Source: a bacterium (lineage in GTDB: Bacteria; Patescibacteriota; Minisyncoccia; Phycocordibacterales; UBA12079). From it: a stretch of DNA of 52,615 nucleotides. Under the pieces are notes generated by a model. That model was not told the origin of the DNA. It saw nothing but the letters and a program-made list of their open reading frames with translations, and ran no database searches. The DNA is taken from NCBI GenBank assembly GCA_018401295.1, contig JAGYLJ010000005.1, positions 1 to 52,615 of the forward strand, written 5' to 3'. The position numbers were made by a program, and so were the translations under genes. Positions 1-52,615 of this stretch are shown here, in pieces; position 1 is the first letter of the stretch, and the number at the start of each line of letters is the position of its first letter.

Positions 1-8
1 CGCTCGTG

Positions 9-90
9 TGCCCAGGATGGGACTCGAACCCATATGCTCTAGGAGCCACGGCCCTCAACCGTGTGTGTATACCAATTCCACCACCTGGGC
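9..90 (-). tRNA. tRNA-Leu (anticodon GAG)
   Basis: Read on the minus strand this folds as a cloverleaf. The acceptor pair is GCCCAGG/CCTGGGC, the anticodon stem CACGG/CCGTG encloses loop TTGAGGG with anticodon GAG, the variable arm is long as in class II tRNAs, and the T arm is ATGGG-TTCGAGT-CCCAT. The discriminator is A and the next bases are CAC, so CCA is not encoded and must be added by a CCA-adding enzyme. It follows rplS on the same strand. Confidence 0.93.
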
Positions 91-132
91 TTAAACACAA
101 AAGTAGTATAACGAATTATAAGAAAAATAAAA

Positions 133-165
133 AGAGCCGAGCCCTAATTAGGAAGACTCGACTCT
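133..165 (-). terminator. Terminator-like hairpin after rplS
   Basis: On the minus strand AGAGTCGAG pairs with CTCGGCTCT, followed by a T-rich stretch. It lies 17 bases after the rplS stop codon and before tRNA-Leu, so it probably ends the rplS transcript. Confidence 0.6.
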
Positions 166-181
166 GTTTAAAATCTAATTA

Positions 182-727
182 TTATTTTTCTATTTCTTCC
201 TTATTTTTTACTTCTTCAATAATTTCACCAGACTCTTCTACTACTTCACTTTCTTCTACTTGTTGTAGTTCAGCCTCCTTTTTATTTTCCTCTTCTTGCT
301 TTAACATTTCTTCTTCCTCTTTCTTCATTCTATCTGCTTCTGCTATATCACTTTTAGTAGAAAGGTCCACCATCTTCATTTTTCTCATTTGTCGTCTTAT
401 CTCTCTAGCCACTTTTTCACGAATAAAGTAAAGTTTTGACCTCCTAACTCTAGATCTCTTTATAATTTCAATCTTATCAATAATAGGAGAAAATAAAGGA
501 AAAATTCTTTCTACCCCGACTCCACTAGCCACTTTCCTCACAGTAAACGTTGCACCTGCTTCATTACCGTGTTTCCTCGCTAAAACTAAACCTTCAAAAG
601 CCTGTAATCTAGTCTTTCCTTTTTCTTGAATTTTAACCCATACACGCACAGTATCACCAGACCTAATTCCTAGTTCTTTTCTCTCTTCCATATTAACTGG
701 GGAAATTTGAATTGTTTCTAATTTCAT
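182..727 (-). CDS. rplS: 50S ribosomal protein L19
   Basis: L19 is a large-subunit protein at the interface with 16S rRNA. The protein begins [20 protein letters not shown] and carries the family core: [20 protein letters not shown], then [11 protein letters not shown], then [17 protein letters not shown], then RRSKLYFIR. It is about 182 residues, longer than the usual 115-120, because of an acidic Glu/Lys-rich tail from about residue 115. Such tails are common in CPR ribosomal proteins. The reading frame is open 12 codons upstream, but the ATG at 727 fits the family start. No Shine-Dalgarno is visible; TATGAT lies 12 bases upstream. Confidence 0.93.
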
Positions 728-815
728 GAGCCAAACTTTATCATAAATTGTTATATTTCGCAATATTAATTAAGAAAGTCAGAGAATATGAAACCCCCAC
801 AACTAAACATCAAAA

Positions 816-1538
816 TTATTTAATTAAATCTATGGCTTTTTGAAAATCCTTAGGTAAAGGAGCTTCTATTTTTATTTTTTTTCCATCTAATAAAGAAAAC
901 TCAATAAAAAAGGCGTGTAAAGCCACACGGTTAAAACCTAGGGCAAATTCTCTTTTAGGCGCGTACAATCTATCCCCTACAACTGGATGATTAATAGCTT
1001 TCATATGGACCCTTATCTGATGAGTTCTCCCTGTTTTTAAATTAACCTCTAAAAAGGAAAAGTCTTTATTCCTCTTTAAAACTTTATATTCAGTAACAGC
1101 TTCCCTTAAGACACCCCTTGCCCCTCTTTGAGCCGACCATTGTCTAAAATCACTGCTACTTCTTCCTATTGAGCGATCAATAACACCTTCTTCATCTTTT
1201 ATTTCCCCCCAAACGAAAGTTTTATATATTTTTTTTATTTTCTTATCTTTAAACTGTTGTTTTAAGTTTAAAAAAGTCTCTTGATTCTTTACAATAATTA
1301 AAATACCGCTGGTCTCCCTATCTAATCGATGAACAATTCCCGGTCTTTTTATTTCCTTACCGTTTTGAAGAATCAAAGACTCTCCAACATTCTCCAATTC
1401 AGGATACTTTTCTAAAATCCAACCACATAAATTTGGCTCTTTAGTTTTACCGTCAAAGTGGACAACCAAACCAGCTGGTTTATCAACCACTAAAACATTT
1501 TTATCTTCAAAAAGTATTTTGATATTATTCAAGCTCAT
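816..1538 (-). CDS. RluD/RluA-family pseudouridine synthase
   Basis: This enzyme isomerises specific uridines in rRNA or tRNA to pseudouridine. The N-terminal FEDKNVLVVDKPAGLVVH and the catalytic motif GIVHRLDRETSGILI (aspartate in HRLDRETSG) identify the RluA/RluD family. KTGRTHQIRVHM and HPVVGDRLY are further family motifs. At 240 residues it lacks the N-terminal S4 RNA-binding domain of RluD, so the exact target base cannot be assigned. The start overlaps the end of the upstream amidase gene by 14 bases, suggesting translational coupling. It could be RluA-, RluC- or RluD-like. Confidence 0.88.
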   Translation of the reverse strand: MSLNNIKILFEDKNVLVVDKPAGLVVHFDGKTKEPNLCGWILEKYPELENVGESLILQNGKEIKRPGIVHRLDRETSGILIIVKNQETFLNLKQQFKDKKIKKIYKTFVWGEIKDEEGVIDRSIGRSSSDFRQWSAQRGARGVLREAVTEYKVLKRNKDFSFLEVNLKTGRTHQIRVHMKAINHPVVGDRLYAPKREFALGFNRVALHAFFIEFSLLDGKKIKIEAPLPKDFQKAIDLIK

Positions 1539-2703
1539 TCAATTGTTCCCTTGTTAATTCCCCTACAAATCCTGAAGCCGGTGATATATTATATTCTTTC
1601 TGAAAATCTTTTACAGCTTGCAGAGTACAGTTACCAAAACTACCAGAAATAGGACATATATTCAAATTTGAACCAGAAGGTGGATAGAATCCTTTCTTGG
1701 CCAAAAGAAATTGCAATGCCAAAACCCCTTCATCATTATTTATTCCTTTTCTTAAATTGGAATTCCACTCGTAGGGTAAAATAACATTTTCCTTTTCTGA
1801 ACTTTTATCAAAGTAATCTAAAATACTCAAATAGGTCTGCCAGGCCATTTCTTGCAAAACGTCTTTTCTTGTATTTGAATTAGTAAATTGTGGTTCATAA
1901 ACGTAACCATATTCAATTAAAAGACCTGCTGAATCCAATGTATTGTAAGCACCCAAAGCGATGAATCCCTGTATCTCCTTTATCCCTCCTTCACTCTTTT
2001 CATATTTTAAATCACTATAGGCAGAATATTTACCTAAAAATTCTGATACTGATTCAGCAATCGAACGACTTACTTTAGAATTTGAATATTGTTTATCTGG
2101 TATATAAATAGTCAAACCAGAATATTTACCCACACCATCTGAATATCTTCCCGGATAATCATTAAAATGAACATGAATAACAATATCCATCTCATTTTCA
2201 TTTGACCATTTATTTACACCATATAGCCTTGTTGCCACTTCTGGTAATGATTTACGGTTAGAGTTAAAACCAATATCAGAATCAATTAAACCCGAATCGA
2301 CTAAAGCACTCATAAGATCCTGATTTTCCTTCTGAAAATTAAAAATATCCTCCTTGTTATTTTTTATATAAGCTAAATAATCTTCGTCATAGCCTTGTCT
2401 ATTTCTCAATAAATAAACTTGAAATAAACTCTCCTGTCGCAAATAATTGGTTAAATATTCAGCAAGTTCTACATTTAAATCTGCTTCTCTCACTCCCTCA
2501 AATTCAGTTCCCCAGTATTCATTATCATGACCTGGGACAACCAAAATTCTCACAGTTGATTTCGCTTTAAGTTGTTTCTCTGTTAGGCTATCAACAAAAA
2601 ATATTCCTGCTAACATCTCGCGAGGATTAACATCTGTATATTTTGTTAAAACAAAAATTGTTATAAACAAGAAACCAATAAAAATAAAAATTTTCTTAAA
2701 CAT
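1525..2703 (-). CDS. N-acetylmuramoyl-L-alanine amidase with peptidoglycan-binding domain
   Basis: A predicted secreted or membrane-anchored cell-wall hydrolase that cleaves the MurNAc-L-Ala bond. Residues 5-20 form a hydrophobic anchor or signal. The Amidase_3-like domain shows VPGHDNEYWGTEFEG (zinc His and Glu region), IVIHVHFND (second His region) and LIEYGYV, matching the family's conserved E-G-F-like end. Residues about 325-392 form a PG_binding_1-like domain ending VKDFQKEYN...TREQLNELE. The insertion between the zinc motifs is long for the family. It lies upstream of, and overlaps, the pseudouridine synthase gene. Confidence 0.83.
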   Translation of the reverse strand: MFKKIFIFIGFLFITIFVLTKYTDVNPREMLAGIFFVDSLTEKQLKAKSTVRILVVPGHDNEYWGTEFEGVREADLNVELAEYLTNYLRQESLFQVYLLRNRQGYDEDYLAYIKNNKEDIFNFQKENQDLMSALVDSGLIDSDIGFNSNRKSLPEVATRLYGVNKWSNENEMDIVIHVHFNDYPGRYSDGVGKYSGLTIYIPDKQYSNSKVSRSIAESVSEFLGKYSAYSDLKYEKSEGGIKEIQGFIALGAYNTLDSAGLLIEYGYVYEPQFTNSNTRKDVLQEMAWQTYLSILDYFDKSSEKENVILPYEWNSNLRKGINNDEGVLALQFLLAKKGFYPPSGSNLNICPISGSFGNCTLQAVKDFQKEYNISPASGFVGELTREQLNELE

Positions 2704-2790
2704 TTCACTTTTAATTATACACTATTCATTGATTTATGTGGATAATATTGGTATAAATAAGTTGATTTTTAATTACTAATTTGAAAATTC

Positions 2791-2862
2791 GTCCCCGTAG
2801 TTCAATGGATAGAACGAAAGCCTTCTAAGCTTTAGATGTAGGTCCGATTCCTACCGGGGGCA
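2791..2862 (+). tRNA. tRNA-Arg (anticodon TCT)
   Basis: Acceptor GTCCCCG pairs with CGGGGGC (one T-G wobble). The anticodon stem AAAGC/GCTTT encloses CTTCTAA with anticodon TCT. The T arm is GTAGG-TCCGATT-CCTAC. The discriminator is A; CCA is not encoded. It is followed directly by a hairpin and then by the first tRNA-associated repeat cluster. Confidence 0.93.
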
Positions 2863-2870
2863 CAAATCGC

Positions 2871-2916
2871 AAAAAAACAAAAGCAACAGTTTAAAAACTG
2901 TTGCTTTTGTTTTTTA
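2871..2916 (+). terminator. Terminator hairpin of tRNA-Arg(TCT)
   Basis: AACAAAAGCAACAGTTT and its complement AAACTGTTGCTTTTGTT form a long hairpin ending in a run of six T, eight bases after the tRNA. It has the form of a factor-independent terminator. Confidence 0.75.
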
Positions 2917-3380
2917 AAAGAGCAAACTGCTTTGCTCTTTGACGATTTGTGCGGGCACAGGCATATTTTTGCGACCCACAGGGAGCAAAAAAGCCGAGGA
3001 GGGGATAAAAAACAAACTGCTTTGTTTTTTATCCAGTTTTTCTGAAAGAAAAAATTTCCTATATCGAGCGAAGCGAGATAGGAAATAGGTGGGTCAACAA
3101 ACACTTAGATATTTTTGAGTCCGGAGGACAAAAAAAATATTTAGTGATTTGTGTGCGATTCCTACTGGGGGGCACAAATTGAGCAAAGCGAAATTTGGGA
3201 CCCCAGAACGAGCCAACTGCTTGGCTCGTGTTAGAAATCGAAAGCCGGAAGATGTTGCAAACAAGGAGCAACACTGAGGCGGGGTCGCGGAACACTTAGT
3301 AAGATTTTCGAGCCTGCCTGCCGATAGGCGAGGCAAAGCGGAATATATTTAGTGATTTGTGACCACATGATTATGTATAC
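2917..3380 (+). repeat. tRNA-associated repeat cluster 1 (after tRNA-Arg)
   Basis: This stretch has no convincing gene. It is built of hairpins and a partial tRNA 3' end. Visible parts are hairpins with central AACTGCTT at 2918-2940, 3003-3034 and 3209-3228; a palindromic GAGCGAAGCGAG block near 3064; hairpin-like segments running from CACTTAG to AGTGATTTGTG (3103-3152 and 3292-3361); a tRNA-Arg-like tail CGATTCCTACTGGGGGGCAC at about 3156-3175; and the palindrome CCTGCCTGCCGATAGGC near 3315. The same modules recur at 8.2-8.4 kb (inverted) and 23.2-23.5 kb. Short ORFs across it resemble each other only because the DNA is repeated. Confidence 0.8.
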
Positions 3381-4001
3381 GAAGTATTCCATTAACCTAA
3401 CAAAAAAAGACCTTCCGGTCTTTTTTGTGTGTCTGTGGGCGATGAGGGATTTGGTCACAAATATTTTGCTTCGCAAAATTTCGCTACCCCGACTCGGCGA
3501 CAAGCACTCGCTTCGCTCATCTTGTATACCGCCTCCGTCTTTCAAATCCCTATCGCTCCTACAAAATCAAAAATCCCAAAGCATTCGCTTTGGGACTTAA
3601 GATTTTGTGGGCGATGAGGGATTTGGTCCCCAGTTCTAATTATTTTAGTTCGCTTCACTCCTAAAATAATAAGAACTCTTGACCTCGCTCAGTCATATTT
3701 TTCTTTCGCTTCGCTTCAGAAAAATATATTCCCTCGGTTCAAATCCCTATCGCTCCTACAAAATCAAAAATCCCAAAGCATTCGCTTTGGGACTTAAGAT
3801 TTTGTGGGCGATGAGGGATTTGGTCCCCAGTTCTAATTATTTTAGTTCGCTTCACTCCTAAAATAATAAGAACTCTTGACCTCGCTCAGTCATATTTTTC
3901 TTTCGCTTCGCTTCAGAAAAATATATTCCCTCGGTTCAAATCCCTATCGCTCCTACAAAATCAAAAATCCCAAAGCATTCGCTTTGGGACTTAAGATTTT
4001 G
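3381..4001 (-). repeat. tRNA-associated repeat cluster 2, with 197-bp tandem units (after tRNA-Val)
   Basis: In tRNA sense this lies just 3' of tRNA-Val. Partial copies of the tRNA-Val 3' end (GGGCGATGAGGGATTTG on the plus strand) lie at 3437, 3609 and 3806, with the functional copy at 4003. The last three are exactly 197 bases apart and the units between them look near identical. Each unit also holds an inverted partial copy (CAAATCCCTATCGCTCC at 3543, 3740 and 3937) and a hairpin around CCCAAAGCATTCGCTTTGGG that serves as terminator next to the functional tRNA. No gene is present. Confidence 0.85.
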
Positions 4002-4074
4002 TGGGCGATGAGGGATTTGAACCCCCGACCTTCGCAGTGTAAATGCGCTGCTCTACCAACTGAGCTAATCGCCC
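4002..4074 (-). tRNA. tRNA-Val (anticodon TAC)
   Basis: On the minus strand the acceptor is GGGCGAT/ATCGCCC, the D arm GCTC-AGTTGGTA-GAGC, and the anticodon loop TTTACAC carries anticodon TAC. The T arm is TCGGGGGTTCAAATCCC. The discriminator is A and CCA is not encoded. Broken copies of this gene lie on both sides. Confidence 0.93.
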
Positions 4075-4117
4075 AAGTATAATTTTACTTGGTATTGTGT
4101 ATTTAATTTTCAATTCT

Positions 4118-4195
4118 CTGTAAAGCGCATTTACACTTAAGTGTAAATGATAGAAACTCCACCGTTTCTATCTCCGTCAACTGAGCTAATCGCCC
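4118..4195 (-). pseudogene. Broken tRNA-Val copy disrupted by palindromes
   Basis: On the minus strand the first 18 bases GGGCGATTAGCTCAGTTG match the functional tRNA-Val 5' end. The D stem then gives way to a hairpin (GATAGAAAC/GTTTCTATC, plus-strand 4149-4172), followed by a 22-base perfect palindrome CATTTACACTTAAGTGTAAATG at 4128-4149 built around the anticodon-region sequence. The remainder of the tRNA is missing. It lies 44 bases upstream of the intact tRNA-Val. Confidence 0.7.
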
Positions 4196-4243
4196 TTTTG
4201 TGTCCATAATTATATAGAAAAAACTAATCAAAATCAATCTAAT

Positions 4244-4834
4244 TTACAAAACAAAAATCAAGATCACAATAATCACAAAGACTACAAGAATCCAATTAAA
4301 ATATTCAAAAGCATTCTTCGCCACTTTTTTACCGAACAATTTAACAATATAACCCACAGCGAAAAATCTCAACCCCCTCCCTATCAAAGAGGCTAATAGA
4401 AATGTAAAGATATTTATATTGAAAAAACCCGCAGAGATAGTAAAAACCTTAAAAGGAATAGGAGTAAAGGCTGAAATAAAAATTGTCCAAAAGGCATTCT
4501 GAGAAAACATCTGAGAAACTGTTAACATCTGACTTTGTAAATTATAAGTATTCACAATAAACTCACCCACCAAACTAAAAAAGAAAAAACCTATCAAATA
4601 ACCAAACAATCCACCAACAACAGAAGCAACAGTAGTAATAAGAGAATAATATACCCACCTAGCTCCATTTTTTATCAAAATTGCCAAAAGGAAAACATCT
4701 GGTGGAATTACGAAAAAAGAAGCCTCTGTGAAAGAACAAATAATCAACCAAATTTTAGCCCTTCTCCCTTGAGATTTATTATCGACCCAGTCTTCAGTCC
4801 TCTCTTTTATTTTTTGTAAAAAATTTAAAATCAT
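4244..4834 (-). CDS. YqaA/DedA-like (VTT domain) membrane protein
   Basis: A 196-residue integral membrane protein with about five hydrophobic segments. The central part, EASFFVIPPDVFLLAILI followed by a glycine-rich stretch (GGLFGYLIGFFFF) and FTPIPFKVFTISAGF, matches the SNARE-associated/VTT superfamily, closest to the YqaA branch. Members are linked to lipid scrambling or membrane homeostasis, but the substrate here is unknown. It is the last gene of a minus-strand run with ruvX, starting five bases after the ruvX stop. Confidence 0.75.
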   Translation of the reverse strand: MILNFLQKIKERTEDWVDNKSQGRRAKIWLIICSFTEASFFVIPPDVFLLAILIKNGARWVYYSLITTVASVVGGLFGYLIGFFFFSLVGEFIVNTYNLQSQMLTVSQMFSQNAFWTIFISAFTPIPFKVFTISAGFFNINIFTFLLASLIGRGLRFFAVGYIVKLFGKKVAKNAFEYFNWILVVFVIIVILIFVL

Positions 4835-4839
4835 ATTAA

Positions 4840-5223
4840 TTATATTTTTCTTTTTTTATCTAGGTAACTTGTCAAAATAAGAGCTGCCGCCGACGCATCT
4901 ATTTTATCACTTTTACCTTGAATCCGCTCAGCTTCAGCACTAGTTAAGAATTCTGGTTCTAAGTGAACTATTAAATTATTTCTTTCTAAATCTGTTTTAA
5001 ATCTTAAAATATCTTTCATAATAAAATTAGGCTCTCCAGAAAAATTAAACGATTCTCCGAGAACCACAACTTCAATTTTTTCCTCAAGACAAATTTTCAG
5101 AATACTTTCCAAAAGTTGTTTACCATTATGCAAAACAGTTTTAGCAAAAGCTAAGTTCCCACCATCATCCGAGACAGCAATTCCTACGTTCTTTTCTCCA
5201 TAATCTATACCTAAATATTTCAT
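4840..5223 (-). CDS. ruvX: Putative pre-16S rRNA nuclease / Holliday junction resolvase-like protein (RuvX/YqgF)
   Basis: An RNase H-fold nuclease of 127 residues. The first motif GIDYGEKNVGIAVSD holds the catalytic aspartate, VVVLGES the second acidic site, and SDKIDASAAALIL the C-terminal Asp region. YqgF matures the 5' end of 16S rRNA in E. coli; a role in recombination has also been proposed for the family. It sits four bases from the upstream 131-residue gene and five from the downstream membrane protein gene, so all are probably co-transcribed. Confidence 0.88.
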   Translation of the reverse strand: MKYLGIDYGEKNVGIAVSDDGGNLAFAKTVLHNGKQLLESILKICLEEKIEVVVLGESFNFSGEPNFIMKDILRFKTDLERNNLIVHLEPEFLTSAEAERIQGKSDKIDASAAALILTSYLDKKRKI

Positions 5224-5227
5224 ATAA

Positions 5228-5623
5228 TTAGTCTAATCGATGTCTCGATTTATTCCCTGTTTTCTCTTCATAAACCTTATTAAACAATTTTTCACCTAAA
5301 TAAGAACCTTGATACTCCTTATTCTTAATGCTTTTCACTATCTCATAAAATTTAGTAAGTTCATTCTTTATTTCTCCATTATCAGCCTTAATCAAAAATT
5401 CTTCTAAGCTCATATCATATAATCGATTTTTTATAGCCTCTAAAGCTATATTCTCAGAGTAAAGATAGCCAAGAAAATACAAAATTGCCCTAGCGCGATA
5501 GACTTCATCTTCCGTGCATCCTTTGTTCTCAATAATATGTATATATTTACTCCACAGGTTTTCAATGGCTTGTGATAATTTTTCTAAATCAAACCTATAT
5601 GTGTATATCAAAATTTCTTCCAT
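5228..5623 (-). CDS. Hypothetical helical protein
   Basis: I do not recognise this 131-residue protein. It is predicted helical, mixed charge and soluble, with no signal peptide or membrane segment. It has one cysteine (Cys36) and segments such as LEKLSQAIENLWSKYIHII and ARAILYFLGYLYSE. The C-terminus is basic (KTGNKSRHRLD). It overlaps the upstream PEP-utiliser mobile-domain gene by 16 bases and sits four bases before ruvX. The tight overlap suggests it works with the mobile-domain protein, but that is inference. Confidence 0.65.
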   Translation of the reverse strand: MEEILIYTYRFDLEKLSQAIENLWSKYIHIIENKGCTEDEVYRARAILYFLGYLYSENIALEAIKNRLYDMSLEEFLIKADNGEIKNELTKFYEIVKSIKNKEYQGSYLGEKLFNKVYEEKTGNKSRHRLD

Positions 5624-5901
5624 ATTTTTTTATCGAAATCTACTTCAATAAAGTCTCCTGTTTCAAGTTGTGAAGTAACTTTTGCTTGCCCCATGATTAA
5701 AGGGATATTATTTTCTCTAGAAATAATAGCAGCGTGACATAATAAATTATTTATCTCAGTAATAATTCCAGAGGTTCTTGATAAAATAATTTGTACATCT
5801 GGAGTCGTATTTTTAACCACAAGAGTATCACCGGTTTCAAAGCCAACTAAATCCTCATCCTTCCACAATCTTTTTTTAATAACAAACACTCTTTTTTTCA
5901 T
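5608..5901 (-). CDS. Stand-alone PEP-utilising enzyme mobile (phosphohistidine) domain
   Basis: This 97-residue protein matches the swivelling domain of PEP synthase, pyruvate phosphate dikinase and PTS enzyme I. It shows GDTLVVKNTTPDVQIILS, then SGIITEINNLLCHAAIISRE with the phospho-acceptor histidine in CHAAIIS, then NIPLIMG. It is a complete mobile domain with no ATP-grasp or TIM-barrel partner alongside. It could act in trans with a split enzyme or be a relic. The promoter probably lies in the upstream hairpin, where TATAAT sits in GTGCTATAATAGCAC. Confidence 0.78.
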   Translation of the reverse strand: MKKRVFVIKKRLWKDEDLVGFETGDTLVVKNTTPDVQIILSRTSGIITEINNLLCHAAIISRENNIPLIMGQAKVTSQLETGDFIEVDFDKKIWKKF

Positions 5902-5916
5902 AGAATTAAAAAGAAA

Positions 5917-5959
5917 ACTCTCGCTTCTTTGTGCTATTATAGCACATTAAAGCGAGAGT
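5917..5959 (-). terminator. Long hairpin: terminator with embedded promoter box
   Basis: ACTCTCGCTT pairs with AAGCGAGAGT and encloses a second palindrome TGTGCTATTATAGCACA. On the minus strand it follows the receiver-like gene and ends in a T-rich stretch, so it can terminate that gene. The inner palindrome contains TATAAT correctly placed to start the transcript of the next gene. Confidence 0.6.
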
Positions 5960-5965
5960 CCCTGC

Positions 5966-6301
5966 TCAATAATAATCGGCCAGTTGGGATAATAAATCAA
6001 CGAAATCCCATTTATTACCACCACTACGACAACCCTTTTCAATCATTTCTTTCCTCATATCCAAATTCTGCGAAGTAGAAATAACAACCTGAGATATTTT
6101 CAACAAGTCAGAGATAAAAGGAATTGTCGATTTCTCCCCCAACCATCCATCCAGAGCGACAGCGAAGAACTTATGATTAGAGGAAATCACAGCTCTTAAC
6201 TCATCTTCAGAACGAGCTACAATAATTTCTGCTTTTTTCCCCAACCGATGAGTAATAAGTTGCTCCCAACGAGCAATGTCTTCCACAATAAGAACCTCCA
6301 C
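5966..6301 (-). CDS. Small receiver-like (response-regulator fold) protein
   Basis: About 111 residues. The start VEVLIVEDIARWEQLITHRL resembles the first strand and acidic pair of CheY-like receivers. FFAVALDGWLGEKST places an Asp where the phospho-acceptor would be, VVISTSQN resembles the fourth strand, and NKWDFVDLL supplies the Lys region. There is no output domain. Two GTG starts are possible. The one at 6301 has AAAGGGGGTG six bases upstream and is preferred; the one at 6310 overlaps that motif. It belongs to the set of solitary small genes here with a strong Shine-Dalgarno and private terminator. Kinase dependence is unproven. Confidence 0.6.
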   Translation of the reverse strand: MEVLIVEDIARWEQLITHRLGKKAEIIVARSEDELRAVISSNHKFFAVALDGWLGEKSTIPFISDLLKISQVVISTSQNLDMRKEMIEKGCRSGGNKWDFVDLLSQLADYY

Positions 6302-6384
6302 TTGAAACACCCCCTTTCAGGATAAAATTAAAAAAGGACTTCTCCTAAAAAGATTTATAACACAATTCTTAAAAAAATCAATTT

Positions 6385-7563
6385 CTAGAAGACCAACAAA
6401 CTTGGAGCAAAAAGAAGTAAAGCACCAAGTATTATCATTAAAATCCCTCCAATTAAAGACGATAAATTAGAGTACTTTTGTCCTACTGCGTAAAACTTAC
6501 TAAAACCGTAAAGGGCTAAACCGAAAATTAAAAAATCGTCAAACATATACGAGAAAGTATATAGAAGTATATAAAGTTGTTCTGTAACCAAACTCAAGCC
6601 ATTTAACTCCAAGATTTTAGTAAAAGCCTGAGGTATTCCAATTGAACAAGCAAACTCAACAACATTCACAGATAAAGCTACCCCGATAACTCCTAAAGCC
6701 GTCAAAATCGTCATCGGTCTATTAATAAGTTTTTTTATTTTTGATTCTGTTTTTGATTGTTTTTCTATATCGGTATTACAAACCAATTCCCCACGTGTCT
6801 TCCAGTATCTATAAAGAAAATAAAAACCTGCTCCAAGAGCCAGTAAACCGATTAACGGGGTTATAAATTCGTCCAAACCAATAAAATCCCACGTTTTAAA
6901 CCAAAAATTCAAGATCAACCAATACATTATGGTCTCTGCTAAAATAAACAAACCAGCCACCTGAAACATCTTTTTTCTATCTTTAACCTGCCATAGAATT
7001 AGTAGAAAGGTCATCAAAACCCACATAGCACAAGGATTAAAACCATCCACCAAACCTAAGATAAACGACAGTGAAAACAAAGAAAAATCTTTCGAATCAA
7101 CTACTCCTAAAAATGGGATGTTAAAATCAAAACCTTTCTGCGGGTCTTTAATAGCTCCTGATTTCGATTGTTCTATCAACCTAATTATTTCCTGACCTGT
7201 TGTTTCAGGAGAATCAAAACCTTGAAAAATATTCTCCCCAATTATAGTGGTTGGAGTAACTTTTGGTAGATTGTATTTGTTGGTCAATAAATCAAATTGT
7301 TGTCTGTTTCCTTCCTGAGCGATATCAACAATAATTAAATTAAAATCATCTCTCTGAGTAATTAAATCCTCAAAAAAAGCCATTTCTTTTGCACAAAAAG
7401 AACAGTCTTCTCTTTCAAAAAAATAAATGTCTACTTTCTCAACTGTGTTTGCTGCTATGGTCTCAGGATCAATAGGTGTTTCAGCTATAGAAACAAGGGG
7501 TATGGCACAGGCAACCGCCAAAGTTAAAATTAAAAAATTCCTTTTTAAAAGGTTGTACCCCAT
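6385..7563 (-). CDS. Thioredoxin-like domain fused to CcdA/DsbD-type membrane protein
   Basis: A predicted disulfide-handling electron carrier. After a signal-like segment (residues 5-27) comes a thioredoxin/glutaredoxin-like domain with CSFC at residues 54-57. About six membrane segments then follow from residue 155, with the paired cysteines of CcdA-type transporters in GFNPCAMW and VEFACSIGIPQ. This domain order resembles DsbD in reverse, with the thioredoxin domain N-terminal, and should pass reductant across the membrane to extracytoplasmic thiols. The ATG at 7563 begins a good signal peptide. An in-frame ATG at 7623, with TATTAT nine bases upstream, is an alternative start. Confidence 0.82.
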   Translation of the reverse strand: MGYNLLKRNFLILTLAVACAIPLVSIAETPIDPETIAANTVEKVDIYFFEREDCSFCAKEMAFFEDLITQRDDFNLIIVDIAQEGNRQQFDLLTNKYNLPKVTPTTIIGENIFQGFDSPETTGQEIIRLIEQSKSGAIKDPQKGFDFNIPFLGVVDSKDFSLFSLSFILGLVDGFNPCAMWVLMTFLLILWQVKDRKKMFQVAGLFILAETIMYWLILNFWFKTWDFIGLDEFITPLIGLLALGAGFYFLYRYWKTRGELVCNTDIEKQSKTESKIKKLINRPMTILTALGVIGVALSVNVVEFACSIGIPQAFTKILELNGLSLVTEQLYILLYTFSYMFDDFLIFGLALYGFSKFYAVGQKYSNLSSLIGGILMIILGALLLFAPSLLVF

Positions 7564-7710
7564 TAAAAATTTATTTTCATTTTTACTCGATTTTATAATA
7601 TTATACTTTAACGGGGTAAACATAGTCTTCTTATAATATCACTATTGTATTAAATAATAAACTTGTTAAAATTAAGGGTAACAATTAGCAATTAAAATTA
7701 ATTAAAAAAT

Positions 7711-7944
7711 ATGGATCTTTTAACATCAACAACTACAACAACATTAGGTAGCATTGACCCCACAACTATTCCTCTCTGGATATTGCTGGTTATTATGCTC
7801 TGGGTCTTGCCATGGAAAGGGTATGCTCTTTGGCATGCAGCTCAAAATAAACACAAAAATTGGTTTATAATTTTATTAGTCATCAATACATTAGCAATTT
7901 TAGACATCATCTATATTTTCTTTGTTAGTAAAAAGAAAAAATAA
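7711..7944 (+). CDS. DUF5652-like small membrane protein
   Basis: A 77-residue protein with two membrane segments (about 22-37 and 50-71). The region LPWKGYALWHAAQNKHKNWF followed by ILLVINTLAILDIIYIFF matches the DUF5652 family common in CPR genomes. The function is unknown. The N-terminus is Thr-rich and the C-terminus is a lysine run, suggesting a cytoplasmic tail. It stands alone and ends at a palindromic terminator. Confidence 0.75.
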   Translation: MDLLTSTTTTTLGSIDPTTIPLWILLVIMLWVLPWKGYALWHAAQNKHKNWFIILLVINTLAILDIIYIFFVSKKKK

Positions 7945-7965
7945 AACAATAATCTCAAAATGACA

Positions 7966-7991
7966 CAAAACAGTGCTTAAGCACTGTTTTG
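7966..7991 (+). terminator. Palindromic terminator between DUF5652 gene and repeat cluster 3
   Basis: CAAAACAGTGC-TTAA-GCACTGTTTTG is a perfect inverted repeat with T-rich sequence following on the plus strand and A-rich before it. It can end the plus-strand gene and also transcripts arriving through repeat cluster 3. Confidence 0.65.
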
Positions 7992-7996
7992 TTTTG

Positions 7997-8465
7997 GTCA
8001 AGCGGAGGGGGTGGGATTCGGTCACTCTTATGGATATTTTATTTCGCAAGCTCATAAAATATCTCATCCCATTGACCTCCACTCGCTCGAGTTCGTCGTC
8101 GCAAGCTCTTCCTCACATACTCGCTCGGTTCGAATCCCTTACTCTCTTCTAGAAGTTAACAAAAATAAATACCTCAGTCGGTATTTATTTTTGTTAATGC
8201 GGAGGGGGTGGGATTCGGTCACAAATCACTAAGTATATTTTTTCGCTTCGCTCAAAATCTACTAAGTGTTTGCGTCCTCCTATTTCCTATCTCGCTTCGC
8301 TCGATAAAGGAAATTTTTTCTTTCAGAAAAACTGGATAAAAAACAAAGCAGTTTGTTTTTTATCCCCGACTCCCTCGCTTCGCTCAGTCCGTCTTTCGAA
8401 TTCCACCCCCTCATCAAAATGTTTGAAATTAAAATACCCCTTAAGGGGTATTTTAATTTCAAATG
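7997..8465 (-). repeat. tRNA-associated repeat cluster 3 (after tRNA-Ser)
   Basis: No gene is supported. In tRNA sense the cluster follows tRNA-Ser and its hairpin (AAATACCCC/GGGGTATTTT region, 8425-8460). Partial tRNA-Ser 3' ends (GCGGAGGGGGTGGGATTCG on the plus strand) occur at 8002-8020 and 8199-8217. Inverted pieces occur at 8127-8140 (GGTTCGAATCCCTT) and 8395-8412 (TTCGAATTCCACCCCCTC). Each partial tRNA end is followed, in tRNA sense, by its own strong hairpin (7966-7991; about 8157-8197). The block at 8270-8372 is an inverted copy of a module in clusters 1 and 4. Confidence 0.85.
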
Positions 8466-8552
8466 CGGAGGGGGTGGGATTCGAACCCACGGTACAGTTT
8501 CCCGCACTCCAGTTTTCAAGACTGGCGCATTCGACCTCTCTGCCACCCCTCC
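8466..8552 (-). tRNA. tRNA-Ser (anticodon TGA)
   Basis: Acceptor GGAGGGG/CCCCTCC, anticodon stem CCAGT/ACTGG with loop CTTGAAA (anticodon TGA), a long variable arm and T arm GTGGG-TTCGAAT-CCCAC identify tRNA-Ser. The discriminator is G, as usual for serine tRNAs. CCA is not encoded. It starts three bases after the stop codon of a PD-(D/E)XK nuclease gene on the same strand. Confidence 0.93.
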
Positions 8553-8554
8553 AA

Positions 8555-8911
8555 TTAATATTCAATTATCAACAAATCTTTTTCTTGTAAACTTACAGAC
8601 CGACGCCTACATAAACACGTCTTAAATAAATATTCATCACGATTCTTACTCAAAACATAAAGCCAATCATAAGAATCTTCTTCTGTTTTTTTGATAACAT
8701 AGCCCTTTGAATTAGAGTGGATCCTTCTCAAATCAACTTCATTCCCGCTAGTATATTTTACTTGGACTCTTTTTAATTCGTTTCCAACATCAACAACCAA
8801 ATCATAAGAAGCAGACTCCGTTAGAGGTAACAAAACATCCCATCCTAATTTAGTAAAAGTAGATATAGCTTGTGCAACAGCAATATCTCCTTTCCTTTGT
8901 GTTGTTCTCAT
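8555..8911 (-). CDS. PD-(D/E)XK nuclease-like protein (PDDEXK_5 type)
   Basis: A 118-residue protein. RKGDIAVAQAISTFTKLGWD is followed by the nuclease core SYDLVVDVGNELKRVQVKYT, which supplies the D...(E/Q)XK pattern (Asp of YDLVV; QVK). This layout matches the PDDEXK_5 group that includes the homing endonuclease I-Ssp6803I and many stand-alone proteins. The second acidic residue is replaced by Gln, a known variation. The gene ends three bases before tRNA-Ser, beside repeat cluster 3. Activity and target are unknown. An archaeal Holliday-junction-resolvase-like role is an alternative. Confidence 0.7.
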   Translation of the reverse strand: MRTTQRKGDIAVAQAISTFTKLGWDVLLPLTESASYDLVVDVGNELKRVQVKYTSGNEVDLRRIHSNSKGYVIKKTEEDSYDWLYVLSKNRDEYLFKTCLCRRRSVSLQEKDLLIIEY

Positions 8912-9340
8912 CTTTCTATTATAAACGGTATAGGCAACCGTTGCAACATATAATTAAAAGATAATAATTATTATACCAAAATAAACACTAAAAATCTACT
9001 GATTATTTCATCATTTTAACAATCCCCTAGGATAAAATTCCAAAACTTGTATTATAATGTAAGATGTAAGATTAATTAATAAAAAATCATGTTATTAGAA
9101 CAAGAGACATCAAACATATTTTTTCTGAAGAAGCTCAACAAAATATGTCTAATTTAGATAAACAAATTCTAATTAAAAAAGCCGAAGCGACCGCTTTACT
9201 AAAATTACAAGGAAAGACCAATAATTAAAGCCAAAATTCTAAATAAACCTCTCTTTGCTTTAATTCCGATAAGAGTTTATACTTAAATAAATGGGTTAAA
9301 ACCTAAATTATTAATTGTTACCAACTAAAAAAATAAAATT
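8912..9340. other. Intergenic stretch with a remnant small ORF
   Basis: A 429-base stretch without a clear gene. TATTATAAT at about 9050 looks like a plus-strand promoter. A short frame from ATG 9145 to the stop at 9228 encodes 27 residues (MSNLDKQILIKKAEATALLK...). The same frame is open upstream to 9076 without an ATG, which suggests the end of a decayed small gene. A second promoter-like region lies upstream of the Q-rich gene. Confidence 0.4.
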
Positions 9341-10057
9341 ATGAAAAATAAAATTTTAATGTTTGGTTTGTTGGTCGGAATTTTTACCTTCACTAACAAT
9401 GCCTCAGCTGTCAGCCAAAATAGTCCTAAAGTGGTAGATACAATAAATCAAGTTCAACAAGTACAAGCTAACAACCAAGGAGAAAATACCCCTCTCCAAG
9501 AGCAAACACAATTACAAACACAAGAAGCAGAAACAAACGACGTTCCTGTTCAAAACCAGAATCAGCAACAAAACCAAGGTGAAGAAAACCAGATCCAAAA
9601 TCAAGAAACAATTGGAATAGAAGAAAGTGGTTCAGCCATAGCAGAACAAAGAAAAAGCCAAGTCGCCAATGCTGTCCACGAGATGCTACAAATTGCTGAA
9701 AGAAATAGTGGAATCGGCGAACAAGTCAGATTGATTGCTCAAGCTCAAAATCAAAATCAGGAACAATTAGAATCCAGTTTAGAAAAAGTTCAAAAAAGAA
9801 ACGAATTTACTAAACTCTTTTTTGGTCCAGATTACGGAGAAATTAGTAAAGCGGAACAAGTTTTGGAACAAAACAGAGAGCAAATTGAACAATTAAGTCA
9901 ACTACAGACTCAATTAACAAATCAGGCTGATCAACAAGTTTTAACTCAACAAATTCAATTATTAGAACAAGCTAATTTAGAAATTGAAAATTCTCTAAAT
10001 AAACAGAAAGGCGGGTTTAGTTTATTAGGTTGGATGTTTAAATTATTTAATAAATAA
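9341..10057 (+). CDS. Secreted Gln/Asn-rich coiled-coil protein
   Basis: A 238-residue protein with a signal peptide (MKNKILMFGLLVGIFTFTNN, cleavage probably after ASA at about residue 23). Residues 35-95 form a low-complexity Q/N/E stretch with repeated QNQ motifs. Residues 100-225 are helical and heptad-rich (EQRKSQVANAVHEMLQIAER and later LEQNREQIEQLSQLQTQL). The C-terminus KGGFSLLGWMFKLFNK is amphipathic or membrane-touching. Similar proteins are frequent in CPR genomes and have no assigned function. A surface or periplasmic structural role is plausible. No catalytic motif is seen. Confidence 0.75.
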   Translation: MKNKILMFGLLVGIFTFTNNASAVSQNSPKVVDTINQVQQVQANNQGENTPLQEQTQLQTQEAETNDVPVQNQNQQQNQGEENQIQNQETIGIEESGSAIAEQRKSQVANAVHEMLQIAERNSGIGEQVRLIAQAQNQNQEQLESSLEKVQKRNEFTKLFFGPDYGEISKAEQVLEQNREQIEQLSQLQTQLTNQADQQVLTQQIQLLEQANLEIENSLNKQKGGFSLLGWMFKLFNK

Positions 10058-10077
10058 TTTTAGACAAAAAATAAAAT

Positions 10078-10121
10078 AATCAAATAAAAATCTCTTCGGT
10101 GGAAGAGATTTTTATTTGATT
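10078..10121. terminator. Bidirectional terminator between Q-rich gene and DUF134 gene
   Basis: AATCAAATAAAAATCTCTTC pairs with GAAGAGATTTTTATTTGATT around GGTG, with A/T runs on both sides. It lies between two convergent genes and overlaps the last ten bases of the DUF134 reading frame. Confidence 0.75.
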
Positions 10122-10387
10122 ATTTTAATCGCCTGCCCTTTAATTAAGGCAAGAGAGATTTTTTTATAGGCAGAAGATAAAATTCTTTGAAAAGTGCTTT
10201 GAGATGTCTTCATTTCTTCAGCACATTCATTTTGATCCAAATTTTCTAAATTTTTCAAACGCAAAGCCTCTAACTCTTCTTTGGTTAACTCAACCTCATT
10301 CAAAATCCGCAAAGGTACTCCTCGCGGTTTAAAATATGTTATTTGCGGATTAAAACGTACCCGCCTTCCTAATCTTGGTCTTGGCAT
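10112..10387 (-). CDS. DUF134 (UPF0251) helix-turn-helix protein
   Basis: A small DNA-binding-type protein of 91 residues starting MPRPRLGRRVRFNPQITYFK, the typical DUF134 opening (MPRP...). A helix-turn-helix follows: LTKEELEALRLKNLENLDQ, then ECAEEMKTSQSTFQRILSSA. Family members usually keep the sequence compact as here and often neighbour DUF5320 or NifX-like genes. The neighbour is a DUF5320 gene, which supports the assignment. Regulatory target unknown. The frame is open eight codons upstream, but ATG 10387 gives the family N-terminus. Confidence 0.85.
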   Translation of the reverse strand: MPRPRLGRRVRFNPQITYFKPRGVPLRILNEVELTKEELEALRLKNLENLDQNECAEEMKTSQSTFQRILSSAYKKISLALIKGQAIKIIK

Positions 10388-10410
10388 AAAATTAAAATAA
10401 TTATACAGCA

Positions 10411-10447
10411 AAACCCCGTCTTGCCCACCTTAGACAAGTCGGGGTTT
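10411..10447 (-). terminator. Terminator between DUF5320 and DUF134 genes
   Basis: AACCCCG(A)CTTG pairs with CAAGACGGGGTT on the minus strand, followed by a T-rich stretch. It is just after the DUF5320 stop codon. Confidence 0.7.
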
Positions 10448-10452
10448 TTGAC

Positions 10453-10653
10453 TTAGGCATTCCGTCCGCATCCATTAGGACGGTTACGCAATCCTAGGCC
10501 CGTACCTTTACGTCTTCGGCCTTGCCCACATCCCATTCCTTGACCACGACCATCCATTGGTCGGTTTTGAGGATCAGCATCGGCACATCTACCCATTTGT
10601 CCGCCAGTTTTAGGACCTTTACCAGCAGGGCCTGTTCCATCAAATTTCGGCAT
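10453..10653 (-). CDS. DUF5320-like glycine-rich protein
   Basis: A 66-residue protein beginning MPKFDGTGPAGKGPKTGGQM followed by GRC. This is the DUF5320 signature (DGTGPxGxGPxTG). The remainder is Gly/Arg/Asn-rich with three cysteines in all, ending NGCGRNA. Members often accompany DUF134 or dinitrogenase iron-molybdenum cofactor proteins, which suggests a metal-linked role, but no function is established. It forms a pair with the DUF134 gene 66 bases downstream. Confidence 0.8.
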   Translation of the reverse strand: MPKFDGTGPAGKGPKTGGQMGRCADADPQNRPMDGRGQGMGCGQGRRRKGTGLGLRNRPNGCGRNA

Positions 10654-10663
10654 AATATTATAT

Positions 10664-10812
10664 TTAGTCGAAAGTCTCTAATGTCTAAAGTCGAAAGTGA
10701 AAAATTTGCTTCCTAAACCAAAACTTCGTTTTGGTCGGACGAACATCAAAGATGTTTTAGTCGCAAATTTTTTGACTTTATGGACTTTACGGACTTTATG
10801 AACTTCTGACTA
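10664..10812. repeat. Intergenic repeat with inverted AGTC/GACT ends
   Basis: The left part has AGTCGAAAGT and TCTAAAGTCGAAAGTG. The right part has GACTTTATGGACTTTACGG then GACTTTATGAACTTCTGACT, roughly the inverse. Two palindromes lie between (CCAAAACTTCGTTTTGG; ACATCAAAGATGT). A related string, ACTTTCGACTTTATAGACTT, occurs at 27533-27552. No gene is seen. Confidence 0.55.
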
Positions 10813-10954
10813 TATTTATTAATTCATTTTATTAAACAAGATAAATAGTTCGACCCACTGGCTATTCCAAAGCTATCTATAGTTATGAGTATATACCCAT
10901 TAGATTTTAAAGTCAAATGATTTTCTTGTCATCTACTTTTATGATAAAATATTT

Positions 10955-11161
10955 ACCCTGTTAAATAAATTTAAATTTTTATAGAGATATGTTTTATGTA
11001 TATGTGATATAATTAAAAAGAGATAAGAAATCCTACACAAGACATACAAAAAATTTAAAGTTAAGATTTGACGAAAGCAAGAGATAAAATAGTATAAATA
11101 AAAAATATTATTAATTAACAATTAATATTTAGATATAGAGTCAAATCTTATTTAACAGGGT
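10955..11161. mobile_element. MITE-like element with terminal inverted repeats
   Basis: ACCCTGTTAAATAA at 10955-10968 is perfectly inverted at 11148-11161, and the match extends imperfectly outward. A second inverted pair, AAGATTTGAC (about 11062) and GTCAAATCTT (about 11140), lies inside. The 207-base unit is very AT-rich and holds no credible gene. The right end sits five bases before a decayed gene. It could be a non-autonomous element or a long RNA hairpin. Confidence 0.5.
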
Positions 11162-11165
11162 GAAT

Positions 11166-11655
11166 ATGGAAAAAGAAATAAAATGGCAGGCTTTTGAATA
11201 TGAACATACAACAAAATCCGCTGATTGGTTTTGATTGTTTGGATTATAGCAATCGGTATTGCAATCACAAATTCTCATTTATTTAACAACCCTCCTCTTT
11301 GGAAGATGTATTCTTATTAGTGCCTTTAGTCTTTCCATTTACGCAAGCAGAAAACCAGATTTATTAAATTTTACTTCCTCTCAGAGAGAGGATTTCTCAT
11401 CAAAGGGAAATTAGTACCATTTTCTGCAATACAATCATTCTGGGTAGAAAAGACCACCCGACCTCAACAAAGATAAACGGGCAAGGAAAGATCATTCTTC
11501 AATCCCAAACTAAAACTATCCCATATATTATCATTCCTCTATCAAAAGATGTTGACAAATTGAAGAGATAAGAGAGTATCTATTAAAACATCTTAAAAGA
11601 GGAAGAACACCAAGAAACTCTATTTCAAAAACTTTTCGAGAAATTAGGTTTTTAA
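11166..11655 (+). pseudogene. Decayed PH-like membrane protein gene
   Basis: The frame starts MEKEIKWQAFEYEHTTKSAD then stops at TGA. Other frames continue the same family: IIAIGIAITNSHLF, LRKQKTRFIKFYF, ERGFLIKGKLVPFSAIQSFW, and at the end KLGF-like ...REIRF. CPR genomes commonly carry an intact protein of this type, starting with IKWQAYEYEH...KSADWFW and followed by two membrane segments and a PH-like domain. Several frameshifts and stops are present, so the gene is dead unless the assembly is faulty. Confidence 0.7.
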
Positions 11656-11665
11656 TTTTTTAAAT

Positions 11666-11737
11666 GTCCCCATAGTTTAATGGATAGAACGTGACTTTGC
11701 GGAAGTCATGATGTAGGTTCGATTCCTACTGGGGGCA
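11666..11737 (+). tRNA. tRNA-Arg (anticodon GCG)
   Basis: Acceptor GTCCCCA/TGGGGGC, anticodon stem TGACT/AGTCA around TTGCGGA (anticodon GCG), T arm GTAGG-TTCGATT-CCTAC. The discriminator is A, with no encoded CCA. GCG rather than ACG is unusual for arginine in bacteria, where A34 is normally present and edited to inosine. It lies inside a zone of pseudogenes yet is intact. Confidence 0.88.
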
Positions 11738-11797
11738 CAAATTCGTCAAGACGGTAAAAAGCCACTGCTCTACATGTACCCATGTCTTGACCACAAA

Positions 11798-11825
11798 AAG
11801 GACCTGAACACACTTCAGTTCTTTG
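11798..11825 (+). terminator. Terminator-like hairpin downstream of tRNA-Arg(GCG)
   Basis: AAGGACCTGAA and TTCAGTTCTTT form an imperfect hairpin with T-rich flank about 60 bases after the tRNA. Confidence 0.45.
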
Positions 11826-11844
11826 TATTTTTATCTATGTTATT

Positions 11845-12350
11845 TTGTTTTATTAAACTAATTATGTAACTTTTAGGAACTGCCCCAAAATTTCTAGAAT
11901 CTTTACTGTCCGTTATATTGTCACCGAAAACAAAACTGTATCTTTGGTAAATATCCATCTTCTGGTATATAGTCCTAACATTTTTATTTCATTAGGCTAA
12001 AAATATAAATCTGTCCTACTGAATTTTTCATTACATCCCCATTTATCAGTAAATTTTTATCTTATTTCAAGGAAATCTCTTTATCAGTGGCCTTTACTAC
12101 CTTTATTAATAAATTTTCATTGGCAGAATGCTTAAATAAAACAATATCACCTCTTCTCTACTGTGTTATTTTTATAATAATCATCAACAACATTTACCAC
12201 TTCACCATGTGAAAACATTGGTTGCATAGAACTTCCGTTCACTATAATCTAATTTTTGCCCAACAATTTCTAAACAGAATTGTTTTGAAAGAAAAATACT
12301 TAATACAATAACGAACACTGTAAATAAGATTAAATGTATCTTTTTTTGTT
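11845..12350 (-). pseudogene. Decayed signal peptidase I gene
   Basis: On the minus strand fragments of a type I signal peptidase appear in shifting frames. They include NGSSMQPMFSHGEVVNVVDD (the GSSMxPT-like serine motif, plus-strand about 12190-12243), HSANENLLIKVVKATDKEI (the region with the catalytic lysine), and DNITDSKDSRNFGAVPKSYI (the conserved GDN...DSR box, about 11868-11930). At least three frame changes and internal stops interrupt it. A working signal peptidase is needed for the secreted proteins here and presumably lies elsewhere. Confidence 0.7.
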
Positions 12351-12589
12351 ATGCATAGAGTTGATTATATCATTTTTAATCTGATTTTTTAATAATTTTA
12401 TCACTTATTATTTAGCATCTTCTAAACCTTGAAAGAAGGGGAAAATGCTTTTTTATGCCTTTTGTTATACAAATGTATTTAGCAAAATCAAAAGAGAAAG
12501 ATTTTTATAAACAAGTTGACACAGTTATAGTTACAGAAAATTTATAAAAACAACCTTAAATATGAATTTAAAACTGCTAAAAATTCTTT

Positions 12590-13606
12590 AGTTGATTTTC
12601 AGTTATCTCTCCATTTTGATTTTCTATAATCTTGTTCCATTCCATTATCTTTTTATAAAACTTCTTTTATTTCTTTGCCCAATATAAATACGGTAAGGTT
12701 TAATTATTACCCCTAAAAATGAAACCCCTTAGTAAAAACTGTAAATAAATTTTTTTAGGGTGAATTTCCAAACTGCCTTTTTCTTAAATAATTGTGCTGA
12801 TTTTCGGAATTTAGAGATTTTTAAATTATTCTTTTATCTTGATGAACAAAACCATATCATCAACATACCTTATGTAATATTTACACCTTAATTAGTTTTC
12901 ACAAAGTGGTCAAAATCATTCAGGTAAACATTTCCAAAAAGTTGCGAGGTTAAATTACCAATCGGTAGACCCTCCCTGTTTAGTACAAAATAGGGATTTA
13001 GTTTTCGGTAAACCTACCCAATCACTCCCTTTACCTCTAATACAAAACAATGTTTTGGTTGATCATGAAAGATATTTAAATTGATTAAATGAAGTAATAA
13101 ATCTTTATTAATATTCAATTGCCCACCAAAACGATCAATCACTTTTTCTACTTTTTTGAAGAAAATTTCTATCAATCGACATAAAATACCCTTTAATATC
13201 TAATTTCAACACGTAACAATCTTGAGAATAATTTTTAGAGCAAGTACAAATAAAATAATCAAGTCTTTAATTCCTAAAGAAACTCCTTTTTTAAGTCGGC
13301 AACTATAGTAACTATCATAAATAAAAAGCCGTTCAAAAATGGATTTAAATGATTATAAATCAAATGATGGACAATTTATCTCTAAAATTGTCTAAAAATT
13401 TCTTCGTTGCACGGGGACTAAAAGACACAAAACACAAAACTACGAGAGATATCGTATTGATTATTTATAATTTCCTGATAAAGTTGAAATAAATTTTTTT
13501 CATAATTCATTTCAAAAGCTAAACAGTCTGAAGATTTTCTTTTATTTTTTCGGGCATCATAATAGGCCTTAAATAAATCTACTAAAAGTTTAGGTGGTTG
13601 TTGCAT
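12590..13606 (-). pseudogene. Degenerate DGR reverse transcriptase
   Basis: The 5' end is readable from ATG 13606: MQQPPKLLVDLFKAYYDARK and on to SRSFVFCVF, then TAG. Across shifted frames the rest of a DGR-type reverse transcriptase is recognisable: IVHHLIYNHLNP, FIYDSYYSCRLKKG, YVLKLDIKGYFMSIDR (catalytic motif A; about 13165-13214), EGLPIGNLTSQLFGNVYLND (the SQ motif typical of DGR enzymes; about 12910-12975) and IRYVDDMVLFIKIKE (YVDD; about 12838-12876). I count at least five frame changes or stops. It lies just past the template repeat, the normal place for a DGR reverse transcriptase. Confidence 0.85.
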
Positions 13607-13618
13607 ATATTTTAAATT

Positions 13619-13646
13619 AAAGAGCGGATGCTTCGCATCCGCTCTT
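13619..13646 (-). other. Hairpin next to the DGR template repeat
   Basis: AAGAGCGGATGC-TTC-GCATCCGCTCTT is a perfect 12-bp stem with a three-base loop, 19 bases past the template repeat and 13 bases before the reverse transcriptase start. DGRs often have hairpins beside their repeats; a smaller one (GAGGC-TTC-GCCTC, 14381-14393) lies just past the variable repeat. Confidence 0.65.
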
Positions 13647-13664
13647 AATAATTCACCAGTCCTA

Positions 13665-13840
13665 TAGACAACGGACGGAAAAGCCGTTCGCCTGATCGTT
13701 TGGGTTGCGGTTGACAGTAGAGTTGCTAGAGTTCAGGTTGCGTTTCCAAGCATTAGCCCCTGAGATAGAAGACGACCAAAAGTTCGCGTTCGTACCCAAA
13801 TTGTTGAAAGACCCATCGGTATTGCGGTTGCCGGAAAGAA
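13665..13840 (-). repeat. DGR template repeat (TR)
   Basis: This 176-base segment aligns without gaps to 14439-14614, offset exactly 774 bases. I count 20 mismatches and every one is a T on the plus strand here, that is an adenine on the coding strand. On the minus strand the TR would encode asparagine-rich sequence (LSGNRNTDGSFNN and so on) with AAC codons where the target varies. This is the signature of adenine-specific mutagenic retrohoming. It lies between avd and the reverse transcriptase remnant. Confidence 0.95.
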
Positions 13841-14019
13841 CCTATAGCTATAAGTAACCGTTTCATTCCTCTTTCATTCTGAAAGAAAAAAAGAAGTTTA
13901 ACAAAAAATGTCAAAAAATTCCTTAGTCTAAAAAACTAAGCAGGTTACGGAACTGATGTTATGTGTACTCTTATTTTTGCCTTAACAAAAATAACTCTGA
14001 CAACGATATTATATCATAC

Positions 14020-14364
14020 TTATTCACAAGATTTTTTCCAAGCTGATAATTGTTTACTGATTGATTCTATTTGTTCATTTAATATTATAAATTTTTTTAA
14101 ATTTATTTGTTTTAAATCTTTTATTAATCTTAAATATAATCGGATGGTTTCAGTATTTTTCTGAGCAATAATAATTTTTTCTTTTCTTTCAACAATTTCT
14201 CTATTGCTAAAATAAATATTACTTAGCAAGTCTACCACTTCCTTTTTAATACTTTCACCTAAAGTATATTTATAATCCTTAGAAAAATTATTGCTAAAAA
14301 TAAATAAATTTAATAACAATTCGTAACTTGTTCTATAAACTGGGAGATTAGAATAAATAGACAT
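14020..14364 (-). CDS. avd: DGR accessory protein Avd (four-helix bundle)
   Basis: A 114-residue helical protein. It starts MSIYSNLPVYRTSYELLLNL, has YKYTLGESIKKEVVDLLSNI in the middle and ends near LKQINLKKFIILNEQIESIS, then KQLSAWKKS. These match the Avd-type four-helix bundle of DGRs, which forms a basic pentameric barrel that binds the reverse transcriptase and template RNA. The gene is intact and placed between the variable repeat and the template repeat, the standard position. It is related in fold, but not close in sequence, to the S23-type gene at 18.7 kb. Confidence 0.9.
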   Translation of the reverse strand: MSIYSNLPVYRTSYELLLNLFIFSNNFSKDYKYTLGESIKKEVVDLLSNIYFSNREIVERKEKIIIAQKNTETIRLYLRLIKDLKQINLKKFIILNEQIESISKQLSAWKKSCE

Positions 14365-14429
14365 TTTTCAAAAAATTAAACGAGGCTTCGCCTCTTTAAA
14401 AAAAGAGTCAAAGGGTCAAAGGGTCGAAT

Positions 14430-15932
14430 TCAGTTCTTTAGACAACGGACGGAAAAGCCGCTCGCCTGATCGCCTGGGAAGCGGTGGACAGTAGAGTAGC
14501 TAGAGTACAGGTAGCGTTCCCAAGCACTAGCCCCTGAGATAGAAGACGACCAAAAGACCGCGTACGTACCCAAACCGTCGAAAGACCCACCGGTACTGCG
14601 GTAGCCGGAAAGAAGACCTTCAAAACCTGAGGAACCCCCCGTTTTTAAAGCTGTTCCTGCAGGATCACAGTCCCATACCCCTGAACGGCTTGTGTCACAA
14701 GTCCCTGTTGATAAATATTGATCAAGAGTGTCCTGTTCTGCGTCTGTAGGAATATGCCAACCAGCAGGGCAAATTCCTTGAGCTCCTGCTGTTTCAACAT
14801 ATTGCATCGCTTCATCCCAATTGTAGAAACCGCCGTAAGTAGTACAGTTAGCATCACTGTTGTCATAACACCACTTTTCTATTGTTCCGTTGTTAGTCGG
14901 TTCGGTAGCTCCTGAGGCTAATTTTGTTCCGATGTTTAAGTTTTCAGAGAACCAACACTGTGCCCCTATTTGGACAGTTGCGTAACTTTGCCCTCCATGA
15001 CGAATTGTTTTTCCACAACCTGTTTCTTCCACAATCCAGTTACTTCCATCACAATAGGTTATGGCACTGGCCCCTTCATCCCAACCTAATTGGTTTTCTA
15101 TCCCAGCTGTACAAGTTGTTCCGTCTGGCCACAATTCTGTTTTACTGGTTCCTGAAGCAGCGTCTACATAAGCTTTGGTAGCTACGTGGTCATCGGCTGT
15201 AGGAGTATCAGCAATGATATTTCCATTAATTTCTAATTTAGCGATTGGCGTAGTCGTCCCCACCCCCACATTCCCACTTGTATCAATAGTCATCTTAGAA
15301 GTCCCATTAGTAATAAATCTTAAGTCTGTATTAGTGTAGGTACCTATGAGACCTTGGGAGGTTCCTGACCAGATACCTGTGGTAATAGAGTTAGTGACAT
15401 CTGTGACTTTGAGAGCTTGTTGTCCTGTACCTGATAGTTCTAAGAGAGCTGAAGGAGTGGAGGTACCTACTCCGATGTTGCCTATGTTGTAATAGATATC
15501 AGAAGAGCCACTCCATTTACCCATATCTCCTACAGCATCAATCAGAGTACCGTCAGGTAATTGGAAACCTTCTGTGGAATAGATTTTACCTACTACTGAT
15601 AGCTTCTGTACTGGAGTGGTAGTGCCTACTCCGACATTCCCTGTGTTGTAATAGAGGTTATCTCCTAGTTTAGTCCAGAGGGTAGCTAAAGCTGTAATGA
15701 TGTATTCTAGTCTTTCTATGAGACTACCGTCATTGTTAGCTGTAACGGTGGAAGAATCAAAGTCATTGTCTGCATTGTTAGCTCCGAGGATGTTTTGTGG
15801 GAAGTCTTGATTGGAAGAAGCTGGACCCACTGTGGGTTCGATGAAGGCAGCTTGGGTGGTATTAGTAACTACAATGATTAACATCATTGTAGTTAGTAAT
15901 ATCACTGTTAAATTTCCTAATCCTTTGTGCAT
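14430..15932 (-). CDS. DGR-diversified secreted surface protein (FISUMP-type C-terminal domain)
   Basis: A 500-residue protein. Residues 1-28 are a signal peptide (ending TTQA). Residues 85-260 hold repeated stalk motifs GNVGVGTTTP, GNIGVGTSTP and GNVGVGTTTP, as in fibre and adhesin shafts. From about residue 305 a FISUMP-like C-lectin-type domain follows: GGQSYATVQIGAQCWFSENL, then WCYDNSDANC, then GICPAGWHIPTDAEQD. Near the end FEGLLSGYRSTGG, FWSSS and GFSVRCLKN carry the variable positions. It is probably displayed outside the cell and binds a ligand or partner cell. The first 200 residues resemble the protein encoded at 34.2-35.3 kb. Confidence 0.9.
   Translation of the reverse strand: MHKGLGNLTVILLTTMMLIIVVTNTTQAAFIEPTVGPASSNQDFPQNILGANNADNDFDSSTVTANNDGSLIERLEYIITALATLWTKLGDNLYYNTGNVGVGTTTPVQKLSVVGKIYSTEGFQLPDGTLIDAVGDMGKWSGSSDIYYNIGNIGVGTSTPSALLELSGTGQQALKVTDVTNSITTGIWSGTSQGLIGTYTNTDLRFITNGTSKMTIDTSGNVGVGTTTPIAKLEINGNIIADTPTADDHVATKAYVDAASGTSKTELWPDGTTCTAGIENQLGWDEGASAITYCDGSNWIVEETGCGKTIRHGGQSYATVQIGAQCWFSENLNIGTKLASGATEPTNNGTIEKWCYDNSDANCTTYGGFYNWDEAMQYVETAGAQGICPAGWHIPTDAEQDTLDQYLSTGTCDTSRSGVWDCDPAGTALKTGGSSGFEGLLSGYRSTGGSFDGLGTYAVFWSSSISGASAWERYLYSSYSTVHRFPGDQASGFSVRCLKN
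14439..14614 (-). repeat. DGR variable repeat (VR)
   Basis: The VR forms the last 59 codons or so of the target gene and matches the template repeat. Changes hit mainly AAC codons: Asn in the template becomes Tyr, Ser, Gly, Asp, Val, His or Phe in the target, and one Lys becomes Glu. The end nearest the stop codon (TAGACAACGGACGGAAAAGC on the plus strand) is invariant, as expected for the initiation-of-homing side. Confidence 0.95.
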
Positions 15933-15970
15933 AAATTTATTTACTTTATTATTATTTTAACATAAATAGT

Positions 15971-15980
15971 GGGGGGGGGG
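15971..15980. promoter_or_regulatory. Ten-G homopolymer in the upstream region of the DGR target gene
   Basis: A run of ten G (C on the coding strand) lies 38 bases before the target ATG. It is the only such run in this AT-rich window. On the coding strand TTAAAT precedes it and TATTTA follows it, about the distance of a -35/-10 pair, so slipped-strand length change could alter promoter spacing. The promoter assignment is inference. Confidence 0.5.
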
Positions 15981-16168
15981 TAGAGAGATTTAAATTTATA
16001 TGTGGATAACTAAGTTATTTAACTTATTTGTTGTTTGTTTAATTACCATGAACTTACCATCTTGTGATAGTGTAGATTTCTGATAATATAGCATCAATGT
16101 AACGATGATTTATTAACTTTTTTAACCTCTGTGACTAAATTTCGGAAGTTGTCTCGACAAGGATAGCA

Positions 16169-17143
16169 CTATTTACTTAAAACCCTCACATCCAAAATCC
16201 TAGCCAAGGACTCTATCTCCCCTGTTCGTGAAAATGTTGGTGTGCCTAAATAACAATTTTCTTTAAGTAAAACAGCGGCTCCACCAGAGTTGCCTTTTTC
16301 CACCTTAGCTGAAGTGATAAAATAATCGGAATCAAAACCTGCAATAATTCCCTCTGTCACCGTCACATTTTTTTGGTCACCAATACTAGGATAACCTAAA
16401 ATAACCAACTCATCTCCTAAATTAGGATTGTTTGTACATAATAATGGGGAATTTTTTACAAGAGTCTTCACATATTCACTAGGAAAATCTATAGTAACAA
16501 TTCCCCAATCAAAACCTCCATCTAAGACAGAAATATTATTAGAGACAATAAAAACATCTTTCTGTGGAAATTTAACAATACAATTATTAGCAACAGTATT
16601 ATTATTTGAAGATATATCAGAAATAACATGTTTATTTGTTAAAACAGTAATCGAATCCCCTTCCCATTTAACCAGTAAACCTGACCCATTGGACTGTAGA
16701 ACTAATTCCCCTGTATTAGGATGATAGGAACGACATTCTAAAGAAACAACATAGGGGCCCCACTGATTAACAACACTCGTTAATTCAATTTTTTCAGTCT
16801 CTGCAATTTTTTCCTCTAAACTTAAAATCTGTTTTTGAGCTAATACTTTTTCGTCAGTTTGACTTTCCTCAAAGGAAATTCTCTTTTCTCTTTCTGAAAG
16901 TAAATCTGACTCTAGCTTTGACAAACCTTCTTCGTTTACTTTTTGTAGTTGTTTAACTTCTGAGTTAATTTCATCTAATTTATCTGACTGTTTAGCAATT
17001 AAATTATTTATCAATAAAAAATTAGTCTTTATTTCCCGTAATTGATTAAATCCGAACCAAACTGACAGCAAAACAACCAAAAATAGCAATATTAATAATT
17101 GAGTGACCTGTTTCTTTTTAATTTTAAAATTTAAATTTAACAC
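16169..17143 (-). CDS. Membrane-anchored trypsin-like serine protease
   Basis: A 324-residue protein with a short cytoplasmic basic N-terminus, one membrane segment (about 14-33), a coiled coil (about 40-125) and a chymotrypsin-fold protease domain. The triad is visible: His171 in TNKHVI, Asp211 in GFDWGIV, Ser287 in KGNSGGAAV. Absence of a PDZ domain separates it from DegP/HtrA. It should act outside the membrane on surface or secreted proteins. The coiled coil could oligomerise it or set the distance from the membrane. It is downstream of rpsT with a terminator between. Confidence 0.85.
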   Translation of the reverse strand: MLNLNFKIKKKQVTQLLILLFLVVLLSVWFGFNQLREIKTNFLLINNLIAKQSDKLDEINSEVKQLQKVNEEGLSKLESDLLSEREKRISFEESQTDEKVLAQKQILSLEEKIAETEKIELTSVVNQWGPYVVSLECRSYHPNTGELVLQSNGSGLLVKWEGDSITVLTNKHVISDISSNNNTVANNCIVKFPQKDVFIVSNNISVLDGGFDWGIVTIDFPSEYVKTLVKNSPLLCTNNPNLGDELVILGYPSIGDQKNVTVTEGIIAGFDSDYFITSAKVEKGNSGGAAVLLKENCYLGTPTFSRTGEIESLARILDVRVLSK

Positions 17144-17167
17144 TACTTATATTATATGATATATAAA

Positions 17168-17206
17168 AAAATCACGAAACTAATTTTTATTTTCGTGATT
17201 TTTTAA
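17168..17206 (-). terminator. Terminator after rpsT
   Basis: AAAAAATCACGAAA pairs with TTTCGTGATTTTTT around a short A/T loop, directly after the rpsT stop codon. Confidence 0.75.
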
Positions 17207-17215
17207 TGTAATTTG

Positions 17216-17476
17216 TTAAATATTTTTAATCGCCCTTGCTAAACGAGATTTCTTTCTCGCCGCGGTATTTTTTTTAATCACTCCTCTCTTAGCTGCTTTA
17301 TCTATTGCTTTGTAAGCTGAAGACAAATTATTCATAGCTTCCTCCTTGTTTTTACCAAGGACAAGTTTATCAATAGTTTTAATTGAGTCCTTCATAACTC
17401 TCTTACGACGCAAGTTAAAAACCATCTTCCTCTGAGAACCTCTTAAAGCTTTTTTAGCTGATTTAATTACTGGCAT
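17216..17476 (-). CDS. rpsT: 30S ribosomal protein S20
   Basis: S20 binds the 5' domain and helix 44 region of 16S rRNA. The 86-residue protein starts MPVIKSAKKALRGSQRKMVF, followed by LRRKRVMKDSIKTIDKLV, and ends with KAAKRGVIKKNTAARKKSRL. Length and the basic, fully helical composition fit S20. Two in-frame ATGs lie six bases apart (17482 and 17476); the second gives the usual N-terminus. No Shine-Dalgarno is seen. Confidence 0.93.
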   Translation of the reverse strand: MPVIKSAKKALRGSQRKMVFNLRRKRVMKDSIKTIDKLVLGKNKEEAMNNLSSAYKAIDKAAKRGVIKKNTAARKKSRLARAIKNI

Positions 17477-17519
17477 ATGCAAAGAGATTACTATATTTTA
17501 TAAAAAAAAGCAATAAGAA

Positions 17520-17541
17520 AGGCGGTCCAGAGGACCGCCCT
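17520..17541 (-). terminator. Terminator of the 17.5-kb orphan gene
   Basis: GGGCGGTCC-TCT-GGACCGCC followed by TTTCTT on the minus strand, eleven bases after the stop codon. It is a strong GC-rich stem in an AT-rich context. Confidence 0.8.
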
Positions 17542-17551
17542 TAAGTAAAAA

Positions 17552-17941
17552 TTATTCATAGGTCTTCACCAAAAGAGGATCTCTATAGCCACACCTCTTA
17601 CCCTTCAAACGACCAGTTGCATCGGCCTCACAGAGCCTTTTATAAAAAAATTCTGCTTTTGTGTGGTTATCAAACCAGAAGTAAAAGCGCTTCTTAGAGA
17701 ACCATCCCTGAAAGAGACATTCGACTGAATACTGCCCAATTTTCTCTCTAAGATATTTTAAGAGAAAAGAATTGTCTTGATGACCTGTCCTTAAAATAAT
17801 CTGATCGGAATACCAAGAGAGAAAAAATTTTCCTTCTTCCCCATCCACGAGAACTTTCCCCGAAACTCTCTTCTTTTGTTTATTCACATTAACAGAAAAA
17901 AACAAATCTCCCAAAAAATCATCGGCGTATTTCTCAAACAT
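17552..17941 (-). CDS. Orphan protein with strong Shine-Dalgarno
   Basis: A 129-residue soluble protein that I do not recognise. It is rich in aromatic residues (LFFSVNVNKQKKR; GWFSKKRFYFWFDNHTKAEF) and likely forms an alpha/beta fold. It begins MFEKYADDFLGDLFF and ends GYRDPLLVKTYE. AAGGAGG lies seven bases before the ATG, unlike the housekeeping genes here, and a private terminator follows. Codon choice (more G/C at third positions, e.g. CTC, GCC, AAG) looks different from neighbours. It may be acquired or belong to a special expression class. Confidence 0.65.
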   Translation of the reverse strand: MFEKYADDFLGDLFFSVNVNKQKKRVSGKVLVDGEEGKFFLSWYSDQIILRTGHQDNSFLLKYLREKIGQYSVECLFQGWFSKKRFYFWFDNHTKAEFFYKRLCEADATGRLKGKRCGYRDPLLVKTYE

Positions 17942-18025
17942 TAGTTTTCCTCCTTATAATTAGAGATTAACCATATAAAAAAGAGCGACAAAACTTTTAT
18001 ACTTTCTACTTTTCCTTTTTTAATC

Positions 18026-18031
18026 TATACT
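18026..18031 (+). promoter_or_regulatory. -10 box of ruvA (leaderless geometry)
   Basis: TATACT ends seven bases before the ruvA ATG. Transcription would start at or near the A of ATG, leaving no room for a Shine-Dalgarno. Confidence 0.55.
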
Positions 18032-18038
18032 TATTTAT

Positions 18039-18608
18039 ATGATTAGTCAATTAACAGGACAAATTAGTTATAAAAGTGATAACTACACTATCCTAAACGT
18101 TTCGGGGATTGGTTATAAAGTCTTTGTTACAATAGAGATATTACAGGAATTACAATCAAATAAACCAGAGGATAAAATAACACTCTGGACTCACCTAGCT
18201 GTTAGAGAAAATTCTCTTGACCTATATGGTTTCCTAAACAAAACAGACTTAAACTTTTTTGAAATGCTCATTACTATCTCGGGAATAGGTCCTAAAACAG
18301 CTCTAGGAATTTTAAATGTAGCCACAGTAGATACTTTAATTTCTGCTATTTCTTCCAAGGATACAAGCTACCTGACAAAGGTATCCGGTATTGGCCAAAA
18401 AAATGCTGAAAAAATAATATTAGAACTAAAAAATAAAATAACCGATATTGAGAGCAATAATCCAAACAACCAAGATGACATTGATGTTATTGATGCCTTA
18501 AAAGCGTTAGGTTATTCTGGAAGAGACGCTATGGAAGCTCTCAAAAAAATACCTAAGACAATCACAGATGTTGGTGGTAAAATTAAAGAAGCTATCAAAT
18601 TTCTCTAA
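18039..18608 (+). CDS. ruvA: Holliday junction branch migration protein RuvA
   Basis: RuvA tetramers bind four-way junctions and load the RuvB helicase. The 189-residue protein has the N-terminal OB-like domain (MISQLTGQISYKSDNYTILN), the helix-hairpin-helix region with ISGIGPKTALGILN and VSGIGQKNAEKIILELKNK, and the C-terminal RuvB-contact domain (DVIDALKALGYSGRDAMEAL). ruvB is at 33.1 kb and a ruvX homologue at 4.8 kb; no ruvC is in the window. The start follows a TATACT box with no Shine-Dalgarno. Confidence 0.93.
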   Translation: MISQLTGQISYKSDNYTILNVSGIGYKVFVTIEILQELQSNKPEDKITLWTHLAVRENSLDLYGFLNKTDLNFFEMLITISGIGPKTALGILNVATVDTLISAISSKDTSYLTKVSGIGQKNAEKIILELKNKITDIESNNPNNQDDIDVIDALKALGYSGRDAMEALKKIPKTITDVGGKIKEAIKFL

Positions 18609-18628
18609 AGAAACTATATAGTTTCTTT
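18607..18628 (+). terminator. Palindrome at the ruvA stop codon
   Basis: AAAGAAACTATATAGTTTCTTT is a perfect palindrome beginning inside the ruvA stop codon. It probably acts as a terminator. Confidence 0.6.
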
Positions 18629-18639
18629 AAAGAAACTTG

Positions 18640-19053
18640 AATTAAAAATGATAAATTAAAAATTAAAAATGACTGAAAAAGATAATTTGATACAAAAGAA
18701 AAGTTTTGATTTTGCTCTAAAAATTATTTCTTTATACAAAGAGCTTATTGAACAGAAAGAATATATAATATCTAAACAGTTAATTAGGAGCGGGACAAGT
18801 ATCGGGGCGAATATAGAGGAGTCTCTCGGAGGTCAAAGTAAAAAAGATTTTGTCCACAAGATGACAATATCTTTGAAGGAATCGCGAGAGACTAGATATT
18901 GGTTGAATTTGTTAAAAGAAAGTAATCTAGTTAATATAAATATTGATAGATATCTAGTTGAAATTAACGAAATAATATGTATTTTAACAAAAATAATAAA
19001 AACATCGTTAAAAAATTTATAATCTTTCATTTTTAATTTTTAATTTTTAATTC
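18640..19053 (+). mobile_element. S23-type gene bracketed by AT-rich inverted repeats
   Basis: Left end GAATTAAAAATGATAAATT followed by AAAAATTAAAAATGA, right end TCATTTTTAATTTTTAATTT followed by TTAATTC; the two are near-perfect inverses. The left repeat runs into the start codon and the right one begins three bases after the stop. The unit looks like a single-gene insertion between ruvA and murE. Confidence 0.5.
18669..19022 (+). CDS. Four-helix bundle protein (S23 / 23S-rRNA intervening sequence family)
   Basis: A 117-residue all-helical protein. LIQKKSFDFALKIISLYKEL, then LIRSGTSIGANIEESLGGQS, then MTISLKESRETRYWLNLLKE are the signature of the IVS-encoded S23 family. In some bacteria these genes sit inside 23S rRNA intervening sequences; stand-alone copies are common and of unknown role. 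The fold is shared with DGR Avd. Its position inside inverted repeats suggests mobility. No Shine-Dalgarno is seen. Confidence 0.85.
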   Translation: MTEKDNLIQKKSFDFALKIISLYKELIEQKEYIISKQLIRSGTSIGANIEESLGGQSKKDFVHKMTISLKESRETRYWLNLLKESNLVNINIDRYLVEINEIICILTKIIKTSLKNL

Positions 19054-19058
19054 CATTT

Positions 19059-20324
19059 ATGGATAATATTTTATTTAAAATAAAAAAAATAATCCCCATT
19101 AAGTTATTCAAAAAACTTCAACCTTTTTATCATTATTTTCTTTCTTTATTAGGAGCTATAATCTATCGCTTCCCTTCCAGAAAAATCTTTGTCATTGGAG
19201 TTACAGGTACCAAAGGTAAAACTAGCACCACAGAATTGGTCAGTACAATCTTAGAAACTGCGGGCTATAAAACGGCATTAGCTGGAACTTTACGATTTAA
19301 GATTGGTGACCAAACCGAAAATAATAAATTTAAAATGACTATGCCGGGAAGATTTTTCCTGCAAAAATTCTTAAGAAAGGCTGTTCGAGAAAAATGTGAT
19401 TTTGTGATATTAGAAATGACTTCTGAGGGAACTAAACAATTTAGACATAAGTTTACTCAATTAAATTCATTGATTTTTACAAATTTAAGTCCTGAACACA
19501 TTGAATCTCACGGCTCCTACGAAAAATACCGCGAAGCAAAACTAAAAATAGTTAAAGCCTTAGAACACTCCCCTAAAAAAAGAAAAACCATTGTTGTAAA
19601 CAAAGACGACAAGGAGAGTCATTACTTTCTAGACAATAAAATAAAAGAGCAATACCAATATTCTCTCACAGATGCAGAACCTTTCGAGTTAAAAAAGTCT
19701 GGTTTATCAATGACTTTCGATGGAGAAAAAATAAATTCTTGTCTATCTGGGCAGTTTAATATCTATAATATTTTAGCAGCAATTAGTTTTGTGAAAAGTC
19801 AAAATGTCGGAATAAAAACAATTAAAGAAGCAATCGAAAATTTTAAGGGTATTCGTGGACGAGTAGAAAGAATTGAAGAAGGACAAGACTTCACTGTGGT
19901 CGTTGATTATGCTCACACAGCCGATTCATTAGAAAAAGTTTACGAAGCCTTCCCAAACTCAAAAAGAATTTGTGTTCTAGGGAACACAGGAGGAGGACGA
20001 GACAAATGGAAAAGAAAAGTTATGGGTTCTATTGCTGATAAATATTGTTCAGAAATTATTTTAACTAACGAAGACCCTTATGACGAAGACCCAAAAAAAA
20101 TTGTAGAGGATATTGCAGAAGGGATTGAAAAACCAATTTATGAAATAATTATGGACAGAAAAGAAGCCATTCAAAAAGCTATTTCGTCAGCTCAAACAGG
20201 AGATACTGTTTTAATTACTGGTAAGGGCACCGATCCATACATCATGGGTCCAAATAACTCCAAATTGGAGTGGGATGATGCTACAATAGTAAGAGAAATT
20301 ATTATTAACTCACTTAAAAAATAA
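19059..20324 (+). CDS. murE: UDP-N-acetylmuramoyl-peptide synthetase (MurE-like Mur ligase)
   Basis: An ATP-dependent amino acid ligase of peptidoglycan synthesis that adds the third residue to UDP-MurNAc-L-Ala-D-Glu. The ATP site GVTGTKGKTSTTELV is followed by LEMTSEGTKQFRH, NLSPEHIESHGSYEKYREAK (carbamylated Lys region), IRGRVERIEEG, VVDYAHTADSLEK and LGNTGGGRDKWKR. The DPYDEDP segment occupies the position of the DNPR amino-acid-specificity motif of MurE enzymes that use diaminopimelate, so the third amino acid is uncertain. At 421 residues it is shorter than typical (about 490): the N-terminal UDP-binding domain is reduced to roughly 40 residues, so how it holds UDP-MurNAc is unclear. Confidence 0.85.
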   Translation: MDNILFKIKKIIPIKLFKKLQPFYHYFLSLLGAIIYRFPSRKIFVIGVTGTKGKTSTTELVSTILETAGYKTALAGTLRFKIGDQTENNKFKMTMPGRFFLQKFLRKAVREKCDFVILEMTSEGTKQFRHKFTQLNSLIFTNLSPEHIESHGSYEKYREAKLKIVKALEHSPKKRKTIVVNKDDKESHYFLDNKIKEQYQYSLTDAEPFELKKSGLSMTFDGEKINSCLSGQFNIYNILAAISFVKSQNVGIKTIKEAIENFKGIRGRVERIEEGQDFTVVVDYAHTADSLEKVYEAFPNSKRICVLGNTGGGRDKWKRKVMGSIADKYCSEIILTNEDPYDEDPKKIVEDIAEGIEKPIYEIIMDRKEAIQKAISSAQTGDTVLITGKGTDPYIMGPNNSKLEWDDATIVREIIINSLKK

Positions 20325-20326
20325 AA

Positions 20327-21298
20327 ATGGATGAAGGAGCAAAAGGAATATTATGGGTCTTCGTCGGGGTCGGTCTGATTTGGTTGTTTTTAGGTGGACC
20401 AGGGAGGATGGCAGAAAAAACTGGAATCTTTATTAAACCACCCTCACCAATAGACACTGGCGAAACCTATGGGCAAATATCTTTTTGGGAATCTTTCAAA
20501 AATAATAAAGAAGTAGAGCCTTCTCAAAACCTAACAGACCAAGAAAAAGTAGCTATAGAATTGGAGAGAGTAAAAAAAGAAACCGAGGAGTTACAAAAAA
20601 CTCTAATAGAACTTGAGATAGAACAAAATACCTCACCTTATAATAAAAAAGTAAGTATTAGAAGAAGCTTGGGCTCACAAACAGACGTTAATCAAGAGTA
20701 TATAGAATTAAGCGTTAATCTCCCGGCAGGGGAAAAAGTTTTAATATCTGATTGGTCTCTGAAGAGCGAAATGACGGGCACGGAAATTAAAATAGGAAAT
20801 GCCACTAAACTGCCATATACCTCACAAATAAACAAAGAGTTCCCTATTTTTGCATCAGGAGGAGATAAAATAATTATTACAACAGGGAGATCTCCTATCG
20901 GGGTTTCTTTCCAAATAAATAAATGTTCAGGTTATTTAGAGCAATTTCAAGATTTCAAACCTTCTCTAGATAAAAATTGTCCCCTTGTAAAAGACGAAAA
21001 TTTACCTGTCTATGGTCCTAACTCTTTTAATGATGATTGTTGGAACTATATAGATAGAATTTCCCGTTGCGAAACCCCCCTTGTCTTTCCTTTAGATATG
21101 CAATACGAATGTCGTTCTTATCTAACAACAGAAGTTAATTACAACGCCTGTGTAAATAAATATAAAAATGAGAATAATTTTTACCAACCAGAGTGGAGAG
21201 TCTTTTTTGGTCGCGTTACTGAACTATGGAAAAAAGAAAGAGAAGTCATAAAACTTCTCGATGCCCAAAACAAAGTTGTTGATGTTTATTCATATTAG
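20327..21298 (+). CDS. Membrane-anchored protein with lamin-tail-like domain
   Basis: A 323-residue protein. Residues 8-24 form an N-terminal membrane anchor, residues 65-100 are a Glu-rich coiled coil, and residues 108-200 (SIRRSLGSQTDVNQEYIELS through ISDWSLKS and KIIITTGRSP) resemble a lamin-tail domain. The C-terminal third has cysteines (CSGYLEQF; NCPLV; DDCWNYIDRISRC; YECRSYL; YNACVNKY), which may form disulfides outside the cell. It starts two bases after the murE stop, so it is co-transcribed and may act in cell-envelope assembly. No enzyme motif is seen. Confidence 0.65.
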   Translation: MDEGAKGILWVFVGVGLIWLFLGGPGRMAEKTGIFIKPPSPIDTGETYGQISFWESFKNNKEVEPSQNLTDQEKVAIELERVKKETEELQKTLIELEIEQNTSPYNKKVSIRRSLGSQTDVNQEYIELSVNLPAGEKVLISDWSLKSEMTGTEIKIGNATKLPYTSQINKEFPIFASGGDKIIITTGRSPIGVSFQINKCSGYLEQFQDFKPSLDKNCPLVKDENLPVYGPNSFNDDCWNYIDRISRCETPLVFPLDMQYECRSYLTTEVNYNACVNKYKNENNFYQPEWRVFFGRVTELWKKEREVIKLLDAQNKVVDVYSY

Positions 21299-21410
21299 TA
21301 AAATTTTTAATTTCGTAATTTTTCCACCCAAGCCTACCTGCTGATAGGCAGGACGAATCAACCTCGGGCTAACAATTTTTAAATAATTTTTAATGATTAA
21401 ATGTTCAATA
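21299..21410. repeat. Intergenic repeat remnant
   Basis: It contains a palindromic CCTACCTGCTGATAGGCAGG, related to CCTGCCTGCCGATAGGC at 3315, and AAATAATTTTTAATGATTAA, closely matching AAATAATTTTTAATGACTAA at 39015-39034. No gene is present. Confidence 0.5.
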
Positions 21411-21446
21411 AAAAAAGTGGTTCTTGCAAAGCAAGAACCACTTTTG
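21411..21446 (-). terminator. Terminator of the 21.5-kb orphan gene
   Basis: AAAAGTGGTTCTTG-CAAAG-CAAGAACCACTTTT is a 14-bp stem, with T-rich sequence on the minus-strand 3' side, about 28 bases after the stop codon. Confidence 0.8.
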
Positions 21447-21473
21447 ACATAAAGTCATGGGTTTCTTCTTTCT

Positions 21474-21872
21474 TCAATAGGGGACTTCTTCGATAGAAAT
21501 AGGAAGAATTTCAGTGGCTGTGATCAAATCAGCGTGTTCTCTCAATGCTTTAGCTCTTCTGTTGAGATACTTCGCTATTCGCGGGCCTTCGTTGATTAGA
21601 AATTGTTCATATTTATGAGCTGTATCGCAACAGCAACCCCAAACGATTTCTTTTCCGCCGACGTTAAGCGTCCACACAGTACTGTCCCAATGAATATAAC
21701 TATCTGGATCAACCTTTTGTTTTTTCTGAATATCTTCAAGTTCTCCCTCTTCCCAATTCTGTGATTCATCCACAGAGAAGTAAGTTCTTCCACAAGCACA
21801 AACACGGATTTGCCCTCCGCCATGTGAGTCAAACACATCTCCAAACAACTTGGAACACTGTTCTTTTTCCAT
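21474..21872 (-). CDS. Orphan cysteine-containing protein with strong Shine-Dalgarno
   Basis: A 132-residue protein with no family I recognise. Cysteines occur at EQCSK, RVCACGRTYF and WGCCCDTAHKYE, suggesting a zinc or other metal site (C-x-C...CCC...H). The rest is charged and soluble, ending EILPISIEEVPY. AAAGGAGGTG lies five bases before the ATG, the best Shine-Dalgarno match in the window apart from the short ORF at 37.7 kb. Third-position G/C use is higher than in neighbours. It has its own promoter region and terminator and is not in an operon. Confidence 0.65.
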   Translation of the reverse strand: MEKEQCSKLFGDVFDSHGGGQIRVCACGRTYFSVDESQNWEEGELEDIQKKQKVDPDSYIHWDSTVWTLNVGGKEIVWGCCCDTAHKYEQFLINEGPRIAKYLNRRAKALREHADLITATEILPISIEEVPY

Positions 21873-21982
21873 AAAATCACCTCCTTTCTTTGTTTAATTT
21901 AAGAACGACAAATCTATAAACAAACTAACATAAATAAAAAAGAACGTCCATCAAAAAAAGTGATAGCCACCCTTTTTTCTTC

Positions 21983-22459
21983 TTAGAGATCCAACATCCT
22001 AAACAAAGCCACTCCGGTAGCTACAGACACATTGAGAGATTCTTTTTGCCCCTGCATAGGAATTTCCGCAATGATATCACACTGTTTCAACAAACTTTCA
22101 GAAATACCTTCCACTTCATTACCCAAAATAAAAGCGGTAGAATTTTTAATTTTTACCTTTTTATAATCAACGGAATTTTTTACTTGTTCAATACCAATAA
22201 TAGTAATGCCTTCTTTTTGTAACTTCTCGATTATTTCCTCTGGTTGTGAAAAATATTCCCAAGCCACATGTTTTTCCGCCCCCAATGCTACTTTGGTTAT
22301 GGCAGACACTTCTCTCCCAAATCTATCAATAGGTGTGGGTGTATAACCAGTCAAAAAAATCTTGGAAATACCACAAGCATCCGCGGTTCTGAAAATAGAC
22401 CCGACATTATAGGTACTTCTAATATTATGTAAAATTAAAAAAGTCTTCATATCTTTCAT
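21983..22459 (-). CDS. SpoU/TrmH-family RNA 2'-O-methyltransferase
   Basis: A SPOUT-class enzyme that methylates ribose 2'-OH in tRNA or rRNA using S-adenosylmethionine. The three SpoU motifs are present: NIRSTYNVGSIFRTADA, FILGNEVEGIS, and IPMQGQKESLNVSVATGVAL. The 158-residue length means a bare catalytic domain without an RNA-binding extension, like TrmL or small TrmH types. The substrate is undetermined. It is divergent from the DoxX-like gene; TATTAT lies eight bases before the ATG. An in-frame ATG nine bases downstream is an alternative start. Confidence 0.87.
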   Translation of the reverse strand: MKDMKTFLILHNIRSTYNVGSIFRTADACGISKIFLTGYTPTPIDRFGREVSAITKVALGAEKHVAWEYFSQPEEIIEKLQKEGITIIGIEQVKNSVDYKKVKIKNSTAFILGNEVEGISESLLKQCDIIAEIPMQGQKESLNVSVATGVALFRMLDL

Positions 22460-22460
22460 A

Positions 22461-22478
22461 TTATGTTATAATACACTC
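22461..22478. promoter_or_regulatory. Divergent overlapping -10 boxes
   Basis: TATAAT at 22467-22472 is six bases before the plus-strand ATG at 22479. Its complement offers TATTAT about eight bases before the minus-strand ATG at 22459. The two divergent genes therefore appear to share one small promoter region, both with leaderless geometry. Confidence 0.5.
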
Positions 22479-22868
22479 ATGAATATACTAAATCCACTAC
22501 CAGATCTTCTTTCTTTTGCTTCTTTTGCTCCCCTTCTTCTACGTTTGGTCATTGGTTTTTATTTCTTAGAACAATTTTCCACTATAATCAATACTAAATA
22601 TATCAGTAAAGTTGATATAAAAATTAAGAGTATTTTTAAATATATTATTGGAATTAAAACTATAGCCACTATAGCTTTAATCATTGGATTTTATACACAA
22701 ATAGCTGTTTTAATTTTGATCACACTAACAATAATAGATATAATTTTGGAGAAAAAAGCGCATGAAATTAAAAAAACAAAGATACAACTTTACGCCTTTG
22801 TTCTAGTTATTTTACTTTCTCTCCTTTTCACAGGAGCAGGCTTCTTCTCAATAGATTTACCTCTTTAG
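22479..22868 (+). CDS. DoxX-like membrane protein
   Basis: A 129-residue protein with four membrane segments. The N-terminal FAPLLLRLVIGFYFLEQ resembles the DoxX family start (...RLxxGxxFLxxG), with further segments at about 50-70, 72-88 and 101-125. DoxX proteins are linked to oxidoreductase complexes and membrane redox, but function is mostly unknown. The match is weak because family glycines are partly replaced. It stands alone, upstream of tRNA-Lys. Confidence 0.65.
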   Translation: MNILNPLPDLLSFASFAPLLLRLVIGFYFLEQFSTIINTKYISKVDIKIKSIFKYIIGIKTIATIALIIGFYTQIAVLILITLTIIDIILEKKAHEIKKTKIQLYAFVLVILLSLLFTGAGFFSIDLPL

Positions 22869-22936
22869 CTTTCTCATAAACTGGACTTTTCTTCATTTTT
22901 TGTTATTATTTCTTTTGTATTTAAGTAAGTACTAAA

Positions 22937-23009
22937 CCGCTCGTAGCTCAGCCGGTAGAGCAGCAGCCTTTTAAGCTGACGGTCGCAGGTTCGATCCCTG
23001 CCGAGCGGA
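22937..23009 (+). tRNA. tRNA-Lys (anticodon TTT)
   Basis: Acceptor CCGCTCG/CGAGCGG, D arm GCTC-AGCCGGTA-GAGC, anticodon loop CTTTTAA (anticodon TTT), T arm GCAGG-TTCGATC-CCTGC. The discriminator is A, with no encoded CCA. It is followed by repeat cluster 4. Confidence 0.93.
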
Positions 23010-23530
23010 CATTTTTATTTATATCTTTGAGCGAAATAGCGAAGACGGTGGAGATGAAAGCGACGTCTAGGAGCTTTCATGGCTTTTAAGCTGACGGTCG
23101 CAGGTTTGATTTCTCATAAAAGCCAATTGCTTGGCTTTTATGAGAAATCAAAAAGCTTTTGAGATATTTTTGATCCTGAGCTTGCCGAAGGAGAAAAAAA
23201 TATCCAAAAGGTATACTGTTCTGTAAGAAAGATCCCTGCCGAGCGGACAAATGTAGCGAAGCGGAATTTGTCCGCTTGGAGAAAGCCAACTGCTTGGTTT
23301 TCGTCAGGGAGCGAAAGCCGGAATATGTTGCGACTAAAAGGAGCAACAATGAGGCGGGGATAAAAAAACAAACTGCTTTGTTTTTTATCCAATTTTTGCG
23401 AAGCAAAAAATTTCCCATAGCGAGCGAAGCGAGTTGGTAAATAGGAGGACGCAAAAACTTATGGTTTTGAAGCCCACAGGGCGAACAAAATCATTAGTGA
23501 TTTGTGTACGATCCATACTCACACATCTTA
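23010..23530 (+). repeat. tRNA-associated repeat cluster 4 (after tRNA-Lys)
   Basis: No gene is supported. A tRNA-Lys piece from the anticodon to the T loop (GGCTTTTAAGCTGACGGTCG onward) lies at 23081-23110. It is cut in the T loop by a perfect hairpin (23108-23149) and further sequence; the missing 3' end GATCCCTGCCGAGCGGAC resumes at 23231-23248. Hairpins with central AA(C/T)TGCTT are at 23108-23149, 23281-23302 and 23358-23390. The block 23303-23360 matches cluster 1 (about 3235-3285), and 23358-23450 matches the module in clusters 1 and 3. TGTACGATCCATACTCACAC near 23505 echoes the tRNA-Arg tail in cluster 1. Confidence 0.85.
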
Positions 23531-23573
23531 ACCCTAAAGCATTAACTTTAGGGTTTTAGTATTTTGTCTATGA

Positions 23574-23579
23574 TATAAT
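23574..23579 (+). promoter_or_regulatory. -10 box of the GNAT gene
   Basis: TATAAT ends ten bases before the ATG at 23590, giving a very short or absent leader. Confidence 0.5.
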
Positions 23580-23589
23580 TTTATTTACA

Positions 23590-24039
23590 ATGAAAAAATC
23601 AAATATAAAACTAGATGAATTTGATGAAAAATACCTTAAAAACCTCGACGATCATAAAAAAATCTTACTCACAGAAAAAGGAATTTATCATACCATCTTA
23701 CGTGATAATGAAAAGATTGGAATAGTCGGTTATATACCTGCAAAATCTCCTGACCACTCAGGCTTTGTTCAAATTGTAATCACCCCTAAACATAGGGGTG
23801 AAGGAATTGTTGAGGTTGCAGAGAATTTACTGGCACAAAAATATAATTTAAAGATTCTTTATGCCACAATTGAAAAAACCAATGTAACTTCAATTCGAGC
23901 CCACCAAAAAATAGGTTTTACTGCTCTGGATAACAAAAAATTAACTGATCTGAAAGAGAAAGGGCTCCTAAAAGGAAGTGAAGTTAGATTAGAAAAAACA
24001 TATATTCAAAACTACGATAAAAATAAAAATCTATCTTAG
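23590..24039 (+). CDS. GNAT-family N-acetyltransferase
   Basis: A 149-residue acetyl-CoA-dependent acyltransferase. The acetyl-CoA-binding strand-loop is FVQIVITPKHRGEGIVEVAE (R/Q-x-x-G-x-G variant RGEGI), followed by YATIEKTNVTSIRAHQKIGF, the usual motif B with the Asn/Ser-x-x-x-x-x-K-x-GF end. The substrate is unknown; protein or small-molecule amines are both possible. Its last nine bases overlap the end of convergent murD. Confidence 0.8.
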   Translation: MKKSNIKLDEFDEKYLKNLDDHKKILLTEKGIYHTILRDNEKIGIVGYIPAKSPDHSGFVQIVITPKHRGEGIVEVAENLLAQKYNLKILYATIEKTNVTSIRAHQKIGFTALDNKKLTDLKEKGLLKGSEVRLEKTYIQNYDKNKNLS

Positions 24040-25383
24040 ATTCTTAACCAACTTACAAAACTGGTCTCCTCGATCAAATTCATTCTTAAAATATTTTCCA
24101 AAAGAAGCAAAAGCAGGACTAAACAATAGAACACTCCCCTTTTTAGAATTATCCAAAGCTCTTTTTAAACAATCTTTTAAACCATCTTCTTCAAAACATT
24201 CTATTTTCTTATAAGACAATAGATCATCTTTTATTTCATCAGTCCCTTTCTCTTTAAACAAAACAACCCTTTGACATTTTTGTTTTATGATTCTAACTAA
24301 ATTTTTTGTATCTAAACCTTTACTACTCCCACCTGCAATCAAAATAATTTCCTTCTTTCCGAAAGAATTTAAAGCTGAGATAGTTGCCTCTGGCGAAGTA
24401 GCATTATTATCATTATAGATTTCAATCCCTTTATATTTTCTTAAAAACTGAAGCCTACCTTCCACAGAATCAAAATTCTCAACACTTTTTCTTATATTTT
24501 TTAAAGAAAGTCCAAAACTTAAAGTTACCGCAATGGCTAAAGCTATATTTTCTTTATTATGTTCACCTAACAATTTCAATTTCCAATTTTTTGGCAAAAC
24601 ATCTGTGTTAACCAAAAATTTTTGACAAAGACTTTTGTTTTTAAAATATTTTTTGATATTTTTTTCAGCTTGTTTAGTAAAAAAGAATAAATCTTCCTTT
24701 TTTTGATATTTAAAAATATTGGCTTTATCATCAAAGTATTTTTGACGATTATTTTTATAATAATTTAAATGATCGTCATAAAAGTTAGTAAAGACAGATG
24801 TTTGAGGACTAAGTTTGGCCTCACCAAAACCTTGTAACTGCCAAGAAGACAATTCCATGACCACAATATCTGCTTTTTTAACCTTTTCTAATAAAGGTAA
24901 GGTTGCCACTCCTTTAATATTTCCTCCTAAATAAACTTTGCGACCTAATTCTCGTTCATTGTCTTTTAAAATTTGAAAAATTAAAGTCGCCACAGTAGTT
25001 TTTCCACGAGTTCCTGTTACCCCAACAACCTCAACATCTGCTAATTTTGCGAACAAAGACTCATCCATCTCGATAGGAATTTTATTTTCTTTAGCCTTCT
25101 CCAAAAACTCAGATTTTAAAGGAATACCAGCTGATTTTAAAATCATATCTCTGTTTTCAAAATCTTTTAAACGATGTTCGCCCAAAACATATTTAATACT
25201 TTTATATTTTTTTAATTTATTTAAAGAAGTCTTCAGGTCATTCTCACTTTTCAGATCGGTAATGATTAAACTAGCCTTATTTTTAGACAAAAAAACAGAG
25301 TCACCTAACCCTCTCCCTAATAAACCCAAACCCATTAAAGTAATCTTTTTATTTTCAAAATATTTTTTATAAGATATTCTCAT
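24031..25383 (-). CDS. murD: UDP-N-acetylmuramoyl-L-alanine--D-glutamate ligase
   Basis: MurD adds D-glutamate to UDP-MurNAc-L-Ala in the cytoplasm. The 450-residue protein has an N-terminal Rossmann-like domain (KITLMGLGLLGRGLGDSVF), the ATP site GVTGTRGKTTVATLIFQIL, ELSSWQLQGFG (typical of MurD), NFYDDHLNYY, and the C-terminal domain with GRLQFLRKYKGIEIYNDNNA followed by TSPEAT. It begins seven bases after murC in a holA-murC-murD run. No Shine-Dalgarno is seen. Confidence 0.92.
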   Translation of the reverse strand: MRISYKKYFENKKITLMGLGLLGRGLGDSVFLSKNKASLIITDLKSENDLKTSLNKLKKYKSIKYVLGEHRLKDFENRDMILKSAGIPLKSEFLEKAKENKIPIEMDESLFAKLADVEVVGVTGTRGKTTVATLIFQILKDNERELGRKVYLGGNIKGVATLPLLEKVKKADIVVMELSSWQLQGFGEAKLSPQTSVFTNFYDDHLNYYKNNRQKYFDDKANIFKYQKKEDLFFFTKQAEKNIKKYFKNKSLCQKFLVNTDVLPKNWKLKLLGEHNKENIALAIAVTLSFGLSLKNIRKSVENFDSVEGRLQFLRKYKGIEIYNDNNATSPEATISALNSFGKKEIILIAGGSSKGLDTKNLVRIIKQKCQRVVLFKEKGTDEIKDDLLSYKKIECFEEDGLKDCLKRALDNSKKGSVLLFSPAFASFGKYFKNEFDRGDQFCKLVKNLR

Positions 25384-25390
25384 AATAATT

Positions 25391-26680
25391 TTAATTTTCT
25401 AAAAACATATCCCCAACTTTCCATACGTCCCCTGCCCCCATGGTTATTACTATATCTTTATCTTTTATATTATTAATTCTTTCTACGGCTAAATTAAAAT
25501 TAGAAGCAAATACCACGTTCCTATTGTACTTTTTTATTTCTTCCACTAACATTTCAGAGTTAATACTTTCATCAAAACTCTCACGAGCTGCATAAATCGG
25601 CAAAATAATTACTTCGTCAACATCACCGAAACTTTGGGAAAATTCTTTTAAAAATATCTTCGTCCTACTATATAAATGAGGTTGGAAAACAACAACAATC
25701 TTTTTACTAGGAAAAAAATCTCTAAAACCCTTCAAGGTAATAGAAACTTCTGTAGGGTTGTGAGCATAATCATCATAAACTTTGATGCCTTCATTAATTT
25801 CTCCTTTATACTCTGATCTCCTCCAGGTTCCCTCAAAGCTATTTAAAGAATCTAGAGCCTGACGCCTCTCTATATTTAAAATTTCAGCCAAAGCTAAAAC
25901 GCTCTGGGCATTAACAATATTATGTTCTCCAGGGATTTTTAGTCCCAAACCTTCTCTTAAAATATTTTTATAATCAACTACACGGCATTTCGCCAAAGCC
26001 ACAACAGGTTCAAGATTTTTATGTTTAACATCACAAATTAAATAATCACCTTCTGACATTTTGGAAACAAGTTCATTAAAAGCACTTTGGATATCAACTA
26101 AATCTTTATAATAATCTAAATGATCTAAATCAATATTAGTAATAATTAAAATATGAGGTTTAAAATTCAAAAAGGACCTTTTGTATTCACAAGCTTCAAT
26201 AATTAAATACTCTCCTTGCCCAGAAATATAATTAGTCCCAGTTTCCTTAAGTAAAGAACCAACCACCACTGTGGGGTCAAAATTTGCTTCAATTAAGACT
26301 TTAGCCGTCATGGCTGTAGTAGTTGTCTTCCCATGAGTTCCTGACACAGCTATTAAAGAATAATTCTGAGAAAACAAACCTAAAGCTTGTGGATAAGACA
26401 ATGTAGTAATTCCTAATCTTTTAGCTTCAAGTATTTCTGGGTTAGATTCGTTTATAGCAGGGCTATAAACGATTAAATCAATATCCTTGGCTACATTAGC
26501 CGATTGATGACCGATAAAAATCGTAACCCCTAAATCCTTCAAACTCTGAGTTATTTTAGATTCAGACATATCAGAACCACTCACTTGCTTTTTACCGTCT
26601 AAAAACATTCGTGCCAAAGCAGAAACTCCAATTCCGCCAACCCCAACTAAGTGTATTTTCTTCAAATCTTTTAAATCCAT
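25391..26680 (-). CDS. murC: UDP-N-acetylmuramate--L-alanine ligase
   Basis: MurC adds L-alanine to UDP-MurNAc, the first peptide step. Visible are KKIHLVGVGGIGVSALARMF (UDP-binding start), AVSGTHGKTTTTAMTAKVL (ATP site), EACEYKRSFL, TNIDLDHLDYY, EGTWRRSEYKGE and VYDDYAHNPTEV, then FQPHLYSRTK. Length 429 is slightly short for MurC (usually 450-490). It lies between holA and murD on the same strand with one- and seven-base gaps. Confidence 0.92.
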   Translation of the reverse strand: MDLKDLKKIHLVGVGGIGVSALARMFLDGKKQVSGSDMSESKITQSLKDLGVTIFIGHQSANVAKDIDLIVYSPAINESNPEILEAKRLGITTLSYPQALGLFSQNYSLIAVSGTHGKTTTTAMTAKVLIEANFDPTVVVGSLLKETGTNYISGQGEYLIIEACEYKRSFLNFKPHILIITNIDLDHLDYYKDLVDIQSAFNELVSKMSEGDYLICDVKHKNLEPVVALAKCRVVDYKNILREGLGLKIPGEHNIVNAQSVLALAEILNIERRQALDSLNSFEGTWRRSEYKGEINEGIKVYDDYAHNPTEVSITLKGFRDFFPSKKIVVVFQPHLYSRTKIFLKEFSQSFGDVDEVIILPIYAARESFDESINSEMLVEEIKKYNRNVVFASNFNLAVERINNIKDKDIVITMGAGDVWKVGDMFLEN

Positions 26681-26681
26681 A

Positions 26682-27431
26682 TTACAATTCTAAGATAAAT
26701 TTTTCTAAAGCTAAATCAAATTCTAAACCCCCACGACGAGCATCATGGTAAATAGAAACTAAGCTTGAACTCATATTTTCCAATTCATCTTTAGAATATT
26801 TTCTCAAATAACCTCTTGCCTTATTAAAAACAAAAGGTTTCAAACCTGATTCTGCCACATTTTTTGATTTTAGAACCTGAAACATTGTTTTCAGCTGCCA
26901 AAACAAAATACCACTCACTTCTTCTGTTGGAATATCTTTTGCTTTTGTTTTTTGATACAAGACCCATAAATCTTTTTTATTGCGATTTCCAAAACAGGTA
27001 GCTAAATCAAAAATATTAAATTCGCTTGGATTAAAACTACTGCTGTTTGTAGAAAAATCTCTCCCAACATTTTTCTTTAAAGGAAATTCCTGTACCTTGG
27101 CAGAATATTTTTCTATTTTTTTTAAAAAAGGACTCTTAATTTTAGTTTCAATAAAAATAAAAATATTTTCTGATTTTTCTAAATCTTCCAATTTATCTAA
27201 TAAAAATTTAGAAATGGTTAAATCTTCAAATAAACCGTCCATTTGAACAATATATTTTTTTTCAAATAGGCCTTGGCTCTCTATAAATTCTTCTAATTTA
27301 ATTTCTATAAAACTATCACTATCCAACTTAAAAAAACCAGCGTTAGGTTTTTTTAAAAACAAAGATTCTAGAAGAGATTTTAATTTTCCTCTTGATTTAT
27401 TGGTATCTTCTCCATATAAAAAATAAATCAT
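26682..27431 (-). CDS. holA: DNA polymerase III delta subunit-like protein (HolA)
   Basis: Delta opens the sliding clamp in the clamp loader. The 249-residue protein starts MIYFLYGEDTNKSRGKLKSL, the usual HolA opening (FLYGED), followed by a diverged AAA+-like middle (ENIFIFIETKIKSPFLKKIE) and a helical C-terminal domain with LFWQLKTMFQVLKSK...FVFNKARGYLRKYSKDELEN. It is shorter than E. coli HolA (343). The frame is open upstream to 27488, but ATG 27431 matches the family start. It begins the run with murC and murD. Confidence 0.78.
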   Translation of the reverse strand: MIYFLYGEDTNKSRGKLKSLLESLFLKKPNAGFFKLDSDSFIEIKLEEFIESQGLFEKKYIVQMDGLFEDLTISKFLLDKLEDLEKSENIFIFIETKIKSPFLKKIEKYSAKVQEFPLKKNVGRDFSTNSSSFNPSEFNIFDLATCFGNRNKKDLWVLYQKTKAKDIPTEEVSGILFWQLKTMFQVLKSKNVAESGLKPFVFNKARGYLRKYSKDELENMSSSLVSIYHDARRGGLEFDLALEKFILEL

Positions 27432-27503
27432 CAAAATTAAGTATAAAGTCAAAAACCTATAAAGTCTACAAAGACTAAAAAACCCCAAAATAAACTCTTC
27501 TCA

Positions 27504-27534
27504 TAAACGGAGAGGTTAAACCTCTCCGTTTTTA
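27504..27534. terminator. Terminator-like hairpin
   Basis: AAACGGAGAGGTTTAACCTCTCCGTTT in minus-strand reading forms an 11-bp stem with T-run. It lies between the 27.6-kb gene and holA and terminates the former. Confidence 0.75.
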
Positions 27535-27563
27535 CTTTCGACTTTATAGACTTTTGAATAATT

Positions 27564-28088
27564 TTATTCTCTCTCTGAATAACGATTAAAACATTCAGTT
27601 TTATCAACTTGGATCTTTAGCCTATCTTTTTGTTTATATGGTTCTATTTGTCTATTACACTCTTCATTATTAAATAATTTTTCCCCGTTAAGACCCAAGT
27701 CTATATTTATACATTGCACCAACACATCATTATAATGTTTTTGTAGTTGAGTCCATTCATCCTCAGCTTTTGCTAAACAAATATCTAACAGGTCCCGATT
27801 AAGAGAGCTACCTAGTCTTACTTTGTTATCATCCTTATTTAGAGTTGTTGTTAATTCACTTATTTTTTCTTTATTTTGATTTAATAAAGCAACATTCTCT
27901 TCATCGTTTAGCTTAATATCAACAAACAAACCTTTTATAAAATCAACCATGGTCTGAAAGCTAGAATCTTGATTAACACTTTCTAAATTTTCAGCCCTTG
28001 TAATTGAAGCATAATAAACAGTTGCCATAATTAGCACAACCACGAATGATCCAATAACCGGCCATTTTAATTTTTTTTTGTATTCCAT
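27564..28088 (-). CDS. Membrane-anchored hypothetical protein
   Basis: A 174-residue protein with one N-terminal membrane segment (about 10-28) and a helical extracytoplasmic part. Cysteines at LLDICLAKAEDEW, VQCINIDLGL, NEECNRQIE and KTECFNRYSE fit a disulfide-stabilised four-cysteine domain. Similar anchored proteins with ICLA(E/K)AE...EC...C...(E/K)C occur widely in CPR genomes without known function. A terminator separates it from holA. No catalytic motif is seen. Confidence 0.65.
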   Translation of the reverse strand: MEYKKKLKWPVIGSFVVVLIMATVYYASITRAENLESVNQDSSFQTMVDFIKGLFVDIKLNDEENVALLNQNKEKISELTTTLNKDDNKVRLGSSLNRDLLDICLAKAEDEWTQLQKHYNDVLVQCINIDLGLNGEKLFNNEECNRQIEPYKQKDRLKIQVDKTECFNRYSERE

Positions 28089-28290
28089 AATAAAAACATG
28101 TACCCCAACTGTGCTGGAGAAATATAATTGATTTTTTTAAAATTTTATTTGGTAAAAATAATTTAAATTTATAAATTTATATTATTTTCACCTGGTAAGT
28201 TTAGTCCCTATGTTAAGACACAACTAATCTAGTATTTTATAGAAAAAAATATTTTTGTCCACTTACCACAATAAAATATTTAATGTGTAA

Positions 28291-30690
28291 TTAAAAAATG
28301 TCAGTTAAATTGTTCCAGTTCTCTCCTTTTTTAACATTGACTCCAAAAATAATACCTTTAGTTTTTTGGAGAGGTAAGATAGTTTCCATAATTTCTTTTA
28401 TTTTTAAAATGTATTTCTCTTCAACATCTTTTTTTACTTCAAAAATCAACTCGTCATGCACTTGTAAAAGCATTTTGATTTTTTCTTCTAATTTATTTTG
28501 GATAATATATTTATCTATACGTACCATGGCTATCTTCAAGATATCAGCACTGGTTCCTTGCACGGGGAAATTAACAGCCATCCTCTCCGCCATAGCTCTA
28601 ATAAAGGGTATTTTGGACTTAATGCCTTCAAAATATCTCAATCTACCAAAAAAAGTTCTCATGTATCCATCTACTAACACCTGTCTTTTAACACCTTCTA
28701 AATAATCAGCAACAATCCTAAAAGTCTCAAAATATTGATTATAGAATTCCTGGGCTTCCTTACGAGTTATTTTTTCAACTCCATCAGAAGCATCCTCCAT
28801 ATTCTGTCTCAAAGAGTTAACCCCCATTCCATAAATCATTCCGAAGTTTACAATTTTGGCTTTCCTCCTCATTGATCTGTTAACTTTTTCAAGAGGCACA
28901 CCAAAAATTTTAGAAGCCACCGCTGAGTGAACATCGTCACCGTTCTTAAAAATCTCTATAAGATTTTTATCACCAGACAACATCGCGATAACCCTTAACT
29001 CTACTTGAGAATAATCAAAAGCTACCAAATCAAAACCTTGTGAAGCCTCAAAAACTTCTCTTATCTTTCTTCCGTGTTCAGTCCGAGTAGGAATATTTTG
29101 CATATTTGGATTATTAGAAGAAAGACGACCCGTGGTTGTGCCTGTTTGTAAAAAGGTAGCGTGAATATAATTATTTTTATCAACTAACTCTGGTAAATTA
29201 TCTATGTATGTAGAAAGAAGTTTTTGTAACTCCCTGTATTTTAAAATCTCTTCAACGACAGGATGAAGCCCTAGCATTTTTTTTAATTCCGACTCCTTTG
29301 TTGATTGTTTCCCTGTTGATGTTTTTCTTTGCCCTTTAACTTTTAAATCTAGTTTTTCAAATAAAAATTCAGCTAATTGCTTAGGTGAATTAATATTAAA
29401 TTCACCCTCAGAATATTTCCAGATTTTTTTCTCTAATTTATTTAATTCCTTGTGATATTCTATAGAAATCTTCTTTAAATTTTCAATATTTAATTTAATA
29501 CCAGCTTTACTCATCCTTTTTATGACAGGAATTAGAGATATCTCTATCTTATTTAAAACGAACTCTAATCCTTTAACTTTGATTTCATTCAAAATATATT
29601 GCTTAGCTTCCTGAAAAGTTTTTTTACCACTAAACAAGAACAAATCCTCCTTGGTTGGTTTGGTAATATTTGAATCTAACAACCAGAGAGCAATTAAAAC
29701 TTCCTGTAATTCATCTTCGTCTATAACTTCATCAGGTTTGGTTTCTTCTACTAAGACTTCACCTTCATTTTTATTATCAAAAAAATCACGAACTCTTTGG
29801 GTCAAAGTCCTAAAACCAAATTCTTGAAACAACGAAATTATTTCTTCTTTATTCACCCCTTCCCTCCAAGACTGCTTCGGTAAAGAAAAATTAACAGGAA
29901 CATCCAGCCGAATTGTCGCTAACTCTTTGGAAAAAATAGCCTCTTCCTCATTATTTTTTAATAAATTTAAAATTCTAGGGGTTATTCCTTTGTCTAATAA
30001 AGATTCTTCGTCTTCCCTTATTTGTTTGTAAATATCCTCAATACTCCCAAAACTTTGGATTAAAATAGTAGCTGTTTTTTCACCAATTCCTTTTACCCCA
30101 ATAATATTATCAGAGGGGTCACCTCTTAAGCCTTTATAATCAACCAAAAGTCTAGGTTTGAAACCAAAACGATCAATTACCGCTTTTTCATTATACAAAA
30201 TAGTATCGTTAATTCCCCTTTTGAGGGTATAAACACGAACCTTATCATCATTAACTAACTGCATAGTATCCATATCACCTGATGCAATAATAATATCAAT
30301 ATCTTCATCTTTTAATTGTTCAACAATAGTTCCTAAAACATCATCAGCTTCAAACCCTGATTTTTCATAAACAGGCACGTTAAAAACCCTGAACAAATCC
30401 CGAGATCGATCAATTTGTTTTATTAAATTTTCATCAGGTTTTTGACGACCAGCTTTATAATCATCGTAAATTTTATGACGATAGGTTTGTTCAGGTAAAT
30501 CATAACAAGCCACCATATAATCTGGCTTTAAATCTTTTAAAATTTTTAACAACATAGCAGAAATACCATACAAAGCTCCTGTTGGTTCTCCTTTTTGGGA
30601 AGAAAAATCAGGTAAAGCATGGTAAGCCCTATGAATAATTGCATAAGCATCGAGTAGAACTAACCTTTTATTTTTATCTTGTTTTTTCAT
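28291..30690 (-). CDS. polA: DNA polymerase I
   Basis: A repair and gap-filling polymerase of 799 residues. Residues 1-290 form the 5' flap exonuclease (RLVLLDAYAIIHRAYHALPD, FEADDVLGTIVEQL, ASGDMDTMQLV, IIGVKGIGEKTATILIQ). The polymerase domain has motif A DYSQVELRVIAMLSGD, motif B RRKAKIVNFGMIYGM and motif C LQVHDELIFEV. Between them the 3'-5' exonuclease domain is reduced to about 100 residues without DEDD residues, so no proofreading is expected. Start chosen at ATG 30690; earlier in-frame ATGs at 30714 and 30741 lie deeper in tsaE. The gene overlaps tsaE by 17 bases. Confidence 0.93.
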   Translation of the reverse strand: MKKQDKNKRLVLLDAYAIIHRAYHALPDFSSQKGEPTGALYGISAMLLKILKDLKPDYMVACYDLPEQTYRHKIYDDYKAGRQKPDENLIKQIDRSRDLFRVFNVPVYEKSGFEADDVLGTIVEQLKDEDIDIIIASGDMDTMQLVNDDKVRVYTLKRGINDTILYNEKAVIDRFGFKPRLLVDYKGLRGDPSDNIIGVKGIGEKTATILIQSFGSIEDIYKQIREDEESLLDKGITPRILNLLKNNEEEAIFSKELATIRLDVPVNFSLPKQSWREGVNKEEIISLFQEFGFRTLTQRVRDFFDNKNEGEVLVEETKPDEVIDEDELQEVLIALWLLDSNITKPTKEDLFLFSGKKTFQEAKQYILNEIKVKGLEFVLNKIEISLIPVIKRMSKAGIKLNIENLKKISIEYHKELNKLEKKIWKYSEGEFNINSPKQLAEFLFEKLDLKVKGQRKTSTGKQSTKESELKKMLGLHPVVEEILKYRELQKLLSTYIDNLPELVDKNNYIHATFLQTGTTTGRLSSNNPNMQNIPTRTEHGRKIREVFEASQGFDLVAFDYSQVELRVIAMLSGDKNLIEIFKNGDDVHSAVASKIFGVPLEKVNRSMRRKAKIVNFGMIYGMGVNSLRQNMEDASDGVEKITRKEAQEFYNQYFETFRIVADYLEGVKRQVLVDGYMRTFFGRLRYFEGIKSKIPFIRAMAERMAVNFPVQGTSADILKIAMVRIDKYIIQNKLEEKIKMLLQVHDELIFEVKKDVEEKYILKIKEIMETILPLQKTKGIIFGVNVKKGENWNNLTDIF

Positions 30691-31123
30691 AAGAAATTTC
30701 TCTCGTTTCTTCATTAATAAATTTAAAATATATTTTTTCAATATCCATTATTAAAATATCAGCAACTTTTTCTGGCCATTCAATAAAAATAATATTTTTT
30801 GAATCATTAACTATTTCTTCCCAACCAAGAGTTAACAATTCTTTCCCACTCCCCAATCGGTAAGCATCAATATGAATTAAATTTTTAAAATCAAATCCAT
30901 GTAAACCGACCCCATATCTTTTTTGAATCACAAAAGTTGGACTGGTAATATGGTTTTCTATCTTCAAAACTTTGGCGACACTTTGAACAAAAGTTGTTTT
31001 CCCTGAACCTAGATCACCAAATAAACCGACTATAACAGCCTTGTTCTTTTTTGGTTTAAGTTCCTTAATAAAAAAAGCTGAAAAAGCCATCATTTCTTCT
31101 AAGTTATTAATCATCTTTTCCAT
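30674..31123 (-). CDS. tsaE: tRNA threonylcarbamoyladenosine biosynthesis ATPase TsaE
   Basis: TsaE works with TsaB and TsaD in making t6A37 on ANN-decoding tRNAs. The 149-residue protein has Walker A GLFGDLGSGKTTFVQSVA, the SPTF motif (ENHITSPTFVIQKRY), LIHIDAYRLGSG and IIFIEWPEKV, all typical. tsaB and tsaD are not in the window. It is first in a two-gene run with polA. An in-frame ATG nine bases in is an alternative start. TACTAT lies six bases upstream, again with leaderless geometry. Confidence 0.92.
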   Translation of the reverse strand: MEKMINNLEEMMAFSAFFIKELKPKKNKAVIVGLFGDLGSGKTTFVQSVAKVLKIENHITSPTFVIQKRYGVGLHGFDFKNLIHIDAYRLGSGKELLTLGWEEIVNDSKNIIFIEWPEKVADILIMDIEKIYFKFINEETREISYEKTR

Positions 31124-31210
31124 GATAAAATAGTAACATATTTGAGCAGTTATTGGGACAATTTTTATAATTTCCCCAATTGACTACTTAATACTTAACA
31201 AGTAATACTG

Positions 31211-31216
31211 TATAAT
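31211..31216 (+). promoter_or_regulatory. -10 box of the pilB-like gene
   Basis: TATAAT ends six bases before the ATG at 31223, so the mRNA should begin at or next to the start codon. Confidence 0.6.
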
Positions 31217-31222
31217 ATATTT

Positions 31223-32893
31223 ATGATACAATTTGACGAAGAAAAACAAGATGTAAGACTTCAAGAACTTTACAAAAGAGAAGCTGAACAGTTATCCAAA
31301 ATTCTTTCTGTAAAATATGGTCTTCAATATCTTGACTTATCAACTGTTCCAGTTAACACAGATGCCCTTCGTCTCATCCCTGAAGAAGTTTCTAAAAAAA
31401 CTCAAGTAGCTGCCTTTGAAAAAAATGGTCAAAAAATAAAAATAGCAGTGGTTTCTCCTAAAAATGCTGAGACAGAAGAACTACTAAAAAAGTTAGAGGA
31501 GGATGGTTATAAATTGACTATTTTTATGGTTTCTCCTCGAAGCATGGAAAAACTTTGGGAAATATATGCAGAAATTTCTTACTCAGTAAACACCAAGGCG
31601 GGAGTCATCGATATATCCAGTCAAAATATAGAGCAAATAGTTAATAAGATAACTAGCTTAGAAGCTACAAAAGAAATAATACAATCAGTATTAAATTCAA
31701 AAGATTCTTACCGTGTCTCACGTTTCTTTGAGAGTGTTTTGGCTAGCGCATTTGCACTAAATGTTTCCGATATCCATGTTGAACCAGAAGAAGAGTACGT
31801 GGCTATAAGATTTAGATTAGATGGAATTCTTGTAAAAGTTTTAGATTTTGATGTAAAAACATATAGATCCTTCCTGTCTCGTCTTAAATTAATAGCAGGG
31901 TTAAAACTTAGTATTGATAAAAAACCACAGGACGGAAGATTAAGTATTAAACTAGGAGATAAAGAAATTGAAATTAGAGTATCCGTCTTACCAGATGCTT
32001 ATGGAGAATCTGTTGTATTAAGAATTTTAAGCCCTGATGCTATTTCTGTCCCTATAAAAGACTTGGGAATAGAACCACAACTTTTAGAAATCCTTATAAA
32101 AGAAATCGGCCGACCTAACGGGATGCTCCTCAACACAGGACCAACTGGTTCTGGTAAAACAACAACCCTATACGCCTTTTTAAGAAAAATTCACACCCCA
32201 GAAATTAAAATTATCACAATTGAAAACCCAATTGAATACCATCTCCCAGGAGTAGTTCAAACTCAGGTTGATACCAGCAAAGGATACACCTTCTTAGAGG
32301 GACTTCGATCATCACTCCGACAAGACCCTGATGTAATAATGGTAGGAGAGATAAGAGATACAGAAACAGCCAAGATTGCTGTCAACTCAGCTTTAACAGG
32401 TCACCTTGTTTTTTCAACTCTGCATACTAATGATGCTGCTGGTACATTTTATCGTCTAGTTGATCTAGGAATAAAACCAGAGGTTATCAGTACAGCTGTT
32501 AATGTTATCATCGCACAACGTCTAGTTAGGAAACCTTGTAAATATTGTATGGAAAAAGTTGATGCCACAGAAGAAGACAAAAAAATTATTGATGACACTG
32601 TTAGTGGAATCACTAATCTTGAAAAGTACACAGAAAATACAACCCAAGTATATAAGCCAGTAGGTTGTGATAAGTGTAATGAAACCGGCTATAAAGGTAG
32701 GATAGGAATTTTTGAAGCAATCCTAATAAATAACGAAGTAGAAAAAATATTTGAGAAAAACCCAGACAAAAAAGAAATTGAGAATATTTTTAGGAAGCAA
32801 AATATTTTAACTTTAAGGCAAGATGGAATAATAAAAGTATTAAATGGGTTGACAACAATCTCAGAATTAAGAAGAGTTATTGATTTGGAATAA
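31223..32893 (+). CDS. pilB: Type IV pilus / type II secretion assembly ATPase (PilB/GspE-like)
   Basis: A hexameric ATPase that drives pilus or pseudopilus extension from the cytoplasmic face. The 556-residue protein has an N-terminal T2SSE_N-like domain (about 10-110), the N2 domain with ALNVSDIHVEPEEEYVAIRF, the Walker A LNTGPTGSGKTTTLYAF, the Asp box ITIENPIEYHLPGVVQTQV, Walker B DPDVIMVGEIRDTETA, the His box TGHLVFSTLHTNDAAG, and a tetracysteine zinc motif (CKYC...CDKC). No other pilus gene is in the window. Type IV pili are widely encoded in CPR and may aid DNA uptake or host attachment. Confidence 0.92.
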   Translation: MIQFDEEKQDVRLQELYKREAEQLSKILSVKYGLQYLDLSTVPVNTDALRLIPEEVSKKTQVAAFEKNGQKIKIAVVSPKNAETEELLKKLEEDGYKLTIFMVSPRSMEKLWEIYAEISYSVNTKAGVIDISSQNIEQIVNKITSLEATKEIIQSVLNSKDSYRVSRFFESVLASAFALNVSDIHVEPEEEYVAIRFRLDGILVKVLDFDVKTYRSFLSRLKLIAGLKLSIDKKPQDGRLSIKLGDKEIEIRVSVLPDAYGESVVLRILSPDAISVPIKDLGIEPQLLEILIKEIGRPNGMLLNTGPTGSGKTTTLYAFLRKIHTPEIKIITIENPIEYHLPGVVQTQVDTSKGYTFLEGLRSSLRQDPDVIMVGEIRDTETAKIAVNSALTGHLVFSTLHTNDAAGTFYRLVDLGIKPEVISTAVNVIIAQRLVRKPCKYCMEKVDATEEDKKIIDDTVSGITNLEKYTENTTQVYKPVGCDKCNETGYKGRIGIFEAILINNEVEKIFEKNPDKKEIENIFRKQNILTLRQDGIIKVLNGLTTISELRRVIDLE

Positions 32894-32912
32894 CTTTTAT
32901 GCTTAGATGTAA

Positions 32913-32935
32913 AGAGACCCATCAAATGAGTCTCT
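32913..32935 (+). terminator. Short hairpin after pilB
   Basis: AGAGAC-C...-GTCTCT hairpin 19 bases after the stop codon. It is weak and lacks a clear T run. Confidence 0.35.
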
Positions 32936-32962
32936 CGTCATTAAAAAAATCAAAAGTTGAGA

Positions 32963-33087
32963 ATATAATTCTCTAAGTAATTGCATTTTTAGACAATTTA
33001 TTTAAGGAAAGTTCAAGTAAATTAGTAATGAAACTAATAACTGGAAAAACCTCAATAAAGTGTTCTCAATTACTTAGAGAATTATAT
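32963..33087. mobile_element. MITE-like element with 21-bp perfect inverted repeats
   Basis: ATATAATTCTCTAAGTAATT plus G at 32963-32983 is perfectly inverted at 33067-33087. The 125-base unit has no gene and lies between pilB and ruvB. The repeats contain TATAAT. It could be a non-autonomous element or a long RNA hairpin. Confidence 0.5.
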
Positions 33088-33125
33088 CCTTAACAACGCA
33101 TATAACTTAACATAGAAACTAATCT

Positions 33126-34157
33126 GTGTCAAGGATAAAAATAAACCCTATGAAAAACCCCCCTCAACCAGATAAGACAATCGATATTAAAAAAGAGGGA
33201 GTATTTTTAGATCAAACTCTTCGCCCAGCCAAATGGAATGATTATATCGGACAACAAGATATAAAAAACAACCTATTTATTTTACTAAAAGCGGCCGAGG
33301 AACGTTCTCAGCAACCAGAACATATCCTATTTTATGGTCCCCCTGGATTAGGTAAGACCACTCTTGCTTATCTAATCTCAAAAGAAACAAATAAACAAAT
33401 CAAAATCACTTCTGGTCCAGCTATTGAAAAAGTTGGTGATCTAGCTTCCATACTAACTAATCTTTCCCCTGGTGATATTTTATTTATTGATGAAATTCAC
33501 CGTTTAAATAAAAATATTGAGGAAATTCTTTACCCTGCCATGGAATCAAGTTCCTTGGACATTATTATTGGTAAGGGCCCTTCTGCTAGAACCATTCAAC
33601 TAGAACTTCCCCCTTTTACCCTTATTGCTGCCACCACCAGAATGTCAATGTTATCTTCCCCACTTCGCTCTAGATTCTCAGGTGGAACATTTAGACTGGA
33701 ATTTTATTCCGACGAAGAGATCGCTCAAATAATAAAACGCTCAGCTTCTATTTTAGAAGTTGATGTAGATGAAGAGACTTCCTTAGAGATTGCTAAGAGG
33801 AGCCGTTTCACCCCCAGGACAGCTAATTTTCTTCTAAAAAGATGTCGAGATCTAGCTCAAGTAAATAAAAATGATTTAGACAAGGAAACTGTCACAAAAA
33901 CTTTAGAAATGTTAGGTATAGATACTCTAGGATTATCCCAATTAGACCGACAAATACTCTCAACTATTATTGATAAATTCAAAGGTGGCCCAGTTGGTTT
34001 AGGCACTATTGCGGCTGCACTTTCAGAAGAAAGTTCTACTTTAGAAGAAGTTAATGAACCCTATTTAATTCAACTTGGTTTAATAGAAAGAACCCCCCGA
34101 GGGAGAATGGCCACCGAAAAAGCTTTTAAACACCTTAAGGTAAAATTTGAGAAATAA
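33126..34157 (+). CDS. ruvB: Holliday junction branch migration helicase RuvB
   Basis: RuvB hexamers pump DNA through RuvA-bound junctions. The protein has the family start LRPAKWNDYIGQQDIKNNL, Walker A HILFYGPPGLGKTTLAYL, Walker B DILFIDEIHRLNK, sensor 1 LIAATTRMSMLSSPLRSRF (arginine finger region), and C-terminal GGPVGLGTIAAALSEESSTL ending IQLGLIERTPRGRMATEKA. Two starts are possible: GTG 33126 or ATG 33150 (343 or 335 residues); the latter gives a start nearer the usual length. The ruvA gene is 15 kb away, so the pair is not an operon here. Confidence 0.93.
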   Translation: MSRIKINPMKNPPQPDKTIDIKKEGVFLDQTLRPAKWNDYIGQQDIKNNLFILLKAAEERSQQPEHILFYGPPGLGKTTLAYLISKETNKQIKITSGPAIEKVGDLASILTNLSPGDILFIDEIHRLNKNIEEILYPAMESSSLDIIIGKGPSARTIQLELPPFTLIAATTRMSMLSSPLRSRFSGGTFRLEFYSDEEIAQIIKRSASILEVDVDEETSLEIAKRSRFTPRTANFLLKRCRDLAQVNKNDLDKETVTKTLEMLGIDTLGLSQLDRQILSTIIDKFKGGPVGLGTIAAALSEESSTLEEVNEPYLIQLGLIERTPRGRMATEKAFKHLKVKFEK

Positions 34158-34197
34158 AAAGAAAACTAACCACATTTCTCTAATATAAATATCTATT

Positions 34198-35301
34198 TTA
34201 TATTTTTTGAACCCATGTTGTTCCATTATAATACCAAATTGTTCCATTCTTCCTAAATTCCCATTGAATATTGTCACTCCACACAACCTCAAAATTATCA
34301 CCATCCCAACGAACATAATTAGCGCCCCAGAACAATTGACCACTAGTACTAGTAATCTTAACATCACCATTTACCTCCAATTTCTCACCTGGATTCGTCG
34401 TCCCGATGCCGACGTTGCCTCCAGAAAAATTAAACACACCACCCTTAAATTGCATCTGTGTGTATTCGTTTATGGCATCATTGAAGGATGATATTGTAGC
34501 ATAACCATCATCAGTCATTAAACCTATGTTATTATTGGTTGCCATGTGTATCTGTAGTTTGCTATAAGTTGGGCTCGCCGTTCCGATGCCAACATTACCT
34601 TGTAATCCTAACCAAGTCTGTCCATTACTATTAAATGTTGCGTAGTCAGTTCCTTCATACTTTAAATCAAAAAGACTTGAACCATTATCCATACCTACTG
34701 ACCAATCCACAGTATCTTCGCTTATTCCCAAAAATGTTCCACTTATACCATCTTTGATATGTAGTTTCTGTCCCGGCCCCGTCGTCCCCACCCCCACATT
34801 CCCACTTGTATCAATAGTCATCTTAGAAGTTCCATTAGTTAAGAAACGAAGATCTGTATTAGTTAGAGTTCCTATGGAGCCTTGAGTAGTACCTGACCAG
34901 ATACCTGTGGTAATAGAGTTAGTGACATCTGTGACTTTGAGAGCTGATTGTCCATCTCCTGAGACTTCGAGGAGAGCAGAAGGTGTGGAGGTACCTATAC
35001 CTACATTACCTGTGTTGTAATAGAGTAAGTTACCTACTTTTGTCCAGAGGGAGGAGAGAGATGTAATGATGTATTCTAGTCTTTCTATGAGACTACCATC
35101 GTTATTAGCTGTGACATTGGTAGAATCAAAGTCATTGTTGTTATTGTTAGCTCCTAGGATGTTTTGGGGAAAGTCTTGATCTGAAGAGGATGGGGCTGTT
35201 GTGGGTTCGGTGAAGGCTGCGTTTAGTGTTTTAGTAAAGATAAACATAGTGAAAATCACTATAGTTAGTATTCTAATAGATTGTAAGTGGTTTTTTTTCA
35301 C
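34198..35301 (-). CDS. Secreted fibre-like surface protein, paralogue of the DGR target
   Basis: A 367-residue protein with signal peptide (cleavage near residue 28) and stalk motifs GNVGIGTSTP, GNVGVGTTGP, GNVGIGTASP and GNVGIGTTNP. Residues 1-165 match the DGR target (DQDFPQNILGANN; SLIERLEYIIT; TNSITTGIWSGT) and the DNA at 34780-34990 is close to that at 15235-15450. The C-terminal part differs: no FISUMP domain and no variable repeat; it ends KNGTIWYYNGTTWVQKI. It is likely exported and shares an assembly or anchoring region with the target. Confidence 0.78.
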   Translation of the reverse strand: MKKNHLQSIRILTIVIFTMFIFTKTLNAAFTEPTTAPSSSDQDFPQNILGANNNNNDFDSTNVTANNDGSLIERLEYIITSLSSLWTKVGNLLYYNTGNVGIGTSTPSALLEVSGDGQSALKVTDVTNSITTGIWSGTTQGSIGTLTNTDLRFLTNGTSKMTIDTSGNVGVGTTGPGQKLHIKDGISGTFLGISEDTVDWSVGMDNGSSLFDLKYEGTDYATFNSNGQTWLGLQGNVGIGTASPTYSKLQIHMATNNNIGLMTDDGYATISSFNDAINEYTQMQFKGGVFNFSGGNVGIGTTNPGEKLEVNGDVKITSTSGQLFWGANYVRWDGDNFEVVWSDNIQWEFRKNGTIWYYNGTTWVQKI

Positions 35302-35470
35302 TTTTATTATTTTATCTTTGATTTTCTATAGTTAAATTTGCTTTACCCTGTTCACAGTTTATTAGTTAACAAGGCTGTTTTAAACAGACTTAACTATATT
35401 ATTATAACTAACATTAGAGAAAAACACATCGTTAATATGTATGAAAATGTGGAAAAGAGAAAACCAATAC

Positions 35471-36874
35471 TTAATTAGATAATAAATCTATGTCCTTCTG
35501 AAACTCTATAGCACGGCTAGCCACTTTGTAACCATAACTGTAAGTAGGCCTCATGTGTTGCAATAATGTTCGACTGGTAGTATTAGAAAGACCTGAATAA
35601 TATTTAGCTGCTGTACAACTCCAGATGTCAAATTGACTACTAAAAGCTGTCTCACATCTTTCCATGGCATCGCTTAAATACAAAGCCGTGGCAGTGAAAG
35701 CATCCAGACTATTAAAAGGTGAAGGAGTATCAACTCCCAAAACTTTAGCTACTCTCTTCTTATAACCAAATTCATTATTTATATCCCACCAAGTAGTTGG
35801 CATAAACTGTGAAGGTCCCATTGCTCCACCATAGGCCCCATCAGAAGCAATTGGACAAGACACAGGGGTTGTTTCAGCATCCATTCCTAATTCTTCAAGA
35901 ATTTTTAGGAAAGAAGGTTTTTGTGTATTACTCATTACAGTCCCGGCTTTATTAGAAGCCGATTGGTTATAAGTGCACCTACCTAAATTTTTTCCAATGA
36001 CCCCATCAATACCAGATTCCTGAGACAATATAGACAAAGTCAAAGCTGCCTCCACACCTATTCTTTCTTCATAAAGTTGAACAAGTTTTAAGGCTTCACC
36101 AAATGTTAATTCTGTTCCTCCTACTGTTCGGAATAAACGATTAGTAATAGCTTTTTTAACTCTTTCCTTTTCAGCAATTGCTTTTTGATATTCAGCTTCC
36201 TGATCTCGATTAAGTGAAAGTAAAGTATCTTTTTCTTCTTTGTAATTTATTTGTTTTTGTTTTTCTGATTCCTGAGTTATTTTTAAACCCCTTTCGTTCA
36301 TTTCCTTTTCTCTTAAAACTTCCCTGGTTGCTACCGTCTCTTCTCTAAAATCCCTTAACTCTAGCAAAGACTCATTTAAATCTCTTTTTATAACCCCATA
36401 ATCATCAACATCAAGAAAAAAATTAGATAAAGACTCTTGTGCTAATATTGCTTCCAAAAAAGAAAATGAATCTAGTTCATTGGTCTTCCTAATGAGGGAC
36501 CCTAGATGTCCTACTATCACATCCATCTTTTCCTCAAGAGATAAAAGTTCCTCTTCTTTCTGTTCTATATCCTTTCCTAACTGATAAATTTTAACCTGAC
36601 TAGTTCTAATATTTAAATCAGTTTTTTTAATATTAGTATCGGCAATAAGTATGTCTCTTTCAATAGTAACAGACTCTCTCTGTTTTAAATCAAGCAAAGC
36701 TTTTTGCTCTTGGACCTCCTTTTCACATTGTTCTGCAATTATTTTTAATTCCTCATCTGTCTTTCCTTCAATATTTAAAATAACACATTCTGTAGAAACA
36801 GCTAGAACAGAAAAAGGGGAAAATAAGAGAGTATAAAGCATTAACGAGAAAATAGTTTTATAAAATTTAAACAT
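35471..36874 (-). CDS. Secreted coiled-coil lytic transglycosylase
   Basis: A 467-residue protein with signal peptide (about 1-25), a long coiled coil (30-250) like the PcsB/EnvC family, and a C-terminal SLT-like domain. LTLSILSQESGIDGVIGKNL has the catalytic Glu, followed by GAYGGAMGPSQFMPTTWWDI (GxMGxxQFxP motif), FNSLDAFTATALYLSD and TAAKYYSG. It should cleave glycan strands with anhydro-MurNAc formation. The coiled coil suggests control by an FtsEX-like partner in division, which is inference. Confidence 0.85.
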   Translation of the reverse strand: MFKFYKTIFSLMLYTLLFSPFSVLAVSTECVILNIEGKTDEELKIIAEQCEKEVQEQKALLDLKQRESVTIERDILIADTNIKKTDLNIRTSQVKIYQLGKDIEQKEEELLSLEEKMDVIVGHLGSLIRKTNELDSFSFLEAILAQESLSNFFLDVDDYGVIKRDLNESLLELRDFREETVATREVLREKEMNERGLKITQESEKQKQINYKEEKDTLLSLNRDQEAEYQKAIAEKERVKKAITNRLFRTVGGTELTFGEALKLVQLYEERIGVEAALTLSILSQESGIDGVIGKNLGRCTYNQSASNKAGTVMSNTQKPSFLKILEELGMDAETTPVSCPIASDGAYGGAMGPSQFMPTTWWDINNEFGYKKRVAKVLGVDTPSPFNSLDAFTATALYLSDAMERCETAFSSQFDIWSCTAAKYYSGLSNTTSRTLLQHMRPTYSYGYKVASRAIEFQKDIDLLSN

Positions 36875-36907
36875 AGGATTAATTATAGCAAATTATACAA
36901 AAAAAAT

Positions 36908-36945
36908 AGACCCCCGACAAAAACCGAGAGTCTATTTAAAATAAA
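36908..36945 (-). terminator. Terminator after rplY
   Basis: On the minus strand AATAGAC...GTCTATT brackets a GC-rich centre and is followed by eight T, directly after the rplY stop codon. Confidence 0.65.
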
Positions 36946-36954
36946 ATTTATTTT

Positions 36955-37605
36955 TTAAGCTTTTTCATCTTCTACTTCTTCCTTCTTTCCCTTCTTTTCT
37001 ATTTCTATATCAGCAATATCAGAAACTACTTTTTCATCTTGTTCTTCTTCCACCTTTGTAACAAGGGCAACAACTTCTTCGGGATCATCTAAAAGGGTGG
37101 CAGAAGCAGGAATAATTAAATCTTTAGCTAAAATTCTACTTTCAAAGTCTTTCAAAGAAGAAACATCCACCTTTATATCTTTTGGTAAATCCTTAGGTAA
37201 AACTTCAATCTTCAATTCACGTAGAGTTTTCACAAGAGTTCCTCCCAACTCTTTAACAGCAGGGGCTTCACCAATAAATTCTAAAGTAACATCAGCTTCC
37301 ATAACTTTACCTCTTTCGATCACATAGAAATCAACGTGACGTATAATTTCAGAAACTGGATCAAAGTCAATATCTTGGATAACAGCTTCTTTGTCTTCTC
37401 CTATACCTTTAAGAGTAATCAACGAGGAACCACCAGCTTCTTTCCAAACTTTTTTAAAAGCAATGTATGGAATTGAAATCGGAGTAGTTTTTTCTTTTTT
37501 TCCATAAAAAACACCACGAAGCAATTCAGTCTTACTTTCCACCTTATTAGGTTTTGGGAATTTTTTAGTTAAATCCCTCTCTTTTATATTTAAAATTAAT
37601 GACAT
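36955..37605 (-). CDS. rplY: 50S ribosomal protein L25 (CTC form)
   Basis: L25/CTC binds 5S rRNA. The protein starts MSLILNIKERDLTKKFPKPN and continues LRGVFYGKKEKTTPISI, FDPVSEIIRHVDFYVIERGK, EADVTLEFIGEAPAVKELGG and EVLPKDLPKDIKVDVSSL. It is 216 residues with an acidic Glu/Lys tail from about 190, so it has both the L25 and C-terminal beta domains. ATG 37605 is preferred over 37617 on family grounds. It is solitary, without pth nearby. Confidence 0.9.
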   Translation of the reverse strand: MSLILNIKERDLTKKFPKPNKVESKTELLRGVFYGKKEKTTPISIPYIAFKKVWKEAGGSSLITLKGIGEDKEAVIQDIDFDPVSEIIRHVDFYVIERGKVMEADVTLEFIGEAPAVKELGGTLVKTLRELKIEVLPKDLPKDIKVDVSSLKDFESRILAKDLIIPASATLLDDPEEVVALVTKVEEEQDEKVVSDIADIEIEKKGKKEEVEDEKA

Positions 37606-37756
37606 ATTAGGTAGCATTATAGCTAATTTTGACTAAAAAGCAACATTATTAGAACCAAACTCAATCTCCTGCTGGACAATAACCAATTTCTATGATATAC
37701 TGTTCTAAGAAGTTAGTTCTTTTTTCATAAATCTCGAGGAAAGGAGGTGATGAGAG

Positions 37757-37807
37757 ATGAAGAGGTTCATGATACCAAGAGTAGCCCATTGTGGTGAAGG
37801 CTGCTAA
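37757..37807 (+). CDS. Possible 16-residue peptide gene with perfect Shine-Dalgarno
   Basis: AAAGGAGGTG precedes, by about seven to nine bases, the ATG of MKRFMIPRVAHCGEGC and a TAA stop. A strong terminator follows five bases later. An overlapping alternative starts at ATG 37750 (15 residues) but is too close to the Shine-Dalgarno. It is too short to prove by sequence; the arrangement of ribosome site, short frame and terminator matches the other orphan genes here. It could also be a leader peptide or a small RNA. Confidence 0.45.
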   Translation: MKRFMIPRVAHCGEGC

Positions 37808-37811
37808 ATGC

Positions 37812-37849
37812 GGGGAGATTTCGACTTTGTCGGAATCTCCCCTTTTTTT
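37812..37849 (+). terminator. Strong terminator after the short ORF
   Basis: GGGGAGATTTCGAC and GTCGGAATCTCCCC form a 13-14 bp stem around TTT, followed by seven T. Confidence 0.85.
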
Positions 37850-37896
37850 ATCCACTTAAAATAGAAAAAAATAATCCAATGAAAATTTTTCTATGT

Positions 37897-37902
37897 TATA
37901 AT
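37897..37902 (+). promoter_or_regulatory. -10 box of the PfkB-family kinase gene
   Basis: TATAAT ends eight bases before the ATG at 37911, again leaderless geometry with no Shine-Dalgarno. Confidence 0.55.
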
Positions 37903-37910
37903 TTGTACTA

Positions 37911-38945
37911 ATGATAAATAAAAAAAATGATTTTGATTTTGTTGCAATCGGTGACATTGTCATCGATGCGTTTATTAATCTAAAAGCCGCCCGAGTTCGT
38001 GACGAAAAAGGAAGGCCCGAACTCTGTCTAAGCTTTGCTGATAAGATCCCTTACAATTGGGTTGAAGTTGTGGCAGCCGTTGGAAACAGCGCTAACGCCA
38101 GTGTTTCCGCTAGTCGCCTAGGATTAAAATCAGCTCTAGTAGCTAATATCGGAGCTGATGATAATGGAAGAAAGTGCCAAGAAGTTTTAAGAAATGAAAA
38201 AGTCGCAACTGATTTTATTAAGATTCATCCTAACGAAAAAACCAATTACCACTTTGTTTTATTATACGAAGCTGATAGAACTATTTTAGTTAAACACGCT
38301 GAGTTTGATTATCAATTACCAGACATCAAAAAACCAAAATGGATTTATTTAAGTTCTCTAGCAGAGAACTCGCTTCCCTTTCATAATAAAATCACAGAGT
38401 ACCTAAAAGAAAACCCTGAAATAAAATTGTCATTCCAACCTGGGACTTTCCAGATGGAATTAGGTTACGAAAAGTTAAAAGATATTTACCAAGCTGCTGA
38501 AATATTTTTCTGCAACGTTCAAGAAGCAAAGAGAATTTTAGGAGAGATAAAACCAATGATTTTAAATGACTGTCTTAAGATTGATAAAAAGAAAACTATT
38601 ATCACACTGCTAAATGAAATGAACAAATTGGGACCAAAAATTGTAATTATTACAGATGGACCTGATGGAGCCTATGCTTTCAATGAAGGAAAAACTTTTT
38701 TCATTCCTATGTATCCAGACAAAAGACCTCCTATAGACCGTACAGGAGCTGGTGATGCCTTTTCATCTACAGTCACCAGTGCTCTTGCCTGTGGAAAAAA
38801 CTTAGAAGAAGCTCTTCTCTGGGGTCCAATTAATTCAATGTCCGTTGTCCAATATGTCGGTGCCCAAAAAGGGTTGCTCACTCTAGAAAAAATAGAAGAA
38901 TATCTAAAAAACGCCCCGGAAGAATATAAAGTCATTACAATCTAA
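37911..38945 (+). CDS. PfkB/ribokinase-family carbohydrate kinase
   Basis: A 344-residue ATP-dependent sugar or nucleoside kinase. FVAIGDIVIDAFINL is the N-terminal strand, GNSANASVSASRLGLKSALV the first PfkB signature region, and DRTGAGDAFSSTVTSALACG the second, with the catalytic Asp in GAGD. The insert VRDEKGRPELCLSFADKIPY is unusual. Substrate is not determinable from sequence; ribose, fructose phosphate or nucleoside are all possible. It would feed the pentose and glycolytic intermediates used by the transketolase encoded nearby. Confidence 0.85.
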   Translation: MINKKNDFDFVAIGDIVIDAFINLKAARVRDEKGRPELCLSFADKIPYNWVEVVAAVGNSANASVSASRLGLKSALVANIGADDNGRKCQEVLRNEKVATDFIKIHPNEKTNYHFVLLYEADRTILVKHAEFDYQLPDIKKPKWIYLSSLAENSLPFHNKITEYLKENPEIKLSFQPGTFQMELGYEKLKDIYQAAEIFFCNVQEAKRILGEIKPMILNDCLKIDKKKTIITLLNEMNKLGPKIVIITDGPDGAYAFNEGKTFFIPMYPDKRPPIDRTGAGDAFSSTVTSALACGKNLEEALLWGPINSMSVVQYVGAQKGLLTLEKIEEYLKNAPEEYKVITI

Positions 38946-38974
38946 AAAACAGCTACATATATAGCTGTTTTTTA
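38943..38974 (+). terminator. Terminator after the PfkB-family gene
   Basis: AAAAAACAGCTA and TAGCTGTTTTTT form a palindromic stem beginning at the stop codon. Confidence 0.75.
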
Positions 38975-38975
38975 G

Positions 38976-39136
38976 ATTGTAAAATTTTATAATTTTTAAT
39001 TTTATAATTTTGTAAATAATTTTTAATGACTAAATTTTTAGCCCCGGCAACGAAAATTTACTTTGCAAATTTTCGTCGAGTTTAGAAATTAGAAATTTTG
39101 ATTTATTTAAAAATTACAAAATTAAAAATTAAAACC
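38976..39136. repeat. AT-rich intergenic repeat remnant
   Basis: It has TTTTTAATTTTATAATTTTG at the left and CAAAATTAAAAATTAAAA at the right, roughly inverse, like the ends of the S23 unit at 18.6-19.05 kb. It also holds the string shared with 21380-21400 and an inner palindrome GAAAATTTAC-TTTG-CAAATTTTC. No gene is present; it may be an emptied element. Confidence 0.45.
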
Positions 39137-39146
39137 CTCATAGCTA

Positions 39147-40091
39147 TTACAAGTTAGAATTCAATAATTTATACACCACCTCTTTTATGGCACGACTATC
39201 TAATTCATAATGCCTCAGCAGTTCCTCTGCTTTGCCTGACTGACCGAATTGATTTTTGACTGCTACAAATTCAATTTGGATTGGGTGATTCTGAACAAGA
39301 AATTCAGCAACAGCTGAACCCATTCCCCCTGCCAGTTGGTGATCTTCAACGGTTACTAAAGCTTTAAACTTTTTAGCAAAATCTAAAATTAATTTTTCAT
39401 CCAGAGGTTTTATGATAGACAAATTAAGAACCGTTGTTTTAATCCCCTCTTTCTCAAGTTCCAAGGAAGCTTGTTGAGCTTGATAAACAAGATGCCCAGT
39501 CGCAATAATCCCCACCTGAAGAGAATTAGAAGCTAAGCTTCTAAATGGACTTAGAAGCTCGGCTTCTAAGTCTAGGTCTGGGGTCGGGAGACGAGATAGG
39601 CGTAGATAAACAGGACCTTCTATTTTCACGGCCTCTAACGTCATCTGTTTAGCCTCCTCAAAATCAGCTGGTGAAAAAACCGTCATTCTTGGAATAACTC
39701 TCATTAAGGCAATGTCTTCAAGCATTTGGTGGCTACCACCATCAGGACCAGTCACCACTCCAGCATGAGAACTAGCAATTTTTACATTGGTATTGTTATA
39801 AGCAATAGTTGTCCTAATCTGTTCCCAATTTCTCCCAGGAGAAAAAATAGCAAAAGAAGTCATAAAAGGGATCTTCCCCATGGCTGCCATGCCTGAAGCA
39901 ACGCTAGCTAGGTTTTGTTCAGCTACTCCTACCTGAATGAATCTTTCTGGAAATTTTTCTGCAAATAAATTAGTCCGAGTTGATTCAGTTAAGTCAGCTG
40001 ACAAGGCCACTACATTTTCATTTTGAATTCCAGCTTCTAATAAACCTTCACCAAAACCATCTCTGGTTGATCTTAATTCTCTTTTTGTCAT
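39147..40091 (-). CDS. Transketolase, C-terminal subunit
   Basis: The pyrimidine-binding plus C-terminal half of a split thiamine-diphosphate transketolase, 314 residues. It shows RDGFGEGLLEAG, LSADLTESTRTNLFAEKFPE, RFIQVGVAEQNLASVASGMA (the conserved catalytic Glu region), SSHAGVVTGPDGGSHQMLED and TVEDHQLAGGMGSAVAEFL. The N-terminal subunit, which is needed for activity, is not adjacent and must be encoded elsewhere. Bases 39526-39572 hold two palindromes in frame (see separate entry). Start at ATG 40091 rather than 40145. Confidence 0.9.
   Translation of the reverse strand: MTKRELRSTRDGFGEGLLEAGIQNENVVALSADLTESTRTNLFAEKFPERFIQVGVAEQNLASVASGMAAMGKIPFMTSFAIFSPGRNWEQIRTTIAYNNTNVKIASSHAGVVTGPDGGSHQMLEDIALMRVIPRMTVFSPADFEEAKQMTLEAVKIEGPVYLRLSRLPTPDLDLEAELLSPFRSLASNSLQVGIIATGHLVYQAQQASLELEKEGIKTTVLNLSIIKPLDEKLILDFAKKFKALVTVEDHQLAGGMGSAVAEFLVQNHPIQIEFVAVKNQFGQSGKAEELLRHYELDSRAIKEVVYKLLNSNL
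39526..39572. repeat. Two palindromes inside the transketolase gene
   Basis: TTAGAAGCTAAGCTTCTAA (39526-39544) and GACTTAGAAGC-TCG-GCTTCTAAGTC (39548-39572) lie in frame and encode LDLEAELLSPFRSLASN, a likely surface loop between conserved parts. They resemble the in-frame palindromes of miaA. Confidence 0.7.
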
Positions 40092-40127
40092 AAACAGATT
40101 ATATAACACAAAAAATAATTTGGAAAT

Positions 40128-40158
40128 AAAAAAAGGGAGCCACAAGGACTCCCTTTGA
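40128..40158 (-). terminator. Terminator of the 40.2-kb small gene
   Basis: On the minus strand CAAAGGGAGTCC-TTGT-GGCTCCCTTTTTTT forms a stem ending in a T run, 21 bases after the stop codon. Confidence 0.75.
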
Positions 40159-40178
40159 ACAGTCTGTTGTTTGAAAGA

Positions 40179-40391
40179 TCAAACAGCTGCTCGCCTCTTT
40201 GCAGAGGCCAAAACTTTTTCTTGAAGAATTTCAGTGGACGTTTTTTCTTTTTCAACTTCAATCCCAGCTTTTTTATATTCCGCACGCTTCAGACACTTCC
40301 TGATCGGAAAGTTATCTACCGAAAAGTAAATCCTTACTCCTATCCTATCAGCCTGCTCATTTGCCCTTCTTACCAATTCGCTTTTTTCCAA
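40179..40391 (-). CDS. Small basic orphan protein, TTG start
   Basis: A 70-residue helical protein LEKSELVRRANEQADRIGVR through YFSVDNFPIRKCLKRAEYKK, ending LASAKRRAAV. AGAAAGGAG lies about ten bases before a TTG codon at 40391. Upstream sequence in the same frame looks non-coding and overlaps another small frame, so TTG is preferred to the distant ATG at 40544. No family is recognised. It belongs to the group of small genes here with Shine-Dalgarno and private terminator. Confidence 0.5.
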   Translation of the reverse strand: MEKSELVRRANEQADRIGVRIYFSVDNFPIRKCLKRAEYKKAGIEVEKEKTSTEILQEKVLASAKRRAAV

Positions 40392-40458
40392 ATTATTTTT
40401 TCTCCTTTCTACTTTTAATAAAATTAAAAACAAAAAAACCGCCCAACCGTTTCCTCCT

Positions 40459-40602
40459 CTACTTTCGCAACTTCTCGAAATCAGGACAAGATTCTGTCTC
40501 TGGAGAAGAAACCGGTTCATCTCTTTTCTGGCACCAAGGGACAAAACAAGGTCCCATAAACTTTTCCCCCCGAAATTGACAATTCTGACAATTTTCTTCC
40601 AT
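40459..40602 (-). CDS. Small cysteine-rich protein, possible zinc site
   Basis: A 47-residue frame from ATG 40602: MEENCQNCQFRGEKFMGPCF and on through PWCQKRDEPV and ESCPDFEKLRK. Five cysteines (C-x2-C, then C-x4-C, then C) suggest metal binding. AAAAAGGGG lies six bases upstream of the ATG. It ends 68 bases before the next small gene; both probably form one transcript. No family is recognised. Confidence 0.55.
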   Translation of the reverse strand: MEENCQNCQFRGEKFMGPCFVPWCQKRDEPVSSPETESCPDFEKLRK

Positions 40603-40676
40603 GATTTTCCCCTTTTTTTATATTTATTTACAAGAACACTCTAATTAACATGATAACACATTTCTTAAAAAAGATA

Positions 40677-40719
40677 AAGAGGAGCTAGTCGTTGACTCAC
40701 TCCTCTCTCTTTTCTTATT
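40677..40719. terminator. Hairpin between small genes and xthA
   Basis: AAAGAGGAG and CTCCTCTCTCTTTT form a hairpin with T run on the plus strand and A-rich sequence on the other. It is downstream of xthA on the minus strand, 40 bases after its stop. Confidence 0.5.
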
Positions 40720-40758
40720 GTTTGCAATACTTTTCAGTACTCAGACTACTGAAAAATT

Positions 40759-41538
40759 TTAATCTTTTATTTCAAGACTAACAGGACAATGATCAGAACC
40801 CATTATTTCATCATGAATTTGAGTTGATTTTATTTTATCTAAAAATCTCTTAGCTACAATAAAATAATCAATCCGCCAACCAATGTTCCTTTCCCTAGCC
40901 ATAGCCCGATATGTCCACCAAGTATATTGTTTTTTATCTGGATTCTCTTTACGGAAAATATCTACAAAATCTTTCTTCAAAAAAGCATGAATCCATTTTC
41001 TTTCCTCTTTAGTAAAACCAGCGTGTCCTTTATTATTTTCTGGCCGAGCCAAATCAATTTCATCATGGGCAACATTAAAATCCCCCCCTAAAATAACTGG
41101 TTTCTTTTTATTTAATTTTTCTACATACTTTTCCAAAGCTAAATCAAATTCTATCTTATAATCCAGTCTAGTTAATTCACGATTAGCATTAGGGAAATAA
41201 ATATTTAACAAATAAAAATCAGTAAATTCTAAAGTTTGTACTCTTCCCTCTTTATCGAATTTTTCAACCCCAATTCCATTTATAACTCTAGGAGATTGTA
41301 TCCCTTTAAACCTAATAAGAGCGAGAGTTCCGCTATATCCAGGCCTTTCAGCCGAATTCCAGAAAGCCTGATAACCCATCACCTCAAAATCAATATTCTT
41401 TGTTTGACGAGCCTCTTCTGTAATCTTAACTTCCTGCATTAATAAAACATCAGGACTTTCTTGTTCCAAAAAATTCTTAAATTCAGGCTTTTTTAACACA
41501 GCCCTAATACCATTAATATTCCACGAATATATTTTCAT
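40759..41538 (-). CDS. xthA: Exodeoxyribonuclease III
   Basis: An AP endonuclease and 3'-5' exonuclease for base-excision repair, 259 residues. MKIYSWNINGIRAVLKK, DVLLMQEVKITEEA (metal-binding Glu), GYSGTLALIRF, LGGDFNVAHDEIDLARPEN (catalytic Asp/Asn), RNIGWRIDYFIVAKRF and GSDHCPVSLEI (catalytic Asp-His pair) are all present. TATAAT lies six bases before ATG 41538, so the mRNA is probably leaderless. The frame extends six codons upstream without support. Confidence 0.93.
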   Translation of the reverse strand: MKIYSWNINGIRAVLKKPEFKNFLEQESPDVLLMQEVKITEEARQTKNIDFEVMGYQAFWNSAERPGYSGTLALIRFKGIQSPRVINGIGVEKFDKEGRVQTLEFTDFYLLNIYFPNANRELTRLDYKIEFDLALEKYVEKLNKKKPVILGGDFNVAHDEIDLARPENNKGHAGFTKEERKWIHAFLKKDFVDIFRKENPDKKQYTWWTYRAMARERNIGWRIDYFIVAKRFLDKIKSTQIHDEIMGSDHCPVSLEIKD

Positions 41539-41545
41539 CCATGGA

Positions 41546-41551
41546 TTATAA
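41546..41551 (-). promoter_or_regulatory. -10 box of xthA
   Basis: On the minus strand GTTATAATCCATGG precedes the ATG at 41538; TATAAT ends about six bases before the start codon. Confidence 0.55.
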
Positions 41552-41590
41552 CACAAAAAAGCAGAATATTATATATCCTGCTTTTTTTGA

Positions 41591-41751
41591 AACTTTTTCT
41601 TTTGTTTCGTTCCTCGGGCGACCATTTTAATGGTTTAGCCCAATGATCTCAACTTAAGGTTCCGAGATCAACACCCTTTTGCATTAGATGCAAAAATCAA
41701 CCGATTAAGCTTCTTTAATTTGCCTTGTGAACAAAATAAATAAGCATGTTC
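41591..41751 (-). other. 16S rRNA 3' trailer with processing-stem arm
   Basis: The trailer contains AACTTTTTCTTTTGTTTCGT (41591 on), complementary to the leader segment at 43310-43329 apart from one bulged base. The two arms would bracket the whole 16S as an RNase III-type processing stem. Hairpins GCCATTTTAATGG-like and TTTGCATTAGATGCAAA lie between. No 23S or tRNA gene follows. Confidence 0.65.
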
Positions 41752-43248
<1,497 letters not shown>

Positions 43249-43732
43249 ATTGTAAACAATTTTTGTTAGCAAAATTTGTAAAAAACAAATTTGCTCTTAG
43301 TATAGAGAAACGAAACAAAAGAAAAAGTTCCATATCTACCAGATAACCAATCTTGATTATTTGGTGATTTTTTTAATTTGATCCTGCTACTAAAATCATC
43401 AAAGGTTGTTTTTTTGTCTAAAAATTCGCACAAATTTTTAGACGACAACAATGTTTAGAATATCATAATTAAACAATATTCTATGGATTATTTCATTTTT
43501 AAAGAACGTGTATCATTATAACTAAAATTAAAAGAAAAGCAAATAAATCTCATTAGAATATAGAAAATAAAAAATTCCTATATTTTCTAACAGGATGAAA
43601 CAAGGCGAGCGCTTCGCGTTCGCCTCTATGTGTAAAATAAAACATTACCACTTAAAAGACCCCCAAAGCATATATTGAGGAATATTTTTTCAAAGTTGAC
43701 AAAGAAATATACCAACTTTTAAAGTTCTAAAT
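43249..43732 (-). other. 16S rRNA leader and intergenic region
   Basis: A 484-base gap without a gene. On the minus strand it holds the upstream arm of the 16S processing stem (43310-43329), palindromes built on CAAATTTTGC and ATTGTAAACAATTTTTGT near 43250-43295, and a hairpin GGCGAGCGCTTCGCGTTCGCC at 43603-43623, which may end the secF transcript. The rRNA promoter should lie between about 43330 and 43560 (TATAAT-like ATTATAACT near 43515 on the opposite strand), but I cannot fix it. Confidence 0.5.
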
Positions 43733-44695
43733 TTATTTCCTTTTTTGAAAAAGAGTTAACAAAGGCGAAGCCAAGAAAATTGAAGAATATGTTCCAAATA
43801 TAACTCCGATAGATAATACTAACGCAAATTGTTTAGTTGCTTCTCCCCCCCAAAAATACAAAGTTAATAAAACTATCAAAGTCGTCAAAGATGTATTAAT
43901 TGAACGAGCAATTGTTTGCTTCAAACTTTTACCAACAATTTCATCGAAATCCTCTTTTTTGGATAGTCCTAAGTTTTCTCTAATCCTATCAAACACCACA
44001 ATAGTATCATTAACTGAAAAACCAAGAATCGCCAAGAGAGCCATAACAAACACTGTATCAATTTGATAGTTTATAAAATAATGGCCTAATAAAGCAAAGA
44101 TACCCGTAGGAATTAAAATATCGTGAACCAAAGCGACAATGGCAGCAAAACCATATTTCCAAGAGGATACTTTGTTATTTGAATTAGCCACTTCTGCTAC
44201 CTTACGAAAAGCAAAGGCTACAAACAAGATAATTGCCAATACCACTATCAGAATCGCCCAAATAGCTTTTCCTCTTAATTCTTTACCAATAACTGGACCA
44301 ATAGAATTATATCTTTTTTCTTCAATTTGATATTGACCCTCCTGACTAATTGTAGAAATTATCAATTCCCTCTCCACCTCTGTTAAATCTCTCGTTCTTA
44401 GAATGACTCCCTCCACTTTATCCTGATCTTCCCCAAAAGCAGTTTCCTGAACTGTAAAATTACCTAAATTAAGAACTTGAAGATTTGTCTTTAATTCTTC
44501 TATAGAAGGATGTTCAACATCAGAATAAGCGACTTCCAAAATAGAACCGCCTTTGAAATCAATTCCAAAATTTAAACCGAAGACTGAAATTATAAAGATA
44601 GAAGAAGCCACCAAAAGACCGGAAAAGATAAAAAATATTTTTTTGTGATTAATAACGAACATATAATTAATTTTTAAACGACTCATTTTCTCCAC
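43733..44695 (-). CDS. secF: Protein translocase subunit SecF
   Basis: SecF, with SecD, uses the proton gradient to pull secreted proteins through SecYEG. The protein has six membrane segments, the N-terminal GLNFGIDFKGGSILEVAYSD motif, and ILGFSVNDTIVVFDRIREN (the conserved D4 motif), then ARSINTSLTTLIVLLTLYF. The frame starts at ATG 44695, but ATG 44662 (MFVINHKKIFFIFSG) also fits and would avoid overlap with secD. Length 309-320 is normal. Confidence 0.92.
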   Translation of the reverse strand: MEKMSRLKINYMFVINHKKIFFIFSGLLVASSIFIISVFGLNFGIDFKGGSILEVAYSDVEHPSIEELKTNLQVLNLGNFTVQETAFGEDQDKVEGVILRTRDLTEVERELIISTISQEGQYQIEEKRYNSIGPVIGKELRGKAIWAILIVVLAIILFVAFAFRKVAEVANSNNKVSSWKYGFAAIVALVHDILIPTGIFALLGHYFINYQIDTVFVMALLAILGFSVNDTIVVFDRIRENLGLSKKEDFDEIVGKSLKQTIARSINTSLTTLIVLLTLYFWGGEATKQFALVLSIGVIFGTYSSIFLASPLLTLFQKRK

Positions 44696-46025
44696 TTACT
44701 AAACCAGAACTAAACAAAAATCTCTTAAACGAGCTATCTTGTTTAGGGCTAATCGCCAAAAGAAAAGAACGTGTAACAGTAATAGCAGTAAACATACTGA
44801 CAAGAACACCCAGACCAAAGGTTAGGGCAAAACCTTCTACTAAAGAAGTTCCAAACCAAAATAAAATGACAGCAGTAATGATACTAGAGATATTACTATC
44901 ACGGATACTCAACCAAGCCCTCGAAAAACCTTCTCGAACAGCCGAATCAATATCCCTACCACTTTTCAATTCTTCCTTTAATCTTTCAAAGATAAGAACA
45001 TTAGTATCAACGGCCATCCCAATAGATAGAATAAAACCAGCAATACCAGCTGAAGTTAGTGTCACAGGAATTAATTTAAAAACAGCTAGCACCAAAGAAA
45101 TATAAATCAACAAAGACACTGCAGCTAATAAGCCTGGTAATCGATACCAAACAATCAAAAAAATCATTACTGCTAAAATTCCATAAAGGGCAACCCAGAT
45201 CCCTTTATTCAAAGTTTCTGAACCAATAGAAGCACCAACTGACTGTGTTGAAATTAATTCAATCGGCAAAGGCAAAGCTCCATAATTGATATCTCTAACT
45301 AAAGTTTTAGCCTCCTGAGGTGTAAAACTACCGCTAATTTGGGCTTTTCCATCTCGGATTGCTTCCCTAATAACCGGAGTAGAAATTATCTGATTGTCTA
45401 AAAAGATTGCCAAAATTTGACCAACATTTTCACTTGTCACCTTAGCAAATAAATCTTTACCTTCACTATTAAAAGATAACGAAACAGTTGGTTCTCCGGA
45501 AGTTGAGTCAAATTGAAGTTGAGCCCTTTCAATAACACGTCCGGAAATACCTGTCTCAATAAAAACAAAAGTTGGTTCTTGTGCAACAGTGCTTGTGCCT
45601 TGTTCTAATGATATATCTAAATCTTCAGCTGGAACTTCTTGAGCTAACTTAAATTCTAAAAGAGGGGTTTGACCAATCATCTGAACAGCTTGACTAATAT
45701 CAGTCACTCCAGGCAACTCTACAATCAGACGATGTTCTTTCTTTCCTCCTTCAAGAGAGGAACCCTCTTCGGTTTGAACAAGAGGTTCCGACACCCCAAA
45801 AAGATTAGTTCTTTTTTCAATGACATCTCTCAAGGCTGACATAGAATCCGTTATTTCTGAAGATTCAATTTGAGAAATATCAGCTCTATAAACAAGGTGG
45901 GTTCCTCCCGCTATGTCTAACCCAAATCTATAAGGAAATTTAGTATCTTCCACATGAATAACAAAATAGCCGACTAAAATACTGGCGACTAAAAGGGAAA
46001 TAGCAATTAAACGATTTTTTAACAT
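44667..46025 (-). CDS. secD: Protein translocase subunit SecD
   Basis: SecD forms the export-assisting complex with SecF. MLKNRLIAISLLVASILVGY starts a first membrane segment, then FPYRFGLDIAGGTHLVYRAD (SecD D1 motif), a periplasmic P1-like region (VEKR-type IEKRTNLFGVSEPLVQTEE), VSLSFNSEGKDLFAKVTSEN, and five further membrane segments with SIGMAVDTNVLIFERLKEEL (D4). ATG 46025 gives the usual start. Overlap or close spacing with secF shows co-transcription. Confidence 0.93.
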   Translation of the reverse strand: MLKNRLIAISLLVASILVGYFVIHVEDTKFPYRFGLDIAGGTHLVYRADISQIESSEITDSMSALRDVIEKRTNLFGVSEPLVQTEEGSSLEGGKKEHRLIVELPGVTDISQAVQMIGQTPLLEFKLAQEVPAEDLDISLEQGTSTVAQEPTFVFIETGISGRVIERAQLQFDSTSGEPTVSLSFNSEGKDLFAKVTSENVGQILAIFLDNQIISTPVIREAIRDGKAQISGSFTPQEAKTLVRDINYGALPLPIELISTQSVGASIGSETLNKGIWVALYGILAVMIFLIVWYRLPGLLAAVSLLIYISLVLAVFKLIPVTLTSAGIAGFILSIGMAVDTNVLIFERLKEELKSGRDIDSAVREGFSRAWLSIRDSNISSIITAVILFWFGTSLVEGFALTFGLGVLVSMFTAITVTRSFLLAISPKQDSSFKRFLFSSGLVSGENESFKN

Positions 46026-46122
46026 AATATAATAATGAGATATTACCACCAGAAAAATAAAAAAACAAGAACTCCATTCAATTTAATCCCCTTCTTCTAA
46101 AAAAAAAATAAAGAAAATATGT

Positions 46123-46128
46123 TAAAAT
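46123..46128 (+). promoter_or_regulatory. -10 box of the MFS gene
   Basis: TAAAAT ends seven bases before the ATG at 46136. No Shine-Dalgarno is present. Confidence 0.45.
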
Positions 46129-46135
46129 ATTTTAA

Positions 46136-47326
46136 ATGAATGTCATATCTAAAAATAAATATCTTGATCATAAAATTTCCAAAGGTTTTAAAGCCCTCTA
46201 CAAAAGTCGGCTTATAATCTATGTCGCCACAGGTTTATTAGGTTTGTATACCCCAATTTTCTTATTTGATATTTTTGGTCAAAATTTAAGAAGTGTTGCA
46301 TGGTTTTACCTTATTGGAAATGTTACCTATGGTTTATCAGTAATGTATGGTGCAAAGTTTCTAAACAAATTCGGTTTTAGAAAATCTCTTCAAACAGCAG
46401 CCTTTGTGGGAGCGCTTTATTTTTCTTTTTTTTATTTTTTAAATGAAAATAATATAAAATTATTGATACCATTAATAATCTTTACCCTCTTAATTTACCG
46501 TCTTCTTTATTGGATACCTTACAATGTTGACTTTGCTAAGTTTACCAATAAGAAAAGTCGAGGAAGAGAGATTAGCTTGATAGGGGCTAGCAGTAATATT
46601 GTTGCTATTTTTACCCCTTTAATTGCTGGTTTTATAATCACTAAATTTTCTTTTCAAGTTCTCTTTATTACTGCGGTTCTCCTATATGTCGTATCTGTTA
46701 TCCCCTTATTTAAAATACCCAGAACATACGAAAAATTTACATGGACAATTAAAAAAACCTGGCAAAATTTTTTTTCTAAAAAAAGAAGACCCGAGGTTTT
46801 AGCTTTTATGGCAGACGGAGCAGAAAGTTCAATCGGAACAATCGTCTGGCCAATTTTCATGTTTCAAATCTTAAATGGAGACTATTTAAAACTTGGAGTA
46901 ATTTCAACCATAATTGTCGCGGTAACTATCATTTTACAGCTACTCGTTGGTAAATATAGTGATAAAAATAAAAACCGCCAGAAACTTTTACGTTTCGGTA
47001 GTACTTTTTACGCGATAGGTTGGATTATCAAAATATTCATTGCAACAGCCTTTCAAATATTTATTATTGACTCCTATCAAAAATTGATGAAAATATTTAT
47101 GCGGATACCTTTTGATGCTATGACCTACGAAAAAGCAGCTGATGAAGGTCATTATGTAGATGAATTTACTGTCATCAGAGAAATGGCAATTAATGCTGGG
47201 AGGGCTTTAATGCTAGTCTTTGTAATCTTATTTTCCTTTTTTGTTGGAATCCAAATAACCTTTATTTTAGGGGCAATAGCATCAATGCTTCTTAATCTTT
47301 TAAGAGTAAAAGAAACTGTTAAGTAA
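46136..47326 (+). CDS. Major facilitator superfamily membrane protein
   Basis: A 396-residue protein with about eleven to twelve membrane segments. LIIYVATGLLGLYTPIFLFD, GLSVMYGAKFLNKFGFRKSL (MFS loop 2-3 G-x3-D/N-x2-G-x-R/K like) and SLIGASSNIVAIFTPLIAGF support MFS transport. GKYSDKNKNRQKLLRFG is the matching loop in the second half. Substrate is unknown. It is divergent from secDF and convergent with the TSP3-repeat gene. Confidence 0.78.
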   Translation: MNVISKNKYLDHKISKGFKALYKSRLIIYVATGLLGLYTPIFLFDIFGQNLRSVAWFYLIGNVTYGLSVMYGAKFLNKFGFRKSLQTAAFVGALYFSFFYFLNENNIKLLIPLIIFTLLIYRLLYWIPYNVDFAKFTNKKSRGREISLIGASSNIVAIFTPLIAGFIITKFSFQVLFITAVLLYVVSVIPLFKIPRTYEKFTWTIKKTWQNFFSKKRRPEVLAFMADGAESSIGTIVWPIFMFQILNGDYLKLGVISTIIVAVTIILQLLVGKYSDKNKNRQKLLRFGSTFYAIGWIIKIFIATAFQIFIIDSYQKLMKIFMRIPFDAMTYEKAADEGHYVDEFTVIREMAINAGRALMLVFVILFSFFVGIQITFILGAIASMLLNLLRVKETVK

Positions 47327-47338
47327 TTATTATTTAAA

Positions 47339-48307
47339 TTAATATCTTCTACGGAAACCTTTCCTTACTATTTTCCACATAAAATATAATAAAACTAAAA
47401 TTGAACCTAATAAAATCCACCAACTATTGAATATATAAATTAATATGGCAAGAACAAAACTATAAACCTCTTTTAACTCTGGAATACTTCCAAGGATAGA
47501 AGCAACATAGGGGTTTCTGTTTTCATCTATTTCTGGAACACCCTTTAAAGTTTCTTCCTTTTTTGATTGAGCTAATTCCTCATCAACCTTATCCTTCTGT
47601 TTTTCTAAAAAATCCTTAGTATTCCCTACAGTTTCTATGGTTTTTTCTTTAGCTATATTAGCCAATTCCTTACTTTTTCCTACAACATTTTCAATAAAAG
47701 TATTATCTTCCGTGTCTTTATTCCCATTCGTCTCTAACTTTTTTTCTGATGTCTGAGATTCTGTGACTTTTTCCACAACGACTGGTTTATCAAAGATAAG
47801 AGGATTGGTCCCATTTTTTTCTTCCTCTTTATCAGTAAGACCATCATCGTCATCATCTAAATCGTCTTTGTTCCCTAAACCATCACCATCTGTATCTAAA
47901 TCAACCTCGTAGGTCTCAGTTATAGAGGTGCGTGCCTCTAGATTAATAACTTCTGGTTCTTTCCCAATTTCAATCTTTTTTGTATTTGAAATTTCAACAG
48001 AGACATTATGTTTACCATAGGTTGTTTTCCAATCTGCCCACTTTTCTATTAACCTTCCATTAACGATAGAAAAATCTGATTGCCCTAGTAAGGAATCATT
48101 ACTAAAAAATTTAACCGTGCCTGTGATATCAAAACCAGATTGATTTTGAATAACAGTATAAATACGAATTTCTTCTCCTGCAAAAAAAGGTGTTTTAGAA
48201 TACCAAAGCCCATTTACAAAACCAGCATTAAAGCCCGCTTGAGCAACAGAACCCATTAACCCCCAAAATAAAATTGTTAATAGAAAAACTTTTGACGATG
48301 TTTTCAT
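47339..48307 (-). CDS. Surface protein with calcium-binding TSP3-like repeats
   Basis: A 322-residue protein. Residues 1-25 are a signal peptide, 26-120 a beta-rich domain (PFFAGEEIRIYTVIQNQSGF), and 135-165 an acidic thrombospondin type 3-like stretch, DLDTDGDGLGNKDDLDDDDD followed by GLTDKEEEKNGTNP, which should bind calcium. A helical linker follows, and a membrane segment (about 288-310) with a basic tail KIVRKGFRRRY anchors it. This layout is common among CPR surface proteins. ATG 48307 is preferred; TATAAT lies nine bases upstream. Confidence 0.78.
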   Translation of the reverse strand: MKTSSKVFLLTILFWGLMGSVAQAGFNAGFVNGLWYSKTPFFAGEEIRIYTVIQNQSGFDITGTVKFFSNDSLLGQSDFSIVNGRLIEKWADWKTTYGKHNVSVEISNTKKIEIGKEPEVINLEARTSITETYEVDLDTDGDGLGNKDDLDDDDDGLTDKEEEKNGTNPLIFDKPVVVEKVTESQTSEKKLETNGNKDTEDNTFIENVVGKSKELANIAKEKTIETVGNTKDFLEKQKDKVDEELAQSKKEETLKGVPEIDENRNPYVASILGSIPELKEVYSFVLAILIYIFNSWWILLGSILVLLYFMWKIVRKGFRRRY

Positions 48308-48407
48308 TTGTACCATATTATACAACAATTATTTTTAATAAAAAAATCCAATTCAAAATTAACCTATAATTTACTTATAGCACTCGGAAGTTGGACCTCC
48401 AAGTTGA

Positions 48408-49325
48408 TTATTTTAAAAAAACAGAAACTATGTCTCTAATTTTCTTAACATCCGATAATTCAAACCACTGAATTCTTTCATCTCTTTTAAACCAAGTCAT
48501 TTGCCGTTTTGCGTACCTTTGTTCTGATTTAATTGATTCTTCTATAAATTCTTCTTTTTTGATTTTATTTTGTAGATACAAAACTAAATATTTATGAGCC
48601 AAACCAATTTCAGAAAATCTTTCGTAAGTTAATCCTTTTTTGTGTAATTCTTTTGCCTCTCCCACAATCCCTTGTTTTACTCTTATCAAAAATCTCTTTG
48701 CAATTCTATCTTTTAAAATATCTCTGTCTGTCTTTATCCCAATCTGCAAAACATCCCATTTGGTAATCCGATTACCAAATGACACGGATTTGGTAATCGG
48801 ATTACCAAATAAAAATGATTGAGCAACTTCAATGGCGCGGATAAGGCGACGAGGATTATTTGCATCAATTGTATTTGCTTTTTCTGGATCCAGTTTCTGC
48901 AATATCGCAAATAGCTCACTTGGAAACCGAGTTTCCAAGTGAGCACGGAGTTCTAGATCGGGCTTAACTTCAGGAAAGATTGTACCATCCACGATAGACT
49001 GAATATAAAAACCCGTGCCTCCGCAAATAATCGGCAACTTCCCTCTTTCCAAAATATCTTCAATTTTTTCTTTAGCTAATTTTTGAAAATCTAAAACTGT
49101 AAAAGTCTCCTGTGGATTAATCACATCTAAAAGATAATGCGGGACTCCTTGCATCTCATCTGGAGTAATTTTCCCAGAACCAATATCAAGCCCTTTATAA
49201 ACTTGCCTTGAATCAGCTGAGATGACTTCCCCATTAAATTGTTTAGCCAAACTAACAGCCAAATCACTTTTGCCTGAGGCAGTCGGACCGAGGATAACTA
49301 AAATTTTGTTTTTATTCTTTTGCAT
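48408..49325 (-). CDS. miaA: tRNA dimethylallyltransferase
   Basis: MiaA adds a dimethylallyl group to A37 of UNN-decoding tRNAs. ILVILGPTASGKSDLAVSLA (P loop), ISADSRQVYKGLDIGSGKIT, PHYLLDVINPQETFTVLDFQ, ICGGTGFYIQSIVDG and DANNPRRLIRAIEV are conserved. Between the last motif and the C-terminal part, residues about 172-190 (SFLFGNPITKSVSFGNRITK) come from two palindromes; a third palindrome lies near residues 128-137. The C-terminal QRYAKRQMTWFKRD is normal. The gene is otherwise complete at 305 residues. Confidence 0.92.
   Translation of the reverse strand: MQKNKNKILVILGPTASGKSDLAVSLAKQFNGEVISADSRQVYKGLDIGSGKITPDEMQGVPHYLLDVINPQETFTVLDFQKLAKEKIEDILERGKLPIICGGTGFYIQSIVDGTIFPEVKPDLELRAHLETRFPSELFAILQKLDPEKANTIDANNPRRLIRAIEVAQSFLFGNPITKSVSFGNRITKWDVLQIGIKTDRDILKDRIAKRFLIRVKQGIVGEAKELHKKGLTYERFSEIGLAHKYLVLYLQNKIKKEEFIEESIKSEQRYAKRQMTWFKRDERIQWFELSDVKKIRDIVSVFLK
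48758..48810. repeat. Two in-frame palindromes inside miaA
   Basis: ATTTGGTAAT-CCG-ATTACCAAAT (48758-48780) and ATTTGGTAAT-CGG-ATTACCAAAT (48788-48810) are perfect palindromes with three-base loops, and each is the exact reverse complement of the other. They add about 18 residues to the protein without breaking the frame. Confidence 0.85.
48914..48944. repeat. Third palindrome inside miaA
   Basis: GCTCACTTGGAAAC-CGA-GTTTCCAAGTGAGC has a perfect 14-bp stem and a three-base loop, in frame, encoding LRAHLETRFPSELF in the variable middle of MiaA. Confidence 0.8.
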
Positions 49326-49357
49326 AGATAAAAAGTAGCATAACTTTTATTAAAATA

Positions 49358-49391
49358 AAAAGCACTTCCAAAAAGACAGGGAGTGCTTTGT
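49358..49391 (-). terminator. Terminator of the 49.5-kb orphan gene
   Basis: On the minus strand AAAGCACTCCC and GGAAGTGCTTTTT form a stem ending in a T run, 22 bases after the stop codon. Confidence 0.75.
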
Positions 49392-49412
49392 TCGTCAGAG
49401 GATCCTCTCAAA

Positions 49413-49712
49413 TCAGGAGTAAATTATGAGAAGATATGTACCTTTACAGCATTTAACGTCAGAGATCTGCCCTATCAAGTTTTCTTGGCCCATCCTTACT
49501 GCCGAAAGAGCTGCCTGACAAAACGAGTCAACAGATTTTATGTCATAATTAGACGATATGATAATTTGTCCAATACCCCCCGAAGGTAAAGCTCTAACAA
49601 ATGACACAACCTCTGCCAATGCTTCAAAAAATTCATGTTTTGTCACATCTCCGCTTTCCAAATAGGCAGCACGAATTAATGGCTTTCTTACCTCAAGCAA
49701 TTGTTTTAACAC
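49413..49712 (-). CDS. Orphan protein with strong Shine-Dalgarno, GTG start
   Basis: A 99-residue protein, not recognised: VLKQLLEVRKPLIRAAYLES, then FFEALAEVVSFVRALPSGGI, then SVDSFCQAALSAVRMG, ending KCCKGTYLLIIYS. It looks like a soluble alpha/beta fold. GAGGAGG lies about seven bases before the GTG at 49712, and AAAGGGGGTG overlaps that GTG. A TTG at 49700 is an alternative start. The upstream frame (MILGFLFILILR) is probably not translated. It is divergent from the thrS leader and belongs to the Shine-Dalgarno orphan group. Confidence 0.6.
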   Translation of the reverse strand: MLKQLLEVRKPLIRAAYLESGDVTKHEFFEALAEVVSFVRALPSGGIGQIIISSNYDIKSVDSFCQAALSAVRMGQENLIGQISDVKCCKGTYLLIIYS

Positions 49713-49814
49713 CCCCTTTCCTCCTCTCAAGATTAAAATGAACAAAAAACCCAAAATCAATATAAAAGAAAAAATAAATTAAATCAAGGATTTTGTTTGA
49801 CAAAATACAATAAG

Positions 49815-50008
49815 GTAATAGAATTAAGAGACAAGTGATTGCTATGACTACCAATCATAGGTTCGCAAAAGCGAATTCTCTCCTAGGGACTAAACTTCAG
49901 ATAAATAATTAAGTTGTTTGCCTTAGGCAAAAAATTGGGTGGAACCGCGGAGAAATTCGTCCCAATATTTTAAAAGTATTTTTAAGATATTGGGACGAAT
50001 TTTTTTGT
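49815..50008 (+). promoter_or_regulatory. T-box riboswitch leader of thrS
   Basis: The diagnostic T-box GGGTGGAACCGCGG is at 49937-49950, with the antiterminator pairing ATTGGG...CCCAAT and a competing terminator (AAATTCGTCCCAATATTTT with its complement, then seven T) at 49954-50008. The bulge reads TGGA, which would pair with tRNA ends UCCA, fitting a U discriminator as in many tRNA-Thr. AGAGA and AGTGA motifs lie at the 5' side. A hairpin CTATGA-CTACCAA-TCATAG at 49842-49860 puts ACC, a Thr codon, in a seven-base loop. It should raise thrS expression when tRNA-Thr is uncharged. Confidence 0.85.
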
Positions 50009-50052
50009 TTATAAAAACAAAACTACCAGTAAATTATTAATTAACAATTAAT

Positions 50053-50180
50053 TTAAAATCCACAAAATTAGATGCAATTCGAGGAGACAAAGAAAAATTT
50101 TCTGAGCCTTACTATTCGGTAAGGTGAAGAGAATTTTTCCGAAGACGACAAAGAAGTGCGCTAATTTTGTGGATTATAAT
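50053..50180 (+). promoter_or_regulatory. Structured region between the T-box and thrS
   Basis: AATCCACAAAATTAG (50057 on) is perfectly inverted as CTAATTTTGTGGATT (50160 on), enclosing a CCTTAC-TATTCG-GTAAGG hairpin and repeated GA-rich segments. The 3' arm runs into TATAAT three bases before the thrS ATG. It could be a second control element, a translational operator, or an inserted palindromic element. Confidence 0.45.
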
Positions 50181-50183
50181 ACT

Positions 50184-51896
50184 ATGGAAAAACAAAGACA
50201 CTCATTAGCACACTTACTAGCTATAGCTGTTCTAAAAAAAGACCCCCAAGCTAAATTAGCCATCGGTCCAGCTATTGAGAATGGTTTTTATTACGATTTC
50301 GATCTTTCCGAAAAGTTAGAAGAAAAAGACTTACCAAAATTAGAAAAAGAAATCAAAAAATTAATTTCTCAAAAATTAGATTTTAAAAAAGAAGAAATTA
50401 CAAAGAAAGAAGCCGCGGAAATCTTCAAAGACCAACCCTATAAATTAGAACTCCTATCTGAATTGGAAGACCCAACCATTTATCGTACCAGTGAATTTGC
50501 TGATTTATGTTCAGGTCCTCATATCCCTGATACTTCAGAGTTAAATCCCGAAGCCTTTAAATTAACCAGTATTGCTGGAGCTTACTGGAAAGGGGATGAA
50601 AAGAATAAAATGTTAACCCGTATCTACGGATTAGCTTTTGAAACTAAAGAAGAATTAGAAAAACATCTAGAAATGTTAAGAGAGGCAGAAATGAGAAATC
50701 ATCGTAAAATAGGTAAAGAAATGGAATTATTTGCTAATATTCAAGAAGTGGGACAAGGTTTACCAATTTGGTTACCTAAAGGTTATGCTATGCGTCGGGT
50801 TTTAGAAGACTATATGCTAAAGATGGAAAGATCATACGGTTATCACCACCTATTGTCACCTCATATCAATAAAGCTGGACTGTTTGAAACTTCTGGACAT
50901 CTTGGTTTCTACAAGGATTCCATGTATGCTCCTCTAGAAATAGATGGCGAAACTTTTTATTTAAAACCAATGAATTGCCCTGCTGCTATGATGGTCTATA
51001 AAATAAAACCAAAAAGTTATCGTGAACTTCCTTTAAAATGGGGGGAGTTAGGCACCGTCTATCGTTACGAAAAATCTGGAGAACTACACGGGTTACAAAG
51101 AGTACGCGGATTTACCCAAAACGATGCTCATATCTTCTGTACACCAGAACAATTGGAAGATCAATTTATGGAAGTTATGGAAATGTTAGAAAGATTCTAT
51201 AAGGATTTAGGATTCACTAATTATACCTACCGTCTTTCGTTATCAGGAGATGATAAAAACAAATATGTAGGAGACCCTAAGGATTGGGATAAGGCTGAAG
51301 AAACTCTCCGAAATGTTTTAATAAAAAGCGGAGTAAAATTCAGGGAGGAAAGAGACGAGGCTGCCTTTTATGGCCCTAAATTGGATGTTCAAGCTATAAA
51401 TGTCTTTGGAAAAGAAGATTCTATTTCAACTATCCAAATTGATTTTAATTTATCAGAAAGATTTGATTTAGAATACATAGATAAAGATGGGGGAAAAAAG
51501 AGACCCTTCGTTATTCATAGAGCTCTGATAGGTTCATTTGAAAGATTTTTTGCTTTTTTGATTGAATACTATGCAGGCAAATTCCCTCTTTGGTTAGCCC
51601 CTGTTCAAATCAAAGTATTATCAATTTCTGATAAACATAAAGAATATGCTCAAGAAATTTATAAAAAATTACTGGCTGAAGACTTCAGAATAGAAAATGA
51701 TACCGATGATGAAAGTCTAGGCAAAAAAATCAGAAAAGCTAAAATGGAGAAAGTCCCCTATCTCTTAATAATTGGTGATAAAGAATTAGAAAGTGGAAAA
51801 GTAACAGTTGAAAGCAGAGATAAAGGAGATCTCGGACAATCATCTTTAGAAAATTTTATTGAAAAAATTAAAACAGAGATTAAAAATAAAAAATAA
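50184..51896 (+). CDS. thrS: Threonyl-tRNA synthetase
   Basis: Charges tRNA-Thr. The 570-residue protein begins MEKQRHSLAHLLAIAVLKKD, entering directly the editing domain (HSLAH and CSGPHI zinc-like motifs), so the N-terminal TGS domain (about 65 residues) is absent. The class II core shows motif 2 (GTVYRYEKSGELHGLQRVRG), the zinc ligands (MNCPAAM; Cys, and later His residues), and motif 3 (PFVIHRALIGSFERFFAFLI). The anticodon-binding domain begins near LAPVQIKVLSISD. ATG 50184 fits homology; the frame upstream to 50124 overlaps leader structure. Confidence 0.93.
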   Translation: MEKQRHSLAHLLAIAVLKKDPQAKLAIGPAIENGFYYDFDLSEKLEEKDLPKLEKEIKKLISQKLDFKKEEITKKEAAEIFKDQPYKLELLSELEDPTIYRTSEFADLCSGPHIPDTSELNPEAFKLTSIAGAYWKGDEKNKMLTRIYGLAFETKEELEKHLEMLREAEMRNHRKIGKEMELFANIQEVGQGLPIWLPKGYAMRRVLEDYMLKMERSYGYHHLLSPHINKAGLFETSGHLGFYKDSMYAPLEIDGETFYLKPMNCPAAMMVYKIKPKSYRELPLKWGELGTVYRYEKSGELHGLQRVRGFTQNDAHIFCTPEQLEDQFMEVMEMLERFYKDLGFTNYTYRLSLSGDDKNKYVGDPKDWDKAEETLRNVLIKSGVKFREERDEAAFYGPKLDVQAINVFGKEDSISTIQIDFNLSERFDLEYIDKDGGKKRPFVIHRALIGSFERFFAFLIEYYAGKFPLWLAPVQIKVLSISDKHKEYAQEIYKKLLAEDFRIENDTDDESLGKKIRKAKMEKVPYLLIIGDKELESGKVTVESRDKGDLGQSSLENFIEKIKTEIKNKK

Positions 51897-51898
51897 AA

Positions 51899-51940
51899 CA
51901 AAAAAAGAGCACTGATAATATCAGCGCTCTTTTTTTATTT
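51899..51940. terminator. Bidirectional terminator after thrS
   Basis: AAAAAAAGAGC-CTGAT-style stem: AAAGAGC(A)CTGAT and ATCAG(C)GCTCTTT enclose AATA-like loop, with A and T runs on the two sides, between convergent genes. Confidence 0.8.
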
Positions 51941-51948
51941 AAAAAATT

Positions 51949-52615
51949 TTAATTAGCCATAAAGAAAACCTGCTCTACAACAACCTCTTTCCTAAGTAAT
52001 CCCGTATATGGAACCTGACTAAGGTATATAAATGTTGAGGTTGGTTCCTGAGGCAAGTAAGAACTGGCTAGATTAACAGTTGGTTGGTTAGATCCGCCTC
52101 CCCCACAATTTTCAGTACAGCCACTGGAAGTAACTGAAATTGAGACTGCACAATTAACAGTTCCACTTGGGCCAGTAAAGATACCACTGTAAGTAGTAGC
52201 ATCACTTGGGGTAATAGACACCGAACCATTTGGATTAACCGAACCGATTCCGTTATCAATTGTAACTGAAGTTACATTAGTAGATGTCCAAGATAAAGTT
52301 GAATTACCTCCTCTCGCTATGGTACCTGGGTTAACCGTTAAGGAACAAGTTGGGGTTGTTATTGGAGGCGTTGAAGTTACAGTAACTGCAGTTGAACAAG
52401 TAACTGTCCCACCAGCACCGACAAAAGTCCCTGTATAAGTAGTAGTTGTAGTTGGGCTAACGGTCCTAGAACCGCTGATAGGACTGACACTACCAATGCC
52501 TTGGTCAATAGTTACTGAAGTCGCATTAGAGGCCGTCCAAGAGATAGATGAACTACTACCTGTTTGAATAGACGCTGGTGTTGAAGTCATAGAACAAGTA
52601 GGAACCGGCAAAGCC
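51949..52615 (-). CDS. Surface protein with Ig-like repeats (5' end outside the window)
   Basis: The frame stays open to the window edge, so only the C-terminal part is seen. It has at least two repeats of about 80 residues: PTCSMTSTPASIQTGSSSSI with SWTASNATSVTIDQGIGSV, then PTCSLTVNPGTIARGGNSTL with SWTSTNVTSVTIDNGIGSV, each ending TYTGTF or TYSGIF plus a cysteine strand (VTCST; VNCAV). These are bacterial Ig-like folds with a probable disulfide. The end, TFIYLSQVPYTGLLRKEVVV, resembles the YLSQ(V/I)PYTG segment before a membrane anchor in other CPR proteins, but no anchor follows, so the C-terminus may be truncated. Confidence 0.75.
   Translation of the reverse strand, partial: ALPVPTCSMTSTPASIQTGSSSSISWTASNATSVTIDQGIGSVSPISGSRTVSPTTTTTYTGTFVGAGGTVTCSTAVTVTSTPPITTPTCSLTVNPGTIARGGNSTLSWTSTNVTSVTIDNGIGSVNPNGSVSITPSDATTYSGIFTGPSGTVNCAVSISVTSSGCTENCGGGGSNQPTVNLASSYLPQEPTSTFIYLSQVPYTGLLRKEVVVEQVFFMAN

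Follow-up and report, generated by a model that had tools for sequence, protein, structure and literature searches.

The diversity-generating retroelement (DGR) of Bordetella phage BPP-1 is the prototype of its kind: it follows the order variable repeat (VR), avd, template repeat (TR) and reverse transcriptase (RT), carries the VR at the 3′ end of its target gene and diversifies it by mutagenesis of adenines. In a cassette classification, the BPP-1 element is named type G1, and both canonical and RT-inverted cassette types are described (PMC6642488). Fib_succ_major (FISUMP) domains have already been published as DGR targets in human microbiomes, where A-only substitutions are reported for one TR/VR pair (PMC4159848). 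Roux et al. 2021 describe a Patescibacteria-restricted DGR clade (clade 2), a mixed clade with Bacteroidetes and transfer between unrelated organisms (PMC8144416).

The locus considered here lies in a window of 52,615 nucleotides, which is the whole stretch of DNA that was analysed, and is a DGR, a known kind of element. This identification, already made in a preliminary description, is supported by a strict A-bias, an avd gene, a VR that closes a FISUMP target gene at its 3′ end and homology to DGR-type RTs beside the TR, the RT itself being unreadable as assembled. The locus shares with BPP-1 the VR - avd - TR - RT order, the position of the VR at the target 3′ end and the mutagenesis of adenines; unlike the phage element, it is chromosomal in a CPR-type bacterium, has a FISUMP target and lacks a readable RT frame in the assembly. 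Its features are as follows.

11842..12248, minus strand: signal-peptidase-like gene neighbouring the RT, frame-broken, with 2 frameshifts and 1 stop relative to an intact paralogue
12548..13609, minus strand: DGR-type RT gene by homology, frame broken, GLPIGNLTSQ and YVDD motifs readable
13657..13664, minus strand: 3′ edge of the TR, with two non-A mismatches to 14431-14438
13665..13840, minus strand: TR, non-coding, with 42 A, 20 of them altered in the VR
14020..14364, minus strand: bAvd gene, 114 aa, intact (PF22296, E 8.8e-13)
14430..15932, minus strand: target (variable) protein gene, 500 aa, with a hydrophobic N-terminus, repeated NVGVGTTTP stalk motifs and a C-terminal FISUMP domain
14439..14614, minus strand: VR, the final ~59 codons of the target, 16 of which differ from the TR

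Read on the coding (minus) strand, positions 13840-13665 align with 14614-14439 over 176 bases with no gaps and 20 mismatches, and the alignment thus confirms the ungapped repeat pair of the preliminary description. All 20 mismatches fall on template adenines (11 A>G, 8 A>T and 1 A>C), as had also been claimed, an outcome with a probability of 4.7e-15 under random placement. The remaining 22 of the 42 adenines are unchanged, none of the 134 non-A positions differs between TR and VR, and a non-A mismatch, the observation that had been named as fatal to a DGR, is thus absent from the 176 bases. The changes affect first (12) and second (8) codon positions and no third position. Every one of the 14 Asn codons (AAC or AAT) in the TR frame is altered in the VR, to the Tyr, Ser, Asp, Gly, Val, His and Phe codons that had been listed, and two further changes, Asp448Gly and Lys472Glu, bring the total to 16 codons. 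The repeat can be extended to 184 bases (13657-13840 and 14431-14614) by 8 more bases at the 3′ edge, which include two non-A mismatches, T>A at 13664 and G>A at 13661; both lie where the target gene ends, and they may either be signals specific to the template end or simply mark the limit of homology. A search of the genome with the TR returned the TR itself and the VR, and no further VR in an assembly that is 76.8% complete. With no non-A difference, the pair looks recently rewritten.

By analogy with known DGRs, the TR RNA would be copied by the DGR RT together with Avd, with misreading of adenines, and the mutated cDNA would replace the VR, such that the Asn-coded positions of the FISUMP tip would vary on a stalked, apparently exported protein; within this scheme, the A-only read-out is the part seen directly at this locus.

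The VR forms the 3′ end of the target gene, whose 500-aa frame stays open, and the encoded C-terminus (residues 320-499) matches the FISUMP family PF09603 (E 2.8e-32) as well as TIGR02145 (E 1.1e-32), in agreement with the earlier assignment of the VR to the C-terminus of a FISUMP-type protein. Read by eye, the hydrophobic N-terminus looks like an export signal. A minus-strand paralogue of the target lies at 34201-35301, with the same N-terminus and stalk and with neither a FISUMP domain nor a VR. The N-terminal half of the target is 57% identical to this FISUMP-less protein (131 of 229 columns, with 53 columns gapped), and the variable tip is therefore carried on a host-type stalk that the host uses elsewhere. 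The DGRs of PMC4159848 are alike in that their exported targets end in a C-terminal FISUMP domain, and differ in coming from human gut metagenomes and in their N-terminal fusions, such as Mfa2, whereas here the stalk is common to a host paralogue. The structure model of the FISUMP domain has a mean pLDDT of 59.8, too uncertain to position the variable residues, around which a C-type lectin fold would be expected in a DGR; this low-confidence model found no match among PDB folds at E <= 0.001, and the FISUMP sequence found none among PDB sequences at E <= 0.01.

The avd gene, an accessory that is usual but not universal in DGRs, lies between the repeats, where it had been placed beforehand, and scores 49.1 bits against the bAvd profile PF22296 (cut-off 40); with NF033474 (DivGenRetAVD) it reaches 43.8 bits, under the cut-off of 80 of that profile. 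Together, avd (345 b) and the TR (176 b) make 521 b with zero indels. The Avd of this locus is also weakly matched by PF05635, the family of a second gene of the window at 18669-19022 on the plus strand, which encodes a four-helix protein of the 23S rRNA intervening-sequence type (E 1.2e-25) and adjoins ruvA-like and Mur-ligase-like genes, labelled by eye.

The nearest system found is the DGR of L075 (JAJXZR010000015.1, from the metagenome-assembled genome 'bacterium isolate BP7.bin63'), in which the FISUMP target, avd (114 aa), TR and RT follow one another as they do here, all on one strand, with matches at the target C-terminus (E 4e-76) and avd (E 1.6e-36) and 58% identity in the RT. Unlike the present locus, it has an open RT (417 aa), and its TR and VR show 9 non-A beside 9 A differences in 185 positions. 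Compared with these 9 and 9, the 20 A and zero non-A differences found here make this pair look more recently homogenised than that of L075, despite the open RT of the latter. The pair of L087 carries 7 A and 1 non-A differences in 188. Among relatives of the same family, in which the copy adjoining the RT was taken as the template, the mismatches at template A amount to 14 of 15 in L013, 14 of 14 in L014, 7 of 8 in L015 and 18 of 21 in L016. In L013 and L014, the RT is intact and lies on the strand opposite to the TR, avd and target.

The remains of the RT begin about 60 bases beyond the TR, and their homology extends to 12448 when L087 or L063 serves as the reference. Within 13609-12548, the sole minus-strand ORF of at least 60 aa has 62 aa. 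In a frameshift-aware alignment to L075, the nearest intact RT found, 193 of 332 residues are identical (58%) over 1.06 kb, with 21 frameshifts and no in-frame stop. The alignment to L087 likewise counts 21 frameshifts and is free of stops, at 205 of 365 identical residues. More distant references give 18 (L013), 12 (L014) and 15 (L020) frameshifts with 2, 0 and 1 stops, respectively, and the count depends on the frameshift penalty, the extremes with L013 being 11 frameshifts, accompanied by 4 stops, and 32, accompanied by 1. The indel density is ~1 per 50 b (or, as a range, 11-21 per ~1.1 kb), yet no stop interrupts the reading, in which 49 of the 56 conserved residues (0.875) survive. The preliminary description had named the absence of Avd or RT homology as a refuter: both are present, with DGR-type RT homology beside the TR, but the RT frame, on whose state that description was silent, is unreadable as assembled, and the record as it stands does not amount to a functional cassette with all its parts.

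Judging from the spectrum of the damage, the RT frameshifts are most probably a local sequence or assembly error over roughly 11.9-13.45 kb rather than decay: the substitution load is far too low for the indel load, and avd and the TR are free of indels. Intact RT relatives were damaged in silico, scored like this RT and counted when conservation stayed at 0.857 or more with 0 stops. Such genes made up 73 of 100 with 18 indels and 45 of 100 with 30 indels at 0% substitution, 17 and 11 of 100 at 2%, 3 and 1 of 100 at 4%, and 0 and 1 of 100 at 6%; at 8, 12 and 15% together, there were 0 in 600. A second simulation set showed the same trend, the RT fitting about 0-2% substitution with many indels. 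Natural divergence in this genome has a different composition, since its non-coding repeats show 513 mismatches and 74 gap openings, ~7:1, over 26 pairs in 167 kb (the window plus 11 sampled stretches); tRNA genes and palindromes are among these pairs, which are also not independent of one another. At ~7 mismatches per gap, 21 natural indels would therefore bring ~150 substitutions to the RT (14%), a load that the simulations exclude.

Outside this patch, the window reads cleanly, which counts against the error reading. The patch itself holds 8 homopolymer runs of at least 6, against a mean of 10.6; there is no excess, and the count does not separate error from decay. The signal-peptidase-like gene at 11842-12248 has an intact counterpart, a paralogue on contig C12 of the same genome. 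Like the RT, it is thus dispensable and what real decay would choose, which counts against sequence error, as does the in-frame stop that it contains. Because of the intact copy, its use as a sole-copy test of error or decay was undecisive and was dropped.

Two repeat regions lie elsewhere in the window: an ORF-free stretch at 10664-11183 has interspersed repeats shared with contigs C9 (L145, 89% over 151 b), C1 (L141) and C27 (L151), and tandem copies ~197 bases apart occur at 3567-4246 beside a tRNA-Val gene, with similar stretches on C12 (L147) and C3 (L142).

The same assembly, 76.8% complete, contains no second DGR RT, a DGR-RT query matching only the broken gene. One RT exceeds the Pfam cut-off, on contig C27. 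Matches to the DGR-RT profile in the genome were counted, without positions, as three; the broken gene, split into two halves, should account for two of them, and the remaining one may come from C27. The C27 RT was rejected as a DGR helper: it is a retron-type RT (RT-Protease_XI, E 4.5e-142) with no match to the DGR-RT query L013 at E <= 1. As an observation in its own right, this 549-aa RT fused to a trypsin-like protease (L001:401-2050, plus strand) is a candidate type XI retron in a CPR-type genome, and a gene start that by eye resembles a DNA cytosine methyltransferase lies just downstream.

The host is Parcubacteria-like by its 16S, which among 22 genomes searched (20 matched) is at best 88% identical to a same-family genome, 83% to one of Campbellbacteria and 81% to one of the Parcubacteria group. 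That DGRs are common in CPR, as the preliminary description stated, holds for this order, in which 174 of 397 genomes match the DGR-RT profile at E <= 0.001, the weakest of these matches possibly being other RTs.

In a tree of 110 RTs built by a quick method, 2 of 111 rows (L091_0 and L060_8195) having been dropped beforehand, the RT read-through pairs with L075 (support 92) and L087 (91), a placement biased toward L075 because the read-through was fitted to it. It sits inside a 13-row set (95) and a Bacteroidota-rich 33-row set (99). The DGR RTs of the host's own order group apart in a 29-row clade (100) that includes those of L015, L016 and L020 from the same family; the RTs of L013 and L014, also of the same family, fall elsewhere again, in a lineage unlike that of this RT. 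The best matches of the intact Avd are L075 (1.6e-36), L057 of Bacteroidetes and L087, those of L014 and L013 reaching 3.9e-17 and 5.6e-17; they agree with the RT placement despite its bias. To judge from these comparisons, the cassette was likely exchanged, in one direction or the other, between Bacteroidota-type bacteria and CPR. By inference, the 29-row clade would correspond to clade 2 of Roux et al. 2021 (PMC8144416). The present DGR resembles clade 2 in host group and differs from it in that its RT lies outside the order clade, in the Bacteroidota-rich set, and in having a target with a recognisable domain. An origin from a phage or virus was rejected: Avd had no match in the phage collection and the TR core pattern none in viral contigs, and the RT read-through matched 6 viral loci at 26-30% identity only.

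Taken together, we consider it probable that this is a canonical-order minus-strand DGR (target/VR - avd - TR - RT) in a Parcubacteria-like host, with a recently rewritten repeat pair and an RT that is intact in the cell, the 21 frameshifts being assembly errors. A plain segmental duplication under selection, with no retroelement, would account for two repeats of which one is covered by an open frame, but is refuted, with next to no probability left to it, by the restriction of all 20 changes to template A, the alteration of all 14 Asn codons, the Avd and DGR RT alongside and the same A-bias in L013, L014 and L087. The more serious alternatives accept the RT damage as real. If the DGR were dead, TR and VR having been frozen since the last rewriting, this would account for the broken RT and the broken signal peptidase beside it, which lie in an ORF-poor stretch that, rRNA aside, is the longest of the 167 kb examined. 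At the indel density of the RT, however, ~5 to 10 indels are expected in the TR and avd, which would serve no purpose once the RT was dead and yet hold none in their 521 b; moreover, none of the 134 non-A sites differs and the RT has far too few substitutions for its indels, so that this explanation appears improbable.

It is also rather unlikely that the RT gene in cis is truly a pseudogene and that the TR/VR pair is kept active by a trans-acting DGR RT, supplied either by the portion of the genome that the assembly lacks or by another element in the cell. Pristine TR, VR and avd beside a shredded RT are what such a helper would leave, the incompleteness of the assembly could hide it, and many genomes of the order (the 174 of 397) encode a DGR RT. 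Against it, no other DGR RT occurs in the assembly, where the sole RT over the cut-off is of the retron/protease type, and a substitution-free decay misfits the genome's own indel ratio. In the literature searched, no report was found of a DGR driven in trans after losing its own RT, a weak negative as subscription papers lie mostly outside that search. That a reduced CPR genome would thus maintain a non-autonomous DGR, its own RT truly destroyed by indels and its TR, VR and Avd pristine and still used with an RT supplied in trans, is a doubtful proposition.

The locus is most probably an ordinary DGR whose TR and VR were correctly read in the preliminary description, with the caveat that its RT is unreadable in the record, most probably for a technical cause. 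It is a further clean DGR, apparently rewritten not long ago, from a Parcubacteria-like genome, and in it a FISUMP module of a Bacteroidota-rich lineage is carried on a host-type stalk. It also illustrates that a local patch of indels can make a DGR look RT-less in a draft genome, and that surveys demanding an open RT frame would miss such a DGR.
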